From Rhodopseudomonas palustris (lineage in GTDB: Bacteria > Pseudomonadota > Alphaproteobacteria > Rhizobiales > Xanthobacteraceae): a stretch of DNA of 64,000 nucleotides. Location of the stretch: positions 38,889 through 102,888 of the forward strand of contig JACRJB010000015.1 of the NCBI GenBank assembly GCA_016215605.1, in the 5' to 3' direction. Below, piece by piece: positions 1-64,000 of this stretch; position 1 is the stretch's first letter, and each line of letters opens with the position of its first letter. Position numbers and translations under genes: made by a program. The notes under the pieces were generated by a model. It worked only from the letters and a program-made list of their open reading frames with translations. It searched no databases and had not been told where the DNA came from.

Positions 1-1
1 G

Positions 2-289
2 ATCCTCGCGGCGATCCTGTCGGTGGCGGCGGCGGAGGCGACGGTGGCCAAGGGCGCCGGCCTGCTCGCGGTGTATTCGCTGGGCCTCGGCGTGCCGTTC
101 CTGCTCGCGGCGCTGATGATCGAGCAGTTCTCCGGCCTGTTCGCGCGGATGAAGAAGCACCTCGCGACCGTCGAGCGGGTGATGGGCGCGCTGATGATCG
201 TCACCGGCATCGCCTTTTTGACGGGCGCGATCACCGACGTCAGCGTCTGGCTGCTGAACACCTTCCCGGCGCTGGGGAATATCGGGTAG
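2..289 (+). CDS. Cytochrome c biogenesis protein CcdA-like, C-terminal part (truncated by window start)
   Basis: Open frame from base 2; hydrophobic segments with GLGVPFLLAAL and MKKHLATVERVMGALMIVTGIAFLTG, typical of the CcdA/DsbD transmembrane family. Confidence 0.8.
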   Translation: MLAAILSVAAAEATVAKGAGLLAVYSLGLGVPFLLAALMIEQFSGLFARMKKHLATVERVMGALMIVTGIAFLTGAITDVSVWLLNTFPALGNIG

Positions 290-333
290 TTCGCCGCGGT
301 TCGGCGAGTCCTCGTCGTCTTCCCGTCCACCAG

Positions 334-441
334 CGTCATTGCCGGGCTTGACCCGGCAATCCATCCTCTTCGCAAAAACGACGGCCTCAACGCGCCGCCT
401 TGGTTCCCTGATGGATGCGCGGGTCAAGCCCGCGCATGACG
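334..441. repeat. Composite palindromic repeat (family C), left copy flanking the GIY-YIG gene
   Basis: cgtcattgccgggcttgacccggcaatccatc...tgatggatgcgcgggtcaagcccgcgcatgacg; nearly the same unit recurs at 915-1020. Confidence 0.85.
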
Positions 442-553
442 AAGTCCAGTAGTTCGGCTAGTAGCGCGCCATATCCGTCGCGACTCGGCTTGACGCAGAA
501 ATCCAATACTTTGAAGATCAGGCTGCTCGGCACGGCTCTCTCGGAGAGTCAGT

Positions 554-841
554 ATGTCCTACTGGGTCTACATTCTCGCCAGCGCTCCAGGCGGCACGCT
601 GTATGTCGGTGTGACAAACGATCTCGTTCGTCGCACATACGAACATCGCGAAGGACTGGTCGAAGGCTTCACCCGCAAGTACGGCATCAAGCGCCTCGTG
701 TATTTCGAAGCGCACGACACGGCACTGGCGGCGATCCAGCGCGAGAAGAACATCAAGCACTGGCCGCGCGAGTGGAAGATCGACCTGATCGTGCGCGACA
801 ATCCGGACTGGGACGATCTCTACGATCGGATCGTTTGCTAG
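554..841 (+). CDS. GIY-YIG nuclease family protein (YhbQ/UPF0213-like, 95 aa)
   Basis: MSYWVYILASAPGGTLYVGVTNDLVRRTYEHREG...AIQREKNIKHWPREWKIDLI: VYI-YVG motif and conserved R, E and K residues of the single-domain family. Confidence 0.92.
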   Translation: MSYWVYILASAPGGTLYVGVTNDLVRRTYEHREGLVEGFTRKYGIKRLVYFEAHDTALAAIQREKNIKHWPREWKIDLIVRDNPDWDDLYDRIVC

Positions 842-1020
842 AGGATGGATGCGCGGGTCAAGCCCGCGCATGACGCCGAATGGGCGGAGAGGTCGACCTG
901 TCGGTTCAGAGGCACGTCATTGCCGGGCTTGACCCGGCAATCCATCGTCTTCGCAAACGACGGCTCCAACGCGCGACCTTCGTCTCTTGATGGATGCGCG
1001 GGTCGAGCCCGCGCATGACG
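842..1020. repeat. Family C palindromic repeats: half-unit at 842-873 directly after the stop codon, full unit at 915-1020
   Basis: ggatgcgcgggtcaagcccgcgcatgac, then cgtcattgccgggcttgacccggcaatccatc...gcccgcgcatgacg. Confidence 0.85.
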
Positions 1021-1065
1021 TTGTTGGAGGTGTGTGAGGCTTTGCCTCACATCGTAGCGCGCCCC

Positions 1066-2181
1066 TCACATCGCCTTGCCGGCGATCTCGGCGTAGTTGC
1101 CCTTGGCGTCCCATTTGTAGACGACGTAGTCGATCGCCTTGATGTCGCCCTTGGCGTCGAACGCCATCTTGCCGAGCACGGTGTCCCATTCGCCGGCCTT
1201 GATGGCGTCGATCACCTTCTTCGGGTCGGTGGTCTTGGCCTTGGCGACGGCCTGCGACCAGACCTGGAACGCCGCGTAGGTGTACAGCGTGTAGCCTTCC
1301 GGATCGATGCCCTTGGCCTTGAACTTCTCGACGATCTCCTTGGCGGTCGGCTTGTTGCGCGGGTCGGGGCCGAAGGTGAACAGCGTGCCTTCCGCGAGCG
1401 GGCCGGTGATCGAGGCGAATTCCTTGTCGTTCATCGCGTCGCCGGCCATCATCACCGTCTTCAGGCCCTGGTCGCGCATCTGGCGCAGGATCAGGCCGGC
1501 TTCCTGATGATAGCCGCCGATATAGACCAGATCGATGGCGTCGCGCTTCAGCCGCGACACGATCGAATTGAAGTCCTTGTCGCCCTTGTTGTAGGACTCG
1601 AACATCTTCTCGGTGAAGCCGGCCTTGTTCAGCGCCTTCTTGGTCTCGTCGGCGAGACCCTTGCCGTAGGTGGTCTTGTCGTTGAGGATCGCGACGTTCT
1701 TGCCCTTGTAGTTCTTGACGATGTAGTCGGCGGCGACCAGGCCCTGCTGATCGTCGCGACCGCAGACGCGCAGCACGTTCCACAGCTTGCGCTCGGTGAA
1801 CAGCGGGTTGGTCGAGGCCGGGGTGATCTGCAGCACGTTGCCGTCGGCATAGGCTTCGGAGGCCGGGATCGACGACGACGAGCAGAAGTGGCCGGCGACG
1901 AACGGGATGCCTTCGCCGGCGATCTTTTCGGCGATCGAGCGCGCCTGCTTCGGATCGCAGCCGTCGTCGCCGGTCTGCAGCTTGAGCTGCTTGCCGAGCA
2001 CGCCGCCCGCGGCGTTGAGATCGGCCACGGCCTGGTCGGCGCCGTTCTTCAACTGGCGTCCGAACGCCGACTCGCCGCCGGTCATCGGACCGGCGACCGC
2101 GACCGTGAGGTCCTGCGCCAGCGCCGTCGTCGACAGCGCCAGCGAGGCGCCGAATGCCAAACCGAGAAGCTTGAGTTTCAT
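1066..2181 (-). CDS. livK: Branched-chain amino acid ABC transporter substrate-binding protein
   Basis: MKLKLLGLAFGASLALSTTALAQDLTVAVAGPMTGGESAFGRQLKNGADQAVADLNAAGGVLGKQL; signal peptide and Leu/Ile/Val-binding fold; start placed at 2181, inside the longer ORF. Confidence 0.9.
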   Translation of the reverse strand: MKLKLLGLAFGASLALSTTALAQDLTVAVAGPMTGGESAFGRQLKNGADQAVADLNAAGGVLGKQLKLQTGDDGCDPKQARSIAEKIAGEGIPFVAGHFCSSSSIPASEAYADGNVLQITPASTNPLFTERKLWNVLRVCGRDDQQGLVAADYIVKNYKGKNVAILNDKTTYGKGLADETKKALNKAGFTEKMFESYNKGDKDFNSIVSRLKRDAIDLVYIGGYHQEAGLILRQMRDQGLKTVMMAGDAMNDKEFASITGPLAEGTLFTFGPDPRNKPTAKEIVEKFKAKGIDPEGYTLYTYAAFQVWSQAVAKAKTTDPKKVIDAIKAGEWDTVLGKMAFDAKGDIKAIDYVVYKWDAKGNYAEIAGKAM

Positions 2182-2347
2182 GGATGAGTCCCTGCGGTAA
2201 ACTGTCCAGACAAACAGCCGCGCCCGAGCCGGTCGGAACGCGAGTCCTGACGGCATTGTTGGCTGATTTTCGCGACAAGTCATCGACAAAATGCGCGGTT
2301 TGCCGCAGCGCTCTGGCACATTCTGCCGCAGCCCGCCGGCGGTGTCG

Positions 2348-3082
2348 TCACACCTTGCGGCCGCCTTCGAGATAGGCGGCGCGGACTTCCGGCCGCGCCA
2401 GCAATTCGGCGCCGCTGCCGCTCATGGTGATCAGGCCGTTGACCAGCACGTAGCCGCGATGCGCCAGCCGCAGCGCATGGTTGGCGTTCTGCTCGACAAT
2501 CAGCACGGTCAGGCCGTCCTGCCGGTTCAGGGTGCGGATCGCGTCGAAAATCTGTCGGGTGATCAGCGGCGCGAGGCCGAGCGAGGGCTCGTCGAGCAAC
2601 AGCAGCCGCGGCCGGCTCATCAGTGCGCGGCCGATCGCCAGCATCTGCTGCTCGCCGCCGGAGAGCGTGCCGCCGCGCTGGCTGGTGCGCTCGCGCAAGC
2701 GCGGGAACAGCGTCAGCACCCGCTCCAGCACCGCGGCGCGCTCGGCCTCGTTGCTCTCGCCGGCATCGGCGCCCATCTGCAGATTCTCGGCGACGCTCAT
2801 CCGCGGGAAGATCCGCCGGCCCTCCGGCGATTGCGCGATGCTCATCCGCGCGATCTGGTGCGTCGGCGTCTGCGTGATGTCGACGCCGTCGAACACGATG
2901 CGGCCGGTCTTGGCGCGCGGCTTGCCGAAGATCGTCATCATCAGCGTCGACTTGCCGGCGCCGTTGGCGCCGATCAGCGCGACGATCTCGCCCGGACTGA
3001 TGTCGAGATCGACGCCCTTCAGCGCCTCGATCTTGCCGTAGGCGGCGCGGAGGTTTTCGATGCGGAGGAGGGGGGCAGTCAT
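2348..3082 (-). CDS. livF: Branched-chain amino acid ABC transporter ATP-binding protein LivF
   Basis: Walker A GANGAGKST, signature LSGGEQQMLAIGRALMSRP, LLLLDEPSLGLAP. Confidence 0.92.
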   Translation of the reverse strand: MTAPLLRIENLRAAYGKIEALKGVDLDISPGEIVALIGANGAGKSTLMMTIFGKPRAKTGRIVFDGVDITQTPTHQIARMSIAQSPEGRRIFPRMSVAENLQMGADAGESNEAERAAVLERVLTLFPRLRERTSQRGGTLSGGEQQMLAIGRALMSRPRLLLLDEPSLGLAPLITRQIFDAIRTLNRQDGLTVLIVEQNANHALRLAHRGYVLVNGLITMSGSGAELLARPEVRAAYLEGGRKV

Positions 3083-3095
3083 TCGCTGCACTCCG

Positions 3096-3220
3096 TGCCC
3101 CGGACGCGATGCGATCCGCAGGATCGCGTCGCAGAGCCGGGGCCGTAACGGCGCACGGCATTCGTGACGGTCCCGGCTCTGCGGTGCAGCGCTTGCGCGC
3201 CGCACCGCGTCCGGGACACG
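3096..3220. repeat. Palindromic intergenic repeat (family E) between livG and livF
   Basis: ccccggacgcgatgcgatccgcag...gtgcagcgcttgcgcgccgcaccgcgtccgggacacg; same family at 59011-59222 and 63601-63748. Confidence 0.7.
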
Positions 3221-3233
3221 AGTAAAACGGCGG

Positions 3234-4073
3234 TCACAGCCCGAGCTCCTGCTCGACGGCTTCGACTTCTTCGTCCTCGACGCCGAGATAGGCGGCGATG
3301 ACGCGCTGGTCGTCGCGGATCTGCTGCGGCGTGCCCTCGGCGATCTTGACGCCGTAGTCGAGCACGACGATGGCGTCGGAGATTTCCATCACCACGCTCA
3401 TGTCGTGCTCGATCAGCAGCACCGAGGTGGCGTGATCGTCGCGGATCGACAGCAAGAGTTCGCTGAGCGCGGCGCTTTCGCGGGCGTTGAGGCCGGCGGC
3501 CGGTTCGTCGAGACACAGCAGCACCGGGTCGGTGCACATCGCGCGCGCGATCTCGAGCCGGCGCTGGTCGCCGTAAGGCAGATTGCCGGCGGCGTCGTCG
3601 GCGCGGTCCTTGAGGCCGATCCGCTCGAGCCAGAAGGTGGCCCGCTCGATCGCCTGCTTCTCGGCCGCGCGCCAGGACGGCGCGCCGATCAGGCCGAGGA
3701 AGGTCAGGCCCGAGGCCAGCATCAGCTTGTTGTGCTGCGCCACCATCAGGTTTTCCAGCGCCGTCATGCCGGCGAACAGCCGGATGTTCTGGAAGGTGCG
3801 CGCGACCTTGGCGATCTTGGTGATGCGGAAGTCGTTGAGCTTGTCGAGCCGAAAGCTCTCGCCGCCCGGATGCGTCAGGCTGATCTCGCCCGCGCTCGGC
3901 CGGTAGAACCCGGTGATGCAGTTGAACACCGTGGTCTTGCCGGCGCCGTTCGGGCCGATCAGCGCGGTGATCTTGCCGCGCTCTGCCGCGAACGACAGTT
4001 CGTTGACGGCGATGATGCCGCCGAACCGCATCGTCAGTCCGTCGACGCGCAGGATGTCGCCGTTGCCGCTCAT
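3234..4073 (-). CDS. livG: Branched-chain amino acid ABC transporter ATP-binding protein LivG
   Basis: MSGNGDILRVDGLTMRFGGIIAVNELSF...GPNGAGKTTVFNCITGFYRP...LPYGDQRRLEIARAM; C-terminal part of the 3234-6413 ORF. Confidence 0.92.
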   Translation of the reverse strand: MSGNGDILRVDGLTMRFGGIIAVNELSFAAERGKITALIGPNGAGKTTVFNCITGFYRPSAGEISLTHPGGESFRLDKLNDFRITKIAKVARTFQNIRLFAGMTALENLMVAQHNKLMLASGLTFLGLIGAPSWRAAEKQAIERATFWLERIGLKDRADDAAGNLPYGDQRRLEIARAMCTDPVLLCLDEPAAGLNARESAALSELLLSIRDDHATSVLLIEHDMSVVMEISDAIVVLDYGVKIAEGTPQQIRDDQRVIAAYLGVEDEEVEAVEQELGL

Positions 4074-5401
4074 CCGTGGCCCTCCTTGACGAGGTCGGAG
4101 GAGATCGCCTGGTTGCGCTCGAGGAACACTGTCGGGGCGCGATGGCCGATCAGGCCGCGCGGCCGCCACACCATCAGCAGCACCATCGACAGGCCGAACA
4201 CCAGCATGCGGAACTGATCGAGCCCGCGGAACAGCTCGAAGCCGCCGATCAGCGTCAGCGCCGCCAGCGCGACGCCGAGCTGCGAGCCCATGCCGCCGAG
4301 CACGACGATCGCCAGCACCAGCGCGGATTCCTGGAAGGTGAAGGATTCCGGCGAGATGAAGCCCTGCCGGGTGGCGAAGAACGCACCGGCGAAGCCGCCG
4401 AACATCGCGCCGGTGGCGAAGGCCGTCAGCTTGGTCGTGGTGGTGTTGATGCCGAGCGCACGGCAGGCGACTTCGTCCTCGCGCAGCGCCTCCCAGGCGC
4501 GGCCGATCGGCAGCCGCCGCAGCCGGATCGTCGCCCAGTTGGTCAGCAGCGCCAGCGCCAGGATGAGATAGAACAGGAACACCAGTCGCTGCGACGGCGA
4601 GAACGCGATCCCCAGCTTGGCGGCGAGGCCGTTCTCGCCCGCCACCAGCGGGATGCCGAACAGCGTCGGCCGCGGAATGCCGCTGATGCCGTTCGGGCCG
4701 CCGGTCAGGCTCTGCCAGTTGATGATCACCAGACGGATGATCTCGCCGAAGGCGAGGGTGACGATGGCCAGATAGTCGCCGCGCAGCCGCAGCACCGGAA
4801 AGCCGAGCAGCACGCCCCAGAACGCGGCGAGGATGCCGGCGAGCGGCAGGCAGATCCAGAACGACAGCCCGAAATTGGTGGCGAGCAGCGCGTAGGAATA
4901 GGCGCCGACCGCATAGAACGCGACGTAGCCGAGGTCGAGCAGGCCGGCGAGGCCGACCACGATGTTGAGGCCCCAGCCCAGCATCACGTAGGTCAGCACC
5001 AGAATCCCGAGATCGAGGATGTAGCGCTGGTCGTAGAAGATCACCGGCACCAGAATGGTGAAGATCAGCAGGATCGGCGCGACGGCGCGGCCGGCGACGC
5101 TGAGTGTTTTGCGCGCGCCCTCCGGCATCAGCCGCGGCGTGTCGACCGGACCCCACCAGCGGCGCAGCAACTCGACCACGATCGAGCCGACGAACACCGC
5201 GCCGACCATGCCGGCGAGATCGCCGAATCGCGTCCAGTAGATCAGCTGCCCTTCGGGCCCGGCTTCGGTCCGCACGCCGATCATCAGTGAAAACAGAACC
5301 AGCGCCACGAGGGCGCTGATCAGGGCTTTCTTGAAGATGAAACCGACGTCGACGCCTGGTTTGGCGGCGGTTGCAGCGGCGGCGTGAGCGATCTTGGCCA
5401 C
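4070..5401 (-). CDS. livM: Branched-chain amino acid ABC transporter permease LivM
   Basis: Multi-TM protein with GLNIVVGLAGLLDLGYVAFYAVGAYSYALL and GAMFGGFAGAFFATRQGFISPESFTFQESALVLAIVVLGGMGS; 4-bp overlap with livG. Confidence 0.92.
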   Translation of the reverse strand: MAKIAHAAAATAAKPGVDVGFIFKKALISALVALVLFSLMIGVRTEAGPEGQLIYWTRFGDLAGMVGAVFVGSIVVELLRRWWGPVDTPRLMPEGARKTLSVAGRAVAPILLIFTILVPVIFYDQRYILDLGILVLTYVMLGWGLNIVVGLAGLLDLGYVAFYAVGAYSYALLATNFGLSFWICLPLAGILAAFWGVLLGFPVLRLRGDYLAIVTLAFGEIIRLVIINWQSLTGGPNGISGIPRPTLFGIPLVAGENGLAAKLGIAFSPSQRLVFLFYLILALALLTNWATIRLRRLPIGRAWEALREDEVACRALGINTTTTKLTAFATGAMFGGFAGAFFATRQGFISPESFTFQESALVLAIVVLGGMGSQLGVALAALTLIGGFELFRGLDQFRMLVFGLSMVLLMVWRPRGLIGHRAPTVFLERNQAISSDLVKEGHG

Positions 5402-5410
5402 GCGCGCCGC

Positions 5411-6329
5411 TCAGACTTTTTCGACTTCCGGCCGGCCCAGCAGGCCGGTCGGCATGAAGATCAGCACCACGATCAGGATCGAAAACGCCGCGACGTCCTT
5501 GTACTCGACCGAGAAATACGCCGACCACATCGTCTCGATCAGCCCGATCAACAGGCCGCCGAGCATGGCGCCGGGCAGCGAGCCGATGCCGCCGAGCACG
5601 GCGGCAGTGAACGCCTTGATGCCGGCGACGAAGCCCATGAAGAAGTCGACCAGCCCGTAATACAGCAGGTACATCATGCCCGCGACCGAGGCGAGCGCGG
5701 CGCCGATGACGAAGGTCATCGAGATGGTGCGGTCGACGTCGACGCCGAGCAGCGACGCCATGGTCTGGTCCTGTTCGCAGGCGCGCATGTCGCGGCCGAG
5801 CCGGGTCCGCGACACCAGCCAGGTGAAGATCGCCAGCAGCACGATGGTGGTGATCACCACCACGATCTGGACGTTGGACAGCCGGACCACGAAGCCGTCG
5901 GCGCCTTCGTGCAGCGTGTAGCCGCCGGTGATGATCGGCGGCACCGGCTTGACCCGCGCGCCCTGCGCCACCTGCGAGTAGTTCATCAGCACGAACGACA
6001 TGCCGATCGCCGACAGCATCGGGGCGAGGCGGAACGAATGCCGCAGCGGCCGGTAGGCGATCCGCTCGACGGTCCAGCCGTACAGCGCGGTGATCGCCAT
6101 CGACACCAGCAGCACCACCAGCAGGATCAGCGGCACGAAGGTGAGGCCGAACGACACCAGGATCAGGAAGCTGATCAGGGCGATGAAGCCGCCGATCATG
6201 AAGATGTCGCCATGGGCGAAGTTGATCATCCCGACGATGCCGTAGACCATCGTGTAGCCGATCGCGATCAGGCCGTAGATCGAGCCGAGCACGAGGCCGT
6301 TGATGAGCTGCTGGGCGAAATAGTCCATG
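5411..6329 (-). CDS. livH: Branched-chain amino acid ABC transporter permease LivH
   Basis: MDYFAQQLINGLVLGSIYGLIAIGYTMVYGIVGMINFAHGDIFMIGGF, canonical LivH start; start set at 6329. Confidence 0.93.
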
Positions 6330-6657
6330 CGCTGCCGCTGTTGTCCGACGGATCGTATCCGACGCCGGAGGGAGAACCGAGTGTTGCGAGGCCGGTGCGC
6401 CACCGTAGCGCACCCGCTCGCGCCGAAGTGCCGATGCGGCGCGTGACCCGGCAGCCGGAACGTCGCTTCGGTGCGGATTTTGTAACAGTGCGAATTGGTT
6501 ACGGCAACCGCGCCGGATTGTGACCTTCGTCCCTGTGGACGACGCGGCGGGCCGGGCCTCGCCGGAGAGGGCGGCGGCGTGCGCCGGGAAGGGAAACTGT
6601 TTCGGGCATCGCGACTTGTTTCAGGCGACTTGAAGCCAACAGCCAGGGAGGAATCAG

Positions 6658-6807
6658 ATGTCGAACAAGGACCAGCAGAAACCGACCCCCAGCCAGAAGC
6701 CCCAGCAGCAGCAACAGGGGGTGAGTTCGAAACCCGGCCAGCAGCAGCAGGAGCCGGGGCGCGACGACAGCGCCGGCAAGGGCCCGAACCAGACCGGCAA
6801 GACCTGA
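6658..6807 (+). CDS. Small Gln/Pro-rich, probably disordered protein (49 aa), below the size cutoff of the ORF track
   Basis: agggaggaatcag-ATG; MSNKDQQKPTPSQKPQQQQQGVSSKPGQQQQEPGRDDSAGKGPNQTGKT*; good SD and a terminator hairpin ~40 bp downstream. Confidence 0.6.
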   Translation: MSNKDQQKPTPSQKPQQQQQGVSSKPGQQQQEPGRDDSAGKGPNQTGKT

Positions 6808-6843
6808 TCGGTCGCCGATCGCCAATCCCGCTGCCGATCCTGC

Positions 6844-6868
6844 AAATCCCGCCGCAAGGCGGGATTTT
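6844..6868 (+). terminator. Rho-independent terminator
   Basis: aaatcccgcc-gcaa-ggcgggatttttg. Confidence 0.8.
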
Positions 6869-7047
6869 TGTTGCCAGCAAGTTTTGTGCCCAAACGGGTG
6901 GGGCGAGCCCCCGACCGGCGTCATCCACAGGGGTTAATGAAAATTAAGGTTAACAAAGCCTTTCCATTGTCGCTCGCCGTTAACCGGGTTTAGCTCGCAG
7001 CGCCGGTCTCTGCGATGCGCGGAGGCCGTTTGCAGCGGGAACCGACG

Positions 7048-7572
7048 ATGAAGACCAACTGGCGGATCAGCTCTGTGAACGGCGTGCTGCTCGCCGCCTA
7101 TTTCATCCCGACCTGGCTGATCGTCGCCTTCAAGATCATGGTGTCGCCGATCCACGCGTATTACGACCGGCCCAACATCGCGGTCGCGATCTTCGTCGGC
7201 GACCACTTCCACCTCGCTGCCGCCGACATGGTGCGGACCGCCTGGCTGCTGGCGCTCGCCAAGCTGACGGTGGTGGCGTTCTTCGCGGTGTTCATCGCGC
7301 TGCTGACCCGGCCGTCGATTCGCAAGGCCGGCGGCTGCGACGAGGCGCTGGCGATCGCGCTGACCTTCGGCAGCGTGATCAGCTTCGCCAGCATGATCAT
7401 GGCGTCGCAGGTCGGCGAAATGGAAGCGATGCGGCTGCACGCGACCGAATTGCTGCTGCTGCTCGGCACCGCGATCGTGATGCTGGTTGAGCGGCCCGTG
7501 CCGGCGGTCGCCAGAGTTGCGGAGCAGTCGGCGGTGATGCCGAACTATCCGCATGCGCCGCAGAATTCCTGA
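7048..7572 (+). CDS. Small multi-TM membrane protein of unknown function
   Basis: MKTNWRISSVNGVLLAAYFIPTWLIVAFKIMVSPIHAYYDRPNIAVAIFVGDHF..., about four hydrophobic segments. Confidence 0.65.
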   Translation: MKTNWRISSVNGVLLAAYFIPTWLIVAFKIMVSPIHAYYDRPNIAVAIFVGDHFHLAAADMVRTAWLLALAKLTVVAFFAVFIALLTRPSIRKAGGCDEALAIALTFGSVISFASMIMASQVGEMEAMRLHATELLLLLGTAIVMLVERPVPAVARVAEQSAVMPNYPHAPQNS

Positions 7573-7743
7573 TTCCTCTCCGAGCCAGCCCGCCGAGCCG
7601 AGCTCTATCGCACTGCGCAAGGCTTCTATGCTTCGCGCGGAACGACTTGCGGTTCGGCGCTACTTTTGCTTTTGCGAATAGCATGCTTTAGTTGGCGGGC
7701 AACGCCGCCGATCAAGGCGGCAGATTTCGCGGGAGGACGATCC

Positions 7744-8208
7744 ATGGCCATGACGATGAACGGCGAAGTCCAGCTGGACGCGCCGAAAGATCTGGTGTGG
7801 ACCAAGCTGAACGATCCGGAAGTGCTGAAGCAGTGCATTCCGGGCTGCGAGGAGCTCGAGAAGACCGAGGACCAGGAGGGCTTTCGCGCGGTCGCCAAGC
7901 TCAAGGTCGGGCCGGTCTCGGCGCGCTTCAAGGGCCGCGTGACGCTCAGCGATCTCGATCCGCCGAACGGCTACAAGATCACCGGCGAGGGTGAGGGCGG
8001 CGTCGCCGGCTTCGCCAAGGGCGGCGCGGTGGTCGGGCTGTCCGACAAGGACGGCGGCACGCTGCTGTCCTACGACGTCGAGGCGCATATCGGCGGCAAG
8101 CTGGCGCAGCTCGGGCAGCGGCTGATCAACGGCTCGGCGAAGAAGCTCGCCGACGAGTTCTTCGCCAATTTCTCCAAGGCGGTTCAGAACGGCAACGGCG
8201 GCGCCTGA
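7744..8208 (+). CDS. coxG: CoxG-type carbon monoxide dehydrogenase accessory protein (SRPBCC fold)
   Basis: MAMTMNGEVQLDAPKDLVWTKLNDPEVLKQCIPGCEELEK...VGLSDKDGGTLLSYDVEAHIGGKLAQLGQRLI. Confidence 0.9.
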   Translation: MAMTMNGEVQLDAPKDLVWTKLNDPEVLKQCIPGCEELEKTEDQEGFRAVAKLKVGPVSARFKGRVTLSDLDPPNGYKITGEGEGGVAGFAKGGAVVGLSDKDGGTLLSYDVEAHIGGKLAQLGQRLINGSAKKLADEFFANFSKAVQNGNGGA

Positions 8209-8394
8209 TCGCGCCGCGCAGGCATTGTCGCCGTCGTCATCACGCTCCCGTTATCAAGCGTTACCCGCGCTTGCGATGTTCCGATCGGAGGTTGCCGATC
8301 CGGATGTTGCCCCCTAAGATATCTTCAAGAAACACAACTAAAACGTGAAATGGCTGCCGTGCAATGCGGCGGTGCGAAATGAACGAGAGGGCCG

Positions 8395-8880
8395 ATGGCC
8401 AAGATTTCACTGATCGTCAATGGCAATCCCGTGACCGCGAACGTCGACCCGCGCACGCTGCTGGTGCAGTTTCTGCGCGAACATCTGCGGCTCACCGGCA
8501 CCCATGTCGGCTGTGACACCTCGCAGTGCGGCGCCTGCGTCGTCCACGTCGACGGCAAGGCGGTGAAGTCCTGCACCACGCTGGCGGTGATGGCGGACGG
8601 CCACGAGGTGACGACGATCGAGGGACTTGCGGCCGACGGCGCGCCGCTGCATCCGATGCAGGAAGCCTTCCGTGAGAATCATGGCCTGCAGTGCGGTTTC
8701 TGCACCCCGGGCATGATCATGACCGCGGTCGATCTGGTGAAGCGCAAGGGCCACGATCTGTCCGACGCCACGATTCGCGAGGAGCTCGAGGGCAATCTGT
8801 GCCGCTGCACCGGCTATCAGAACATCGTGCTGTCGATCGCGGCCGGCGCCAAGGCGATGGCGAATTCCGACCGCGCATAA
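8395..8880 (+). CDS. coxS: CO dehydrogenase/xanthine dehydrogenase-type small subunit ([2Fe-2S])
   Basis: [27 protein letters not shown] and [18 protein letters not shown]...[12 protein letters not shown] Cys motifs. Confidence 0.95.
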
Positions 8881-8926
8881 TGCGTCACGGACCGAGATAA
8901 GCGCAGGCTAGGGCCAGGGAAGCTCA

Positions 8927-9733
8927 ATGTACGAATTCAAATATCATCGCCCCGCGACCGTCCGTCAGGCTGCGAATCTGCTGATCAAGAACGAGGACGC
9001 CAAGGTGATCGCCGGCGGCCACACGCTGCTGCCGGTGATGAAGCAGCGCCTCGCGGCGCCGCCGCATCTGGTCGACCTGTCGCATGTCGAGGGCCTCGAC
9101 GGCATCGAGATGAAGGGCCGTTCGCTGGTGATCGGCGCCACCGCCAAGCACGCCGATGTCGCCAATTCGCCGATCGTCGGCGAGGCGATTCCGGCGCTGG
9201 CCGAGCTGGCGTCGCTGATCGGCGATCCGGCGGTGCGCCACAAGGGCACGATCGGCGGCTCGCTCGCCAACAACGACCCGACCGCGGACTATCCGGCGGC
9301 GGTGATGGCGCTCGGCGCCACCATCGTCACCAACAAGCGCAAGCTGAAGCCGGAAGAGTTCTTCCAGGGCCTTTTCACCACCGCGCTGGAGCCGGACGAG
9401 ATCATCGTCAAGGTGCAGTTTCCGCTGCCGAAGAAGGCCGCCTACGTCAAATTCCGCAACCAGGCCTCGCGCTACGCGCTGGTCGGCGTGTTCGTCGCGC
9501 GGCGACCGTCGGATGTCGCCGTGGCGGTGACCGGCGCCGGCTCCGAGGGCGTGTTCCGCGTCACGGCGTTCGAGGAAGCGCTGAAGGCACGCTTCAATGC
9601 GAAGTCGCTCGACGGCATCCACGTCCCGCACGACGGGCTGAACAGCGATCTGCACGGCAGCGCCGAATATCGCGCGCATCTGATCGGCGTGCTGGCCAAG
9701 CGTGCGGTCGATGCCGCCAACGGCAAGGCGTGA
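8927..9733 (+). CDS. coxM: CO dehydrogenase/xanthine dehydrogenase-type medium subunit (FAD binding)
   Basis: MYEFKYHRPATVRQAANLL...AGGHTLLPVMKQRLAAPPHLVDLS...GTIGGSLANNDPTADYPAAVMAL. Confidence 0.95.
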   Translation: MYEFKYHRPATVRQAANLLIKNEDAKVIAGGHTLLPVMKQRLAAPPHLVDLSHVEGLDGIEMKGRSLVIGATAKHADVANSPIVGEAIPALAELASLIGDPAVRHKGTIGGSLANNDPTADYPAAVMALGATIVTNKRKLKPEEFFQGLFTTALEPDEIIVKVQFPLPKKAAYVKFRNQASRYALVGVFVARRPSDVAVAVTGAGSEGVFRVTAFEEALKARFNAKSLDGIHVPHDGLNSDLHGSAEYRAHLIGVLAKRAVDAANGKA

Positions 9734-9766
9734 CCTTGCGATCGGACCGCGCATGAGCGTTACCCC

Positions 9767-10675
<909 letters not shown>

Positions 10676-10720
10676 CAAGCTTTTGGTTCATCTTCAGCGT
10701 TGCCCCGATTGCGGCGCGCT

Positions 10721-10823
10721 CCCTCGCCCCGCTCTTGCGGGGAGAGGGTCGGGGTGAGGGGCGGCCCCAGGCACCGTGCTCGCGTCGCCCTCACCCCACC
10801 CCTCTCCCGCAAGCGGGAGAGGG
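10721..10823. repeat. Palindromic repeat (family D) between coxD and coxE
   Basis: ccctcgccccgctcttgcggggagagggtcggggtgagg...ccctcaccccacccctctcccgcaagcgggagaggg. Confidence 0.8.
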
Positions 10824-10890
10824 AGCAGGCCGTGCGGGCGGCGAGGCTGTGCACTGACTAAGAGCGACATTGTGCACTGATTGAGAGTTT

Positions 10891-10986
10891 GTCATTCCGG
10901 GGCGCGCCCCTTGGCGCGAACCCGGAATCTGAAACGGGCAGGACGGCAGAGATTCCGGGCTCGCGCTGCGCGCGCCCCGGAATGAC
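10891..10986. repeat. Palindromic repeat (family A) between coxD and coxE
   Basis: gtcattccggggcgcgcccc...gaacccggaatc ... gattccgggctcgcgctgcgcgcgccccggaatgac. Confidence 0.85.
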
Positions 10987-11006
10987 GAATGATAGGTCCT
11001 TGAGCG

Positions 11007-12224
11007 ATGCAGCGTAACCCGATGACCGCGATGGATCACCTCAACCCGCCGACCGGGATGATGGCCGACAATGTCGTCGGCTTTGCGCGGGCGCTGCGCG
11101 CCGCCGGGTTGCCGGTCGGGCCGGGCGCGGTGATCGATGCGCTGGAGGCGCTGAAGCTGATCGAGATCGGCAACCGGCAGGACGTCTACGCCACGCTGGA
11201 AGCGATCTTCGTCAAGCGGCACGAGCACGCGCTGATCTTCGCCCAGGCGTTCGCGCTGTTCTTCCGCGCCGCGGAGGAATGGCAGCACATGCTGGATTCG
11301 ATCCCGCTGCCGGATCACGCCAAGAAGAAGCCACCGCCGGCGTCGCGCCGGGTGCAGGAGGCGATGGCGCCGTCGACGACGCGCGACTTTCCCTCCGCCG
11401 AGGAGCAGGAAGTGCGGCTCGCGGTGTCCGACAAGGAGATTCTGCAGAAGAAGGACTTCGCGCAGATGAGCGCGGCGGAGATCGCCGAGGTGACGCGGTC
11501 GATCGCGCGGATGCGGCTGCCGCAGGCGGAGCTGCGCACCCGCCGCGTCCGGCCCGACAAGCGCGGCCTCAAGCTCGATTTGCGCCGCACTTTGCGTGCC
11601 AGTCTGCGCACCGGCGGCGACATCGTCGACATCCGCAAGCTCGGGCTGATCGACAAGCCGGCGCCGATCGTTGCGCTGCTGGATATCTCCGGCTCGATGA
11701 GCGAGTACACGCGGCTGTTTCTGCACTTCCTCCACGCCATCACCGACGACCGCAAGCGCGTCTCGACCTTCCTGTTCGGCACCCGGCTGACCAACGTCAC
11801 CCGCGCCTTGCGTGCGCGCGATCCCGACGAGGCGCTGGCGAGTTGCACGTCGTCGGTCGAGGATTGGGCCGGCGGCACTCGGATCGCGACCTCGCTGCAC
11901 GGCTTCAACAAGCTGTGGGCCCGCCGGGTGCTGGGGCAGGGCGCCATCGTGCTGCTGATCTCCGACGGGCTGGAGCGCGAGGCCGATTCCAAGCTCGCCT
12001 TCGAGATGGACCGCCTGCATCGCTCCTGCCGGCGGCTGATCTGGCTCAATCCGCTGTTGCGCTATGACGGTTTCGAGCCACGCGCACAGGGCATCAAAAT
12101 GATGCTGCCGCACGTTGACGAATTCCGGCCGGTGCATAATTTGACCTCGATGCGGGGGCTGATCGAGGCGCTGTCCTCGGCGCCGCCGCCGCACCATTTC
12201 AGCGCGATCCGCTCGGCCGCGTAG
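11007..12224 (+). CDS. coxE: VWA-domain protein CoxE
   Basis: Encoded next to coxD; MIDAS-like DISGSMSEYTRLFLHFLHAI, TRIATSLHGFNKLW, LISDGLEREADSKL. Confidence 0.9.
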   Translation: MQRNPMTAMDHLNPPTGMMADNVVGFARALRAAGLPVGPGAVIDALEALKLIEIGNRQDVYATLEAIFVKRHEHALIFAQAFALFFRAAEEWQHMLDSIPLPDHAKKKPPPASRRVQEAMAPSTTRDFPSAEEQEVRLAVSDKEILQKKDFAQMSAAEIAEVTRSIARMRLPQAELRTRRVRPDKRGLKLDLRRTLRASLRTGGDIVDIRKLGLIDKPAPIVALLDISGSMSEYTRLFLHFLHAITDDRKRVSTFLFGTRLTNVTRALRARDPDEALASCTSSVEDWAGGTRIATSLHGFNKLWARRVLGQGAIVLLISDGLEREADSKLAFEMDRLHRSCRRLIWLNPLLRYDGFEPRAQGIKMMLPHVDEFRPVHNLTSMRGLIEALSSAPPPHHFSAIRSAA

Positions 12225-12251
12225 CCAAGTCATTCGCAGAGGAGACGTCCG

Positions 12252-12575
12252 ATGCTCGACCGCGACGAAGACATTCTCAAAGCGGCGGAAGACTGGAAGA
12301 AGGCCGGCCACGGCGTGGCGCTCGCCACCGTGGTCGAGACCTGGGGCTCGGCGCCGCGCCCCGCCGGCTCCAGCCTGGTGATCAACAACGACGGCACCTT
12401 CCTCGGCTCGGTGTCCGGCGGCTGCGTCGAAGGCGCGGTGGTGACCGAGGCGCTCGACGTGATCGAGAGCGGCGCGCCGAAGCTGCTCGAATTCGGCGTC
12501 GCCGACGAGACCGCCTGGAAGGTCGGCCTGTCCTGCGGCGGCACCATCCGGGTATTCGTCGAGAAGGTCGGTTAG
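12252..12575 (+). CDS. XdhC/CoxF family protein, N-terminal (XdhC_CoxI) type
   Basis: VALATVVETWGSAPRPAGSSLVINNDGTFLGSVSGGCVEGAVV...GLSCGGTIRVFVE. Confidence 0.88.
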   Translation: MLDRDEDILKAAEDWKKAGHGVALATVVETWGSAPRPAGSSLVINNDGTFLGSVSGGCVEGAVVTEALDVIESGAPKLLEFGVADETAWKVGLSCGGTIRVFVEKVG

Positions 12576-12604
12576 TCGCAGGGGCGAGGAAGTGAGAGTC
12601 TCTC

Positions 12605-12719
12605 CGTCATTGCAGAGCGAAGCAAGCCAGAAGCGCGGTGCACTGAGCTGGATTGCTTCGTCGCGGAGCCTGTCCTCGGACGGCGCTGAGCGCCGATCCG
12701 GGGGCTCCTCACAATGACG
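12605..12719. repeat. Palindromic repeat (family B) between the two XdhC-like genes
   Basis: cgtcattgcagagcgaagcaagccag...ctggattgcttcgtcgcggagcc...tcctcacaatgacg. Confidence 0.75.
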
Positions 12720-12784
12720 GAGTTTCATTTCCAGGGCCGTTATCTTCGGCTTGGTTCTGATGTGCGATTGAAGCAAGTGGGGCC

Positions 12785-13492
12785 GTGACTGTGAAGTTCG
12801 AAACACTGCAGCAACTCAATGCCGAACGCGCCGCGCGCCGTCCGGCTGTGGTTATCACCGACACGGCGACCGGCGAACAGCGGCTGGTGAAGGCCGCCGA
12901 GATCGCCGCCGATCCGCTCGCCGCGGAGCTCGGCAAGCAGCTGCGCATGGGCAAGAGCGCGACCATCGAGGCAAATGGCAAGAAGCTGTTTCTCAACGTC
13001 TATGCGCCGACCGCCAGACTGGTGATCGTGGGCGCCGTGCATATCAGCCAGGCGCTGGCGCCGCTGGCGCGCTCGCTCGGCTACGACGTCACCGTGGTCG
13101 ATCCGCGCACCGCCTTCGCCAGTCCGGAGCGCTTCCCCGACGTGCCGCTGATCGCCGAGTGGCCGGACGTCGCGCTGCCGCCGCTGAACATCGATCACTA
13201 CACCGCCTTCGTCGCGCTCACGCACGATCCGAAGATCGACGATCCGGCGCTGCTGCATGCGTTCGCGCGCGACTGCTTCTACATCGGCGCGCTCGGCTCG
13301 AAGAAGACCCACGCCCGGCGCGTCGACCGCCTGAAGGAGCAGGGCGCCTCCGAGGCGGACGTCGCCCGCATCCACGCGCCGATCGGGCTGTCGATCGGTG
13401 CGGTGTCGCCGTCGGAGATCGCGGTGTCGATCATGGCCGAGATCACCGCGACGCTGCGGATGCCGGCGTCGTCCAAGGCGGCTGCGGCATGA
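12785..13492 (+). CDS. XdhC family protein, Rossmann (XdhC_C) type
   Basis: RLVIVGAVHISQALAPLARSLGYDVTVVDPRTAFASPERFPDV...YIGALGSKKTHARRVDRL...IGLSIGAVSPSEIAVSIMAEI. Confidence 0.9.
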   Translation: MTVKFETLQQLNAERAARRPAVVITDTATGEQRLVKAAEIAADPLAAELGKQLRMGKSATIEANGKKLFLNVYAPTARLVIVGAVHISQALAPLARSLGYDVTVVDPRTAFASPERFPDVPLIAEWPDVALPPLNIDHYTAFVALTHDPKIDDPALLHAFARDCFYIGALGSKKTHARRVDRLKEQGASEADVARIHAPIGLSIGAVSPSEIAVSIMAEITATLRMPASSKAAAA

Positions 13493-15090
13493 AATTCGGT
13501 CCGCGCCGCCCGGCCGATGCGATCGGCGGCGTCACCGTGCATTCGCTGCGGCAGAACGGCCTGCTGCTGAAGAAGGGCACCGCGATCGGCGCGGCCGAGG
13601 TCGCCGCGCTCGAAAAAGCCTGCGTGGCCGAGATCGTCGTGGTGCAGCTCGAGCCGGGCGACGTCTCCGAAGACGTCGCCGCCGCCGACGTGGCGAAAGC
13701 CGTCGCCGGCGACGGCGTCCACGTCGAGCGCGCCTTCACCGGCCGCGCCAATCTGTTCGCGCAGCGCCCCGGCGTGCTGGTGGTCGATCGCGCCGCGGTG
13801 GATCGCGTCAACGCGGTCGACGAGGCGATCACCTTCGCGACGCTGCCGGCGTTCAAGCCGGTGGTCGAAGGCGAGATGATCGCGACCGTCAAGCTGATCC
13901 CGTTCGGCGTCGAAGGCGAGCTGCGCGACGCCGCGGTGGCGGCGGCGCAGGGCTCGGCGCTGCGGGTCGCGCCCTATGTGATCAAGCGCGTCGGCATCGT
14001 CTCGACGCAACTGCCGGGCCTCGCCAGCAAGGTGATCGACAAGACGCTGCGCGTCACCGCCGAGCGGCTGGCGCCCGCCGGTGCCGAAATCATCGCCGAG
14101 CGCCGCATCGCGCATGACGAGACTGCGTTGACAGCGGCGCTGCAGGAGTTGCTCGGGCTCGGCGCCGAGCTGGTGATCGTGTTCGGCGCCTCGGCGATCG
14201 CCGACCGCCGCGACGTGATCCCGGCGGCGATCGGCGCCATCGGCGGAAAGATCGAACATTTCGGCATGCCGGTCGATCCCGGCAACCTGTTGCTGATCGG
14301 CTCGGCCTCCGGCGTGCCGGTGCTCGGCGCGCCGGGCTGCGCGCGCTCGCCGGTCGAGAACGGCTTCGACTGGGTGCTGATGCGGCTGCTCGCCGGGCTG
14401 AAAGTCACGCGCGCCGACATCACCGGCATGGGCGTCGGCGGCTTGTTGATGGAAATCGTGACGCGGCCGCAGCCGCGGCTGCCGGTCGCCGAAGGCGGCC
14501 GCAACGTCGCGGCGATCGTGCTCGCCGCCGGCCGCTCGACCCGGATGGGCGGGCCGAACAAATTGCTCGCCGAACTCGGCGGCGTGCCGCTGGTGCGGAT
14601 CGTCGCCGAACGATTGCAGGCGTCCAAGGCCGCGCGCGTCATCGTCGTCACCGGGCATCAGGCCGACAAGGTCGAGGCGGCGCTGGCCGGCCTCGACGTT
14701 GCGTTCGTCCACAATCCGGCCTTCGCCGAAGGGATCGCCTCGTCGGTGAAGGCCGGCATCGGCGCGGTCCCCCACGATGCCGACGGCGCCGCCGTCTGTC
14801 TCGGCGACATGCCGCTGATCGATGCCGAGCTGATCGACAGACTGATCGACGCGTTCGACCCCGATCGCGGCGCCCTGATCGCGGTGCCGGTGGCGGACGG
14901 CCGCCGCGGCAATCCGGTGCTGTGGTCGCGGCGTTTCTTCAGCGAGCTGATGACGCTCGACGGCGATATCGGCGCGCGGCATCTGATCGCCAAGCACGGC
15001 GAGGCGGTGGCCGAAGTGCCGGTCGACGGCCACGCTGCGTTTCTCGACATCGACACGCCCCAGGCGCTGGAAGACGCCCGCCGCGGCTGA
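13489..15090 (+). CDS. Molybdopterin-binding / NTP-transferase fusion (MoCo cytidylyltransferase-like)
   Basis: N-terminal MoeA/MogA-like domain (IVFGASAIADRRDVIPAAI) and C-terminal MobA/MocA-like VAAIVLAAGRSTRMGGPNKLLAELGG...VCLGDMPLID; start at 13489 overlaps the previous stop. Confidence 0.9.
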   Translation: MKFGPRRPADAIGGVTVHSLRQNGLLLKKGTAIGAAEVAALEKACVAEIVVVQLEPGDVSEDVAAADVAKAVAGDGVHVERAFTGRANLFAQRPGVLVVDRAAVDRVNAVDEAITFATLPAFKPVVEGEMIATVKLIPFGVEGELRDAAVAAAQGSALRVAPYVIKRVGIVSTQLPGLASKVIDKTLRVTAERLAPAGAEIIAERRIAHDETALTAALQELLGLGAELVIVFGASAIADRRDVIPAAIGAIGGKIEHFGMPVDPGNLLLIGSASGVPVLGAPGCARSPVENGFDWVLMRLLAGLKVTRADITGMGVGGLLMEIVTRPQPRLPVAEGGRNVAAIVLAAGRSTRMGGPNKLLAELGGVPLVRIVAERLQASKAARVIVVTGHQADKVEAALAGLDVAFVHNPAFAEGIASSVKAGIGAVPHDADGAAVCLGDMPLIDAELIDRLIDAFDPDRGALIAVPVADGRRGNPVLWSRRFFSELMTLDGDIGARHLIAKHGEAVAEVPVDGHAAFLDIDTPQALEDARRG

Positions 15091-15172
15091 CCGCCCGGAG
15101 CGACGGATTATTCACCAAGTTGAAAGTCCTTCCCGCTTAGAGTTCCGCCGGGTTTACTCGGGGGAGGGAATC

Positions 15173-15556
15173 TTGCCGACATTCGCTGTCGCGCGGCGTT
15201 GCGCCGCGCTTTTTGCTGCCTTGTTGATAGTTGTTGCGGGCGCGATCGCACCGGCCCAGGCCGCCGGCGCCTTCGCGGTCGGTAAATGTGGCGCTTACGG
15301 CAAGGCCTTCGACTATCCGGCTGAAACCGCCGCCGTTGCCGCGGCGCGCAAGCAATGCTCCGGCGACTGCACCACGATCACGATGCGGCGTGCCTGCGCG
15401 GCGCTGGCGATCGACCTCTTGAATCCGTGCGGGGCGCACGGCTACGCGGTCGAGCCGAAGATCTCGTCGTCGCTCAACGAGGCGACCCGCAAATGCTACG
15501 AATACGGCGGCAAGGAATGCGTGATCCGCGCCTGGGCCTGCGACGCCAAGGGCTGA
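15173..15556 (+). CDS. Secreted DUF4189-like small protein
   Basis: TTG start; hydrophobic N-terminal signal, then AFAVGKCGAYGKAFDYPAETAAVAAARKQCSGDCTTITM with regularly spaced Cys. Confidence 0.65.
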   Translation: MPTFAVARRCAALFAALLIVVAGAIAPAQAAGAFAVGKCGAYGKAFDYPAETAAVAAARKQCSGDCTTITMRRACAALAIDLLNPCGAHGYAVEPKISSSLNEATRKCYEYGGKECVIRAWACDAKG

Positions 15557-15587
15557 CACGCCGGCCGGATTCCGCTACGGAGTCCGC

Positions 15588-15998
15588 ATGCAGTTCGACA
15601 CGAAAATTGCGTTGGTGATCCGCACCGACCTCGAAGCCTGGCAGAAGCTCAACGTCGCCGCGTTCCTGACCTCCGGAATCGCCGCGGCATTTCCGGAATG
15701 CATCGGCGAACCGTATCAGGACGGTGACGGCACGCCGTATCACGCGCTGATCGGCCAGCCGATCCTGATCTACGGCGCCGACCGTGCGGCGCTGTCCCGC
15801 GCGCTGGAGCGGGCTTTGGCCCGTAACGTCACGCCCGCCGTCTACACCGAGGACATGTTCAAGACGACACACGATGCCGCAAATCGCGAGGCGGTGCGGG
15901 CGGTGGCGCGCGCCGATCTCAATCTGGTCGGACTAGCAGTGCGCGCCGACCGCAAGGTGGTCGACAAGATCCTCGACGGCCTGAAATTCCACGCCTGA
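15588..15998 (+). CDS. DUF2000-like protein
   Basis: MQFDTKIALVIRTDLEAWQKLNVAAFLTSGIAAAFPECIGEPYQDGDGTPYHALIGQPILIYGAD. Confidence 0.75.
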   Translation: MQFDTKIALVIRTDLEAWQKLNVAAFLTSGIAAAFPECIGEPYQDGDGTPYHALIGQPILIYGADRAALSRALERALARNVTPAVYTEDMFKTTHDAANREAVRAVARADLNLVGLAVRADRKVVDKILDGLKFHA

Positions 15999-16031
15999 CC
16001 GCCGGCGGCTGCTGCCGCCGCGAGGTCGAAC

Positions 16032-16241
16032 TCAGTCCGGCATCGGCTGGGCGCGTTCGCCGGCGCCCGGGACGGGACGGCCGGTCTCCTTGCGCTCCTC
16101 GGCCCGGTAGTTCGCCTTGGTCGCGGCCTCGGTGAGCTGCTTCTCCGCGCCGCTGCGCTTGCGGTTGCGCATCAGCGCGTAGGCCATCGCGATCGGCAGG
16201 ATCAGCAGGCCGATCCCCCACAGCCATTCGGTCGACATCAT
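16032..16241 (-). CDS. Small single-TM protein of unknown function
   Basis: MMSTEWLWGIGLLILPIAMAYALMRNRKRSGAEKQLTEAATKANYRAEERKETGRPVPGAGERAQPMPD. Confidence 0.6.
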   Translation of the reverse strand: MMSTEWLWGIGLLILPIAMAYALMRNRKRSGAEKQLTEAATKANYRAEERKETGRPVPGAGERAQPMPD

Positions 16242-16461
16242 GGCGCACTCCCTTGTCGTTATCGACGACAATCCCAAGCCGCTGCGGTCGTTCCCCCGCG
16301 CGAGTTCCCGCACTGTCGCAGGCGAGCGCACGCCGTCGCGCGGGAGCAGGGGTGATGCCGTTAGCAACTTGGAAAGGGTGTCGTGGCGCGGCCGGCCGGC
16401 GTAAGGGCTCCCTTAAGCTCGGACCTCTCATGTAGCGCGGAGTTTGTGGACCCGCGGCTGC

Positions 16462-17610
16462 ATGAATCAGATCGTCTCCGACCAGCTTTCGAAACTGCGC
16501 CGGCTGCCGGCCGCGGATGTCGGCGATCCCGAGCTGCTGAACCGGCTGGCGCAGCGGCGGTCGCTGATCGTCAACCTGTTTCTCAACTGGCTGGCCATCA
16601 GCATCGATCTGGTCGCGCTCGATCCCCGGCATCTCGAATATGCGCTGGCGTTGCGGCTGGGCGGCGTGACCGTGCTCGGCCTGATCGGGCTGGGGCTGAA
16701 CCTGTGGTCCGGCAACAAGGCGCTGCAATCGGCCGTGCATGCGGCGATGATCGTGACCTTCGTCGGCACCGTGGTGACGATCGGCCAATGGGCGAACGAG
16801 CCCTATGCCGGGCGCTACATGATGGTGGCGCTGTTCCTGATCTTCTGTGCGGCGCTGCTGTCCGCGCTGCCGTGGCGCATGACGCAGATCATGACGATCT
16901 CGTCGACCGTGGTCTACGTCGCGATCACGGCGAGCGGCCTCGAGTGGCCGCCTGCGCTCGAGAACTTCGACCTGGTAGTTTGCGCGGTGGTGTGCGGCCT
17001 GCTGGCGCTGCGCGGCCGCCGCCGCAAGGACATCCAGATCGCGGAGCTCGAGGCGATCCGCCGCAACGACGCGCAGCTGCAGAACTCGCTGCGGCAGGCC
17101 AACGAGGCGCTCAGCAAGCTGTCGAACACCGACCCTCTGACCGGCGCCTTCAACCGCCGCTACCTCGACGAACTGATCGAGCACGACGCCGCTTCGATCG
17201 TGCCGTCGCTCGGGCAGGGCGTGCTGATGATCGATGTCGATCATTTCAAGCTGTTCAACGACCATGCCGGCCACGCCGCCGGCGACCGCTGCCTGCAACA
17301 GATCGTCGCCGCGATCCGCCAGAGCGTGCGTCCGTCCTGCGACATCGTGGTGCGCTACGGCGGCGAGGAGTTCGCCGTCATCCTGCCGGGAATGGATCTC
17401 CCCGATCTGCTCAACGCCGCCGACCGGCTGCGCCGCGCCGTCAGCGATCTCGGGATCCGGCACCCGGCGCGGGGGCCCGACCACGTCGTGACCGTCAGCA
17501 TCGGCGCTGCGATCGCCGAGCCCGACGAGGGTCTGTCCAGCGCCATCCTGCGCGCCGACCAATCGCTGTATCGCGCCAAACGGACCGGACGGAACCGCGT
17601 CCTGGCCTGA
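16462..17610 (+). CDS. GGDEF-domain diguanylate cyclase with N-terminal TM region
   Basis: TM segments, then DPLTGAFNRRYLDELIE...RYGGEEFAVILPGMDL (GGEEF) ... ADQSLYRAKRTGRNRV. Confidence 0.92.
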   Translation: MNQIVSDQLSKLRRLPAADVGDPELLNRLAQRRSLIVNLFLNWLAISIDLVALDPRHLEYALALRLGGVTVLGLIGLGLNLWSGNKALQSAVHAAMIVTFVGTVVTIGQWANEPYAGRYMMVALFLIFCAALLSALPWRMTQIMTISSTVVYVAITASGLEWPPALENFDLVVCAVVCGLLALRGRRRKDIQIAELEAIRRNDAQLQNSLRQANEALSKLSNTDPLTGAFNRRYLDELIEHDAASIVPSLGQGVLMIDVDHFKLFNDHAGHAAGDRCLQQIVAAIRQSVRPSCDIVVRYGGEEFAVILPGMDLPDLLNAADRLRRAVSDLGIRHPARGPDHVVTVSIGAAIAEPDEGLSSAILRADQSLYRAKRTGRNRVLA

Positions 17611-17680
17611 GCGTCTCCGGCCGCCGAGAGTCGACCCCTCCAGATCGGTCACACCTCAAATCGGTACTACTGTGGGATTG

Positions 17681-17706
17681 AATATGACTGACCGGTCAGT
17701 CATATT
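17681..17706. promoter_or_regulatory. Perfect 26-bp palindrome, putative TetR operator
   Basis: aatatgactgacc|ggtcagtcatatt ends one base before the GTG start of the TetR ORF. Confidence 0.8.
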
Positions 17707-18414
17707 GTGGCGATGCAACGCTCCCGCCAACCGTCGCGCCGGCCTCCGGCCCAATCCACCGCCACGCCCGGCAGGGCGGGCGCGAAGGCCGCTCGGCCTA
17801 GCACCGACGCGGGCGCCAGGCGGGCCGCCAACGCGGCTGCCCGGCGCGCCGCGATCATCGACGCGGCGCTCGATGAATTCACCGCGCGCGGTTTCGCGGC
17901 GACGCGGCTCGACGACGTGGCCAAACGCGCCGGCGTCGCCAAGGGCACGATCTATCTGCACTTCGCCGACAAGGAATCGCTGTTCCAAGAACTGGTACGC
18001 GCCTCCTTGGTGCCGACCATGAACCGGCTGACGGCGCCGCTGCCGGAGGGCGTGTCGGTGCGGCAGATCCTGGAAGGCTTCGCCGACGGTTTCTTTCGCG
18101 ACATCGTTCAGACCCGACGCGGCGACATCGTCCGGCTGATCATCGCCGAAGGCACGCGGTTTCCGTCGCTCGCCGAATTTCACTATCGCACCGTGGTCGA
18201 GCCCGACATGGCCGGACTGCGCCGGCTGATCGAACTCGGCATCGCGCGCGGCGAGATCCGGAGCACCGCGCTGGCGCAGTTTCCGCAGCTCGTGGTCGCG
18301 CCGGCGATGCTGACGGTGATCTGGCAGGCGCTGTTCGGCCGCTTCGCCCCGCTCGACATGCAGGCGATGCTGCGGACCCAGCTCGATCTGATCTTCGGGG
18401 AGAGGACATCATGA
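17707..18414 (+). CDS. TetR/AcrR family transcriptional regulator
   Basis: AARRAAIIDAALDEFTARGFAATRLDDVAKRAGVAKGTIYLHFADKESLFQELV. Confidence 0.92.
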   Translation: MAMQRSRQPSRRPPAQSTATPGRAGAKAARPSTDAGARRAANAAARRAAIIDAALDEFTARGFAATRLDDVAKRAGVAKGTIYLHFADKESLFQELVRASLVPTMNRLTAPLPEGVSVRQILEGFADGFFRDIVQTRRGDIVRLIIAEGTRFPSLAEFHYRTVVEPDMAGLRRLIELGIARGEIRSTALAQFPQLVVAPAMLTVIWQALFGRFAPLDMQAMLRTQLDLIFGERTS

Positions 18415-19217
18415 TGCGCAAGCCGATGCTGTCGCGCAGCCTGGGCGTCGTGGCGCTCGCGCTGGCTTTGTCCGGTTGCGCCGACAAGGCCGATCCCGGC
18501 TACCAGGGCTGGGTCGAGGCCGATCTGATCTTCGTCAGCCCCGACGAATCCGGCCGCATCACCAAGCTCACGGTGCGCGAGGGCGACGAGGCCAAGAAGG
18601 GCGAGCTGATCTACACGCTCGACGACGATCTGCAGCAGGCCGACCTCAATCAGAACAACGCGACGCTGGCGAATGCCCGCCAGAGCTTCGACCGCGCCCA
18701 GTCGTTGTCGAAGACCGGCTCCGGCACCCAGGCCAATCTCGACTCCGCAGTGTCGGCGCTACGTGTCGCCGAGGCCCGCGTCGAGACCTCGAAGACGCGG
18801 CTGATGCGGCGGCAGATCTACGCGCCGGTGACCGGCAACGTGCAGCAGATCTATTTCCGCGAGGGCGAGATGGTGGCGGCGCAGAAGCCGGTGCTGTCGA
18901 TCCTGCCGCCCGGCAACATGAAGCTGCGGTTCTTCGTGCCGGAAGCGGCGCTGCCCAGGCTGGCGATCGGCGACAGCATCAAAGTCACGTGTGATAATTG
19001 CGCGCCGGACCTGACCGCGAAGATCTACTTCATCGCGACCACCGCCGAATACACGCCGCCGGTGATCTACAGCCTCGATGAACGCAACAAGCTGGTCTAT
19101 CTGATCCAGGCGCGGCCGGAGCGGCCCGCCAGCCTGCGCGTCGGCCAGCCGGTCAGCGTGTATCTGACACCGAAGGCGGCGGCGCCGAGTCCGGCCGCAG
19201 CGGGCGGCAAGTCATGA
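18411..19217 (+). CDS. HlyD-family membrane fusion protein (efflux periplasmic adaptor)
   Basis: Lipoprotein-like N-terminus LALSGCADKADPGYQGWVEADLIFVSPDESGRITKLTVREGDEAKKGELIYTLDD. Confidence 0.9.
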   Translation: MMRKPMLSRSLGVVALALALSGCADKADPGYQGWVEADLIFVSPDESGRITKLTVREGDEAKKGELIYTLDDDLQQADLNQNNATLANARQSFDRAQSLSKTGSGTQANLDSAVSALRVAEARVETSKTRLMRRQIYAPVTGNVQQIYFREGEMVAAQKPVLSILPPGNMKLRFFVPEAALPRLAIGDSIKVTCDNCAPDLTAKIYFIATTAEYTPPVIYSLDERNKLVYLIQARPERPASLRVGQPVSVYLTPKAAAPSPAAAGGKS

Positions 19218-20155
19218 CCGACGCATCGGCCGCTCCCGACATCGCCATCGAGGTCAAGGGACTGACGAAGTCCTTCAACGGCCGCGAGGTGGTGCACGAT
19301 CTGTCGATGCAGGTGAAGCGCGGCTCGATCTACGGCTTCCTCGGGCCGAACGGCTCGGGCAAGACCACGACGATCCGGATGCTGTGCGGCCTGCTGACGC
19401 CGGACAGCGGCGAGGGCACCTGCCTCGGCTACGACATCCGGCGCGACGCCGACAAGATCAAGCGCCAGGTCGGCTACATGACGCAGCGTTTCAGCCTGTA
19501 TCAGGACCTCTCGGTACGCGAGAATCTCGAATTCGTGGCGCGGCTCTACGGCGTGCCGAACGCCCGCGCGGCGGCGCGCGAAATGATCGAGCGGCTCGGC
19601 CTGTCGGGCCGCGAGGAGCAACTCGCCGGCGAATTGTCGGGCGGTTGGAAGCAGCGGCTCGCGCTCGGCGCCTGCACGCTGCCCAATCCGCAATTGCTGC
19701 TGCTCGACGAGCCGACCGCCGGCGTCGACCCGAAGGCGCGGCGCGATTTCTGGAACGAGATCCACGGCCTCGCCGCCGACGGCCTCACCGTGCTGGTCTC
19801 GACCCACTACATGGACGAGGCCGAGCGCTGTCACGAGATCGCCTACATCGCCTACGGCACTCTGCTGGCGCACGGCACGGTCGACGAGGTGATCGCGCAG
19901 TCGGCGCTGGCGACCTGGGTCGTCACCGGCGACGGGCTCGGCGCGCTGGCGCACGAGCTGGCCGGCAAGCCCGGCGTCGACATGGTGGCGCCGTTCGGCA
20001 CCAGCCTGCACGTCTCCGGCCGCGATCACGCCGCGCTGGAGGCGACGCTCGCGCCGTATCGCAGCGGCGGCGGCCAGCATTGGCAGCACGGCGCGCCGTC
20101 GCTCGAGGACGTGTTCATCGAATTGATGAGCCGCACCAAGGACAATTTCCAATGA
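19214..20155 (+). CDS. ABC transporter ATP-binding protein
   Basis: GFLGPNGSGKTTTIRMLCGLLTPDSG, LSGGWKQRLALGACTLPNPQLLLLDEPTAGVDPKARR. Confidence 0.93.
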   Translation: MTDASAAPDIAIEVKGLTKSFNGREVVHDLSMQVKRGSIYGFLGPNGSGKTTTIRMLCGLLTPDSGEGTCLGYDIRRDADKIKRQVGYMTQRFSLYQDLSVRENLEFVARLYGVPNARAAAREMIERLGLSGREEQLAGELSGGWKQRLALGACTLPNPQLLLLDEPTAGVDPKARRDFWNEIHGLAADGLTVLVSTHYMDEAERCHEIAYIAYGTLLAHGTVDEVIAQSALATWVVTGDGLGALAHELAGKPGVDMVAPFGTSLHVSGRDHAALEATLAPYRSGGGQHWQHGAPSLEDVFIELMSRTKDNFQ

Positions 20156-21321
20156 GCGCGACCGATCGCGGCGCGGGCCGCATCCCGCCGGTCAAGCCGC
20201 CGCGGTTCGGCTTCCTGCGCCGCACCTATGCGATGCTGGCGAAAGAGTTGATCCAGCTCCGCCGCGACCGGCTCACCTTCGCGATGATCGTGGTGATCCC
20301 GGTGATGCAGCTGCTGCTGTTCGGCTACGCCATCAACACCACGCCGCGGCACCTGCCGACCGCAGTGCTGCTGCAGGAGGACAGCGACCTCGGCCGCTCG
20401 ATCCTGAAGGCGCTGGAGAACACCGCTTATTTCAAGTTCGTCCACGAGGTGCAGAGCGTCGAGGAGTTCGACAATCTGCTGCTGTCCGGCAAGGTGCTGT
20501 TCGGCGTCGAGATCCCGCGTGGCTTCGAGCGCGCGGTACGGCGCGGCGAGAAGCCGGCGCTCTTGGTCGCCGCCGACGCCACCGATCCGGTCGCGGCCGG
20601 CTCGGCGATGTCGGCGCTCGGCCAGATCGTGCAGACCGCGCTGGAGCACGACCGCGTCGCCGGCGATCCCGGCAATCCGCCGTTCGAGATCCGCGCCCAC
20701 GCCCGCTACAACCCGGCGGCGTCGTCGCGGCTGAACATCGTGCCCGGGCTGGTCGGCACCATCCTGACGATGACGATGCTGATCTTCACCGCGCTGTCGG
20801 TGACGCGCGAGATCGAGCGCGGCACGATGGAAAATTTGCTGGCGATGCCGATCACGCCGGTCGAGGTGATGCTCGGCAAGATCCTGCCCTATGTCGGGGT
20901 CGGCTTCATCCAGGCGTCGCTGATCCTCGGCATCGGCGTGCTGCTGTTCGGCGTGCCGCTGCGCGGCAGCCTGCCGATGCTGGCGGCGCTGTCGACACTG
21001 TTCATCACCACCAATCTGGCGATCGGCTACACCTTTTCGACCCTGGTGCAGAACCAGCTGCAGGCGATGCAGGCCTCGATGATGTTCTTCCTGCCGTCGA
21101 TCCTGCTGTCCGGGTTCATGTTTCCGTTCGCCGGCATGCCGATTTGGGCGCAATATCTCGGCGAGTGCCTGCCGCTGACACACTATCTCCGCATCGTCCG
21201 CGCCATCATGCTGAAGGGTTCGACGTTGGAGAATCTGCGCTACGATGCGCTGGCGCTGGCGGCCCTGATGCTGATCGCGATGACGATCGCAGTGACGCGC
21301 TTCCGGCGGACGCTGGACTGA
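20152..21321 (+). CDS. ABC-2 type permease
   Basis: MSATDRGAGRIPPVKPPRFGFLRRTYAMLAKELIQLRRDRLTFAMIVVIPVMQLLLFGYAINTTPRHLPTAVL...EIERGTMENLLAMPI. Confidence 0.92.
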   Translation: MSATDRGAGRIPPVKPPRFGFLRRTYAMLAKELIQLRRDRLTFAMIVVIPVMQLLLFGYAINTTPRHLPTAVLLQEDSDLGRSILKALENTAYFKFVHEVQSVEEFDNLLLSGKVLFGVEIPRGFERAVRRGEKPALLVAADATDPVAAGSAMSALGQIVQTALEHDRVAGDPGNPPFEIRAHARYNPAASSRLNIVPGLVGTILTMTMLIFTALSVTREIERGTMENLLAMPITPVEVMLGKILPYVGVGFIQASLILGIGVLLFGVPLRGSLPMLAALSTLFITTNLAIGYTFSTLVQNQLQAMQASMMFFLPSILLSGFMFPFAGMPIWAQYLGECLPLTHYLRIVRAIMLKGSTLENLRYDALALAALMLIAMTIAVTRFRRTLD

Positions 21322-21344
21322 CGGCGCGGCGCGGGGGCAGGACG

Positions 21345-22664
21345 ATGCAGATGCGGTGGCGGCTGGCCGCGAAGGGGCCGCGCAAATCCTCGTTGGCGGA
21401 AGAGTTCGGTGGCGCGCTCACGCGCGAAATCCTGCGCACCGAACAGCTGCGCGTCAGGGTGGTGCTGATCACGGTGTCGCTTCTGATGGCGACGATGGTG
21501 AGCGGATATTGGCTGTTTCCGAGCAAGATCGAAGCGATCTGGCATGGCAAGTTTTCGCTCGTGCAACTGCTGGTGTCGTTCACGCCGTTCCTGGCGTTCG
21601 AGACCTATCTGGTGCTGTTGCTGCGCCGCCGGCTGGCGCAGGGCAGAGATCTCCCGGTTTGGCGACGCTATATCGGTGTGCTGGTCGAAACCAGCCTGCC
21701 GACCGTCGGCATCTATCTGCAGATGGATAGTATGGGGGCCAATCAGGCGCTCGCCTTCGCGGCGCCGCTGGGCTATTTCATCTTCATCATTCTGTCGACG
21801 CTGCGTCTGGATTTCTGGCTGTCGACCTTCACCGGCTTCGTCGCCGCGGCCGAGTTGCTCGGCATCGCGATGCTCTACCATCCGCCGGGATTTGCCGATC
21901 GTCCGTCACCGGATTTCGCCTTCCATTTCATCCGCAGTGTCATCGTGTTCACTTGCGGCGTGCTCGCCGGTGGCGTCGGCGTGCAGCTCCGCCGCCAGTT
22001 CGAGGCGTCGATCGCCGCGGCGGGCGCACGCGACCGCATCACCAGCCTGTTCGGCGAACACGTCTCGCCGCAGGTCGTCGAGCGGCTGCTGGCCGAAGGC
22101 GCGGTGGTGAACAGCGAGAGCCGCCGTGTGGTGGTGATGTTCGTCGACTTCCGTGACTTCACCCGCCATTCGCGCGCACGCGCCCCGGCCGAAGTCGTGA
22201 CGCGCCTGGACGAGGCCTTCGCGGTGCTGGTCGACGTGCTGGAGAGCCACGGCGGCATCGTCAACAAGTTTCTCGGCGACGGCTTTCTGGCGCTGTTCGG
22301 CGCGCCGATCGAGGATGCTCAGGCGGCGCCGCATGCGGTGACGGCCGGCCGCGCCATGGTCGCGGCGATGGACGAGGCCAATGCCGGGCACCCCTGGCCG
22401 CTGCGGATCGGCGTCGGCATCCACGTCGGCGAGGCGGTGATCGGCACCGTCGGCTCGGCGCGGCGCAAGGAGTACACGGTGATCGGCGACACCGTGAACT
22501 TCGCCTCGCGGCTGGAAGCGCTCAACAAGGAGTTCGGCACGCAGCTGCTGATCTCCACGGCGGTCCGCCACGAAGCCGGCGAGGCGGCCGCCGACGCGGT
22601 GCTGCTCGGCAGCGTGCCGATACGCGGCTACGCCGAGCCGATGGCGGTGTGGCGGCTGGGCTGA
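21345..22664 (+). CDS. Class III adenylate/guanylate cyclase with N-terminal membrane domain
   Basis: About six TM segments, then VVVMFVDFRDFTRHSRARAPAEVVTRLDEAFAVLVDVLESHGGIVNKFLGDGFLALFGAP...GIHVGEAVIGTVGSARRKEYTVIGDTVNFASRLEAL. Confidence 0.93.
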   Translation: MQMRWRLAAKGPRKSSLAEEFGGALTREILRTEQLRVRVVLITVSLLMATMVSGYWLFPSKIEAIWHGKFSLVQLLVSFTPFLAFETYLVLLLRRRLAQGRDLPVWRRYIGVLVETSLPTVGIYLQMDSMGANQALAFAAPLGYFIFIILSTLRLDFWLSTFTGFVAAAELLGIAMLYHPPGFADRPSPDFAFHFIRSVIVFTCGVLAGGVGVQLRRQFEASIAAAGARDRITSLFGEHVSPQVVERLLAEGAVVNSESRRVVVMFVDFRDFTRHSRARAPAEVVTRLDEAFAVLVDVLESHGGIVNKFLGDGFLALFGAPIEDAQAAPHAVTAGRAMVAAMDEANAGHPWPLRIGVGIHVGEAVIGTVGSARRKEYTVIGDTVNFASRLEALNKEFGTQLLISTAVRHEAGEAAADAVLLGSVPIRGYAEPMAVWRLG

Positions 22665-22740
22665 CGGCCCGCCGCCGCGTTCGCTTCGCCGCTCCCGCGC
22701 CCTGCCGGGCCGCGCTGTCGCGGATGCTGGAAGGGCCGGG

Positions 22741-23694
22741 TCAGGGCCGGAATTGCGTCGCCAACCGCGCGTAGCAGCCGTGGCGCCCGAAGCTGTCGCT
22801 AACCATACCGATCGCCGCCGACCATTCGAGCGCATCGGTTCGCAGTCCGCTGACGTGAACGCCGAGACGGGTCTGCCGGCTGAACTCGTCGCGCGATCCG
22901 GAGAATTCCGGCCCGAGCCAGAAGGCGTCGATCCATCGCCAGCCCGCGGCGGCGCGGAAGCCGTAGCCGCTGGCGATCGTGGTGGCGTAGTACGAGGTTG
23001 CGAGCATCAGCTCCGGCAGCGGCTGCACCCAGGCCTCCGCGGCGACGCGAAGTCCTGTATGCGGCCCGCGCCATTTGGCTTGGACATCGTCCGGGGTGAG
23101 ATTGTGGCTCTCGAAATCGAGGCCGGCGAACAGCTTCAGCTCGAACTCACCGTGCTTGAATCGCCAGCCGGGCGTCAGCGCGGCGCGGAAGATCGTGGTC
23201 CGATAAGTTCGGATCGGCGTGTCGTAGCGCTCGACGCCGTTCGACATCGACAGCCGGATCACCAGGCCGTCGTCGTCGAGCCCGTTGGCCGCCCAGTGCA
23301 GGCCCGCATAGGCGGACAGGCCGTTGCGCCACACGTCGAAGCCGCCGAACAGCAGCGCCGGATCAGCCTTCGAGCCGCCGCTGAGTTGATCGATCGTCAG
23401 GGGAGCGGCAAGATCCGGTGCTGTGATGAGGGACGAGAGCAGCGCCGCCTCGGCGTCCCACAGCGCGAATTTTCCTGGTCGCGTGAACGGCGCGAACTCG
23501 TCGGACTCGAACTCATCCGGTTCGGAAATCGGAACGCCGGGCGCGCCCGGTTGACGCTCGCCCGGTCGATCGCTGGTGGGATCGTCGGCTGGGCTCGCCG
23601 CCGGGCCGGTGTCGATCTGCGCGCTCGCGCCGAGCAGCCCGGCCAGCAGGACCACGGCCACGCCGAACGCGCGCACCCAGCCAACGCAACGCAC
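22741..23694 (-). CDS. Putative outer-membrane protein, cellulose biosynthesis BcsS-like
   Basis: Signal peptide; LLFGGFDVWRNGLSAYAGLHWAANGLDDDGLVIRLSMSNGVERY...GYGFRAAAGWRWIDAFWLGPEFSGSRDEFSRQTRLGVHVSGLR, alternating amphipathic strands. Confidence 0.55.
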   Translation of the reverse strand: MRCVGWVRAFGVAVVLLAGLLGASAQIDTGPAASPADDPTSDRPGERQPGAPGVPISEPDEFESDEFAPFTRPGKFALWDAEAALLSSLITAPDLAAPLTIDQLSGGSKADPALLFGGFDVWRNGLSAYAGLHWAANGLDDDGLVIRLSMSNGVERYDTPIRTYRTTIFRAALTPGWRFKHGEFELKLFAGLDFESHNLTPDDVQAKWRGPHTGLRVAAEAWVQPLPELMLATSYYATTIASGYGFRAAAGWRWIDAFWLGPEFSGSRDEFSRQTRLGVHVSGLRTDALEWSAAIGMVSDSFGRHGCYARLATQFRP

Positions 23695-23785
23695 CGCTAC
23701 TCATCCCGAGCACAATGACTTGGTCAAATAATCGGGGATTTAAGCAGTGGGTGCCGAGGTTGTCCAGCGCGCGGATTGCAACTGA

Positions 23786-24034
23786 TTATTTGCGCTCGGC
23801 GTTCGGCGTCGCGATGGCCAGCTCCAGCGCGACCGCGATCTTCTTGTCGATATCGGCCATGCCGTCGACATAGGCCTCCGACAGCGACAGGCCTTCCGGC
23901 GAAGTCGGGTCGGCGCGGGCGATGGTCTCGAAATGATGGCGCAGTTTCTCCGGCGCGGGGTGAGCCTTGATCACGGCATTTGCGAAATTCAGCAAAGCCT
24001 TGATCTGGCCGTTCATGAAGTCGAGCTTGTCCAT
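23786..24034 (-). CDS. Hypothetical small protein
   Basis: MDKLDFMNGQIKALLNFANAVIKAHPAPEKLRHHFETIARADPTSPEGLSLSEAYVDGMADIDKKIAVALELAIATPNAERK; plausible globular composition. Confidence 0.6.
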   Translation of the reverse strand: MDKLDFMNGQIKALLNFANAVIKAHPAPEKLRHHFETIARADPTSPEGLSLSEAYVDGMADIDKKIAVALELAIATPNAERK

Positions 24035-24217
24035 CTGCCACTACCTGTTGTGTTCGCGTCCGCAAACTCTATCAGCCGGTTACCGCTGCACGATTGATCC
24101 GGCGCAAGCGATCGGCGTGAGCGACAGCATGCCGCGGCTCGCTGCGTGACAGCGCGAGCGATCCGGATGCCCTGCGTAGCCGACGATGACGAAGACCGCG
24201 CCTCGCACCGGCGATCG

Positions 24218-25024
24218 TTACCCGACCAGCTTGATCAGTTCCATGGCGGCTGCCGGCGCGCGGACCTTGCCTTCGTGGATCACGTAAGCGAACACGTCGC
24301 GCTTCTGCTTCTTCGCCTTGGCGTTGCCGACGACCTTCGGCAGATCGTCGGGCTCGCCGCCCTCGGCCCAGGTCGCCAGCCGCTTCGCCCAGGCCTGCAA
24401 CGCCTTCGGCGGGTAGCCGGTCGCGATGTCGTCCTTGCCCTTCTGCAGCCGGGCATAGACGAAGTCGCCGACCACGTCGGCGATCTCCGGATAGGTCGCG
24501 TGCTCGGAGTACACGACAGGAATGTTGTGCTCGCGTAACAGCGCGATGAAATCCGGCGTGCAGAAGCTGTCGTGGCGGACCTCGACGACGTGACGCAGGG
24601 GGCGACCGTCGATCGCGCGCGGCAGCAGCTCCAGGAACGCGCCGAAATCGGTCTGGTCGAATTTCTTGGTGGGGGCGAACTGCCACAGCACCGGGCCGAG
24701 CCGGTCGCCGAGCTCCAGCACGCCGGAATCGTAGAACCGCTTGATGCTGTCGCCGGCTTCGGCGAGCACCTTGCGGTTGGTCGCGAAGCGCGGGCCCTTC
24801 AGCGAAAACACGAAGCCGTCCGGCACCTCGGCGGCCCATTTGCGGAAACTTTCCGGCTTTTGTGAGCCGTAAAACGTGCCGTTGATTTCGATCGAGGTCA
24901 GCTTGGACGCGGCGTATTCCAGTTCCCGCCGCTGCGGCAGCTTGTCCGGATAGAACACGCCGCGCCACGGCTCGTAGGTCCATCCGCCGATGCCGATGCG
25001 AATGCTGCCCGCTTTGGTTTTCAT
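24218..25024 (-). CDS. DUF72-family protein
   Basis: IRIGIGGWTYEPWRGVFYPDKLPQRRELEYAASKLTSIEINGTFYGSQKPESFRKWAAEVPDGFVFSLKGPRF. Confidence 0.92.
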   Translation of the reverse strand: MKTKAGSIRIGIGGWTYEPWRGVFYPDKLPQRRELEYAASKLTSIEINGTFYGSQKPESFRKWAAEVPDGFVFSLKGPRFATNRKVLAEAGDSIKRFYDSGVLELGDRLGPVLWQFAPTKKFDQTDFGAFLELLPRAIDGRPLRHVVEVRHDSFCTPDFIALLREHNIPVVYSEHATYPEIADVVGDFVYARLQKGKDDIATGYPPKALQAWAKRLATWAEGGEPDDLPKVVGNAKAKKQKRDVFAYVIHEGKVRAPAAAMELIKLVG

Positions 25025-25362
25025 GCCTGTCTCCTCTTGCGCAACCGCAACGGCGTTCCTATCTTGGTCTCAACGGCGATGCCCATGCTGTTGGCTTCTC
25101 AGCCACGCACCGGCCGCCCAACGACCACAGAATAGTAGGGAGCGCCGGATGTACGCGCACCTGTTGTTCGTGGTCGTTAACGTTTGGCCGGCGCGCCGCG
25201 CTCCTTTGACGATCGCTTCCCTCCAGCAATGTCGGGCCTTCGGGACAGTGGGTCCTGTGGGACACTGAGCGCGCGCACTCCACCCGCTTTCCGTTTTCGC
25301 TACATATTTTGTAATGGAACGCGCCTTGGCAGGGTCGGCCAGCCTCGATATACGCTGACGCC

Positions 25363-26496
25363 ATGAATCAAGCCAGTCCAGCGGTCGCCGAGACGCGCGC
25401 GGAGCCATCCACCGCGCTGCAGCTGTCCGTGGTCGTTCCCACCTTCAACGAACGCGACAATGTCGAGGTGCTGTTCCACAAGCTGGAAACGGCGCTCGCG
25501 GGCGTGGCGTGGGAAGTCATCTTCGTCGACGACAATTCGCCCGACGGCACCTGGAACGTGGTGCGCAGCCTCGCGCTGCGCGAACCGCGGGTGCGTTGCA
25601 TCCGGCGGATCGGGCGGCGCGGACTCGCCGGCGCCTGCATCGAAGGTATTCTCGCCGCCAGCGCGCCGTTCGCCGCGGTGATGGATGCGGATCTGCAGCA
25701 CGACGAAACCCAGCTCGGCAAGATGCTCGGCCTGCTCGAGAGCGGCAAGGCCGATCTCGTGGTCGGCAGCCGCTACGTCGACGGCGGCAGCGCCGACAGC
25801 TTCGACAAGCAGCGCGCCGGCTTCAGCGCGCTGGCGACCGCGGTGGCGCGCAAGGTGCTGAAGGTCGACATCGCCGATCCGATGAGCGGCTTCTTCATGA
25901 TCCGCCGCGATCGGTTCGAGGAGCTCGCGCCGCAGCTCTCGACCCAGGGCTTCAAGATCCTGCTCGACGTCGTCGCCAGCGGGCAGGGCCGCCTGCGCGC
26001 GATCGAGGTGCCGTACAGCTTCGGCTCGCGGCTGCACGGCGAGAGCAAGCTCGACTCGATGGTGGCGCTGGATTTCCTCGGCCTGGTGCTGGCGAAATTC
26101 AGCAACGACATCCTGTCGCTGCGCTTCATCCTGTTCGCGCTGGTCGGCTCGACCGGCGTCGTCGTGCACTTCGTCACCTTGTACCTGGTGCTGAAAGTGT
26201 TCGACCAGCCGTTCGCGGAAGCGCAGGCGGCGGCGGCGCTGGTGGCGATGACCAGCAACTTCATTCTCAACAATTTCCTGACCTATCGCGATCAGCGCCT
26301 GAAGGGCTTCGCGATCCTGCGCGGCCTGCTGCTGTTCTATCTGGTGTGCGGCGTCGGCCTGCTCGCCAATGTCGGCGTCGCCTTCGCGGTGTACAGCGAA
26401 CACATCACCTGGTGGGTGGCGGGCGCTGCCGGCGCGGTGATGGGCGTGGTGTGGAACTACGCGATGTCGGGCCTGTTCGTCTGGCGCAAGCGATAG
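25363..26496 (+). CDS. Family 2 glycosyltransferase fused to a GtrA-like membrane domain (polyprenyl-phosphate sugar transferase type)
   Basis: LSVVVPTFNERDNVEVLFHKLE...IFVDDNSPDGTWNVV...VMDADLQHDE, then C-terminal GtrA FALVGSTGVVVHFVTLYLVL...NFILNNFLTYRDQRLKG. Confidence 0.92.
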   Translation: MNQASPAVAETRAEPSTALQLSVVVPTFNERDNVEVLFHKLETALAGVAWEVIFVDDNSPDGTWNVVRSLALREPRVRCIRRIGRRGLAGACIEGILAASAPFAAVMDADLQHDETQLGKMLGLLESGKADLVVGSRYVDGGSADSFDKQRAGFSALATAVARKVLKVDIADPMSGFFMIRRDRFEELAPQLSTQGFKILLDVVASGQGRLRAIEVPYSFGSRLHGESKLDSMVALDFLGLVLAKFSNDILSLRFILFALVGSTGVVVHFVTLYLVLKVFDQPFAEAQAAAALVAMTSNFILNNFLTYRDQRLKGFAILRGLLLFYLVCGVGLLANVGVAFAVYSEHITWWVAGAAGAVMGVVWNYAMSGLFVWRKR

Positions 26497-26503
26497 CGTT
26501 GCG

Positions 26504-27997
26504 ATGACGACCACAGCCCGAGGTGTCGTCGGCGGCACCGCCCTGGCCGTCGCCGCGATGGTGGCGCTTCGTCTGGTCGCGGCGGCGGTGACGCCGCTGA
26601 CCTTCGACGAAGCCTATTACTGGACCTGGTCCAAGCATCTCGCCGCGTCCTATTTCGATCATCCGCCGATGGTGGCGCTGGTGATCCGGCTCGGCACGCT
26701 GATCGCCGGCGACACCGAACTCGGCGTCCGGCTGATCTCGGTGCTGCTCGCGGTGCCGATGAGCTGGGCGACCTGGCGCGCCGCCGAATTGCTGTTCGGC
26801 GGCCAGCGTCTCGCCGCCAACGCGACGCTGCTGCTCAACGCCACCATGATGGTGTCGATCGGCACCGTGATCGTGACGCCGGACGCGCCGCTGCTGGCGG
26901 CGTCGTGCTTCGTGCTGTACGCGCTGGCGCAGGTGCTGGCGTCGGGCAGAGGGGCGTGGTGGCTGGCGGTCGGCGTCGCGGTCGGCGCGGCGCTGCTGTC
27001 GAAATACACCGCGCTGTTCTTCGGCCCGGCGATCCTGATCTGGCTGCTGTGGGTGCCGAAGCAGCGGCGCTGGTTGCGGACGCCGTGGCCGTATCTCGGC
27101 GGGCTGGTGGCGTTCGCGATGTTCACCCCGGTGGTGCTGTGGAACGCCGAGCACGAGTGGATCTCGTTCGTCAAGCAGCTCGGCCGCGCCCGGGTCGAGG
27201 GCTTCAACCCGGGCTACCTGCTCGAGCTGGTGCCGACCCAGTTCGTTCTGGCGACGCCGCTGGTCTACATCCTGGGTCTGATGGGACTGTACGCGCTGGC
27301 GCGCGGCGCCGGCGCGTCCGGCGCACGGGTGCTGATCAATGCGATCGTCTGGACCATCGCGCTGTATTTCGCCTGGCAGGCGACCCACGACCGGGTCGAG
27401 GGCAACTGGCTCGGCGCGCTGTATCCGGCGTTCGCGGTCGCTGCGGCGGTCGCAGTCACCGCGGTGCCGTGGCGGCCGCGGGCGCAGCGGGTCGCGGATT
27501 TTTGCATGCGCTGGGCCACGCCGGTCGGGGTGGTGATGTTCTTGGTTCTGGTGGTCCAGGCCAACACCGGCGTGCTGACCGGCTATAGCCGCGACGCCAG
27601 CGTCCGGGCGGTCGGCGTCGGCTATCCGCAGATCGCCGCGCAGATCGCGGCAATTCGCGAGCAGACCGGGGCGAGCTGCGTGCTTGCCGACGACTACGGC
27701 AACACGGCGTGGCTGGCGTTCTATCTGCCGAAGGGCACCTGCGTCGCGCAGCGCAACGAGCGCTATCGCTGGCTCGCGGCGCCGCCGCCGAGCCCGGAGC
27801 AGCTCGCCGGCAAGTTGCTGCTGGTCGGCGAGACCAACGCCGCCGCCCATCCGGCGCTGCGGGCGACGTTCAGCCGGATCGAGAAGGTCGGCGCGGTCGA
27901 GCGCAAGCGCGGGCCGCTGTTGATCGACACGCTGGAATTGGACATCCTCGACGGCGCCAAGCGCGCCGTGCTGGACAATTCGCCGCCGGTCTATTGA
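26504..27997 (+). CDS. Glycosyltransferase family 39 (ArnT/PMT-like)
   Basis: TPLTFDEAYYWTWSKHLAASYFDHPPMVALVIRLGTLIAGDTELGVRL...LLSKYTALFFGPAILIWLL. Confidence 0.9.
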   Translation: MTTTARGVVGGTALAVAAMVALRLVAAAVTPLTFDEAYYWTWSKHLAASYFDHPPMVALVIRLGTLIAGDTELGVRLISVLLAVPMSWATWRAAELLFGGQRLAANATLLLNATMMVSIGTVIVTPDAPLLAASCFVLYALAQVLASGRGAWWLAVGVAVGAALLSKYTALFFGPAILIWLLWVPKQRRWLRTPWPYLGGLVAFAMFTPVVLWNAEHEWISFVKQLGRARVEGFNPGYLLELVPTQFVLATPLVYILGLMGLYALARGAGASGARVLINAIVWTIALYFAWQATHDRVEGNWLGALYPAFAVAAAVAVTAVPWRPRAQRVADFCMRWATPVGVVMFLVLVVQANTGVLTGYSRDASVRAVGVGYPQIAAQIAAIREQTGASCVLADDYGNTAWLAFYLPKGTCVAQRNERYRWLAAPPPSPEQLAGKLLLVGETNAAAHPALRATFSRIEKVGAVERKRGPLLIDTLELDILDGAKRAVLDNSPPVY

Positions 27998-28128
27998 GGC
28001 TGGCCGGCTGCCGGTACTTTAGTCTAAACAATTGACGCAGCAAGCTGACCAGCCCGTTTTCTTTGTGCTAGAGGCTGCCGCATCCTCCGCCCAGGCGCGC
28101 GCCGCGCCGTTTCCAACGCACGAGTGAC

Positions 28129-29349
28129 ATGATGAACGACACGGTCTTGATTGTGGGAGCCGGACACGCCGGATTTCAGGTCGCCGTCTCGCTGCGCCAG
28201 GCCAAGTACAACGGTCGCATCGCGCTGATCAACGACGAGAAGCATCTGCCGTATCAGCGGCCGCCGCTGTCGAAGGCGTATCTCAAGAGCGGCGGCGATC
28301 CGAACTCGCTGATGTTCCGGCCGGAGAAGTTCTTCCAGGACCAGACCATCGAGCTGATCTCCGGTCGCGCGGTGTCGATCGACCGCGCCGCGCGCAAGCT
28401 GCTGCTGGCGTCCGGCGAGGCGATCGACTACGGCCATCTGGTGCTCGCCACCGGCGCTCGCAACCGTCAGCTCGACGTGCCGAACGCCACGCTGTCCGAC
28501 GTGCTGTATCTGCGCACGCTCGACGAAAGCGAAGTGGTGCGGCAGCGGATGCCGGAGAAGAAGCACGTCGTGGTGATCGGCGCCGGCTTCATCGGACTGG
28601 AATTCGCCGCCACCGCGCGGGCCAAGGGCCTCGAGGTCGACGTCGTCGAACTGGCGCCGCGGGTGATGGCGCGCGCGGTGACGCCGGAAATCTCCAGCTA
28701 CTTCCACGACCGCCACACCGCCTCGGGCATCCGCCTCCACTATGGCGTCCGCGCCACCGAGATCGAAGGCGAGGGCGGCCGGGTCACCGGCGTGGCGCTC
28801 AGCGACGGCCGCACCTTGCCGTGCGACCTGATCGTGGTCGGCGTCGGCGTGATCCCGAATGTCGAACTGGCGGCGGCGGCGGGTCTGCCGACGGCGTCCG
28901 GCATCATCGTCGACGAGCAGCTGCTCACCGAGGATCCGAACATCTCCGCGATCGGCGACTCCGCGCTGTTCAACAGCGTGCGTTTCGGCGAGGTGATGCG
29001 GGTGGAGTCGGTGCAGAACGCCACCGATCAGGCGCGCTGCGTCGCGGCGCGGCTGACCGGCTCGCCCGCGACTTACGACGGCTATCCGTGGTTCTGGTCC
29101 GACCAGGGCGACGACAAGCTGCAGATCGCCGGCCTCACCGCCGGCTTCGATCAGGTCGTGGTCCGCGGCAGCGTCGCCGAGCGCTCGTTCTCGGCGTTCT
29201 GCTACAAGGACGGCAAACTGATCGGCATCGAATCCGTCAACCGCGCCGCCGACCACGTGTTCGGCCGCAAGATCCTGCCGCTCGGCAAGTCGATCACGCC
29301 GGAACAGGCGGTGGACACGAGCTTCGACCTGAAGAAGGCGATGGCGTAG
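28129..29349 (+). CDS. puR: Palustrisredoxin/putidaredoxin-type NADH:ferredoxin reductase
   Basis: MNDTVLIVGAGHAGFQVAVSLRQAKYNGRIALINDEKHLPYQRPPLSKAYLKSGGDPNSLMFRPEKFFQDQ..., recognised as very similar to R. palustris PuR. Confidence 0.9.
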   Translation: MMNDTVLIVGAGHAGFQVAVSLRQAKYNGRIALINDEKHLPYQRPPLSKAYLKSGGDPNSLMFRPEKFFQDQTIELISGRAVSIDRAARKLLLASGEAIDYGHLVLATGARNRQLDVPNATLSDVLYLRTLDESEVVRQRMPEKKHVVVIGAGFIGLEFAATARAKGLEVDVVELAPRVMARAVTPEISSYFHDRHTASGIRLHYGVRATEIEGEGGRVTGVALSDGRTLPCDLIVVGVGVIPNVELAAAAGLPTASGIIVDEQLLTEDPNISAIGDSALFNSVRFGEVMRVESVQNATDQARCVAARLTGSPATYDGYPWFWSDQGDDKLQIAGLTAGFDQVVVRGSVAERSFSAFCYKDGKLIGIESVNRAADHVFGRKILPLGKSITPEQAVDTSFDLKKAMA

Positions 29350-29367
29350 TTCGCGCCGCTACGCGCG

Positions 29368-30357
29368 CTACGCGGGCTCCGGCGCGTGCTCGTTGAGCTG
29401 CGCGTGCTGGTCGAGGGGCGCGAGAAAACTGGCGAAGACGTAGCCGTCGAGCACGCCGTCGCCTTCGAGGTCGACGCGCGCCCAGGCCGGATCCGTCCCG
29501 CCAGCCGTGACGACGGTGAGTTCGGTCCCCAACGCCAGCGTCTTTTCCGAACCGAAATCGATGCCGGGTCCGCCGCGTAGCTTGAGCCCGCCGCGGGCGA
29601 TCACCGCGTAGCGGCCAGGTGCGAGCGCCACGGCGCTGGCGCCCGCTTCACCGGCGCCAGCCGCGCCGACACCGGCCACGTCGACACCCCGCGACGTCGT
29701 CAGATAGTCGAAGATCCGTTCGCCGTAGTATTTCTCGCCATCGAAAAAGCCCTGCTTCAATTTGCGCGCCGGATTGTAGCCGCCGGTGTTATAGGCGATC
29801 GCGACCGCGGCGAATTCGAGGTCGCTCAGGCTGGTGCGGGTCTCGAAGCCTAGCTTCTTCAGGCCGCGGCGCAATTCTCCTAGGCATTGAGCCAGCGAGT
29901 CGCCGAACTTTTCGTAGCGTCGGTCGAGGAAGTAGTCGGGGTCCTCGCGGAAGAACTGCAGGTCGCGCTGGAAGACGCCGTAGCCGTGACAGAACTTGTT
30001 GGGATTGCTGACGGCGCCGTGATAGCCGGGGATATAGGCCGCCATGTCTTCCAGCGCGGCGCGGGCGATGTCGAACATCCTGCGGCCGTTCGTTTCGGCG
30101 ATGAGTGAATCCTTCGATCGCGGAAACGCTTGTCGTCCCTTGCCGGGGCCCTGATAGTCGATCGTGTCGCCGACGCAGAGCGCCAGCACGCGGTCCAGTG
30201 GCAGGGATTTCTTGCGGAGCACCGACCAGATGTAGCCGGTCTCCTGGCAGGCGATCGCGATGATCATGTCGGCATCGAACGGCGTCCCCGGCAACGCCGC
30301 GTCGATCTGGCTCCGAAACTGCTGCTTGAACCATCGAATGTCATCGGTCGTTGGCAT
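29368..30357 (-). CDS. Lysozyme/lytic-transglycosylase-like protein with C-terminal SH3-like domain, no signal peptide
   Basis: IACQETGYIWSVL...FCHGYGVFQRDLQFF...AIAYNTGGYNPARKLKQG (E...GYGxFQ...AYNxGGY pattern), then GRYAVIARGGLKLRGGPGIDFGSEKTLALGTELTV...WARVDLEGDGVLDGYVFASFLAPL. Confidence 0.65.
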   Translation of the reverse strand: MPTTDDIRWFKQQFRSQIDAALPGTPFDADMIIAIACQETGYIWSVLRKKSLPLDRVLALCVGDTIDYQGPGKGRQAFPRSKDSLIAETNGRRMFDIARAALEDMAAYIPGYHGAVSNPNKFCHGYGVFQRDLQFFREDPDYFLDRRYEKFGDSLAQCLGELRRGLKKLGFETRTSLSDLEFAAVAIAYNTGGYNPARKLKQGFFDGEKYYGERIFDYLTTSRGVDVAGVGAAGAGEAGASAVALAPGRYAVIARGGLKLRGGPGIDFGSEKTLALGTELTVVTAGGTDPAWARVDLEGDGVLDGYVFASFLAPLDQHAQLNEHAPEPA

Positions 30358-30414
30358 CGCGAGCTCCGTTCACATGTGTTGCTCTTGAATCCGTTATCCG
30401 CAGCCGGCCACCGG

Positions 30415-31155
30415 CTAGGCGACGTCGCCGGGTTGATGACTCGAAGCGAGGGCCGCGAGAAATGGAGCGAAGACGTAACCGTCGAGCACGCCGTCGCCCT
30501 CGACGTCGACGCAGGCCCAATTCCCGCCGGGGCCTTCGAATTGCGTCACGGTCAGCTCGGTACCGAGCGCGAGGGTCTTCTCGGAGCCGAAATCAGGACC
30601 GGGGCCGCCTCGCAGCTTCAGGCCGCTGCGGGCCACGACGGCGTAGCGGCCCGGTGCCGCCGGCTCAGCGGGGACGGTCTCGGCGAGCGCTGCCGGCGTT
30701 CGCCATCCGGCCTCCGCGGCGTCTCGCAGCCATTGCGGCGCATTGATCGATTTGCCGCCGGCGCCCCATGTCAGCGTCTGATGATCGTTGATCGACGTGC
30801 CGAAGCCGACGTGGATGGTGCGCGCGCCCATGTAATCGACGCCGGCGCCGATCCCGGTTGCACCTGCCGCGGCCGCGGCGGTGATGAAAGCAAGGACTGT
30901 CGCGGGCGCTGCGTGGTCGGTGAAAGCGAGCGCCGTCCCTTGGACCACGAGCTGGAGATCCGCGGCACGCCCGCGATCGTGGCGTGTCGAACCGGTGCGG
31001 CGCGTGCCCTCGCCGAGGGTATCCTGGCCGCCGGAGGTGATGACGACGGTGTCGATCCCCGCGGATTGCGCGGCGATGGACAGCACTTTCTGCAGTTCGC
31101 TCGAGATCGGCTTGTTTCGGATGGCGCCCGGTGGAGGACCTGTAAAATTAGCCAT
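30415..31155 (-). CDS. M15-like peptidoglycan peptidase domain with C-terminal SH3-like domain, no signal peptide
   Basis: ITSGGQDTLGEGTRRTGSTRHDRGRAADLQL...MGARTIHVGFG (H..G.AAD and late H), then GRYAVVARSGLKLRGGPGPDFGSEKTLALGTELTV...WACVDVEGDGVLDGYVFAPFLAAL. Confidence 0.6.
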   Translation of the reverse strand: MANFTGPPPGAIRNKPISSELQKVLSIAAQSAGIDTVVITSGGQDTLGEGTRRTGSTRHDRGRAADLQLVVQGTALAFTDHAAPATVLAFITAAAAAGATGIGAGVDYMGARTIHVGFGTSINDHQTLTWGAGGKSINAPQWLRDAAEAGWRTPAALAETVPAEPAAPGRYAVVARSGLKLRGGPGPDFGSEKTLALGTELTVTQFEGPGGNWACVDVEGDGVLDGYVFAPFLAALASSHQPGDVA

Positions 31156-31442
31156 GCGCTTGCTCGCAATGAATGTGACTACGACTGAAATTCATCGGAC
31201 CGTGCACGCAAGATGCGCCACGCCGTCACGATGCATCGTTCCAAATTCAACCTGCAGCCGATGGGATTGTCGTGCCGATCGGCTCTCGCACTGATCGGCC
31301 ATCGGTCAAATCAGGCAAGATCAGTTTCCAATATCGTCTCGATCACTCTAAAAAGCTGAGCGATGCTACTCCAGTTGCTCGATCGACTCAACGGCGAACT
31401 GCGGAGTCCGCCGTTCGTATCGCGCTGCATCGCAACGGCGGA

Positions 31443-32336
31443 CTACGCCGTCGCCGCGAATTCCCGCTGCACCGCTGCGATATCGGCGAGGGTCGGCAGG
31501 CCGGCCTCGTTGCCGAGCTTCTGGATCTTGTAGGTCGAGGCGGCGCGGGCGAATTCGAAGTGCTGCTGCCAGCTCTTCTCCGGACTGTTGAGATACGAGA
31601 ACACATAGGCGCCGTGAAACACGTCGCCGGCGCCGTTGGTGTCGAGCACGCGTTCGCGCGGGATCGACAGCGCCGGCAGCGTGCGCACCGTGCGGGTCTC
31701 GTCGTACCAGACCAGGCCGCGCTCGCCCTGGGTCACGCCGCCGACCCGGCAGCCGCGCGATTTCAGATAGTCGAGCATCCGGTCCGGCGTCAGGTCCATC
31801 TGCTCGCACAGCCGCTCGGCGACGATCGCGACGTCGATGAATTCCAGCAGCTCGTGGGTGTTGGTGCGCAGGCCGCCGCCGTCGAGCGAGGTCAGGATGC
31901 CGCTCTCGCGGCACAGCCTGGCGTAGTGGATCGCGGCGTCGGGCTGATGGCCGTCGACGTGCAATGCGCGGCAGTTGCCGAGGTTGAGCAGCGGGAAGGG
32001 GTGGATGTGCTCGTCGTCGCGGCAGCGCACGATCGCGCGCTTGCCGTCCTTCGGCATGATGAAGGACAGCGACGACGAGGCGACCTTGCGCGGATGGATC
32101 TCGATCCCGTACTTGGCGCTCATGTCCTGAAACATCCGCCCCAGCCAGTCATTGGCGATGGTGGCGATCAGGTCGGGGACGACGCCGAGCTTGGCGCAGC
32201 AGAACGCCGCGGTCACGGCGTTGCCGCCGAACGACACCGCGTAGTCGGACGCCACGTGCTTCTCGTCGCCGGTCGGCATGTGGTCGGTGATGAACGTGAC
32301 GTCGATATAGGTCTGTCCGATGAAGAGTGCGTGCAT
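31443..32336 (-). CDS. PfkB-family carbohydrate kinase
   Basis: MHALFIGQTYIDVTFITDHMPTGDEKHVASDYAVSFGGNAVTAAFCCAKLG...LDTNGAGDVFHGAYVFSYLN. Confidence 0.9.
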   Translation of the reverse strand: MHALFIGQTYIDVTFITDHMPTGDEKHVASDYAVSFGGNAVTAAFCCAKLGVVPDLIATIANDWLGRMFQDMSAKYGIEIHPRKVASSSLSFIMPKDGKRAIVRCRDDEHIHPFPLLNLGNCRALHVDGHQPDAAIHYARLCRESGILTSLDGGGLRTNTHELLEFIDVAIVAERLCEQMDLTPDRMLDYLKSRGCRVGGVTQGERGLVWYDETRTVRTLPALSIPRERVLDTNGAGDVFHGAYVFSYLNSPEKSWQQHFEFARAASTYKIQKLGNEAGLPTLADIAAVQREFAATA

Positions 32337-32852
32337 GAGCGTCCCGTACTGCGAGCCTGACCCGGCCTGGATACAATAGCACTGCTTATCGCAGTGCATT
32401 CGCTAAAATAATTCGCAACATCCGAGGGGTTGAGAGAGGCCTTTCGCTGAAAATCCGGTCACAACGACCGGCGCTCTGCCTCGTCCGGGTCAGGGCGCCG
32501 CAGGGAGGACGAGCGTGTCGGTCTGTTCCAGTTCGGGGGGAGGCGACGTGGCCGCGCAGCCGATCGGTGCGATCGCGGACCATTGGGAGGTCGCGTGGAC
32601 CGACCAGCTGTCTGCCGTCGCGGCTGCGCGCAGTCGATTCAATGCGATGTGTCTGTCAGTTCCGCTGCGGCGACGGTCCAGGGAAGGAACTGCGGGAACC
32701 GACGACACCCGGCGGAAATACCAGGTTTTCGACTTCGTCTTTGACCATATGATCCAGCCGACGCGTTGTGATCGAATCGCACTCCGCACCGCCGCGATGG
32801 CCATCGGGGTCGAGAAAGTGCGTTCGGCCAAGAACACGCGAGGATTGTTTCC

Positions 32853-33764
32853 ATGAGCGTCAAAGAGCGCAAGCCCGAGGAGATGCCGGTCGTGAGTCCT
32901 GCAACGCCGGCGGAACGTTCGTCGATCACCGCGATCGATCATCTCGTCGTTCTGGTCAGTGATCTGCCCGCGGCGGTCGCTGCGTATCGGACGCTGCTGG
33001 CGCGCGCGCCGGCCTGGCACGGCCGTGACGACGGTTCCGAGAACGCGCTGTTCACGCTGGGCAACATGTCGCTCGAACTGATGGCCCCCGCCGGCACCGG
33101 CGGCAACGCCGATCGCATCCGCACCGTGATCAATCTGCAGGGCGAAGGGCTCGCCAGCCTGTGCTTCCGGGTGTCCGACATCGGCCGGATGCATCGCCGG
33201 CTCGACCGGCTCGCGATGCAGCCGGACCCGATCGCCGCGGTCGAAGGCCGCGACACCAGCACCGGCGCGACGCTGAGCTGGAAGCGGACCCGCGCCGCGA
33301 CGGCGCTCACCCGCGGCGTCCGCTTGTTCTTCCTCGAACTCGACGCCGAGCGTCCGCTGTCCGAGCCGATCGGGCCGGCGCCGGTCACCGGGATGGATCA
33401 CGTCGTAGTCTCGACTTCGGACCCGGAAAGCGCGGCGGCGCTGTACGGCGCCCGGCTCGGGCTCGACATGGCGCTCGATCGTGCGCATCAGGAATGGGGC
33501 CGGCTGATGTTCTTCCGTTGCGGCGACCTCACCGTCGAGGTGGTGCACCGGCCGGTCGCGGGCTCCGATGCCGACCACGACAAATTGTGGGGCATCAGCT
33601 GGCGGGTCGACGACATCGACGCGACGCGAGCCCGGCTGATCGAGGCCGGCATCACCGTGACCGAGCCGCGCAACGGCCGCAAGCCCGGCACCCGCGTCGT
33701 CACCGTGCGCAGCGGCACCTGCCGGATTCCGACCTTGCTGGTCCAGACGTCGCCGACGACGTAG
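32853..33764 (+). CDS. VOC-superfamily protein (glyoxalase-like, two VOC modules)
   Basis: SSITAIDHLVVLVSDLPAAVAAYRTLL...LSLCFRVSDIGR and GMDHVVVSTSDPESAAALYGARLGLDMALDR...FFRCGDLTVEVVH. Confidence 0.85.
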   Translation: MSVKERKPEEMPVVSPATPAERSSITAIDHLVVLVSDLPAAVAAYRTLLARAPAWHGRDDGSENALFTLGNMSLELMAPAGTGGNADRIRTVINLQGEGLASLCFRVSDIGRMHRRLDRLAMQPDPIAAVEGRDTSTGATLSWKRTRAATALTRGVRLFFLELDAERPLSEPIGPAPVTGMDHVVVSTSDPESAAALYGARLGLDMALDRAHQEWGRLMFFRCGDLTVEVVHRPVAGSDADHDKLWGISWRVDDIDATRARLIEAGITVTEPRNGRKPGTRVVTVRSGTCRIPTLLVQTSPTT

Positions 33765-33870
33765 AGCGTTTTCGAGCGAAGTGGAGACCGGTTCGCGTGA
33801 AGAAAACGCGTCAAAATAAGAATCTAGAGCTTTTTCGGTTCTGATTCTATCAGAACCGGAAAAGCTCTAG
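33765..33870. repeat. Palindromic intergenic repeat (family F) filling the VOC/P450 convergent gap
   Basis: agcgttttcgagcgaagtggagaccggttcgcgtgaagaaaacgcgtcaaaataagaatctagagctttttcggttctgattctatcagaaccggaaaagctctag. Confidence 0.8.
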
Positions 33871-35094
33871 TCAGCCGCCGAGCCGGCACGGCACCCGCAG
33901 ATAGCCGCGAAACCGCACACGCCCGCCGCGCGACGGCGCGCCGTCGACCGTGTAGTTCGGGAAGCGCGCCAGAAAGCGCGTCAGCGCGATCACGCCTTCG
34001 AGCCGCGCCAGCGCCATGCCGGCGCATTGATGCGGTCCGGTGGCGAAGGCGAGGTGCCGGTTCGGTGTGCGTGCGATGTCGAAGCGGTCGGGATCGGGAA
34101 ACTGCGCCGGGTCGCGGTTGGCGGCGCCGATGCACAGCGTCAGCGAAGTGTTCGCCGGCATGGTGACGCCGCCGATCGTGGCCTCCGCGGTGGTGATGCG
34201 GTTGCCGAGCTGGTTCGAACTCTCGTAGCGCAGGATTTCCTCGACCGCGGTCCGCGCCAGCCCCGGCTGCGCAATCAGCCGCTGCTTTTCCGCCAGGTTG
34301 GCGTCGAGCGCGACCAGGCCGTTGCCGATCAGGTTGGTGGTGGTCTCGTGTCCGGCGTTGAGCAGGAAGATGCAGTTGTGCAGCAGTTCCTTGGCGGTGA
34401 GCTGTTCGCCGGTGCCGTCGCCCTGGATCAGCCGGGTCAGCACGTCGTGCTCCGGATCGCCCGGCGCGGCGCGGCGGCGCGCGATCAGGGTTTCGAGATA
34501 GGCGAGGAAGTCGCGGATCGCTTCGTTGCCACGCGCGAACACCTCGGCGCCGATCACCGGCTCCAGCGCGCCGAGGATCGCCAGCGACCAGTCGCGCAGC
34601 GGGCCGCGCTCGTCGTGTGGCACGCCGAGCAGATTGCCGATCACCTCGATCGGAATCGCGGCGGCGAAGTCCTCGATCAGATCGACGTCGCCCTTCGCCG
34701 CCATGGCATCGAGCAGCCGCTCGACCAGCGCGATCAAGTCCGGCTCCATCCCGGCGATCGCGCGCGGCGACAGCGCGCCGGTGATCAGCCGCCGCACCCG
34801 TGTGTGCGCCGGCGGGTCGTTGAACACCAGGCTGGTGGTGTGATGCTCGAACAGCAGCGAGTCGCCGTATTTCGGCGCGAACTCGCGTTTCTTGTCGGAG
34901 CTGAACAGCGCGGTGTTCTTGTAGACCGCGACCAGATCGTCGTAGCGGGTCAGGACATAGCCGCCGTTGCGCAGCCGCTTGACCGGCTGGTGCGTCCGCA
35001 GGGCATGATAGGTCGGGTAGGGATTGTCGTAGAACGCGGGCGTCAGCCGCTCCAGGTCGAACGCCGCCGCCAGCTCGCTTGAGGCCGTTTCCAT
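33871..35094 (-). CDS. Cytochrome P450 (class I type, stand-alone)
   Basis: FLLNAGHETTTNLIGNGL (I helix), EEILRYES (ExxR), LAFATGPHQCAGMALARLEG (heme Cys). Confidence 0.95.
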   Translation of the reverse strand: METASSELAAAFDLERLTPAFYDNPYPTYHALRTHQPVKRLRNGGYVLTRYDDLVAVYKNTALFSSDKKREFAPKYGDSLLFEHHTTSLVFNDPPAHTRVRRLITGALSPRAIAGMEPDLIALVERLLDAMAAKGDVDLIEDFAAAIPIEVIGNLLGVPHDERGPLRDWSLAILGALEPVIGAEVFARGNEAIRDFLAYLETLIARRRAAPGDPEHDVLTRLIQGDGTGEQLTAKELLHNCIFLLNAGHETTTNLIGNGLVALDANLAEKQRLIAQPGLARTAVEEILRYESSNQLGNRITTAEATIGGVTMPANTSLTLCIGAANRDPAQFPDPDRFDIARTPNRHLAFATGPHQCAGMALARLEGVIALTRFLARFPNYTVDGAPSRGGRVRFRGYLRVPCRLGG

Positions 35095-35308
35095 GTCGTT
35101 CCCGTTGTTCTTGTTGGCGCGTTTATAGAGCGTCTCGGAACGAAGTGCATCTCGATGCGCGGACTGCCTCGCTGTCCAGCCCCGGTCCGGCATCCGCCTG
35201 CTGAAAATCAACCGACGACCCCCGCAAGGCCTCGAAAACGCAGCTTTTGGGTGGCTTCTACGCTCACGATTCAGTGCGTTGCAGCGAACCCAATTGACAA
35301 TCCCGTAG

Positions 35309-35324
35309 GTGAGTGCCTACTCAC
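35309..35324. promoter_or_regulatory. Putative TetR operator overlapping the tetR promoter
   Basis: ttgaca at 35294-35299 followed by inverted repeat gtgagt-gcct-actcac just upstream of the ATG at 35329. Confidence 0.6.
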
Positions 35325-35328
35325 GAAA

Positions 35329-36030
35329 ATGAGCTCATTGCGAATGACGCGTGATTTGCGCCGGGAATTGATTCTGGGCGCGGCCAAACGCTGCTTTGCC
35401 CGAAACGGCTTCGCCGGAACCACGACCAAGAGCGTCGCCACTGCGGCGTCGATCTCGGAAGGGTTGCTGTTCAAGCATTTTCCGAGCAAATCGGCGCTGT
35501 ATGCCGAGATTCTGGCGGAGGAGTGCGAGGCCGATCCCGCGCTGATGCATCTGCTCGACCTGCCGCCGTCGACCGAAACCCTGGTCGTGGTCGTTCGCAA
35601 TATGGTCGCGCATTTCCTGCATGTTTCGGATCAGCCGGAGCATTGCGAGGCGCAGCGGCTGCGGCTGCTGGTGACCAGCCAGCTCGACGACGGCGAATTC
35701 GCCCGGCTGGTGTTCGAGAAGATCGCCGGACTGGTCGGGCCGAAATTCGCCGCGTCGCTGGAGCGCGCGGTGGCGGCGGGCGAGGCGACGCGGGTCGGAC
35801 GGGAGCCGATGAACCTGTTCTGGTTCACGCACCATACGCTGGTGACGACGGCGCTGACGCGACTGTCCGCGGTGCCGTGCCTGAACTACGGAGACGCTGC
35901 CGATCTCGAGCGGCAGACGTGTGAATACATCTTGCGTGGAATCGGATTGAACAACGACGTAATTGCCGCCCATCTGGATCGCGAGTTATCGCCTGAGCAG
36001 AAGCGCGCGGAAACGACAGAGAGTGCATAA
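35329..36030 (+). CDS. TetR-family regulator of the downstream RND operon
   Basis: MSSLRMTRDLRRELILGAAKRCFARNGFAGTTTKSVATAASISEGLLFKHFPSKSALYAEIL. Confidence 0.9.
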   Translation: MSSLRMTRDLRRELILGAAKRCFARNGFAGTTTKSVATAASISEGLLFKHFPSKSALYAEILAEECEADPALMHLLDLPPSTETLVVVVRNMVAHFLHVSDQPEHCEAQRLRLLVTSQLDDGEFARLVFEKIAGLVGPKFAASLERAVAAGEATRVGREPMNLFWFTHHTLVTTALTRLSAVPCLNYGDAADLERQTCEYILRGIGLNNDVIAAHLDRELSPEQKRAETTESA

Positions 36031-37224
36031 ATGACGCTTGCGACCGAAACTCCGCCCGCTGCGCGGTCGGCCCCCGAGAAGCCGCGCCCCCGTCCGGTGC
36101 GGATGATCCGATGGTTCATCATCATCGGGGTTCTGCTGGCGATCCTGGTCGGCGGCCTGGTCGGCTTCAATGCCTTCCGCAGCCACATGATCGCGCAGTT
36201 CTTCGCCAACAACAAACCGCCGCCGATCACGGTGACGGTCGCGGAGGCGAAGTCCGAGGTGGTGCCGAATCTGCTGAGGGCGGTCGGCGATCTGGCGGCC
36301 GTGCATCAGGTCAACGTCACCTCCGACGTGTCGGGCCGCATCACCGACGTGCTGTTCACCGCAGGCGCGGAAGTCGAAGCCGGCGCCAAGCTGCTGCAGC
36401 TGTACGACGCGCCGGAGCAGGCCGACCTCGCCAACTACCGCGCCCAGGCCAAGGTCGCGGAGCTGTCGCTCGACCGCGCCAAGCAGCTCGCCGCGCGCCA
36501 GTTCGGCCCGCAGGCGACGGTCGATCAGGCGCAGGCCTCGTTCGATCAGGCCAATGCGGGCATCGCCCGGACCCAGGCGGTGATTTCGCAGAAGCTGGTG
36601 CGCGCGCCGTTCGACGGCGTGCTCGGCGTTCGCCGCGTCGAAGTCGGTCAGTATCTCACCGCCGGCACCCAGATCGTGACGCTGACCAACCTGTCGCAGG
36701 TCTACGCCAACTTCACCGTGACGGAGAAGGACTCCGGCACGTTGGCGGTCGGCCAGGCCGTGCGCATCCGGGTCGACGCTTATCCGGGACGCGACTTCGA
36801 CGGCAAGATCACCACCATCGAGCCGCAGATCTCGTCCGACACCCGCAATATCCGGGTGCAGGCGACGCTCGACAATCCCGGGCACGTGCTCAAGCCCGGC
36901 ATGTTCGCCACCACCACCGTGGTGCTGCCGGACAAGCCGGCGGTGATCACCGTGCCCGAGACCGCGGTCGACTACACGCTGTACGGCGACTCCGTCTACC
37001 TGATCCAGGAAGAGAAGGCGCAGGACGGCAAGACCAGCCTCAAGGCGGTCCGGACCTTCGTGCGCACCGGCGAACGCGTCAACGGCCGCGCCGTGATCCT
37101 GACCGGCGTCAAGCCCGGCGATCGCGTCGTCGCGGTCGGCCAGCTCAAGCTGCAGTCCGGCGCCGCGGTGGCGATCTCGACCGATCCGGCGCCGCCGCAG
37201 CCGGCGACGCCGCCGCGCTACTGA
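36031..37224 (+). CDS. RND efflux membrane fusion protein
   Basis: VPNLLRAVGDLAAVHQVNVTSDVSGRITDVLFTAGAEVEAGAKLLQLYD...RAPFDGVLGVRRVEVGQYLTAGTQIVTLTNLSQVYANFTVTEKD. Confidence 0.93.
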   Translation: MTLATETPPAARSAPEKPRPRPVRMIRWFIIIGVLLAILVGGLVGFNAFRSHMIAQFFANNKPPPITVTVAEAKSEVVPNLLRAVGDLAAVHQVNVTSDVSGRITDVLFTAGAEVEAGAKLLQLYDAPEQADLANYRAQAKVAELSLDRAKQLAARQFGPQATVDQAQASFDQANAGIARTQAVISQKLVRAPFDGVLGVRRVEVGQYLTAGTQIVTLTNLSQVYANFTVTEKDSGTLAVGQAVRIRVDAYPGRDFDGKITTIEPQISSDTRNIRVQATLDNPGHVLKPGMFATTTVVLPDKPAVITVPETAVDYTLYGDSVYLIQEEKAQDGKTSLKAVRTFVRTGERVNGRAVILTGVKPGDRVVAVGQLKLQSGAAVAISTDPAPPQPATPPRY

Positions 37225-37358
37225 TCGACCTGCCGGGTCGGCGCGTCGCGCCGCCCGCTTCTTTCGCAAGGCCCGCCGGCGACGAGCGCCGTCGGCCTCA
37301 CTGATCGCACCGCAGCTGTCGCGCGCATCGCGCGAAGTTTGCGCCACGGAGCGTCCGT

Positions 37359-40300
37359 ATGGTCATCACCGATATCTTCATCAAGCGTCCGGTGCTGTCG
37401 CTCGTCGTCAGCATGCTGATCCTGCTGATCGGCTTCCGCGCCGCGATGACGTTGCCGATCCGGCAATATCCCAAGCTGTCGAACACCGTGGTGACCATCA
37501 CCACGGCGTATCCCGGCGCGTCTCCGGACCTGATGCAGGGCTTCATCACCACGCCGCTGGAGCAGGCGGTCGCCTCGGCCGAGGGCGTCGACTACATCAC
37601 CTCGTCCTCGACCCAGGGCCAGAGCCTGATCACCGTCTACGTCAAGCTCAACTTCGATCCTAACCAGGCGCTCACCGAGGTGCTGGCCAAGGTCAATTCG
37701 GTCAAGTACCTGATCCCGCGCGAAGCCAACGACCCGGTGATCGTCAAATCCACCGGCCAGACCACGGCGGTGATGTATCTCGGCTTTTCCAGCAACGAGC
37801 TGTCGGGATCGGCGATCTCCGACTATCTGACGCGCGTGGTGCAGCCGGTGCTGTCGACCGTCGACGGCGTGGCCTCGGCCGACATTCTCGGCGGCCAGAC
37901 CTTCGCGATGCGGATCTGGCTCGATCCGTTACGCATGGCCGGGCGCAACGTCTCTCCCTCCGACATCTCGGCGGCGATCGCCGCCAACAACTTCCAGGCG
38001 GCGGCGGGCCAGACCAAGGGCTATCTGACGGTCTCCAACATCACCACCAACACCGACCTGCAGAACGTCGATCAGTTCAAACGCATGATCGTCAAGGCGC
38101 AGGACGGCGGCTTCGTGCGATTGGAGGACGTCGCCACGGTCGAACTCGCCGCGCAGAGCACCGACTCGAGCGTGGCGTTCTCCGGCGAGCGCGCGATCTT
38201 CATCGGCGTGCAGGCGACGCCGCAGGGCAACCCGCTCAACATCGTCACCGGCGTCCGCGCGCTGTTCCCCGAGATCGAGCGCAACCTGCCGCCGTCGATG
38301 AAGATGAAGGTCGCCTACGATTCGACCAAGTTCATCCGCTCGTCGATCGACGAGGTGGAAAAGACACTGATCGAAGCGGTCGGCATCGTCATCGTGGTGA
38401 TCTTCCTGTTCCTCGCGTCGTTCCGGTCGGTGATCATTCCGGTGGTGACGATCCCGCTGTCGCTGATCGGCGTCTGCACCGCGATGCTGGCGCTCGGATT
38501 CTCGATCAACCTGCTGACGCTGCTGGCGATGGTGCTGGCGATCGGTCTGGTGGTCGACGACGCCATCGTGGTGGTGGAGAACATCCATCGGCATCTGGAG
38601 GAGGGCAAGAGTCCGGTCCAGGCCTCGCTGATCGGCGCCCGCGAGATCGTCGGCCCGGTGATCTCGATGACCATCACGCTGGCGGCGGTGTACGCCCCGA
38701 TCGGATTCCTCGGGGGCCTCACCGGCGCGCTGTTCCGCGAATTCGCCTTCACGCTGGCCGGCGCGGTGATCGTGTCCGGCGTCATCGCGCTGACGTTGTC
38801 GCCGATGATGTGCTCGGTGCTGCTCAAGCATCAGGAGAGCCAGGGCTGGTTCGCCCGCAAGGTCGATGCCGTGTTCGGCTCGGTGACGCGCTGGTACGGC
38901 AGGCAGCTCGACCGCTCGCTCGACTATCGCCCGATCACCGCGCTGTTCGCCGTCGTGATCCTCGGCCTGGTCGGCTTCATGTACATGAACACCGCCAAGG
39001 AACTGGCGCCCGAGGAGGACCAGGGCATCGTGTTCGCGGTGACCAAGGGGCCGAAATACGCCAACATCGACTACTCGAATTTCTATGGCGAGAAGCTCGA
39101 CAAGGCCTATGCCAGCTTCCCCGAGACCGATCTGCGCTTCATCCTGAACGGCACCGCGGGCCCCAATAACGGCATCGCCGGCATGCTGCTGAAGCCGTGG
39201 GACGAGCGCACCCGCAGCGCCATGAAGCTGAAGCCGCTGGTGCAGGCCGAACTGAGCAAGATCGAGGGCGTCAACGCCTTCGCCTTCAACCTGCCGCCGC
39301 TGCCGGGCGGGCCGGGCGGTCTGCCGATCCAGATGGTGATCAATTCGACCGCCGGCTTCCGCGCCGTCTACGAGGAGATGGTCAAGCTCAAGGACGCGGC
39401 GCGCAAGAGCGGCCTGTTCATCGTCGCCGACAGCGATCTCGACTTCAACCAGCCGGTGGTGCGGGTCACGATCGACCGCACCAAGGCGAGCGACCTCGGC
39501 GTCAACATGCAGCGCCTCGGCTCGACGCTGGCGACGCTGCTCGGCGGCAACTACGTCAACCGCTTCAACCTCGAGGGCCGTTCGTATCAGGTGATCCCGC
39601 AGGTGCCGCGGATCGACCGGCTGTCGCCGCAATCGCTCGACGGCTACTATGTGGCGAGCGTCACCGGTCAGCAGATCCCGCTGTCGACGCTGGTGTCGAT
39701 CGAGACCGCCACCGATCCGAACGCGCTGTCGCACTACAACCAGCTCAACTCCGCCACCTTCCAGGCGGTGCCGATGCCGGGCGTCACCGTCGGCCAGGCC
39801 GTCGACTTCCTCGAGAAACAGTCCAAGAACCTGCCGACCGGATTCGGCCACGACTATCTGGCCGACGCCCGGCAATACGTGCAGGAGGGCAACCAGCTCG
39901 CCATCACCTTCGGCTTCGCGCTGATCATCATCTTCCTGGTACTGGCGGCGCAGTTCGAAAGTCTGCGCGACCCGCTGGTGATCATGATCTCGGTGCCGAT
40001 GGCGATCTCGGGGGCGTTGATCCCGCTGTTCTTCGGCGTAGCGACGATCAACATCTACACTCAGGTCGGGTTGCTGACGCTGGTCGGCCTGATTTCGAAG
40101 CACGGCATCCTGATGGTGGAGTTCGCGCGCGAACTGCAGATCAAGGAGGCGCTCGACAAGCGCACCGCGATCGAGCAGGCCGCGCGGGTGCGACTGCGGC
40201 CGATCCTGATGACCACCGCGGCGATGGTCACCGGCCTGCTGCCGCTGCTCACCGCGTCGGGCGCCGGCGCCGCCAGCCGGTTCTCGATCGGCCTGGTCGT

Positions 40301-40463
40301 GGTCTCCGGCATGATGATCGGCACGCTGTTCACTCTGTTCGTGCTGCCGGCGGTCTACGTCGCGATCGGCACCGACCACCGCGCGGCGGCGGAATCCGAT
40401 CGCGCCAAGCAGATCGAGGATTACGAGATGGAGCACGCCTCGCCGTCGCTGAAGCCGACCTGA
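37359..40463 (+). CDS. RND efflux permease (HAE1/AcrB-like)
   Basis: MVITDIFIKRPVLSLVVSMLILLIGFRAAMTLPIRQYPKLSNTVVTITTAYPGASPDLMQGFITTPLEQAVASAEGVDYITSSSTQG..., 1034 aa. Confidence 0.96.
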   Translation: MVITDIFIKRPVLSLVVSMLILLIGFRAAMTLPIRQYPKLSNTVVTITTAYPGASPDLMQGFITTPLEQAVASAEGVDYITSSSTQGQSLITVYVKLNFDPNQALTEVLAKVNSVKYLIPREANDPVIVKSTGQTTAVMYLGFSSNELSGSAISDYLTRVVQPVLSTVDGVASADILGGQTFAMRIWLDPLRMAGRNVSPSDISAAIAANNFQAAAGQTKGYLTVSNITTNTDLQNVDQFKRMIVKAQDGGFVRLEDVATVELAAQSTDSSVAFSGERAIFIGVQATPQGNPLNIVTGVRALFPEIERNLPPSMKMKVAYDSTKFIRSSIDEVEKTLIEAVGIVIVVIFLFLASFRSVIIPVVTIPLSLIGVCTAMLALGFSINLLTLLAMVLAIGLVVDDAIVVVENIHRHLEEGKSPVQASLIGAREIVGPVISMTITLAAVYAPIGFLGGLTGALFREFAFTLAGAVIVSGVIALTLSPMMCSVLLKHQESQGWFARKVDAVFGSVTRWYGRQLDRSLDYRPITALFAVVILGLVGFMYMNTAKELAPEEDQGIVFAVTKGPKYANIDYSNFYGEKLDKAYASFPETDLRFILNGTAGPNNGIAGMLLKPWDERTRSAMKLKPLVQAELSKIEGVNAFAFNLPPLPGGPGGLPIQMVINSTAGFRAVYEEMVKLKDAARKSGLFIVADSDLDFNQPVVRVTIDRTKASDLGVNMQRLGSTLATLLGGNYVNRFNLEGRSYQVIPQVPRIDRLSPQSLDGYYVASVTGQQIPLSTLVSIETATDPNALSHYNQLNSATFQAVPMPGVTVGQAVDFLEKQSKNLPTGFGHDYLADARQYVQEGNQLAITFGFALIIIFLVLAAQFESLRDPLVIMISVPMAISGALIPLFFGVATINIYTQVGLLTLVGLISKHGILMVEFARELQIKEALDKRTAIEQAARVRLRPILMTTAAMVTGLLPLLTASGAGAASRFSIGLVVVSGMMIGTLFTLFVLPAVYVAIGTDHRAAAESDRAKQIEDYEMEHASPSLKPT

Positions 40464-40490
40464 GCGGACTGCAATCGACGCTGCTGAAAG

Positions 40491-40518
40491 ATGGCGGGCC
40501 GAGCGGTCCGCCATTTTT
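40491..40518 (+). terminator. Rho-independent terminator after the RND gene
   Basis: atggcgggcc-gagc-ggtccgccatttttc. Confidence 0.75.
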
Positions 40519-40551
40519 CGTTGCGGCCGACGATCGGGCGGCGACGGCGCC

Positions 40552-41529
40552 TCAGCCGCGGTTCACCGCATGACAGGCGACGCCGCCGATCAGCTCCGGC
40601 CGTTCGGCGCGGCAGCGGTCGAACGCTTCGGGGCAGCGCGGGTGAAAGGCGCAGCCGGTCGGCGGATCGATCGGGTTGGGGATTTCGCCCTTCACCGGAA
40701 TCCGCGCGCGGCCGGACATCGCCAGATCCGGCACCGCGCCGAGCAGCATCCGCGTGTAGGGCATCCGCGGGTTGGCGAACAGCTCGCGGCCTTCGGCGAT
40801 CTCGACGATGCGGCCGAGATACATCACGCCGATCCGGCTCGCCATGTGCCGCACCACCGCGAGGTTGTGGCTGATGAACAGATAGGTCAGCCCGAGCCGG
40901 TCCTGCAGATCGCGCATCAGGTTGAGGATCTGCGCCTGCACCGAGACGTCGAGCGCCGAAGTCGGCTCGTCGCAGACGATGAAGTCCGCCTCCGAGGCGA
41001 GCGCGCGGGCGATTGCGATGCGCTGGCGCTGGCCGCCGGAGAACTGGTGCGGAAATTTCAGCCCGTCGTCGGGATGCAGGCCGACGAGCTGCAGCAGCTC
41101 GCCGACGCGGCGGCGGATCTCGTCGCGGCCCTGCAGCAGATCGAAGGCGCGGATCGGCTCGGCGATGATGGCGTCGACCCGCATCCGCGGATTGAGGCTG
41201 GCATAGGGATCCTGGAAGATCATCTGGATCCGCCGCCGCAGCTTGCGCCGCGCGCCGGCCTGCGCCGCGTCGCTCATCGAGACGCCGTCGATCGTTACAC
41301 TGCCCGACGTCGGCGGCAGCAGCCCGACCACCATCCGCGCCACCGTGGTCTTGCCCGAGCCGGATTCGCCGACCAGCGCGAAGGTCTCGCCGCGCGCGAT
41401 CTCGAACGACACGTCGTCGACGGCCTTGAGATATTCCGGCTTGCCGCCTTCGATCACGCGGTTGAGCCACGGCTTCGAGACGTCGAACACCTGCCGCAGA
41501 TGCCGGGCCTCGACCAGCGTCGGGTTCAC
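40552..41529 (-). CDS. Dipeptide/oligopeptide ABC transporter ATP-binding protein (DppF/OppF type)
   Basis: GESGSGKTTVARMVVGLLPPTSG, FSGGQRQRIAIARALASEADFIVCDEPTSALDVSVQAQILNLM, C-terminal CAFHPRCPEAFDRCR. Confidence 0.93.
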   Translation of the reverse strand: MNPTLVEARHLRQVFDVSKPWLNRVIEGGKPEYLKAVDDVSFEIARGETFALVGESGSGKTTVARMVVGLLPPTSGSVTIDGVSMSDAAQAGARRKLRRRIQMIFQDPYASLNPRMRVDAIIAEPIRAFDLLQGRDEIRRRVGELLQLVGLHPDDGLKFPHQFSGGQRQRIAIARALASEADFIVCDEPTSALDVSVQAQILNLMRDLQDRLGLTYLFISHNLAVVRHMASRIGVMYLGRIVEIAEGRELFANPRMPYTRMLLGAVPDLAMSGRARIPVKGEIPNPIDPPTGCAFHPRCPEAFDRCRAERPELIGGVACHAVNRG

Positions 41530-42512
41530 GCGGCATGCTCCGTCGAATGCGCGTCGAACAGATGGCAGGCGACCTGCTGGGTGCCGTGCTGCAGCGGTTC
41601 GGGCCGCTCGATGCGGCAGCGCCCGAACGCGTAGTCGCAGCGCGGATGAAACGCGCAGCCCGGCGGAATCGCCGACAGCCGCGGCATCGCGCCCGGGATC
41701 TGCGCCAGCCGCGGCGCGTCGCCCGCGAGCGTCGGGATCGCGCCCATCAGGCCCTTCGCATAGGGATGCAGCGGCTCCTGCACCACGTCGCGCACCGGGC
41801 CGATCTCGGCGATCCGGCCGGAATACATCACCGCGACGCGGTCGCAGGTCTCGGCGATCACCCCCATGTCGTGGGTCACCAGCATCACCGCGGTGCCGTG
41901 GTCGCGGCCGAGCCGCTTGATCAGCGCGATGATCTGCGCCTGCACCGAGACATCGAGCGCGGTGGTCGGCTCGTCGGCGATGATCAGTTCGGGCTCGGCG
42001 CAGATCGCCAGCGCGATCACCACGCGCTGCCGCATCCCGCCGGAGAATTCGTGCGGATAGGCGTCGATGCGTTTCTCCGGCGCCGGAATGCCGACCTCGG
42101 CGAGCAGATCGATCGCGCGTTGTCGTGCGGCGGAAGGCGACAGCGGCAGATGCGTGCGGATGGTTTCGGTGAGTTGATCGCCGATCCGGTACAGCGGATT
42201 GAGGCTGGTCAGCGGGTCCTGGAAGATCACGCCGATCCGCTTGCCGCGAATCCGGCGCAGCTCTTCGGGCGGCAGATCGTCGATCCGCCGCCCCGACAGT
42301 TTGATCTCGCCGCCGGCGATCCGGCCGGGCGGATCGATCAGTCCGATCACCGCGGCGCCGGTCACCGATTTGCCGGCGCCGGACTCGCCGACCACGCCGA
42401 GCACCTCGCCGCGCGCGATCTCGAACGACACGCCGTCGATCGCGCGCAGCGTGCCGCGCCGGCTGTCGAATTCGACCCGCAGGTCGCGGACGGAGAGCAC
42501 CGGTTCGGTCAT
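41526..42512 (-). CDS. Dipeptide/oligopeptide ABC transporter ATP-binding protein (DppD/OppD type)
   Basis: GESGAGKSVTGAAVIGLI, FSGGMRQRVVIALAICAEPELIIADEPTTALDVSVQAQI, CAFHPRCDYAFGRCR. Confidence 0.93.
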   Translation of the reverse strand: MTEPVLSVRDLRVEFDSRRGTLRAIDGVSFEIARGEVLGVVGESGAGKSVTGAAVIGLIDPPGRIAGGEIKLSGRRIDDLPPEELRRIRGKRIGVIFQDPLTSLNPLYRIGDQLTETIRTHLPLSPSAARQRAIDLLAEVGIPAPEKRIDAYPHEFSGGMRQRVVIALAICAEPELIIADEPTTALDVSVQAQIIALIKRLGRDHGTAVMLVTHDMGVIAETCDRVAVMYSGRIAEIGPVRDVVQEPLHPYAKGLMGAIPTLAGDAPRLAQIPGAMPRLSAIPPGCAFHPRCDYAFGRCRIERPEPLQHGTQQVACHLFDAHSTEHAA

Positions 42513-42528
42513 GGCTGAGGCTCTCGCA

Positions 42529-43488
42529 TCATCGCAGTTTCGGGTTGAGCGCGTCGCGCAGCCAGTCGCCGAGCAGATTGATCGCGAGGATCAACGTCGC
42601 CAGCGCGAGGCCGGGGAAGGCGATCACCCACCATTCGCCGGAGAACAGATAGTTGTTGCCGATCCGGATCAGCGTGCCGAGCGACGGCATCGTCTCCGGC
42701 ATGCCGGAGCCGAGGAACGACAGCGTCGCCTCGGTGAGGATCGCCAGCGCCAGGTTGATGGTGGCGATCACCAGCACCGGTCCCATTGCGTTCGGCAGCA
42801 CGTGGCGGCGCATGATGGTCCACGACGGCAGGCCGATCAGCTGTGCCGCGGCGACATAGTCCTTGGTGCGCTCGACCATCACCGAGCCGCGCACCGTGCG
42901 GGCGTATTGCACCCAGAAGCTCAAGCCGATCGACAGCACCAGCACCGCCAGCATGGTGCGCTCGTCGAGCCGGTTGGAGAGCGCCGATTTCACCACGCCG
43001 TCAATCATCAGCGCGATCAGGATCGCCGGGAAGGTGAGCTGGACGTCGGCGATCCGCATGATCACGGTGTCGATGACGCCGCCGAAATAGCCGGCGACCA
43101 GGCCGAGCACGATGCCGATCGCGGCGGCGAGGCCGACGCCGAGCACGCCGACCAGCAGCGAGATGCGCAGGCCGTACAGGATCGCGGACAGCACGTCGCG
43201 GCCCTGTTCGTCGCTGCCGAGCAGGAACGGCGCCTGACCGTCCGCGCTCCACAGCGGCGGGATCCGCGAGTTCAGCAGTTCGAGCTGCGCCGGATCGAAC
43301 GGGTTCTGCACCGCGAGCAGCGGCGCGAAGATCGCCACGGCGAAGAACGCCAGCGTGACGATCGCGGCGCCGATCGCCAGCGGTGAGCGACGGAACGCGT
43401 AAAAGACATCGCTGTCGAGCGCACGCGCCGCCCAGCCGGCGCGCGGCGTCGCCGGATCGAGACCGTCGGGCGCGAGCATCTCGGTCAT
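42529..43488 (-). CDS. Dipeptide/oligopeptide ABC transporter permease (DppC type)
   Basis: FLLGSDEQGRDVLSAILYGLRISLLVGVLGVGLAAAIGIVLGLVAGYFGG. Confidence 0.93.
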   Translation of the reverse strand: MTEMLAPDGLDPATPRAGWAARALDSDVFYAFRRSPLAIGAAIVTLAFFAVAIFAPLLAVQNPFDPAQLELLNSRIPPLWSADGQAPFLLGSDEQGRDVLSAILYGLRISLLVGVLGVGLAAAIGIVLGLVAGYFGGVIDTVIMRIADVQLTFPAILIALMIDGVVKSALSNRLDERTMLAVLVLSIGLSFWVQYARTVRGSVMVERTKDYVAAAQLIGLPSWTIMRRHVLPNAMGPVLVIATINLALAILTEATLSFLGSGMPETMPSLGTLIRIGNNYLFSGEWWVIAFPGLALATLILAINLLGDWLRDALNPKLR

Positions 43489-43498
43489 CGGCGCCTCG

Positions 43499-44479
43499 TC
43501 ATGTCCGCCGCGCCGCGCCGGCGTGCAGCCGCGGATCGACCAGCGTGTAGAGGATGTCGACGATCAGATTGATGGTGACGAAGATCAGCGACACGACGAG
43601 CAGATACGCCGCCATGATCGGGATATCGACGTTCTGCACCGCCTGCACGAACAATAGCCCCATGCCGGGCCATTGGAACACCGTCTCGGTGATGATCGCG
43701 AACGCGATCACCGAGCCGAACTGCAGGCCGGCGACCGTGATCACCGGCACCAGCGTGTTCTTCAGCGCATGGCCGAAATGGATCGCGCGAGTGGTCAGCC
43801 CGCGGGCGCGGGCGAAGCGGATGTAGTCGGTGCGCAGCACTTCCAGCATCTCGGCGCGCACCAGCCGCATGATCAGCGTCATCTGGAACAGGCCGAGCGT
43901 GATCGACGGCATGATCAGCGATTTCAGGCCGGACGTGGTCAAGAGGCCGGTGGTCCACCAGCCGAGCCGAACCGTGTCGCCGCGGCCGTAGGACGGCAGC
44001 CAGCCGAGCACCACGGCGAACAGATAGATCAGCAGGATGCCGATCAGGAAGGTCGGCAGCGAGATGCCGATCAGCGACACCGCCGACAGCAGCGTGGCGA
44101 GAAACGAATTGCGGCGCAGCGCGGTGTAGACGCCGAGCAGGATGCCGAGCGTCATCGCCAGCACGGTGGCGCAGGTCGCCAGCTCCAGCGTCGCCGGCAT
44201 CCGCTCCAGCAGCAGCTTGGCGACCGGCTCGCGGAAGCGATACGACATGCCGAAATCGAACCGCGCGGCGTTGATGAAATAGCGGCCGAACTGCACCAGC
44301 ACCGGATCGTCGAGGCCGAGCGATTTGCGGATCTCGGCGCGCTCGGCGCTGGAAGCGTCCTGCGACACGATCTGGCTGATCGGATCGCCGGCGAAGCGGA
44401 ACATCGTGAAGGAGAGCGCGCCGACCACGATCATCACGCCGATCGCCTGCAGCACCCGTCGGAGCGTGAATGCCAGCAT
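43499..44479 (-). CDS. Dipeptide/oligopeptide ABC transporter permease (DppB type)
   Basis: MLAFTLRRVLQAIGVMIVVGALSFTMFRFAGDPI...RAEMLEVLRTDYIRFARARGLTTRAIHFGHALKNTLVPVITVAGLQFG. Confidence 0.93.
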   Translation of the reverse strand: MLAFTLRRVLQAIGVMIVVGALSFTMFRFAGDPISQIVSQDASSAERAEIRKSLGLDDPVLVQFGRYFINAARFDFGMSYRFREPVAKLLLERMPATLELATCATVLAMTLGILLGVYTALRRNSFLATLLSAVSLIGISLPTFLIGILLIYLFAVVLGWLPSYGRGDTVRLGWWTTGLLTTSGLKSLIMPSITLGLFQMTLIMRLVRAEMLEVLRTDYIRFARARGLTTRAIHFGHALKNTLVPVITVAGLQFGSVIAFAIITETVFQWPGMGLLFVQAVQNVDIPIMAAYLLVVSLIFVTINLIVDILYTLVDPRLHAGAARRT

Positions 44480-44514
44480 GGCGGCTCCTCAGCGCTGCCC
44501 GGGCTTCGCGCCGG

Positions 44515-46113
44515 TCACTCCTGCTTGGTCGCCCAATACAGCATCACCTGGTTGTCGGCGCGTTGCGTCAGTTTCACCTTCTTCGACACGCCCCAGGCCA
44601 GCGCCTGCTGGTGCAGCGGGATGTAGGCATAGTCCTTGATGCCGATCTCGAACGCCTGCTTGATCATCTGGTCGCGCTTGGCGGTGTCGGTCTCGATCAG
44701 CACCTTGTCGGCCAGCGCGTCGAGCTCCTTGTTGCAATAGCCGCCGAGATTGGCCTCGCCGCGGGTGGCGTCGGCGGGATCGTTGCCGCAGCCCATGATG
44801 TCGTGCAGCACGTTGTGGGAGTCGCCGGAGGACGGCGTCCAGCCGAGCATGAAGAACGAGGTCTTGAAGCCGCCCGGCTTCAGCACCTTGGCGAAATACT
44901 GCGCCTTGGGCTGCGCCAACAGATCGACCTTGACGCCGATCCGCGCCAGCATGCCGACCACCGCCTGGCAGATCGCCGCGTCGTTGACGTAGCGATCGTT
45001 CGGGCAATCCATCGTCACCTCGAAGCCGTCCGGATAGCCGGCGTCGGCGAGCAGCTTCTTGGCCGCGGCGGCGTCGGGCTTGGCCCTCGTGAAGTCCTTC
45101 GACAGCGCGAACAATTGCGGCGCAATCATCAGCGCGGAGGGCGTCGACAGCCCGCGCATCACCCGCGTCTTGATCAGCTCGACGTCGACCGCCTTGTAGA
45201 AGGCCTCGCGGACGCGGGTGTCCTTGAAAGGGTTCTTGCCCTTGACGTTGGAGTACAGCAGCTCGTCGCGGTTCTGGTCCATGCCGAGGAAGATGGTGCG
45301 CAGCTCCGGCCCGGTCAGCACCGTCGCGCTGCCGCTGCTGTTGACGCGGTCGATGTCCTGGATCGGCACCGGCTCGATCACGTCGACCTCGCCGGACAGC
45401 AGCGCCGCGACGCGGGTGGCGGCGGAACCGATCGGCGTGAATACGATCTCCTTGAGATTGTGCTCCGGCTTGCCCCACCAGGTCGGGTTCGCCTTGAACA
45501 CGGTCTTCACGCCGGGCTGGTGGACGTCGATGATGAACGGCCCGGTGCCGTTCTCGTGCAGCGACGCGTAGCTCGGCGTGGTGGCGGAGGCCGGCGTCGG
45601 CGCCGCCGAATTGTTCTCCTCGCACCACTTCTTGCCCATGATGAACCAGGAATCCCATTGCGAGGTCAGGATGGGATTGGGCGTGTCGAGCATCACGTCG
45701 ACGGTGTGGTCGTCGACCTTGACGAACTTGGCGTCGGGCGGGACGTTGGAGAGGAAATTGGAGCCCTTGCTGCGGACGCGCTCGGCGGAGAAGATCACGT
45801 CGTCGGCGGTGAACGGATCGCCGTTGTGAAACTTGACGCCCTTGCGCAGATGAAAGCGCCAATGCCTGGGATCGAGCGTCTCCCAGCTCTCGGCCAGCGC
45901 CGGCACGATCTTGAGGTCCTTGTCGCGGGCGACGAGGCCCTCATAGATGTGCGCATGATGCGCGATCGTGGTGGATTCCTTCAGCGTGTAGGGATCGAGC
46001 GAGGTGAGATTGCCCTGGTTGGCGTAGCGCAACGTTTGGGCGGAAGCGGGCAAGGCGAGGGCGAAAAAACAGGCAGCGGCAGCGAGCAATCCCGTTCGGT
46101 TCAACATCGTCAT
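44515..46113 (-). CDS. Peptide ABC transporter substrate-binding protein (SBP family 5)
   Basis: Signal peptide, then LRYANQGNLTSLDPYTLKESTTIAHHAHIYEGLVARDKDLKIVPALAESWETLDPRHWRFHLRKGVKFHNGDPFTADDVIFS. Confidence 0.93.
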   Translation of the reverse strand: MTMLNRTGLLAAAACFFALALPASAQTLRYANQGNLTSLDPYTLKESTTIAHHAHIYEGLVARDKDLKIVPALAESWETLDPRHWRFHLRKGVKFHNGDPFTADDVIFSAERVRSKGSNFLSNVPPDAKFVKVDDHTVDVMLDTPNPILTSQWDSWFIMGKKWCEENNSAAPTPASATTPSYASLHENGTGPFIIDVHQPGVKTVFKANPTWWGKPEHNLKEIVFTPIGSAATRVAALLSGEVDVIEPVPIQDIDRVNSSGSATVLTGPELRTIFLGMDQNRDELLYSNVKGKNPFKDTRVREAFYKAVDVELIKTRVMRGLSTPSALMIAPQLFALSKDFTRAKPDAAAAKKLLADAGYPDGFEVTMDCPNDRYVNDAAICQAVVGMLARIGVKVDLLAQPKAQYFAKVLKPGGFKTSFFMLGWTPSSGDSHNVLHDIMGCGNDPADATRGEANLGGYCNKELDALADKVLIETDTAKRDQMIKQAFEIGIKDYAYIPLHQQALAWGVSKKVKLTQRADNQVMLYWATKQE

Positions 46114-46265
46114 CGCGACTCCGTCCCGTCATGCAGTGTGTTGCAGTAGCGCGGCTGTTGCACAGACACGTCATGTTGCCAGAGTTTGACGGGCACGCAA
46201 GCGGATTTGCGGTGCGGAACATTTGGGCTTTGCGGAATCGCGGGCCGGTCCTTACTTGATGGTCC

Positions 46266-47519
46266 ATGAAGCAAGACGAAACTGATGTCCTGGTGCTGGG
46301 CGCCGGAATCGTGGGTGTCGCCGCCGCGCTGCACCTGCAGCAACGTGGCCGCGATGTGGTGCTGGTCGATCGCAATGCGGCGGCCGGCGACGAGACCAGC
46401 TACGGCAATGCCGGGCTGATCGAAGTCGCGTCGGTGTTCCCTTACATGTTTCCGCGCGATCTCGGCCATCTGCTGCGCTACGCCTTGAACCGCTCGGCGG
46501 ACGTGCACTATCAACTGTCCGGGCTGCCGGAATTCATGCCGTGGCTGCTGCGTTACTTCGCGGCGTCGTCTCCCGAACGCGCGGCGAACACCGCGCGGGC
46601 CGCGCTGCCGCTGATCCGGCAGAGCCTCGTCGAACACGAGGCCCTGGTCGCCGAGGCCGGCGTGCCGGAGCTGCTGCGCAAGACCGGCTGGATCAAGCTG
46701 TTTCGCTCGGAGGCCTCGCTCGGCAAGAGCGTCGCCGATCTCGAACGCGCCAGGAGCTTCGGCGTCACCGCCGACGTGCTTGACGGCGCGTCGATCGCGG
46801 CGCGCGAGCCGAACCTGATGGGACGGTTTTCCGGCGCGATCCATTGGTTGGAGCCGGGCTTCGTTCCCGATCCCGGCGCGCTGGTGAAAGCCTATGCGGC
46901 GCTGTTCGCCCGCAAGGGCGGACGCCTGCTGCGCGGCGATGCGCGCACGCTGCAACAGCACGGCGGCGGCTGGCGGATCACCACCGACACCGGGCCGGTC
47001 ACCGCGCGCGAGGCGGTGGTCGCTCTCGGGCCGTGGTCGGATCTGGTGTTCAAGCCGCTCGGCTATCGCATCCCGCTCGGCGTCAAGCGCGGCTATCACC
47101 AGCACTTCACGACTTGGGGCAACGCCGTGCTGCAGCATCCGATCCTCGACGCCGATCGCGGTTACTTGCTGGCGCCGATGAACCGCGGCATCCGTCTGAC
47201 CACCGGCGCCGAGTTCGCGCGCCGCGACGCGCCGCCGAGCTCGGTGCAGATCGACCGCGCCCGCGCGATGGCCCGCGACCTGTTTCCGCTCGGCGAGGCG
47301 ATCGAGCCGCAGGCCTGGATGGGCGCGCGGCCGTGTCTGCCGGACATGCTGCCGGTGATCGGCCGGGCGCCGCGTCATCCCGGGCTGTGGTTCGATTTCG
47401 GCCATCAGCATCACGGCCTGACGCTCGGCCCGGTCACCGGGCGGCTGCTCGCCGAGATGATGACCGGGCAAGATCCGCTCGCCAATCCGGCGCCGTTCGC
47501 CGCCGAACGGTTCGGTTGA
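46266..47519 (+). CDS. FAD-dependent amino-acid oxidoreductase (DadA-like)
   Basis: MKQDETDVLVLGAGIVGVAAALHLQQRGRDVVLVDRNAAAGDETSYGNAGLIEV...GARPCLPDMLPVIGRAPRHPGLWFDFGHQHHGLTLGPVTGRLLAEM. Confidence 0.92.
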   Translation: MKQDETDVLVLGAGIVGVAAALHLQQRGRDVVLVDRNAAAGDETSYGNAGLIEVASVFPYMFPRDLGHLLRYALNRSADVHYQLSGLPEFMPWLLRYFAASSPERAANTARAALPLIRQSLVEHEALVAEAGVPELLRKTGWIKLFRSEASLGKSVADLERARSFGVTADVLDGASIAAREPNLMGRFSGAIHWLEPGFVPDPGALVKAYAALFARKGGRLLRGDARTLQQHGGGWRITTDTGPVTAREAVVALGPWSDLVFKPLGYRIPLGVKRGYHQHFTTWGNAVLQHPILDADRGYLLAPMNRGIRLTTGAEFARRDAPPSSVQIDRARAMARDLFPLGEAIEPQAWMGARPCLPDMLPVIGRAPRHPGLWFDFGHQHHGLTLGPVTGRLLAEMMTGQDPLANPAPFAAERFG

Positions 47520-47692
47520 GCCGGCCCTGCCGGGGCTCGGATCGCTTGCATCGCACCGCGTCTCGCGGCGATACTAGCCGGCGTGTTCAGGATGCTCCGC
47601 AGGGCGTCGCTGAGACGACCCGTCGCGTTGTGGTGCGAAGCGGATAACGATTCGCATCGAGCAACGCGCCCTTGCTGGAGTCCGGAGCGGCC

Positions 47693-47947
47693 ATGAAAGT
47701 CAACGTCGAGATCGATTGCACCCCCGATGAAGCCCGCGCATTCTTCGGCCTGCCGAACGTGCAGCCGATGCAGAATGCGGTGATGGACAGGCTGCAGCAG
47801 CAGATGCTGTCGAACATCGAGAAGGTCTCGCCCGAGGCGTTGATGCAGAGCTGGTTCACCTTCGATCCGAAGATCGCCGAGCGCTTCCAGGACATGTTCG
47901 TGACCATGGCGGGGCTGGGCGGCACGCTGAACAAGGACAAGAAGTAG
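47693..47947 (+). CDS. DUF6489-like small protein
   Basis: MKVNVEIDCTPDEARAFFGLPNVQPMQNAVMDRLQQQMLSNIEKVSPEALMQSWF...FVTMAGLGG. Confidence 0.75.
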   Translation: MKVNVEIDCTPDEARAFFGLPNVQPMQNAVMDRLQQQMLSNIEKVSPEALMQSWFTFDPKIAERFQDMFVTMAGLGGTLNKDKK

Positions 47948-47968
47948 ACCCTCTCGACAGGAGGCCGG

Positions 47969-48754
47969 ATGGCGGCCGTCGACCGCGCGAGACCTCACGA
48001 TCGTCTGCGTCCGCCGAGCCTCGCTCTGCTGCTGGCGGAAGCGCGCAGCCTGTTCGAGTTCAACGCCAGCCTCCTGTTGTCGCCTCTGCTGCTGCAGGCG
48101 CCCAAGGGCGACGGCCATCCGGTGCTGGTGCTGCCGGGGCTGCTGGCGAGCGACTGGTCGACCGCGCCGCTGCGGCGCTATCTGCGCGCGCTCGGCTATC
48201 AGCCGTTCGCCTGGGAGCTCGGCCGCAATTTCGGCGGCGTCTACCGGATGCGCGAGAAAGTGCGGCGGCGGCTCGCCGCGGTCCACGCCGCCTCCGGCCG
48301 CAAGGTCAGCCTGGTCGGCTGGAGCCTCGGCGGCGTCTATGCGCGCGACCTCGCGCTGCACGCACCGGAGACGATCCGCGGCATCGTCACGCTCGGCAGT
48401 CCGTTCTCCGGCGACATCACCGCGACCAATGCGCGGCGGGTGTACGAGAAGCTGTCGGGCGAGGATCTCGACGACGTCCGGCTCGAGGATCTGAAGGCGC
48501 TGGCGGGCGACATGCCGGTGCCGGCCACCTCGATCTATTCGCGCACCGACGGCATCGTGAACTGGCGCACCTCGCGGCAGCGCCCGGCGCCACACGCCGA
48601 GAACATCGAGGTGCTGCTGGCGAGCCATATCGGGCTCACCGTCAACCCCGCGGTGCTGTGGGCGATCGCCGACCGGCTGGCGCAGCCCGAAGGGGAGTTC
48701 GCGCCGTTCGACCGCTCCGGGCCGTTCGCGCTGGCCTATGCGGCGCCGGACTGA
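47969..48754 (+). CDS. Alpha/beta hydrolase, lipase-like
   Basis: HPVLVLPGLLASDWSTAPLRRYLRALGYQPFAWELGRNFGG...VSLVGWSLGGVYARDLALHAPE (GWSLGG nucleophile elbow). Confidence 0.85.
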   Translation: MAAVDRARPHDRLRPPSLALLLAEARSLFEFNASLLLSPLLLQAPKGDGHPVLVLPGLLASDWSTAPLRRYLRALGYQPFAWELGRNFGGVYRMREKVRRRLAAVHAASGRKVSLVGWSLGGVYARDLALHAPETIRGIVTLGSPFSGDITATNARRVYEKLSGEDLDDVRLEDLKALAGDMPVPATSIYSRTDGIVNWRTSRQRPAPHAENIEVLLASHIGLTVNPAVLWAIADRLAQPEGEFAPFDRSGPFALAYAAPD

Positions 48755-48952
48755 TCGCGGCGCGACGCAAAACATTCGCACAGAGTCGTCATGCTGCGGG
48801 TCTCGCGCGGCAGGCTCCGCGGCAGACTCGCAGGGTGCGACAACCCGTCCTGTCGGCTCCCTGGCTGCGCCGGCGTCGTCCCGCGGGTCTTGCTGGGCTC
48901 CCCAGGATGACCTCGGCTGTATAGGATGCGCCGATCAGGAGTCCCGCCGGCA

Positions 48953-51900
48953 ATGCCTTCATCCAACAAGCTCGACCCGATCCCGCATCCGCCGAAGCAG
49001 CCGGTGGTCGGCAACATGCTGTCGATCGACTCCAAGGCGCCGGTGCAGCATCTGGTGCGGCTCGCCAAGGAACTCGGCCCGATCTTCTGGCTCGACATGA
49101 TGGGCGCGCCGATCGTGATCGTGTCGGGCTACGATCTGGTCGACGAGATCAGCGACGAGAAGCGGTTCGACAAGGCGGTGCGCGGCGCGCTGCGCCGGGT
49201 CCGCGCCGTCGGCGGCGACGGCCTGTTCACGGCGGACACAAAGGAGCCGAACTGGGGCAAGGCGCACAACATCCTGCTGACGCCGTTCGGCGGCCGGGCG
49301 ATGCAGTCGTATCACCCGAGCATGGTCGACATCGCCGGGCAGCTCGTCAAAAAATGGGAGCGGCTCAACGCCGACGACGAGATCGACGTCGTCCACGACA
49401 TGACCGCGCTGACGCTCGACACCATCGGGCTGTGCGGCTTCGACTATCGCTTCAACTCGTTCTATCGCCGCGACTACCACCCCTTCGTGGAATCGCTGGT
49501 GCGCTCGCTCGAGACCATCATGATGACCCGCGGCCTGCCGCTGGAAAATCTCTGGATGAAGAAGCGGCGCGACACGCTGGCCGAAGACATCGCCTTCATG
49601 AACGCGATGGTCGACGAGATCATCGCCGAGCGCCGCAAGGCCGCGGAGGCCGCCGCCGACAAGAAGGACATGCTCGGCGCGATGATGACCGGTGTCGACA
49701 AGGTCACCGGCGAGCCGCTCGACGACGTCAACATCCGCTACCAGATCAACACCTTCCTGATCGCCGGCCACGAGACCACCAGCGGGCTGCTGTCCTGCGC
49801 GATCTATGCGCTGCTGAAGCATCCCGAAGTGCTGCAGAAGGCCTATGACGAAGTCGACCGCGTGCTGGGTCCCGACACTTCGCGCGAGCCGAGCTATCAG
49901 CAGGTCAACCAGCTGACCTACATCACGCAGATCCTGAAGGAGACGCTGCGGCTGTGGCCGCCGGCGCCGGCCTACGGCGTGGCGCCGATCGCCGACGAGA
50001 CCATCGGCGGAAAATATCATTTGAAGCGCGGCACCTTCACCACCGTGCTGGTGCTGGCGCTGCACCGCGACCCGAAAATCTGGGGGCCGAATCCGGATGC
50101 GTTTGATCCGGAGAATTTTTCGCGCGAGGCCGAGTCGAAGCGGCCGGCCAATGCCTGGAAGCCGTTCGGCAACGGTCAGCGCGCCTGCATCGGTCGCGGC
50201 TTCGCGATGCACGAGGCCGCATTGGCGCTCGGCATGATCCTGCAGCGCTTCAAGCTGATCGATCACACGCGATATCGGATGGTGCTGAAGGAGACGCTGA
50301 CGATCAAGCCGGACGGCTTCAAGATCAAGGTGCGGTCGCGCAGCGACAGGGACCGCAGCACGCAGGCCGCGGTCAGCGCCGCGCCGCCGGCGGCCACGGC
50401 GCAGGCGGCGCCGCGCGCGAGGCCCGGCCACGACACGCCGTTGCTGGTGCTGTACGGCTCCAATCTCGGCACCGCCGAGGAGCTGGCACACCGCGTCGCC
50501 GATCTCGCCGAACTGAACGGTTTCGCGACGCGGCTCGGCGCGCTCGATCAATATGTCGGGCAGTTGCCGGAGGAGGGCGGCGTGCTGATCTTCACCGCCT
50601 CCTACAACGGCGCGCCGCCGGACAACGCCACGCAGTTCGTGCGCTGGCTGTCGGGCGATCTGCCGCAGGATGCGTTCGCCAAGCTGCGCTACGCCGTGTT
50701 CGGCTGCGGCAACCGCGACTGGACCGCGACCTATCAGGCGATCCCGCGGCTGATCGACGAGCAGCTCGCCGCGCATGGCGGCCGCAACATCTTCGTGCGC
50801 GGCGAGGGCGACGCCCGCGACGATCTCGAAGGCCAGTTCGAGGCGTGGTTCGCCAGGCTCGGCCCGCTGGCGGTGAAGGAATTCGGCATCGACGCGGCGT
50901 TCGATCGCGGCGCCGACGACGTGCCGCTGTACGCCGTCGAGCCGGTCGCGCCCGCGGCGGCGCAAGCGTTCGCAGTGGCCGGCGGCGCGTTGCCGATGCG
51001 CGTGCTGGCGAACCGCGAGCTGCAGGATTGCGCCGCCTCCGGCCGCTCGACCCGGCACATCGAGGTCGCGCTGCCGGACGGCATCAGCTTTCGCGTCGGC
51101 GACCATCTCAGCGTGATGCCGCGCAACGATCCGGCGCTGGTCGCCGCCGTCGCGCAGCGCTTCGGCTTTGCGCCGGACGACCAGATCAAATTGTCGGCGG
51201 CGCCCGGCCGCCGCGCGCAATTGCCGGTGGGCGAGGCGGTGTCGGTCGGCGGCCTGCTCGGCGACCATGTCGAGCTGCAGCAGGTCGCCACCCGCAAGCA
51301 GATCGCGACGCTGGCGGCGCACACGCGCTGTCCGCAGACGCGGCCGAAGCTGCAGGCGCTCGCCGGCGGCGACGGCGCGGCCGACGACGCCTATCGGGCC
51401 GAGGTGCTGGGCAAGCGCCGCTCGGTGTTCGATCTCCTGCAGGACCATCCCGCCTGCGAATTGCCGTTCGCCGCCTATCTCGAAATGCTGTCGCCGCTGC
51501 AGCCGCGCTACTACTCGATCTCGTCGTCGCCGGTGCGCGATCCGTCACGGGCGTCGATCACCGTGGCGGTGGTCGAAGGCCCGGCGCTGTCCGGCCGCGG
51601 CCTTTATCGCGGCGTGTGCTCGAACTGGCTCGCCGGCCGCTCCGTCGGCGACACCATCCACGCCACGGTGCGGCCGACCAAGGCCGGCTTCCGCCTGCCG
51701 GACGACGACCGCGTGCCGCTGATCATGATCGGGCCGGGCACCGGGCTCGCGCCGTTCCGCGGCTTTCTGCAGGAGCGCGCGGCGCGCAAGGCCGGCGGTG
51801 CGGTGCTCGGCCCCGCGCTGCTGTTCTTCGGCTGCCGCCATCCGGCGCAGGACTATCTCTATGCCGACGAGCTGCAGGGCTTCGCCGCCGACGGCGTCGT

Positions 51901-52174
51901 CGAGCTGCACACCGCGTTCTCGCGGGCCGGCGCGCCCAAGACCTATGTGCAGCATCTGATCGCCGCGCAGAAGGATCGCGTCGCGGCGATGATCGCGCAG
52001 GGCGCGATCATCTATGTCTGCGGCGACGGCGGCCGGATGGAGCCGGACGTCAAGGCGGCGCTGTGCGCGATTCATCGCGAGCGCAGCGGCGTCGATGCCG
52101 CCGCCGCGGCGGCCTGGATCGCCGATCTCGGCGCCCTCAATCGCTACGTGCTCGACGTCTGGGCGAGCGTCTAA
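48953..52174 (+). CDS. Self-sufficient cytochrome P450/NADPH-P450 reductase fusion (CYP102/P450-BM3 type)
   Basis: P450: FLIAGHETTSGLL, FGNGQRACIGRGFAMHEAAL; flavodoxin: LLVLYGSNLGTAEELAHRVADLA; FAD/NADPH: YYSISSSP...IMIGPGTGLAPFRGFLQERAA...YVCGDGGRMEPDVKAAL. Confidence 0.96.
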   Translation: MPSSNKLDPIPHPPKQPVVGNMLSIDSKAPVQHLVRLAKELGPIFWLDMMGAPIVIVSGYDLVDEISDEKRFDKAVRGALRRVRAVGGDGLFTADTKEPNWGKAHNILLTPFGGRAMQSYHPSMVDIAGQLVKKWERLNADDEIDVVHDMTALTLDTIGLCGFDYRFNSFYRRDYHPFVESLVRSLETIMMTRGLPLENLWMKKRRDTLAEDIAFMNAMVDEIIAERRKAAEAAADKKDMLGAMMTGVDKVTGEPLDDVNIRYQINTFLIAGHETTSGLLSCAIYALLKHPEVLQKAYDEVDRVLGPDTSREPSYQQVNQLTYITQILKETLRLWPPAPAYGVAPIADETIGGKYHLKRGTFTTVLVLALHRDPKIWGPNPDAFDPENFSREAESKRPANAWKPFGNGQRACIGRGFAMHEAALALGMILQRFKLIDHTRYRMVLKETLTIKPDGFKIKVRSRSDRDRSTQAAVSAAPPAATAQAAPRARPGHDTPLLVLYGSNLGTAEELAHRVADLAELNGFATRLGALDQYVGQLPEEGGVLIFTASYNGAPPDNATQFVRWLSGDLPQDAFAKLRYAVFGCGNRDWTATYQAIPRLIDEQLAAHGGRNIFVRGEGDARDDLEGQFEAWFARLGPLAVKEFGIDAAFDRGADDVPLYAVEPVAPAAAQAFAVAGGALPMRVLANRELQDCAASGRSTRHIEVALPDGISFRVGDHLSVMPRNDPALVAAVAQRFGFAPDDQIKLSAAPGRRAQLPVGEAVSVGGLLGDHVELQQVATRKQIATLAAHTRCPQTRPKLQALAGGDGAADDAYRAEVLGKRRSVFDLLQDHPACELPFAAYLEMLSPLQPRYYSISSSPVRDPSRASITVAVVEGPALSGRGLYRGVCSNWLAGRSVGDTIHATVRPTKAGFRLPDDDRVPLIMIGPGTGLAPFRGFLQERAARKAGGAVLGPALLFFGCRHPAQDYLYADELQGFAADGVVELHTAFSRAGAPKTYVQHLIAAQKDRVAAMIAQGAIIYVCGDGGRMEPDVKAALCAIHRERSGVDAAAAAAWIADLGALNRYVLDVWASV

Positions 52175-52192
52175 CGCAACGAGGAGAACACA

Positions 52193-52534
52193 ATGGCCGA
52201 CAAGGACAACGATCCGTCCGCCGCGTGGCAGGCCATGTTCGGCGAGATGAGCAAGGGGTTCACCGCGCTCGCCAGTCAGGCGATGGCCTCGCCGGAGATC
52301 GCCAAGGTGGTGGGTCAGGTCGGCGGCGCCACCGCGGAGGCGCAGAAGCAGTTCGGCGAGATGATCGAGAACTATCTGGCGGGCCTCAATCTGCCGACGC
52401 GGGCGCAGATGGACGAGTTCGGCGCGCGCCTGACGGCGATCGAAGCGCGGCTCGATCAGCTCAGCGCGGCGATCAATCCGGGGCGCGACGCCGAGGGCGG
52501 GGCCGCGGGGGCGAAGCCGCCCCGCACGAAATAG
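52193..52534 (+). CDS. Phasin-like / PhaE C-terminus-like small protein
   Basis: MADKDNDPSAAWQAMFGEMSKGFTALASQAMASPEIAKVVGQVGG...NYLAGLNLPTRAQMDEFGARLTAIEARLDQLSAAI. Confidence 0.6.
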   Translation: MADKDNDPSAAWQAMFGEMSKGFTALASQAMASPEIAKVVGQVGGATAEAQKQFGEMIENYLAGLNLPTRAQMDEFGARLTAIEARLDQLSAAINPGRDAEGGAAGAKPPRTK

Positions 52535-52655
52535 GGACAACGGCCTCGGAACGAGTTGCATCTTCAGATGGCGCGACGTGCGCGATACACGCGTTAACGG
52601 GTTGGTATCGAAATATTTTCTCTTTCTATCACAACAGCTTGCACCACAACGCAAT

Positions 52656-52688
52656 TGTTGCATCGCAACATTTTGTTGCAATGCAACA
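52656..52688. promoter_or_regulatory. Two perfect inverted repeats TGTTGC-N3-GCAACA, putative PhaR-type operator pair
   Basis: tgttgc-atc-gcaaca (52656-52670) and tgttgc-aat-gcaaca (52674-52688), centres 18 bp apart, upstream of the phasin gene. Confidence 0.7.
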
Positions 52689-52770
52689 TAGTCTGTGCCA
52701 TATTGGGGATGCCCGGGCCGCAACAGGACGGGCGAGACCATAGCTCACACACCGAGGATGGAGACACCCG

Positions 52771-53259
52771 ATGACTGAGACGTACACCGAGACCCACCAG
52801 GCCGCGTTCGACAACGTCAAGCAGGCGTTCGCGCCGGTCACCGACGCGTTCAAGAATTTCCAGAACCTGGAAGTTCCGGAAGCCACCCGCGACTTCGTCA
52901 AGCGCGCCGCCGGCACCGCCAAGGAAAAGGCCGCCGACTTCCACGCCGGTTCGGAGAAGGTCACCTCCGCGATCGAGGAAGCCGTCGCCAATTCGGTCAG
53001 CGAAGCCGCCAAGATCAGCCGCAACATCCAGCAGGCGATCTATTCCGACACCCAGGCGTTCTTCTCCGGCATCGACAAGCTGGCGTCGGCGAAGTCGCTC
53101 AACGAAGCGGTGCAGATCCAGTCCGATCTGGTTCGCTCGCACGGCGAAGTGCTGGTGTCGCGCGCCAAGTCGGCGACCGAATATCTCGGCAAGCTCGCCG
53201 CCGACAGCGCCAAGTCGGCCCAGGACAATCTGAGCAAGACCTTCAGCAAGCCGCTCTGA
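52771..53259 (+). CDS. Phasin family protein (PHA granule-associated)
   Basis: AFDNVKQAFAPVTDAFKNFQNLEVPEATRDFVKRAAGTAKEKAADFHAGSEKVTSAIEEAVANSV...QSDLVRSHGEVLVSRAKSATEYLGKLA. Confidence 0.92.
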   Translation: MTETYTETHQAAFDNVKQAFAPVTDAFKNFQNLEVPEATRDFVKRAAGTAKEKAADFHAGSEKVTSAIEEAVANSVSEAAKISRNIQQAIYSDTQAFFSGIDKLASAKSLNEAVQIQSDLVRSHGEVLVSRAKSATEYLGKLAADSAKSAQDNLSKTFSKPL

Positions 53260-53290
53260 CCGGCCCGACCTGAAACTCACCGACGTCCTC

Positions 53291-53318
53291 AGGCCCGCTC
53301 ACGCGGGCCTATTTTTTT
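53291..53318 (+). terminator. Rho-independent terminator after the phasin gene
   Basis: aggcccgc-tcac-gcgggcctattttttt. Confidence 0.85.
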
Positions 53319-53425
53319 GACTCGGTGGGAACGGATGCACGCGCGACGTGCGACATACCAACCTAGCGTTCGTCATTCGGGGCGCGCGGGTCGGACGTGA
53401 CGTAGTTCAGACAGCAACTCACACC

Positions 53426-53575
53426 GTCATTCCGGGGCGCGAACGCAGTTCGCGAACCCGGAATCCCGAGATGTTCTGCATTCCGGATTTCAAGTATCCA
53501 GCGCGGCGCTTCGGAAGTCAGGGGCCCTGAACTTCGAGATTCCGGGTTCGCCGCTGCGCGGCGCCCCGGAATGAC
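53426..53575. repeat. Family A palindromic repeat
   Basis: gtcattccggggcgcgaacgcag...cccggaatcccgag ... gagattccgggttcgccgctgcgcggcgccccggaatgac. Confidence 0.85.
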
Positions 53576-53581
53576 GGTTTG

Positions 53582-54262
53582 CTAAGCCCGCCGCGCCACG
53601 GGCGGTCGTTCGGTCTTCTTGCGCGACGCTGGGCGCTCGGGCCGGGCGTCGTCGTCGGTGATCGCGTCCATCGCCTGTTCGGCGCCGGCGACCATCAGCG
53701 TCGTCACCATCCTGGCGTAGGTCTCGCGCGACAGGCCCTTGCCTTCGCGGAACCACAGATAGTGCCAGTTCAGCATGCCGAACAGCGACATCGTCAGCGG
53801 CTTCAGCAGTTGCGGCCGCGCCGCCGCCGCCGGGATCGCCGCGCTGATCGCGTCCGACATCAGGCTGACCAGCTTGCGCTCCAGCGCCTTCAATTCGTCC
53901 TGCTGCTCGGGCGGCAACAACTTCAAGCTCGAGATCTGCACCTGATGCTCGGCGTCGGCGCCGCGATAGGCTTCGAGCAGCGCCGACGCGATCGCGAACA
54001 GCCGGTCGCCGGCATCGCCGTCCGACTGCGCCGCGGCTTCGACCACGCCGACGAGATGCTGCAGATGATCGGCGAGCAGATCGAACAGCACCGAATCCTT
54101 GGAGCGGTAGTAGTGATACATCAGCGCCTTGGAGACGCCGCAGGCCTCCGCGATCATGGTGATCGAGGTTCCGGTGTAGCCGTGCTCGGCGAACAGTTTC
54201 GCGGAACGGCTGAGGATGCCGAGGCGTTTCTGATCGTAATCGTTCGCTCGCGTGCGAGCCAT
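53582..54262 (-). CDS. TetR-family regulator, candidate phenylacetate regulator (PaaR-like)
   Basis: MARTRANDYDQKRLGILSRSAKLFAEHGYTGTSITMIAEACGVSKALMYHYYRSKDSVLFDLLADHL; divergent to paaA. Confidence 0.85.
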   Translation of the reverse strand: MARTRANDYDQKRLGILSRSAKLFAEHGYTGTSITMIAEACGVSKALMYHYYRSKDSVLFDLLADHLQHLVGVVEAAAQSDGDAGDRLFAIASALLEAYRGADAEHQVQISSLKLLPPEQQDELKALERKLVSLMSDAISAAIPAAAARPQLLKPLTMSLFGMLNWHYLWFREGKGLSRETYARMVTTLMVAGAEQAMDAITDDDARPERPASRKKTERPPVARRA

Positions 54263-54350
54263 GTGATGCTCAGCCCTGCTTGATGCGGTTCGGCCCGCCT
54301 GCCGCAGCGCGTCACAGCCGGCCGCGGATGATCCGGTTCCGACACTTGCA

Positions 54351-54372
54351 TTGACCGTCCAATTGGTCAATT
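54351..54372. promoter_or_regulatory. Inverted repeat between tetR and paaA, candidate operator
   Basis: attgacc-gtccaatt-ggtcaat. Confidence 0.65.
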
Positions 54373-54430
54373 ATATTTCCAACACGGCCGGGCTGCAGCT
54401 CCGGCCAGCGAGGAAACGCCGAGGTCAGCC

Positions 54431-55414
54431 ATGTACACACAGGCGCTCAACACCACCGAAGCCGAGGATCGCAGCCTCGAGGACGCCGGCCGCGCCGCGC
54501 GGTTCCAGGCGCGCATCGACGCCGAAGAGCGGATCGAGCCCAACGACTGGATGCCGGCCGCCTATCGCAAGACGCTGACCCGGCAGATCTCGCAGCACGC
54601 CCATTCCGAGATCGTCGGCATGCTGCCGGAAGGCAACTGGATCACCCGCGCGCCGACGCTGCGCCGCAAGGCGGCGCTGCTCGCCAAGGTGCAGGACGAG
54701 TGCGGCCACGGCTTGTATCTCTACGCCGCCGCCGAGACGCTCGGTAGCTCGCGCGAAGAGCTGGTCGATCAGATGCTGAGCGGCAAGGCGAAGTACTCGT
54801 CGATCTTCAACTACCCGACGCTGAGCTGGGCGGATATCGGCGCGATCGGTTGGCTGGTCGATGGCGCCGCGATCATGAACCAGATCCCGCTGTGCCGCTG
54901 CTCCTACGGCCCCTATGCGCGGGCGATGATCCGGGTCTGCAAGGAGGAATCGTTCCACCAGCGCCAGGGCTACGAGATCATGCTGACGCTGTGCCGCGGC
55001 TCGGCCGAGCAGAAGGCGATGGCGCAGGATGCGCTGAACCGCTGGTGGTGGCCGTGCCTGATGATGTTCGGCCCGCCCGACGGCGACAGCCAGCACAGCG
55101 ACACCTCGACCAAGTGGAAGATCAAGCGCTTCTCCAACGACGAGCTGCGCCAGAAATTCGTCGATGCCACCGTGCCGCAGGCGCACTATCTCGGCCTGAC
55201 GCTGCCCGATCCCGATCTGAAGAAGAACGAGGCGACCGGGCACTGGGACTACGGCACGATCGACTGGGACGAGTTCAAGCAGGTGCTCGCCGGCAACGGC
55301 CCGTGCAACCGCGACCGTCTCGCCGCGCGCCGCAAGGCGCACGAGGAGGGCGCGTGGGTCCGCGAAGCCGCCGCCGCCTACGCCGAGAAGCGCAACAAGA
55401 AGCTCGCGGCGTAA
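54431..55414 (+). CDS. paaA: 1,2-phenylacetyl-CoA epoxidase subunit PaaA
   Basis: [66 protein letters not shown]. Confidence 0.97.
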
Positions 55415-55426
55415 ACGCCCGCGCTA

Positions 55427-55452
55427 ACCTCTCCCCGCTTGCGGGGAGAGGG
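55427..55452. repeat. Single arm of family D palindromic repeat between paaA and paaB
   Basis: aacctctccccgcttgcggggagagg. Confidence 0.65.
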
Positions 55453-55472
55453 AGAGCAGGAGGGAACGAGAT

Positions 55473-55760
55473 ATGACCACGCCCAACACGCAGCTGTGGG
55501 AAGTCTTCATCCGCAGCCGCAACGGCCTCGCGCACAAGCACGTCGGCTCGCTGCACGCCGCCGACGCGACGCTGGCGCTACAGGCCGCCCGCGACGTCTA
55601 CACCCGCCGCGGCGAAGGCCTGTCGATCTGGGTGGTGCCGTCGAGCGCCATCACGGCGAGCGACCGGAGCGAGGCCGGGATGCTGTTCGAGCCCGCCGAG
55701 AGCAAGATCTATCGCCACCCGACGTTCTACGACGTGCCGGACGAAGTCGGGCATATGTAG
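55473..55760 (+). CDS. paaB: 1,2-phenylacetyl-CoA epoxidase subunit PaaB
   Basis: LWEVFIRSRNGLAHKHVGSLHAADATLALQAARDVYTRRGEGLSIWVVPSSAI. Confidence 0.97.
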   Translation: MTTPNTQLWEVFIRSRNGLAHKHVGSLHAADATLALQAARDVYTRRGEGLSIWVVPSSAITASDRSEAGMLFEPAESKIYRHPTFYDVPDEVGHM

Positions 55761-55790
55761 TGAGCAGGCTTCGCCCGCCGCACCACGAGA

Positions 55791-55934
55791 CGTCATCCTG
55801 AGGTGCCGCCGCGCAGCGGCGGCCTCGAAGGATGAGCCACAAGCCTCTCCCCGTCATTGCGAGGAGCGCAGCGACGAAGCAATCCAGCGCCGTGCACTGA
55901 GCTTCTGGATTGCTTCGCTTCGCTCGCAATGACG
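55791..55934. repeat. Two palindromic repeats between paaB and paaC: family G (55791-55838) and family B (55852-55934)
   Basis: cgtcatcctgaggtgccgccgcgcagcggcggcctcgaaggatgagcc; cgtcattgcgaggagcgcagcgacgaagcaatccag...ctggattgcttcgcttcgctcgcaatgacg. Confidence 0.85.
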
Positions 55935-55978
55935 GGGATAGGTCGACAGTTCAGTTCAACGCATCGAGCTCGGCAGCC

Positions 55979-56746
55979 ATGTCCACCACCATCACCGACT
56001 CCCCGCTGTTCACCTACGCCCTTCGCCGCGCCGACGATGCGTTGATCCTCGGCCATCGGCTGTCCGAATGGTGCGGGCATGCGCCGATGCTGGAAGAGGA
56101 CATGGCGCTGTCGAACATCGCGCTCGACCTGATCGGGCAGGCGCGCGAGCTCTACAGCTACGCCGGCGCGGTCGAGGGCAAAGGCCGCGGCGAGGATCAG
56201 CTCGCCTACTTGCGCGAGGAGCGCGACTACCGGAACCTGCTGCTGGTCGAGCAGCCGAACGGCGACTTCGCCCGCACCCTCGCGCGGCAGTTCTATTACT
56301 CCGCCTTCGCCGATCCGTATTGGCGGGCGATGATGCGCTCGTCCGATCCGACGCTGGCGGCGATCGCCGCCAAGTCGGAGAAGGAAAGCGCCTATCACCT
56401 CCGCCACGCCTCCGAATGGATGATCCGGCTCGGCGACGGCACCCCCGAAAGCCATCGCCGTGCCCAGGATGCGGTTGATGCGCTGTGGGCGTTCGCCGGC
56501 GAGCTGTTCGACGCCGACGCCGGCGAACAACGGCTGATCGAGGCCGGCGTCGCGATCGATCCGGCCAGCCTGCGCGACATTTGGCAGAGCACGATCAGTT
56601 CCGTGCTCAGCGAAGCCACGCTGACGTTGCCGACCGGCACATGGGTGCAGCGCGGCGGCCGCAGCGGCCGGCACAGCGAGCATCTCGGCCGGCTGCTCAC
56701 CGAGCTGCAATACATGCAGCGGACCTATCCGGGCCAGACATGGTGA
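55979..56746 (+). CDS. paaC: 1,2-phenylacetyl-CoA epoxidase subunit PaaC
   Basis: LFTYALRRADDALILGHRLSEWCGHAPMLEEDMALSNIALDLIGQARELYSYAG. Confidence 0.97.
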   Translation: MSTTITDSPLFTYALRRADDALILGHRLSEWCGHAPMLEEDMALSNIALDLIGQARELYSYAGAVEGKGRGEDQLAYLREERDYRNLLLVEQPNGDFARTLARQFYYSAFADPYWRAMMRSSDPTLAAIAAKSEKESAYHLRHASEWMIRLGDGTPESHRRAQDAVDALWAFAGELFDADAGEQRLIEAGVAIDPASLRDIWQSTISSVLSEATLTLPTGTWVQRGGRSGRHSEHLGRLLTELQYMQRTYPGQTW

Positions 56747-57243
56747 CGCTGGCGGGCAGCGACGCGGAGCTGCGCGCCCGCGCGTGGGACGCTGCTGCGA
56801 CGGTGGTCGATCCGGAAATTCCGGTGCTGACCATCGCCGATCTCGGCGTGCTGCGCGAGGTGAGCGTCGAACAAGGCCGCGTCGAAGTCACGATCACGCC
56901 GACCTATTCCGGCTGCCCGGCGATGAACATGATCACGCTGGAGATCGAGACCGCGCTGGCCCGCGCCGGCATCGCCGATGCGCGGGTCAAGACCGTGTTG
57001 GCGCCGGCCTGGACCACCGACTGGATGAGCGCGGACGGCCGCGCCAAGCTGAAGGATTACGGCATCGCGCCGCCGCTCGCGCCGAGCGGCCGCCGCGCGC
57101 TGTTCGGTGCGTTGGAAATCGCGTGCCCGCAATGCGGCTCGGTCGACACCGAGCAGCTGTCCGAATTCGGCTCGACCTCCTGCAAGGCGCTGTGGCGCTG
57201 CAAGAGCTGCCGCGAGCCGTTCGATTACTTCAAGTGTCATTGA
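56740..57243 (+). CDS. paaD: 1,2-phenylacetyl-CoA epoxidase subunit PaaD
   Basis: VVDPEIPVLTIADLGVLREVSVEQGRVEVTITPTYSGCPAMNMI...CPQCGSVDTEQLSEFGSTSCKALWRCKSCREPFDYFKCH; start at 56740 overlaps the paaC end. Confidence 0.97.
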   Translation: MVTLAGSDAELRARAWDAAATVVDPEIPVLTIADLGVLREVSVEQGRVEVTITPTYSGCPAMNMITLEIETALARAGIADARVKTVLAPAWTTDWMSADGRAKLKDYGIAPPLAPSGRRALFGALEIACPQCGSVDTEQLSEFGSTSCKALWRCKSCREPFDYFKCH

Positions 57244-57251
57244 GCGCCGCC

Positions 57252-58340
57252 ATGAATATCTCCGCCATCATTCCACGCTTTCATCCGCTGACCATCGCCG
57301 ATCTGCGCCGCGAGGGCCGCGACGCCATCTCGCTGGCGTTCAGCATCCCGCCGGAGCTGGCCGACGCTTATCGCTTCGCGCCCGGCCAGTATCTGACGCT
57401 GCGCACCACGATGGACGGCGAGGAGGTGCGACGGTCCTATTCGATCTGCTCGGGCCCGGACGACGGCGAGCTGCGCATCGCGGTGAAGAAGGTCGACGGC
57501 GGCGCCTTCTCGGTGTGGGCGACCGAAGAGCTGAAAGCCGGCGACACGCTCGAGGTGATGACGCCGACCGGCCGGTTCGGCGCCGCGCATACCGCAAGCG
57601 AGGCACGGACTTACGTCGGCTTCGCCGCCGGCAGCGGCATCACGCCGATTCTGTCGCTGATCAAGGCGGTGCTGACGCGCGATCCGGACAGCCGGTTCTT
57701 CCTGTTCTACGGCAACCGCACCACCGAGCAGATCCTTTTTCGCGACACGCTCGAGGCGCTGAAGGACCGCTATCTGCAGCGCTTCGCGGTGTTTCATGTG
57801 CTGTCGCAGGAAGAGCAGGACGTGCCGGTGATGCAGGGCCGGCTCGATCGCGACAAGGTGCGGCTGCTCCTCACCGCGATGCTGCCGGCGGCGAGCGTCG
57901 ATCATGTCTTCGTCTGTGGCCCGACCGGGATGAGCGACGACGTCGAGGCGGCGTGCCGCGACCTCCGCATCGCCGAGGACCGCATCCATGTCGAGCGTTT
58001 CGTCTCCGGCCTGGGCGGCAAGCCGCGACCGAAGGCGGTGGTGGCGCCCGGCGCACCGCCGAAGGCGATCGCGTCGCTGATCATCGACGGCAAGCGCCGC
58101 GAAGTCCCGGTCGCCGAGGGGGAGGCCATCCTCGACGCCGCTCTCCGCGCCGGCGTCGATCTGCCGTTCGCCTGCAAAGGCGGCATGTGCTCCACCTGCC
58201 GCGCCAAACTGGTCGAAGGCGAAGCGCCGATGGAGCTGAACTACTCGCTGGAGCCGTGGGAGCTGAAGGCCGGATTCGTGCTGACGTGCCAGGCCAAGCC
58301 GACGACGGCAAGGGTGGTGGTGGATTACGATCACCTGTGA
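57252..58340 (+). CDS. paaE: 1,2-phenylacetyl-CoA epoxidase reductase subunit PaaE
   Basis: FNR-like YRFAPGQYLTLRTTMDGEEVRRSYSICSGP and C-terminal ferredoxin LPFACKGGMCSTCRAKLVEGEAPMELNYSLEPWEL...VLTCQAKP. Confidence 0.97.
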   Translation: MNISAIIPRFHPLTIADLRREGRDAISLAFSIPPELADAYRFAPGQYLTLRTTMDGEEVRRSYSICSGPDDGELRIAVKKVDGGAFSVWATEELKAGDTLEVMTPTGRFGAAHTASEARTYVGFAAGSGITPILSLIKAVLTRDPDSRFFLFYGNRTTEQILFRDTLEALKDRYLQRFAVFHVLSQEEQDVPVMQGRLDRDKVRLLLTAMLPAASVDHVFVCGPTGMSDDVEAACRDLRIAEDRIHVERFVSGLGGKPRPKAVVAPGAPPKAIASLIIDGKRREVPVAEGEAILDAALRAGVDLPFACKGGMCSTCRAKLVEGEAPMELNYSLEPWELKAGFVLTCQAKPTTARVVVDYDHL

Positions 58341-58365
58341 GGCGTCGTCTAACGAGTGACTCAAA

Positions 58366-59003
58366 GTTCGTCATTCCGGGGCGCGCGTGCGCGAGCCCGG
58401 AATCCATACGCACGGGCCTCTCGATGAGTTGAATAGTCAGATCGACGCGTACTGTGCCGAGCTACGAGCACAGGGGATATGGATTCCGGGCTCACTCGCT
58501 GCGCGAGTGCCCCGGAATGACGAACGAGAGGATGTTGGTGTTGCGTCGGCCGCAACCGCGTCATTGCGAGCCAACGGGTCGGCGCAAAGCGCCGCCCGAT
58601 GACAGGCTCCGCGAAGCAATCCAGAGGCGCAGTGCACGGCGCTGGATTGCTTCGTCGGCTGCGCCTCCTCGCAATGACGCTGAGAGTTCGTCATTCCGGG
58701 GCGCGCGAAGCGCGAGCCCGGAATCCATACGCACGGGACTCTCGATGAGGTCGCTGAGCCGGATCAACGCGTACTGTGCCTAGCTACGAGCACAGGGGAT
58801 ATGGATTCCGGGCTCACTCGCTGCGCGAGTGCCCCGGAATGACGAACGAGAGGATGTTGGTGTTGCGCCGGCCGCAACCGCGTCATTGCGAGCCAACGGG
58901 TCGGCGCAAAGCGCCGCCGATGACAGGCTCCGCGAAGCAATCCAGAGGCGCCGTGCACGGAGCTGGATTGCTTCGTCGGCTGCGCCTCCTCGCAATGACG
59001 AAA
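58366..59003. repeat. Tandem direct duplication (period ~320 bp) of a composite A+B palindromic element
   Basis: Unit 1 58366-58685, unit 2 58686-~59003; both contain gttcgtcattccggggcgcgcg...ctacgagcacaggggatatggattccgggctcactcgctgcgcgagtgccccggaatgacgaacgagaggatgttggtgttgcg...ctcctcgcaatgacg. Confidence 0.9.
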
Positions 59004-59010
59004 AAGAGAG

Positions 59011-59222
59011 GCCCGTGTTCCGCACGCGATGCAGCGCGGAGCGCTGCTTCGCAGATGCGGGACCCCGGTTGCTGCGAGACCGCGTGTTCCGATCAGAAAC
59101 CTGCCGCGTGTTGCGACCAGACATCGGACGACTTGCGGCGCGGCTTAGCTTCCGGCGCGGCCTAACCGGGGCCCCGGATCGGCGCCGCGGCGTTGCACGC
59201 CGCGGCTTGTCCGGGGAACGGG
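59011..59222. repeat. Family E palindromic repeat
   Basis: gttccgcacgcgatgcagcgcggagcgctgcttcgcagatgcgggaccccggtt ... aaccggggccccggatcggcgccgcggcgttgcacgccgcggcttgtccggggaac. Confidence 0.75.
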
Positions 59223-59247
59223 GCGCAGACTTCCGGAAGACGGCGAA

Positions 59248-60582
59248 CTATCCCTTCGGCCGCTTGTCGTACACCCGCTTGGCTTTGCCGAGCGAGCGCT
59301 CCAGCGTATCCGGCGGGACGACTTTCACATTCGTCGAAATCCCGATCGTGTTCTTGATATAGGCGGCGACGCGCTCGGCGTGCGGCACCAGGCCGGCGCC
59401 GTCCCAGCTCTCCGGCCGCGCTTCGGCCAGCACGGTCATCTCGTCCATCCGCCCCTCGCGGGTCAGTTCGATGATGAAGTGGCCGCCGCACCAGTCGGTG
59501 GCGAGCAGGACTTCCTCGATTTGGGTGGGAAACACGTTGACGCCGCGCAAAATGATCATGTCGTCGGAGCGGCCGGTGATCTTCTCCATCCGCCGCATGC
59601 CGGGCCGCGCCGTGCCCGGCAGCAACCGCGTCAGGTCGCGGGTGCGATAGCGGATGACGGGGAAGGCTTCCTTGGTCAGCGAGGTGAACACCAGCTCGCC
59701 CTGTTCGCCGTCGGGCAGCACCGCGCCGGTCGTGGGATCGATCACTTCGGGCAGGAAGTGATCCTCCCAGATGTGCAGGCCGTCCTTGGTCTCGACGCAT
59801 TCCTGCGCGACGCCGGGACCGATCACTTCCGAGAGCCCATAGATGTCGGTCGCGTCCATGTCGAACGCCTGCTCGATCTCGGCGCGCATCGCGTTGGTCC
59901 ACGGCTCGGCGCCGAACACGCCGTATTTCAGCGACGACGCGCGCGGGTCGAGGCCCTGGCGCTTGAACTCGTCGAGGATCGCCAGCATGTAGCTCGGCGT
60001 CACCGTGATGACGTCCGGCTTGAAGTCGTTGATCAGCTGCACCTGCCGCTCGGTCATGCCGCCGGAGACCGGGACCACGGTGCAGCCGAGCCGCTCGCCG
60101 CCGTAATGCGCGCCGAGCCCGCCGGTGAACAGGCCGTAGCCATAGGCGTTGTGCAGGATCATGCCGCGCCGCGCACCGGCGGCGCGCAGCGAGCGCGCCA
60201 TCACGGTCGCCCAGGTGTCGATGTCCTTCAGCGTGTAGCCGACCACGATCGGCTTGCCGGTGGTGCCCGACGAGGCGTGGACGCGCGCCAGCTGTTCGCG
60301 CGGCACCGCGAACATGCTGAACGGGTAGTTGTCGCGCAGATCGGTCTTCGAGGTGGTCGGGAATTTGGCGATGTCGGCCAGTTCGCGGAAGTCCGAGGGA
60401 TGCACGCCGGCGCGGTCGAACGCGGCCTTGTAGTGCGCGACGTTGTCGTAGGCGTGCTTCAGCGTCCAGGCGAGGCGCCTGGTCTGCAGCGCGACGATTT
60501 CGTCGCGCGAGGCGCGCTCGGCATCGTCGAGCTCGGCGCTGTAGCCGGACGGCGCCCGCAATTGATGAATGCTCGCAGCCAT
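59248..60582 (-). CDS. paaK: Phenylacetate-CoA ligase
   Basis: HASSGTTGKPIVVGYTLKDIDTWATVMARSLRAAGARRGMILHNAYGYGLFTGGLGAHYGGERLGCTVVPVSGGMTERQ. Confidence 0.97.
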   Translation of the reverse strand: MAASIHQLRAPSGYSAELDDAERASRDEIVALQTRRLAWTLKHAYDNVAHYKAAFDRAGVHPSDFRELADIAKFPTTSKTDLRDNYPFSMFAVPREQLARVHASSGTTGKPIVVGYTLKDIDTWATVMARSLRAAGARRGMILHNAYGYGLFTGGLGAHYGGERLGCTVVPVSGGMTERQVQLINDFKPDVITVTPSYMLAILDEFKRQGLDPRASSLKYGVFGAEPWTNAMRAEIEQAFDMDATDIYGLSEVIGPGVAQECVETKDGLHIWEDHFLPEVIDPTTGAVLPDGEQGELVFTSLTKEAFPVIRYRTRDLTRLLPGTARPGMRRMEKITGRSDDMIILRGVNVFPTQIEEVLLATDWCGGHFIIELTREGRMDEMTVLAEARPESWDGAGLVPHAERVAAYIKNTIGISTNVKVVPPDTLERSLGKAKRVYDKRPKG

Positions 60583-60596
60583 CGCTCTGTCCTCTC

Positions 60597-61070
60597 TCAG
60601 CGTTGATCGGGTGATTGTGGCGGCACCAGCGTTCCGCCGATCGACCGCGAATGGCCGCGGAATTCGGCGATCACGATTCCGGCGGCGGTGACGCGGACGT
60701 CGTAGATGCCGGAGCGGCCGGCGCGATTGATCTCCTGCGCGCTCGCGACCAGCCGGGCGCCGAGCTTGCCGGGGCGGATGAAGCTGATCTGGCCCTGCGC
60801 CGCGACGGTGTTCTCGTTGCGCGAGTTGCACGCATAGGCGAACGTCGAGTCGGCCAGCGTGAAGATGAAGCCGCCGTGGCAGATGCCGTGGCCGTTGACC
60901 ATCTCGGTGGTGACGGTCATCGCCAGCGTCGCGCGGCCGACGCCGATCTCGACGATCTCCATGCCGAGCGCCTTGCTGGCGTGGTCGTTGGTCCACATCG
61001 CGTCGGCGCAGGCGCGCGCGAGCGCGTCGGGGGAGAGGTCGGCCGGGGCGGCAGAGGGGGCGTCGGTCAC
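60597..61070 (-). CDS. paaI: Hydroxyphenylacetyl-CoA thioesterase PaaI
   Basis: NDHASKALGMEIVEIGVGRATLAMTVTTEMVNGHGICHGGFIFTLADSTFAYACNSRNENTVAAQGQISFIRPG. Confidence 0.95.
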   Translation of the reverse strand: MTDAPSAAPADLSPDALARACADAMWTNDHASKALGMEIVEIGVGRATLAMTVTTEMVNGHGICHGGFIFTLADSTFAYACNSRNENTVAAQGQISFIRPGKLGARLVASAQEINRAGRSGIYDVRVTAAGIVIAEFRGHSRSIGGTLVPPQSPDQR

Positions 61071-61297
61071 GACGCGCTCCAGCCGGCGCGGCCCGGCGCG
61101 GCAATGCGGCGTAGCGCCCGATCGCCGATCAGGTCATCGATCACGTTTCTCTCCCTTCCGTCGCGGGCTTTCGAAAGCCTCTTGAATTAAACGATCGGTC
61201 AGTCAATTATTAGCCCAAGCCATCATCGTGTCAACGGTCGCCGCGCGCGTCAAACCGCGCGGCGCCGCGGGCCGAACAGCAAAATCGGGGAGACGCC

Positions 61298-63334
<2,037 letters not shown>

Positions 63335-63420
63335 CACGCGGCGGCGCATCGTCGTTAACAGCGATCGGCCAAGAGCCGTGTCGTCCGTTGAGATGTGAGG
63401 TTGCGCTCACCCCTCTCGTT

Positions 63421-63566
63421 CGTCATTCCGGGGCGCGCGTAGCGCGAACCCGGAATCCATACGCCCTGTGCACGCGTTCAAGCCGAACATTGTTGGTGGC
63501 CTTCATATCTCGCATTCCTGTGGTGATGGATTCTGGGCTCGCCGCTGCGCGGCGCCCCGGAATGAC
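63421..63566. repeat. Family A palindromic repeat
   Basis: cgtcattccggggcgcgcgtagcgcgaacccggaatccat ... atggattctgggctcgccgctgcgcggcgccccggaatgac. Confidence 0.85.
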
Positions 63567-63600
63567 AAAAGAGAGGTCTTTCCGGATGATCGTCAGTTTC

Positions 63601-63748
63601 GTGTCCCGCACGCGGTGCAGCGCGCAGCGCTGCGCCGCAGATGCGGGACCCCGGTTTCTGAATGCAAGGCAGTGACCGTCGTGAGGGCGCTAACCGGGGT
63701 CCCGGATCTGCGCAGCGGCACTGCGTGCCGCAGCGCGTCCGGGACACG
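63601..63748. repeat. Family E palindromic repeat
   Basis: gtgtcccgcacgcggtgcagcgcgcagcgctgcgccgcagatgcgggaccccggtt ... aaccggggtcccggatctgcgcagcggcactgcgtgccgcagcgcgtccgggacacg. Confidence 0.85.
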
Positions 63749-63763
63749 GGCCATGATTGGCGC

Positions 63764-63791
63764 TTGACAATAATCCTATTATGATTATAGT
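63764..63791 (+). promoter_or_regulatory. Sigma70-like promoter with embedded inverted repeat
   Basis: TTGACA-N16-TATAGT; spacer carries ataatc-ctattat-gattat (63770-63788). Confidence 0.6.
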
Positions 63792-64000
63792 CCGCGTTGT
63801 CCTGTCCGTGAGGGGCGCTTCGCGAGGCGTCGTTGAGCGGGACAGATCGACGGGTTGGGTAACCAGCCCGGAACGATGTTTCGACGAAGCCGGCATGGCG
63901 CTGGGTGAGTCGGACGGACGCGGCGTCCTGCGCGTCGTGGCTCGCACCCACGCGTCCGGGAGGCAGAAGGTCGCCGTCCGCCGCTACTACGAGCGGCTGC

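Follow-up and report, generated by a model that had tools for sequence, protein, structure and literature searches.

The M15 endolysin of the T5 type, an L-alanyl-D-glutamate peptidase, is a small lysin without a signal peptide. A combination of two wall hydrolases has been described for the Rhodobacter capsulatus phage Jorvik. According to the accessible part of that report, its Slt and M15 enzymes are both active in zymograms and digest R. capsulatus walls, the M15 enzyme is proposed as the endolysin, the two genes lie in separate operons with a putative holin present, and Marinomonas phage YY is included in the comparison (PMC10589892). In R. capsulatus, the RcGTA lysis genes rcc00555/rcc00556, which encode a lysozyme and a holin, lie outside the RcGTA structural cluster (PMC3423380).

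Here we characterize two adjacent genes, A and B, in a window of 64,000 nucleotides (the whole stretch of DNA that was analysed) from Rhodopseudomonas palustris. Like the Jorvik enzymes, they appear to combine one lytic-transglycosylase-type enzyme (A) with one M15-type enzyme (B), and the M15 protein of phage YY matches the predicted fold of B (E 3e-4). The comparison with Jorvik is by description and not by sequence; the Jorvik genes differ in being phage genes, in separate operons and with a putative holin, and no SH3 module is described for them in the accessible part of the report. Within that scope, the Jorvik Slt and M15 enzymes may be taken by analogy as a precedent for the enzyme combination of A and B. 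For lysis genes located at a distance from the structural genes, RcGTA would likewise be a precedent: rcc00555/rcc00556 resemble our pair in placing an endolysin-type gene away from a structural cluster on an alphaproteobacterial chromosome, but they are a lysozyme and a holin, whereas A and B are two hydrolases whose distribution does not follow the GTA. Among the papers searched for orphan or domesticated endolysin pairs, none describes this locus.

Layout of the locus

The genes form a two-gene run on the minus strand, with B upstream and A following after 57 bp. Both open reading frames lie where the initial annotation had placed this tandem pair. The features are as follows.

29368-30357, minus strand: gene A, 329 aa, lysozyme/GH23-like catalytic domain and C-terminal SH3 module, without signal peptide
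Gene A, approximately residues 1-225: catalytic domain with E39, G125/G127, Q130 and Y189-N190
29410-29625, minus strand: SH3_3 module of A, residues 245-316, DLEGDGVLDG loop
30415-31155, minus strand: gene B, 246 aa, M15-like catalytic domain and C-terminal SH3 module, without signal peptide
Gene B, approximately residues 10-155: catalytic domain with T57-x-H59-x2-G62-x-A64-x-D66 and H115
30445-30660, minus strand: SH3_3 module of B, residues 166-237, DVEGDGVLDG loop
31156-31442, minus strand: gap 5' of B, 287 bp, G+C 0.55 against 0.67 in the surroundings, presumed promoter region
28129-29349, plus strand: left flank, outside the system, ferredoxin-reductase-like FAD oxidoreductase, convergent with A
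31443-32399, minus strand: right flank, outside the system, PfkB-family kinase

The stop codons of A and of the convergent ferredoxin-reductase-like gene are separated by 18 bp. In-frame stops lie 4 codons (A) and 12 codons (B) before the start codons, which leaves no room for an earlier start that would add a signal peptide, and neither N-terminus contains a strongly hydrophobic stretch. The N-termini, suspected from the start to be signal-less, are so in both proteins.

Upstream of B-A, no LexA-type boxes (GTTC-N7-GTTC, GAAC-N7-GAAC) and no CtrA-like box (TTAA-N7-TTAA) were found, and control of the pair by SOS or CtrA was rejected on this ground. The neighbourhood is metabolic: no holin, spanin, phage, immunity or secretion gene adjoins A-B, no convincing holin-like small open reading frame was found near the pair, and none suited to an immunity role lies between or beside A and B.

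Catalytic domains

For A and B as such, Pfam identifies the SH3 part only, and PHROGs and NCBIfam give no match at all.

In A, the residues E39, G125, G127, Q130, Y189 and N190 are invariant in all 12 A-type sequences, at identities down to 24%. Motifs of the kind and order E...GxGxxQ...YN are those expected for GH23/goose-type lysozyme folds. The predicted model of A is poor (pLDDT 59) and the fold search made with it was uninformative, while the hhalign comparison with SLT, built on four SLT domains of the same genome, aligned the catalytic Glu with a probability of only 9%. Because of these two results we call A lysozyme-like from its motifs only, and with moderate confidence regard it as a lysozyme/GH23-like enzyme. 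The earlier proposal that A is lysozyme- or lytic-transglycosylase-like agrees with these motifs.

In B, the residues H59, G62, D66 and H115 are invariant across 13 to 16 B-type sequences, and the pattern [ST]-x-H-x2-G-x-A-x-D followed by a distal His is the M15 metal-ligand pattern. The predicted model is good (pLDDT 83) and matches viral 'Peptidase M15A, C-terminal' proteins of BFVD at E 3e-5 and 8e-5. Matches to PDB entries are weaker: the only sequence match of the B profile is an L-alanyl-D-glutamate endopeptidase (E 1.1), and the fold search, which was dominated by eukaryotic SH3 domains, returned the T5 endolysin at E 0.12. One phage relative of B has a Peptidase_M15_3 match in exactly the B-type domain, weak and below the cut-off (E 0.098); the Pfam M15 cut-off is reached by neither B nor its relatives, and the hhalign comparison of B with M15_4 relatives gave no support.

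Many M15 enzymes carry a conserved acid three residues before the last His. Among B relatives this position is not conserved and is mostly non-acidic, and for this reason we name B M15-like and not a member of M15. B thus shares with the T5-type endolysin the H-x6-D metal-ligand spacing as well as the weak profile and fold matches, and differs from it in falling below the Pfam M15 thresholds, in lacking the conserved acid and in its added SH3 module. Taken with the fold matches to phage M15 proteins, the metal motif makes the prediction of an M15-like enzyme well supported. The M15-peptidase-like assignment of the initial annotation agrees with this, and the putative active-site residues are conserved among relatives of both proteins.

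A shared SH3 module with an invariant loop

The C-termini of A and B are identical at 56 of 75 residues (75%, E 2e-31), as the nearly identical terminal domains reported earlier had indicated. Both match SH3_3 (PF08239), the bacterial wall-binding domain, with A, scored as a domain, above the cut-off (28.8 bits) and B just below it (26.7 bits). The variant is marked by a D-x3-D-x3-D-G loop, present in 22/22 of its examples. Four further SH3_3 domains are encoded in the source genome and all lack the loop; A and B carry the only close copies of the module there. This loop may correspond to a calcium-binding loop, which it resembles. Motifs and SH3_3 matches together agree with the proposal of one glycan-cutting-like and one peptide-cutting-like enzyme with the same targeting module.

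The variant occurs on five hydrolase architectures: lysozyme-like, lysozyme-DUF2272, M15-like, Amidase_2 and M15_4-SH3-GH19, the last carrying it mid-protein and not at the end. No SH3 module was found on the viral relatives in the viral loci examined, so simple capture of phage genes does not explain A and B. As to a possible gene conversion between their modules, strong recent homogenisation is not shown: identity between A and B within one genome (76%) is lower than that between species for A (83%) or B (84%).

Relatives in phages and viral contigs

Searching viral contigs and INPHARED phages with single sequences gave no match. Alignment-based queries of the viral contigs recovered two relatives of A and at least 208 of B. 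One A relative (L042) is a stand-alone protein of 226 aa encoded behind phage structural genes, on a contig that also encodes head closure, primase and DNA polymerase. A stand-alone B-type gene (L043) likewise follows structural-type genes on a contig with phage replication genes, and four further contigs (L051, L056, L093, L107) have a head-closure homologue in common with L042.

A breakdown by protein size, which covers 80 B loci out of the at least 208 viral relatives, gave 14 complete proteins of at most 300 aa, 49 longer ones, 16 cut by contig ends and one without the motif used. The small relatives L043 and L048 match endolysin PHROGs, L048 also PG_binding_1; among the longer proteins, several have matches to 'baseplate hub subunit and tail lysozyme'. 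The endolysin link drawn in the initial annotation is supported by these phage relatives. In several viral hubs of the T4-like type (gp5-type, phrog_13211), the B-type domain is the C-terminal or an internal lytic part; A and B differ from these in being separate, soluble and free of OB-fold or spike parts. The B domain would give a lytic-domain assignment for many viral baseplate-hub and small lysin proteins in which our Pfam and PHROGs searches mostly left this part unassigned.

Two viral contigs (L112 and L087) encode baseplate-hub proteins that join a B-type peptidase domain with SLT or Phage_lysozyme2 in one chain.

Distribution and evolution of the pair

Across 250 genomes of the family, four have a complete or almost complete A and three have B; in each of these three the two genes are adjacent. 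The order B then A is found in the window, in R. pseudopalustris, in a Xanthobacteraceae MAG (L004) and on a megaplasmid of Rhizobium sp. WYJ-E13 (L029). Methylobacterium, Sphingobium and others have B-type genes for which no A partner was recognised.

Synteny of the flanks links the window to R. pseudopalustris (L003), whereas 14 other congeners are without the pair. This common gene order, together with the same-genus placement of G430, whose hits equal those of L003, agrees with Rhodopseudomonas as the source genus. In most of the pair-less congeners the reductase gene is a close neighbour of PfkB, and in L125 only 9 bp separate the two stops; in L127 and L131 the reductase falls outside the flank examined. 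The PfkB proteins of the pair-less L124 and L125 are 96-97% identical to that of the window, and that of R. pseudopalustris is 92% identical. Because the pair-less strains are the closer ones here, the A-B cassette has probably undergone more than one loss or gain.

Relative to R. pseudopalustris, A and B have a synonymous divergence (dS) of 0.62-0.68, roughly double the 0.27-0.37 of the flanks, and omega is 0.14 for A and 0.23 for B, indicating purifying selection. The doubled dS together with these omega values argues for a chromosomal accessory cassette that is exchanged but functional.

In L124, the approximately 1 kb between the PfkB and reductase genes holds another open reading frame, methyltransferase-like as judged by eye only. 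Its position at the site of the pair may mark an insertion hotspot.

Delivery, release and alternative roles

The initial annotation had listed T6SS cargo, tailocin release and GTA release among the possible roles, and none of the three was supported by the carrier genomes. The T6SS sheath gene VipB/TssC is absent from all four carriers tested (G000, G430, G298, G369) and no immunity gene stands beside the pair, so T6SS cargo was rejected. No contractile sheath gene was found in G000, G430 and G369, on which ground a contractile tailocin or eCIS was likewise rejected; G298 has sheath genes, on contigs other than that of the pair. Secreted or injected antibacterial effectors, with the SH3 variant as a sorting or translocation tag and binding module for an unrecognised delivery route, would account for the same variant on other signal-less hydrolases of five architectures, for the three SH3-variant hydrolases within 6.5 kb near a SIR2_2-pYEATS gene in Rhizobium sp. 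WYJ-E13, and for the run of several wall-hydrolase-like genes on the Nostoc plasmid pNPM5. We consider this role unlikely in view of the T6SS and sheath results, the ordinary metabolic neighbourhood, in which no immunity-like gene separates or adjoins the two genes, and the mid-protein position of the module in M15_4-GH19 proteins. A broader proposal, and a quite unlikely one, is that the variant is a common tag of dispersed signal-less wall hydrolases of alphaproteobacteria and a cyanobacterium, serving one shared delivery or activation route such as calcium-triggered wall binding upon membrane breach, with A-B as one two-gene unit. It is distinctly improbable that A and B are GTA lysis enzymes placed apart from the structural cluster like rcc00555/rcc00556: the source genome does encode the marker GTA_TIM, and RcGTA is a known case of lysis genes outside the cluster (PMC3423380), but GTA_TIM, present in G000 and G430, occurs also in the pair-less congeners G397 and G497 and is missing both from G298, a carrier of the pair, and from G369, a carrier of A. 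The distribution of the pair thus does not follow the marker, no CtrA-like box lies upstream and there is no holin partner.

A self-destruct function in abortive infection, in which cytoplasmic hydrolases render lysis irreversible once an infecting phage has prematurely permeabilised the membrane, would fit the patchy distribution, the insertion at a variable site and the synonymous divergence of about twice that of the flanks, and the SIR2_2-pYEATS neighbour of one plasmid copy (L029) would be compatible with a role in conflict. Yet this is the only copy with a defence-like neighbour, and neither in the window nor in R. pseudopalustris is there a sensor or defence gene next to A-B, so that we give this explanation a small chance. 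Housekeeping enzymes that recycle wall fragments in the cytoplasm would need no signal peptide and might be expected among metabolic genes, as A and B are found; the few carriers, the wall-binding-type SH3 module and the phage lysins among the relatives make this very improbable.

Proposed mechanism

The explanation we favour, and hold to be somewhat better than an even bet, is that A and B are a domesticated, chromosomal, phage-free pair of endolysin-like peptidoglycan hydrolases that act upon membrane breach. A would cut the glycan strand in the manner of a lysozyme or lytic transglycosylase, and B the stem peptide as an M15-type zinc peptidase. Since both would be made in the cytoplasm without an export signal, they would reach the wall only once the inner membrane is breached, be it through a phage holin, another lysis pathway or cell death. 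The common SH3 module would then hold both on the wall and so direct the cutting of glycan and of peptide bonds to one and the same spot. We infer the enzyme activities, the wall binding and the release by membrane breach. With no holin, spanin or phage gene beside the pair, the endolysin route is incomplete at the locus, and Sec-independent export of A and B may also occur.

If this is right, the bacterium keeps a complementary pair of glycan- and peptide-cutting lysins with the same wall anchor and without phage, holin or secretion genes, and the pair could serve as a simple means of finding out whether lysins encoded on the chromosome are a help or a hindrance to phages, GTAs or competitors. 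The short loop signature of the SH3 module can also serve as a search handle for related signal-less hydrolases.

Relatives on plasmids

On the megaplasmid of Rhizobium sp. WYJ-E13, the pair is followed by the SIR2_2-pYEATS gene, and an Amidase_2-SH3 gene is located past A at a distance of about 4 kb. On Nostoc pNPM5, an M15_4 gene precedes the A-type gene in the run of wall-hydrolase-like genes. The run (L040:20589-27302, minus strand) comprises PG_binding/M74-like, GH25-like, GHL10, M15_4 and A-type lysozyme-SH3 genes, and this small plasmid also carries NB-ARC and NACHT genes.

Near wall-hydrolase genes of rhizobial plasmids, two loci (L031:1265-5023 and L035:4331-6646) encode proteins that combine a trypsin-like peptidase with a DNA/RNA non-specific endonuclease. 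The Hedgehog amino-terminal signalling domain has an M15-like fold; plasmid p2 of Pararhizobium gei (L036:12806-14044, minus strand) encodes a signal-less protein in which this domain (E 3e-50) is joined to a DUF5675-like part, with a B-type gene nearby. On plasmid pB of Ensifer adhaerens (L038:7944-12316), a B-type domain is fused to Glucosaminidase and PG_binding in a protein with hydrophobic C-terminal stretches, and a patatin-like gene follows. On a 17.9-kb plasmid of Roseivivax marinus (L039:6442-8262), a protein of 606 aa has an N-terminal B-type domain; this small element, possibly phage-like, also carries toprim and PC4-like genes.
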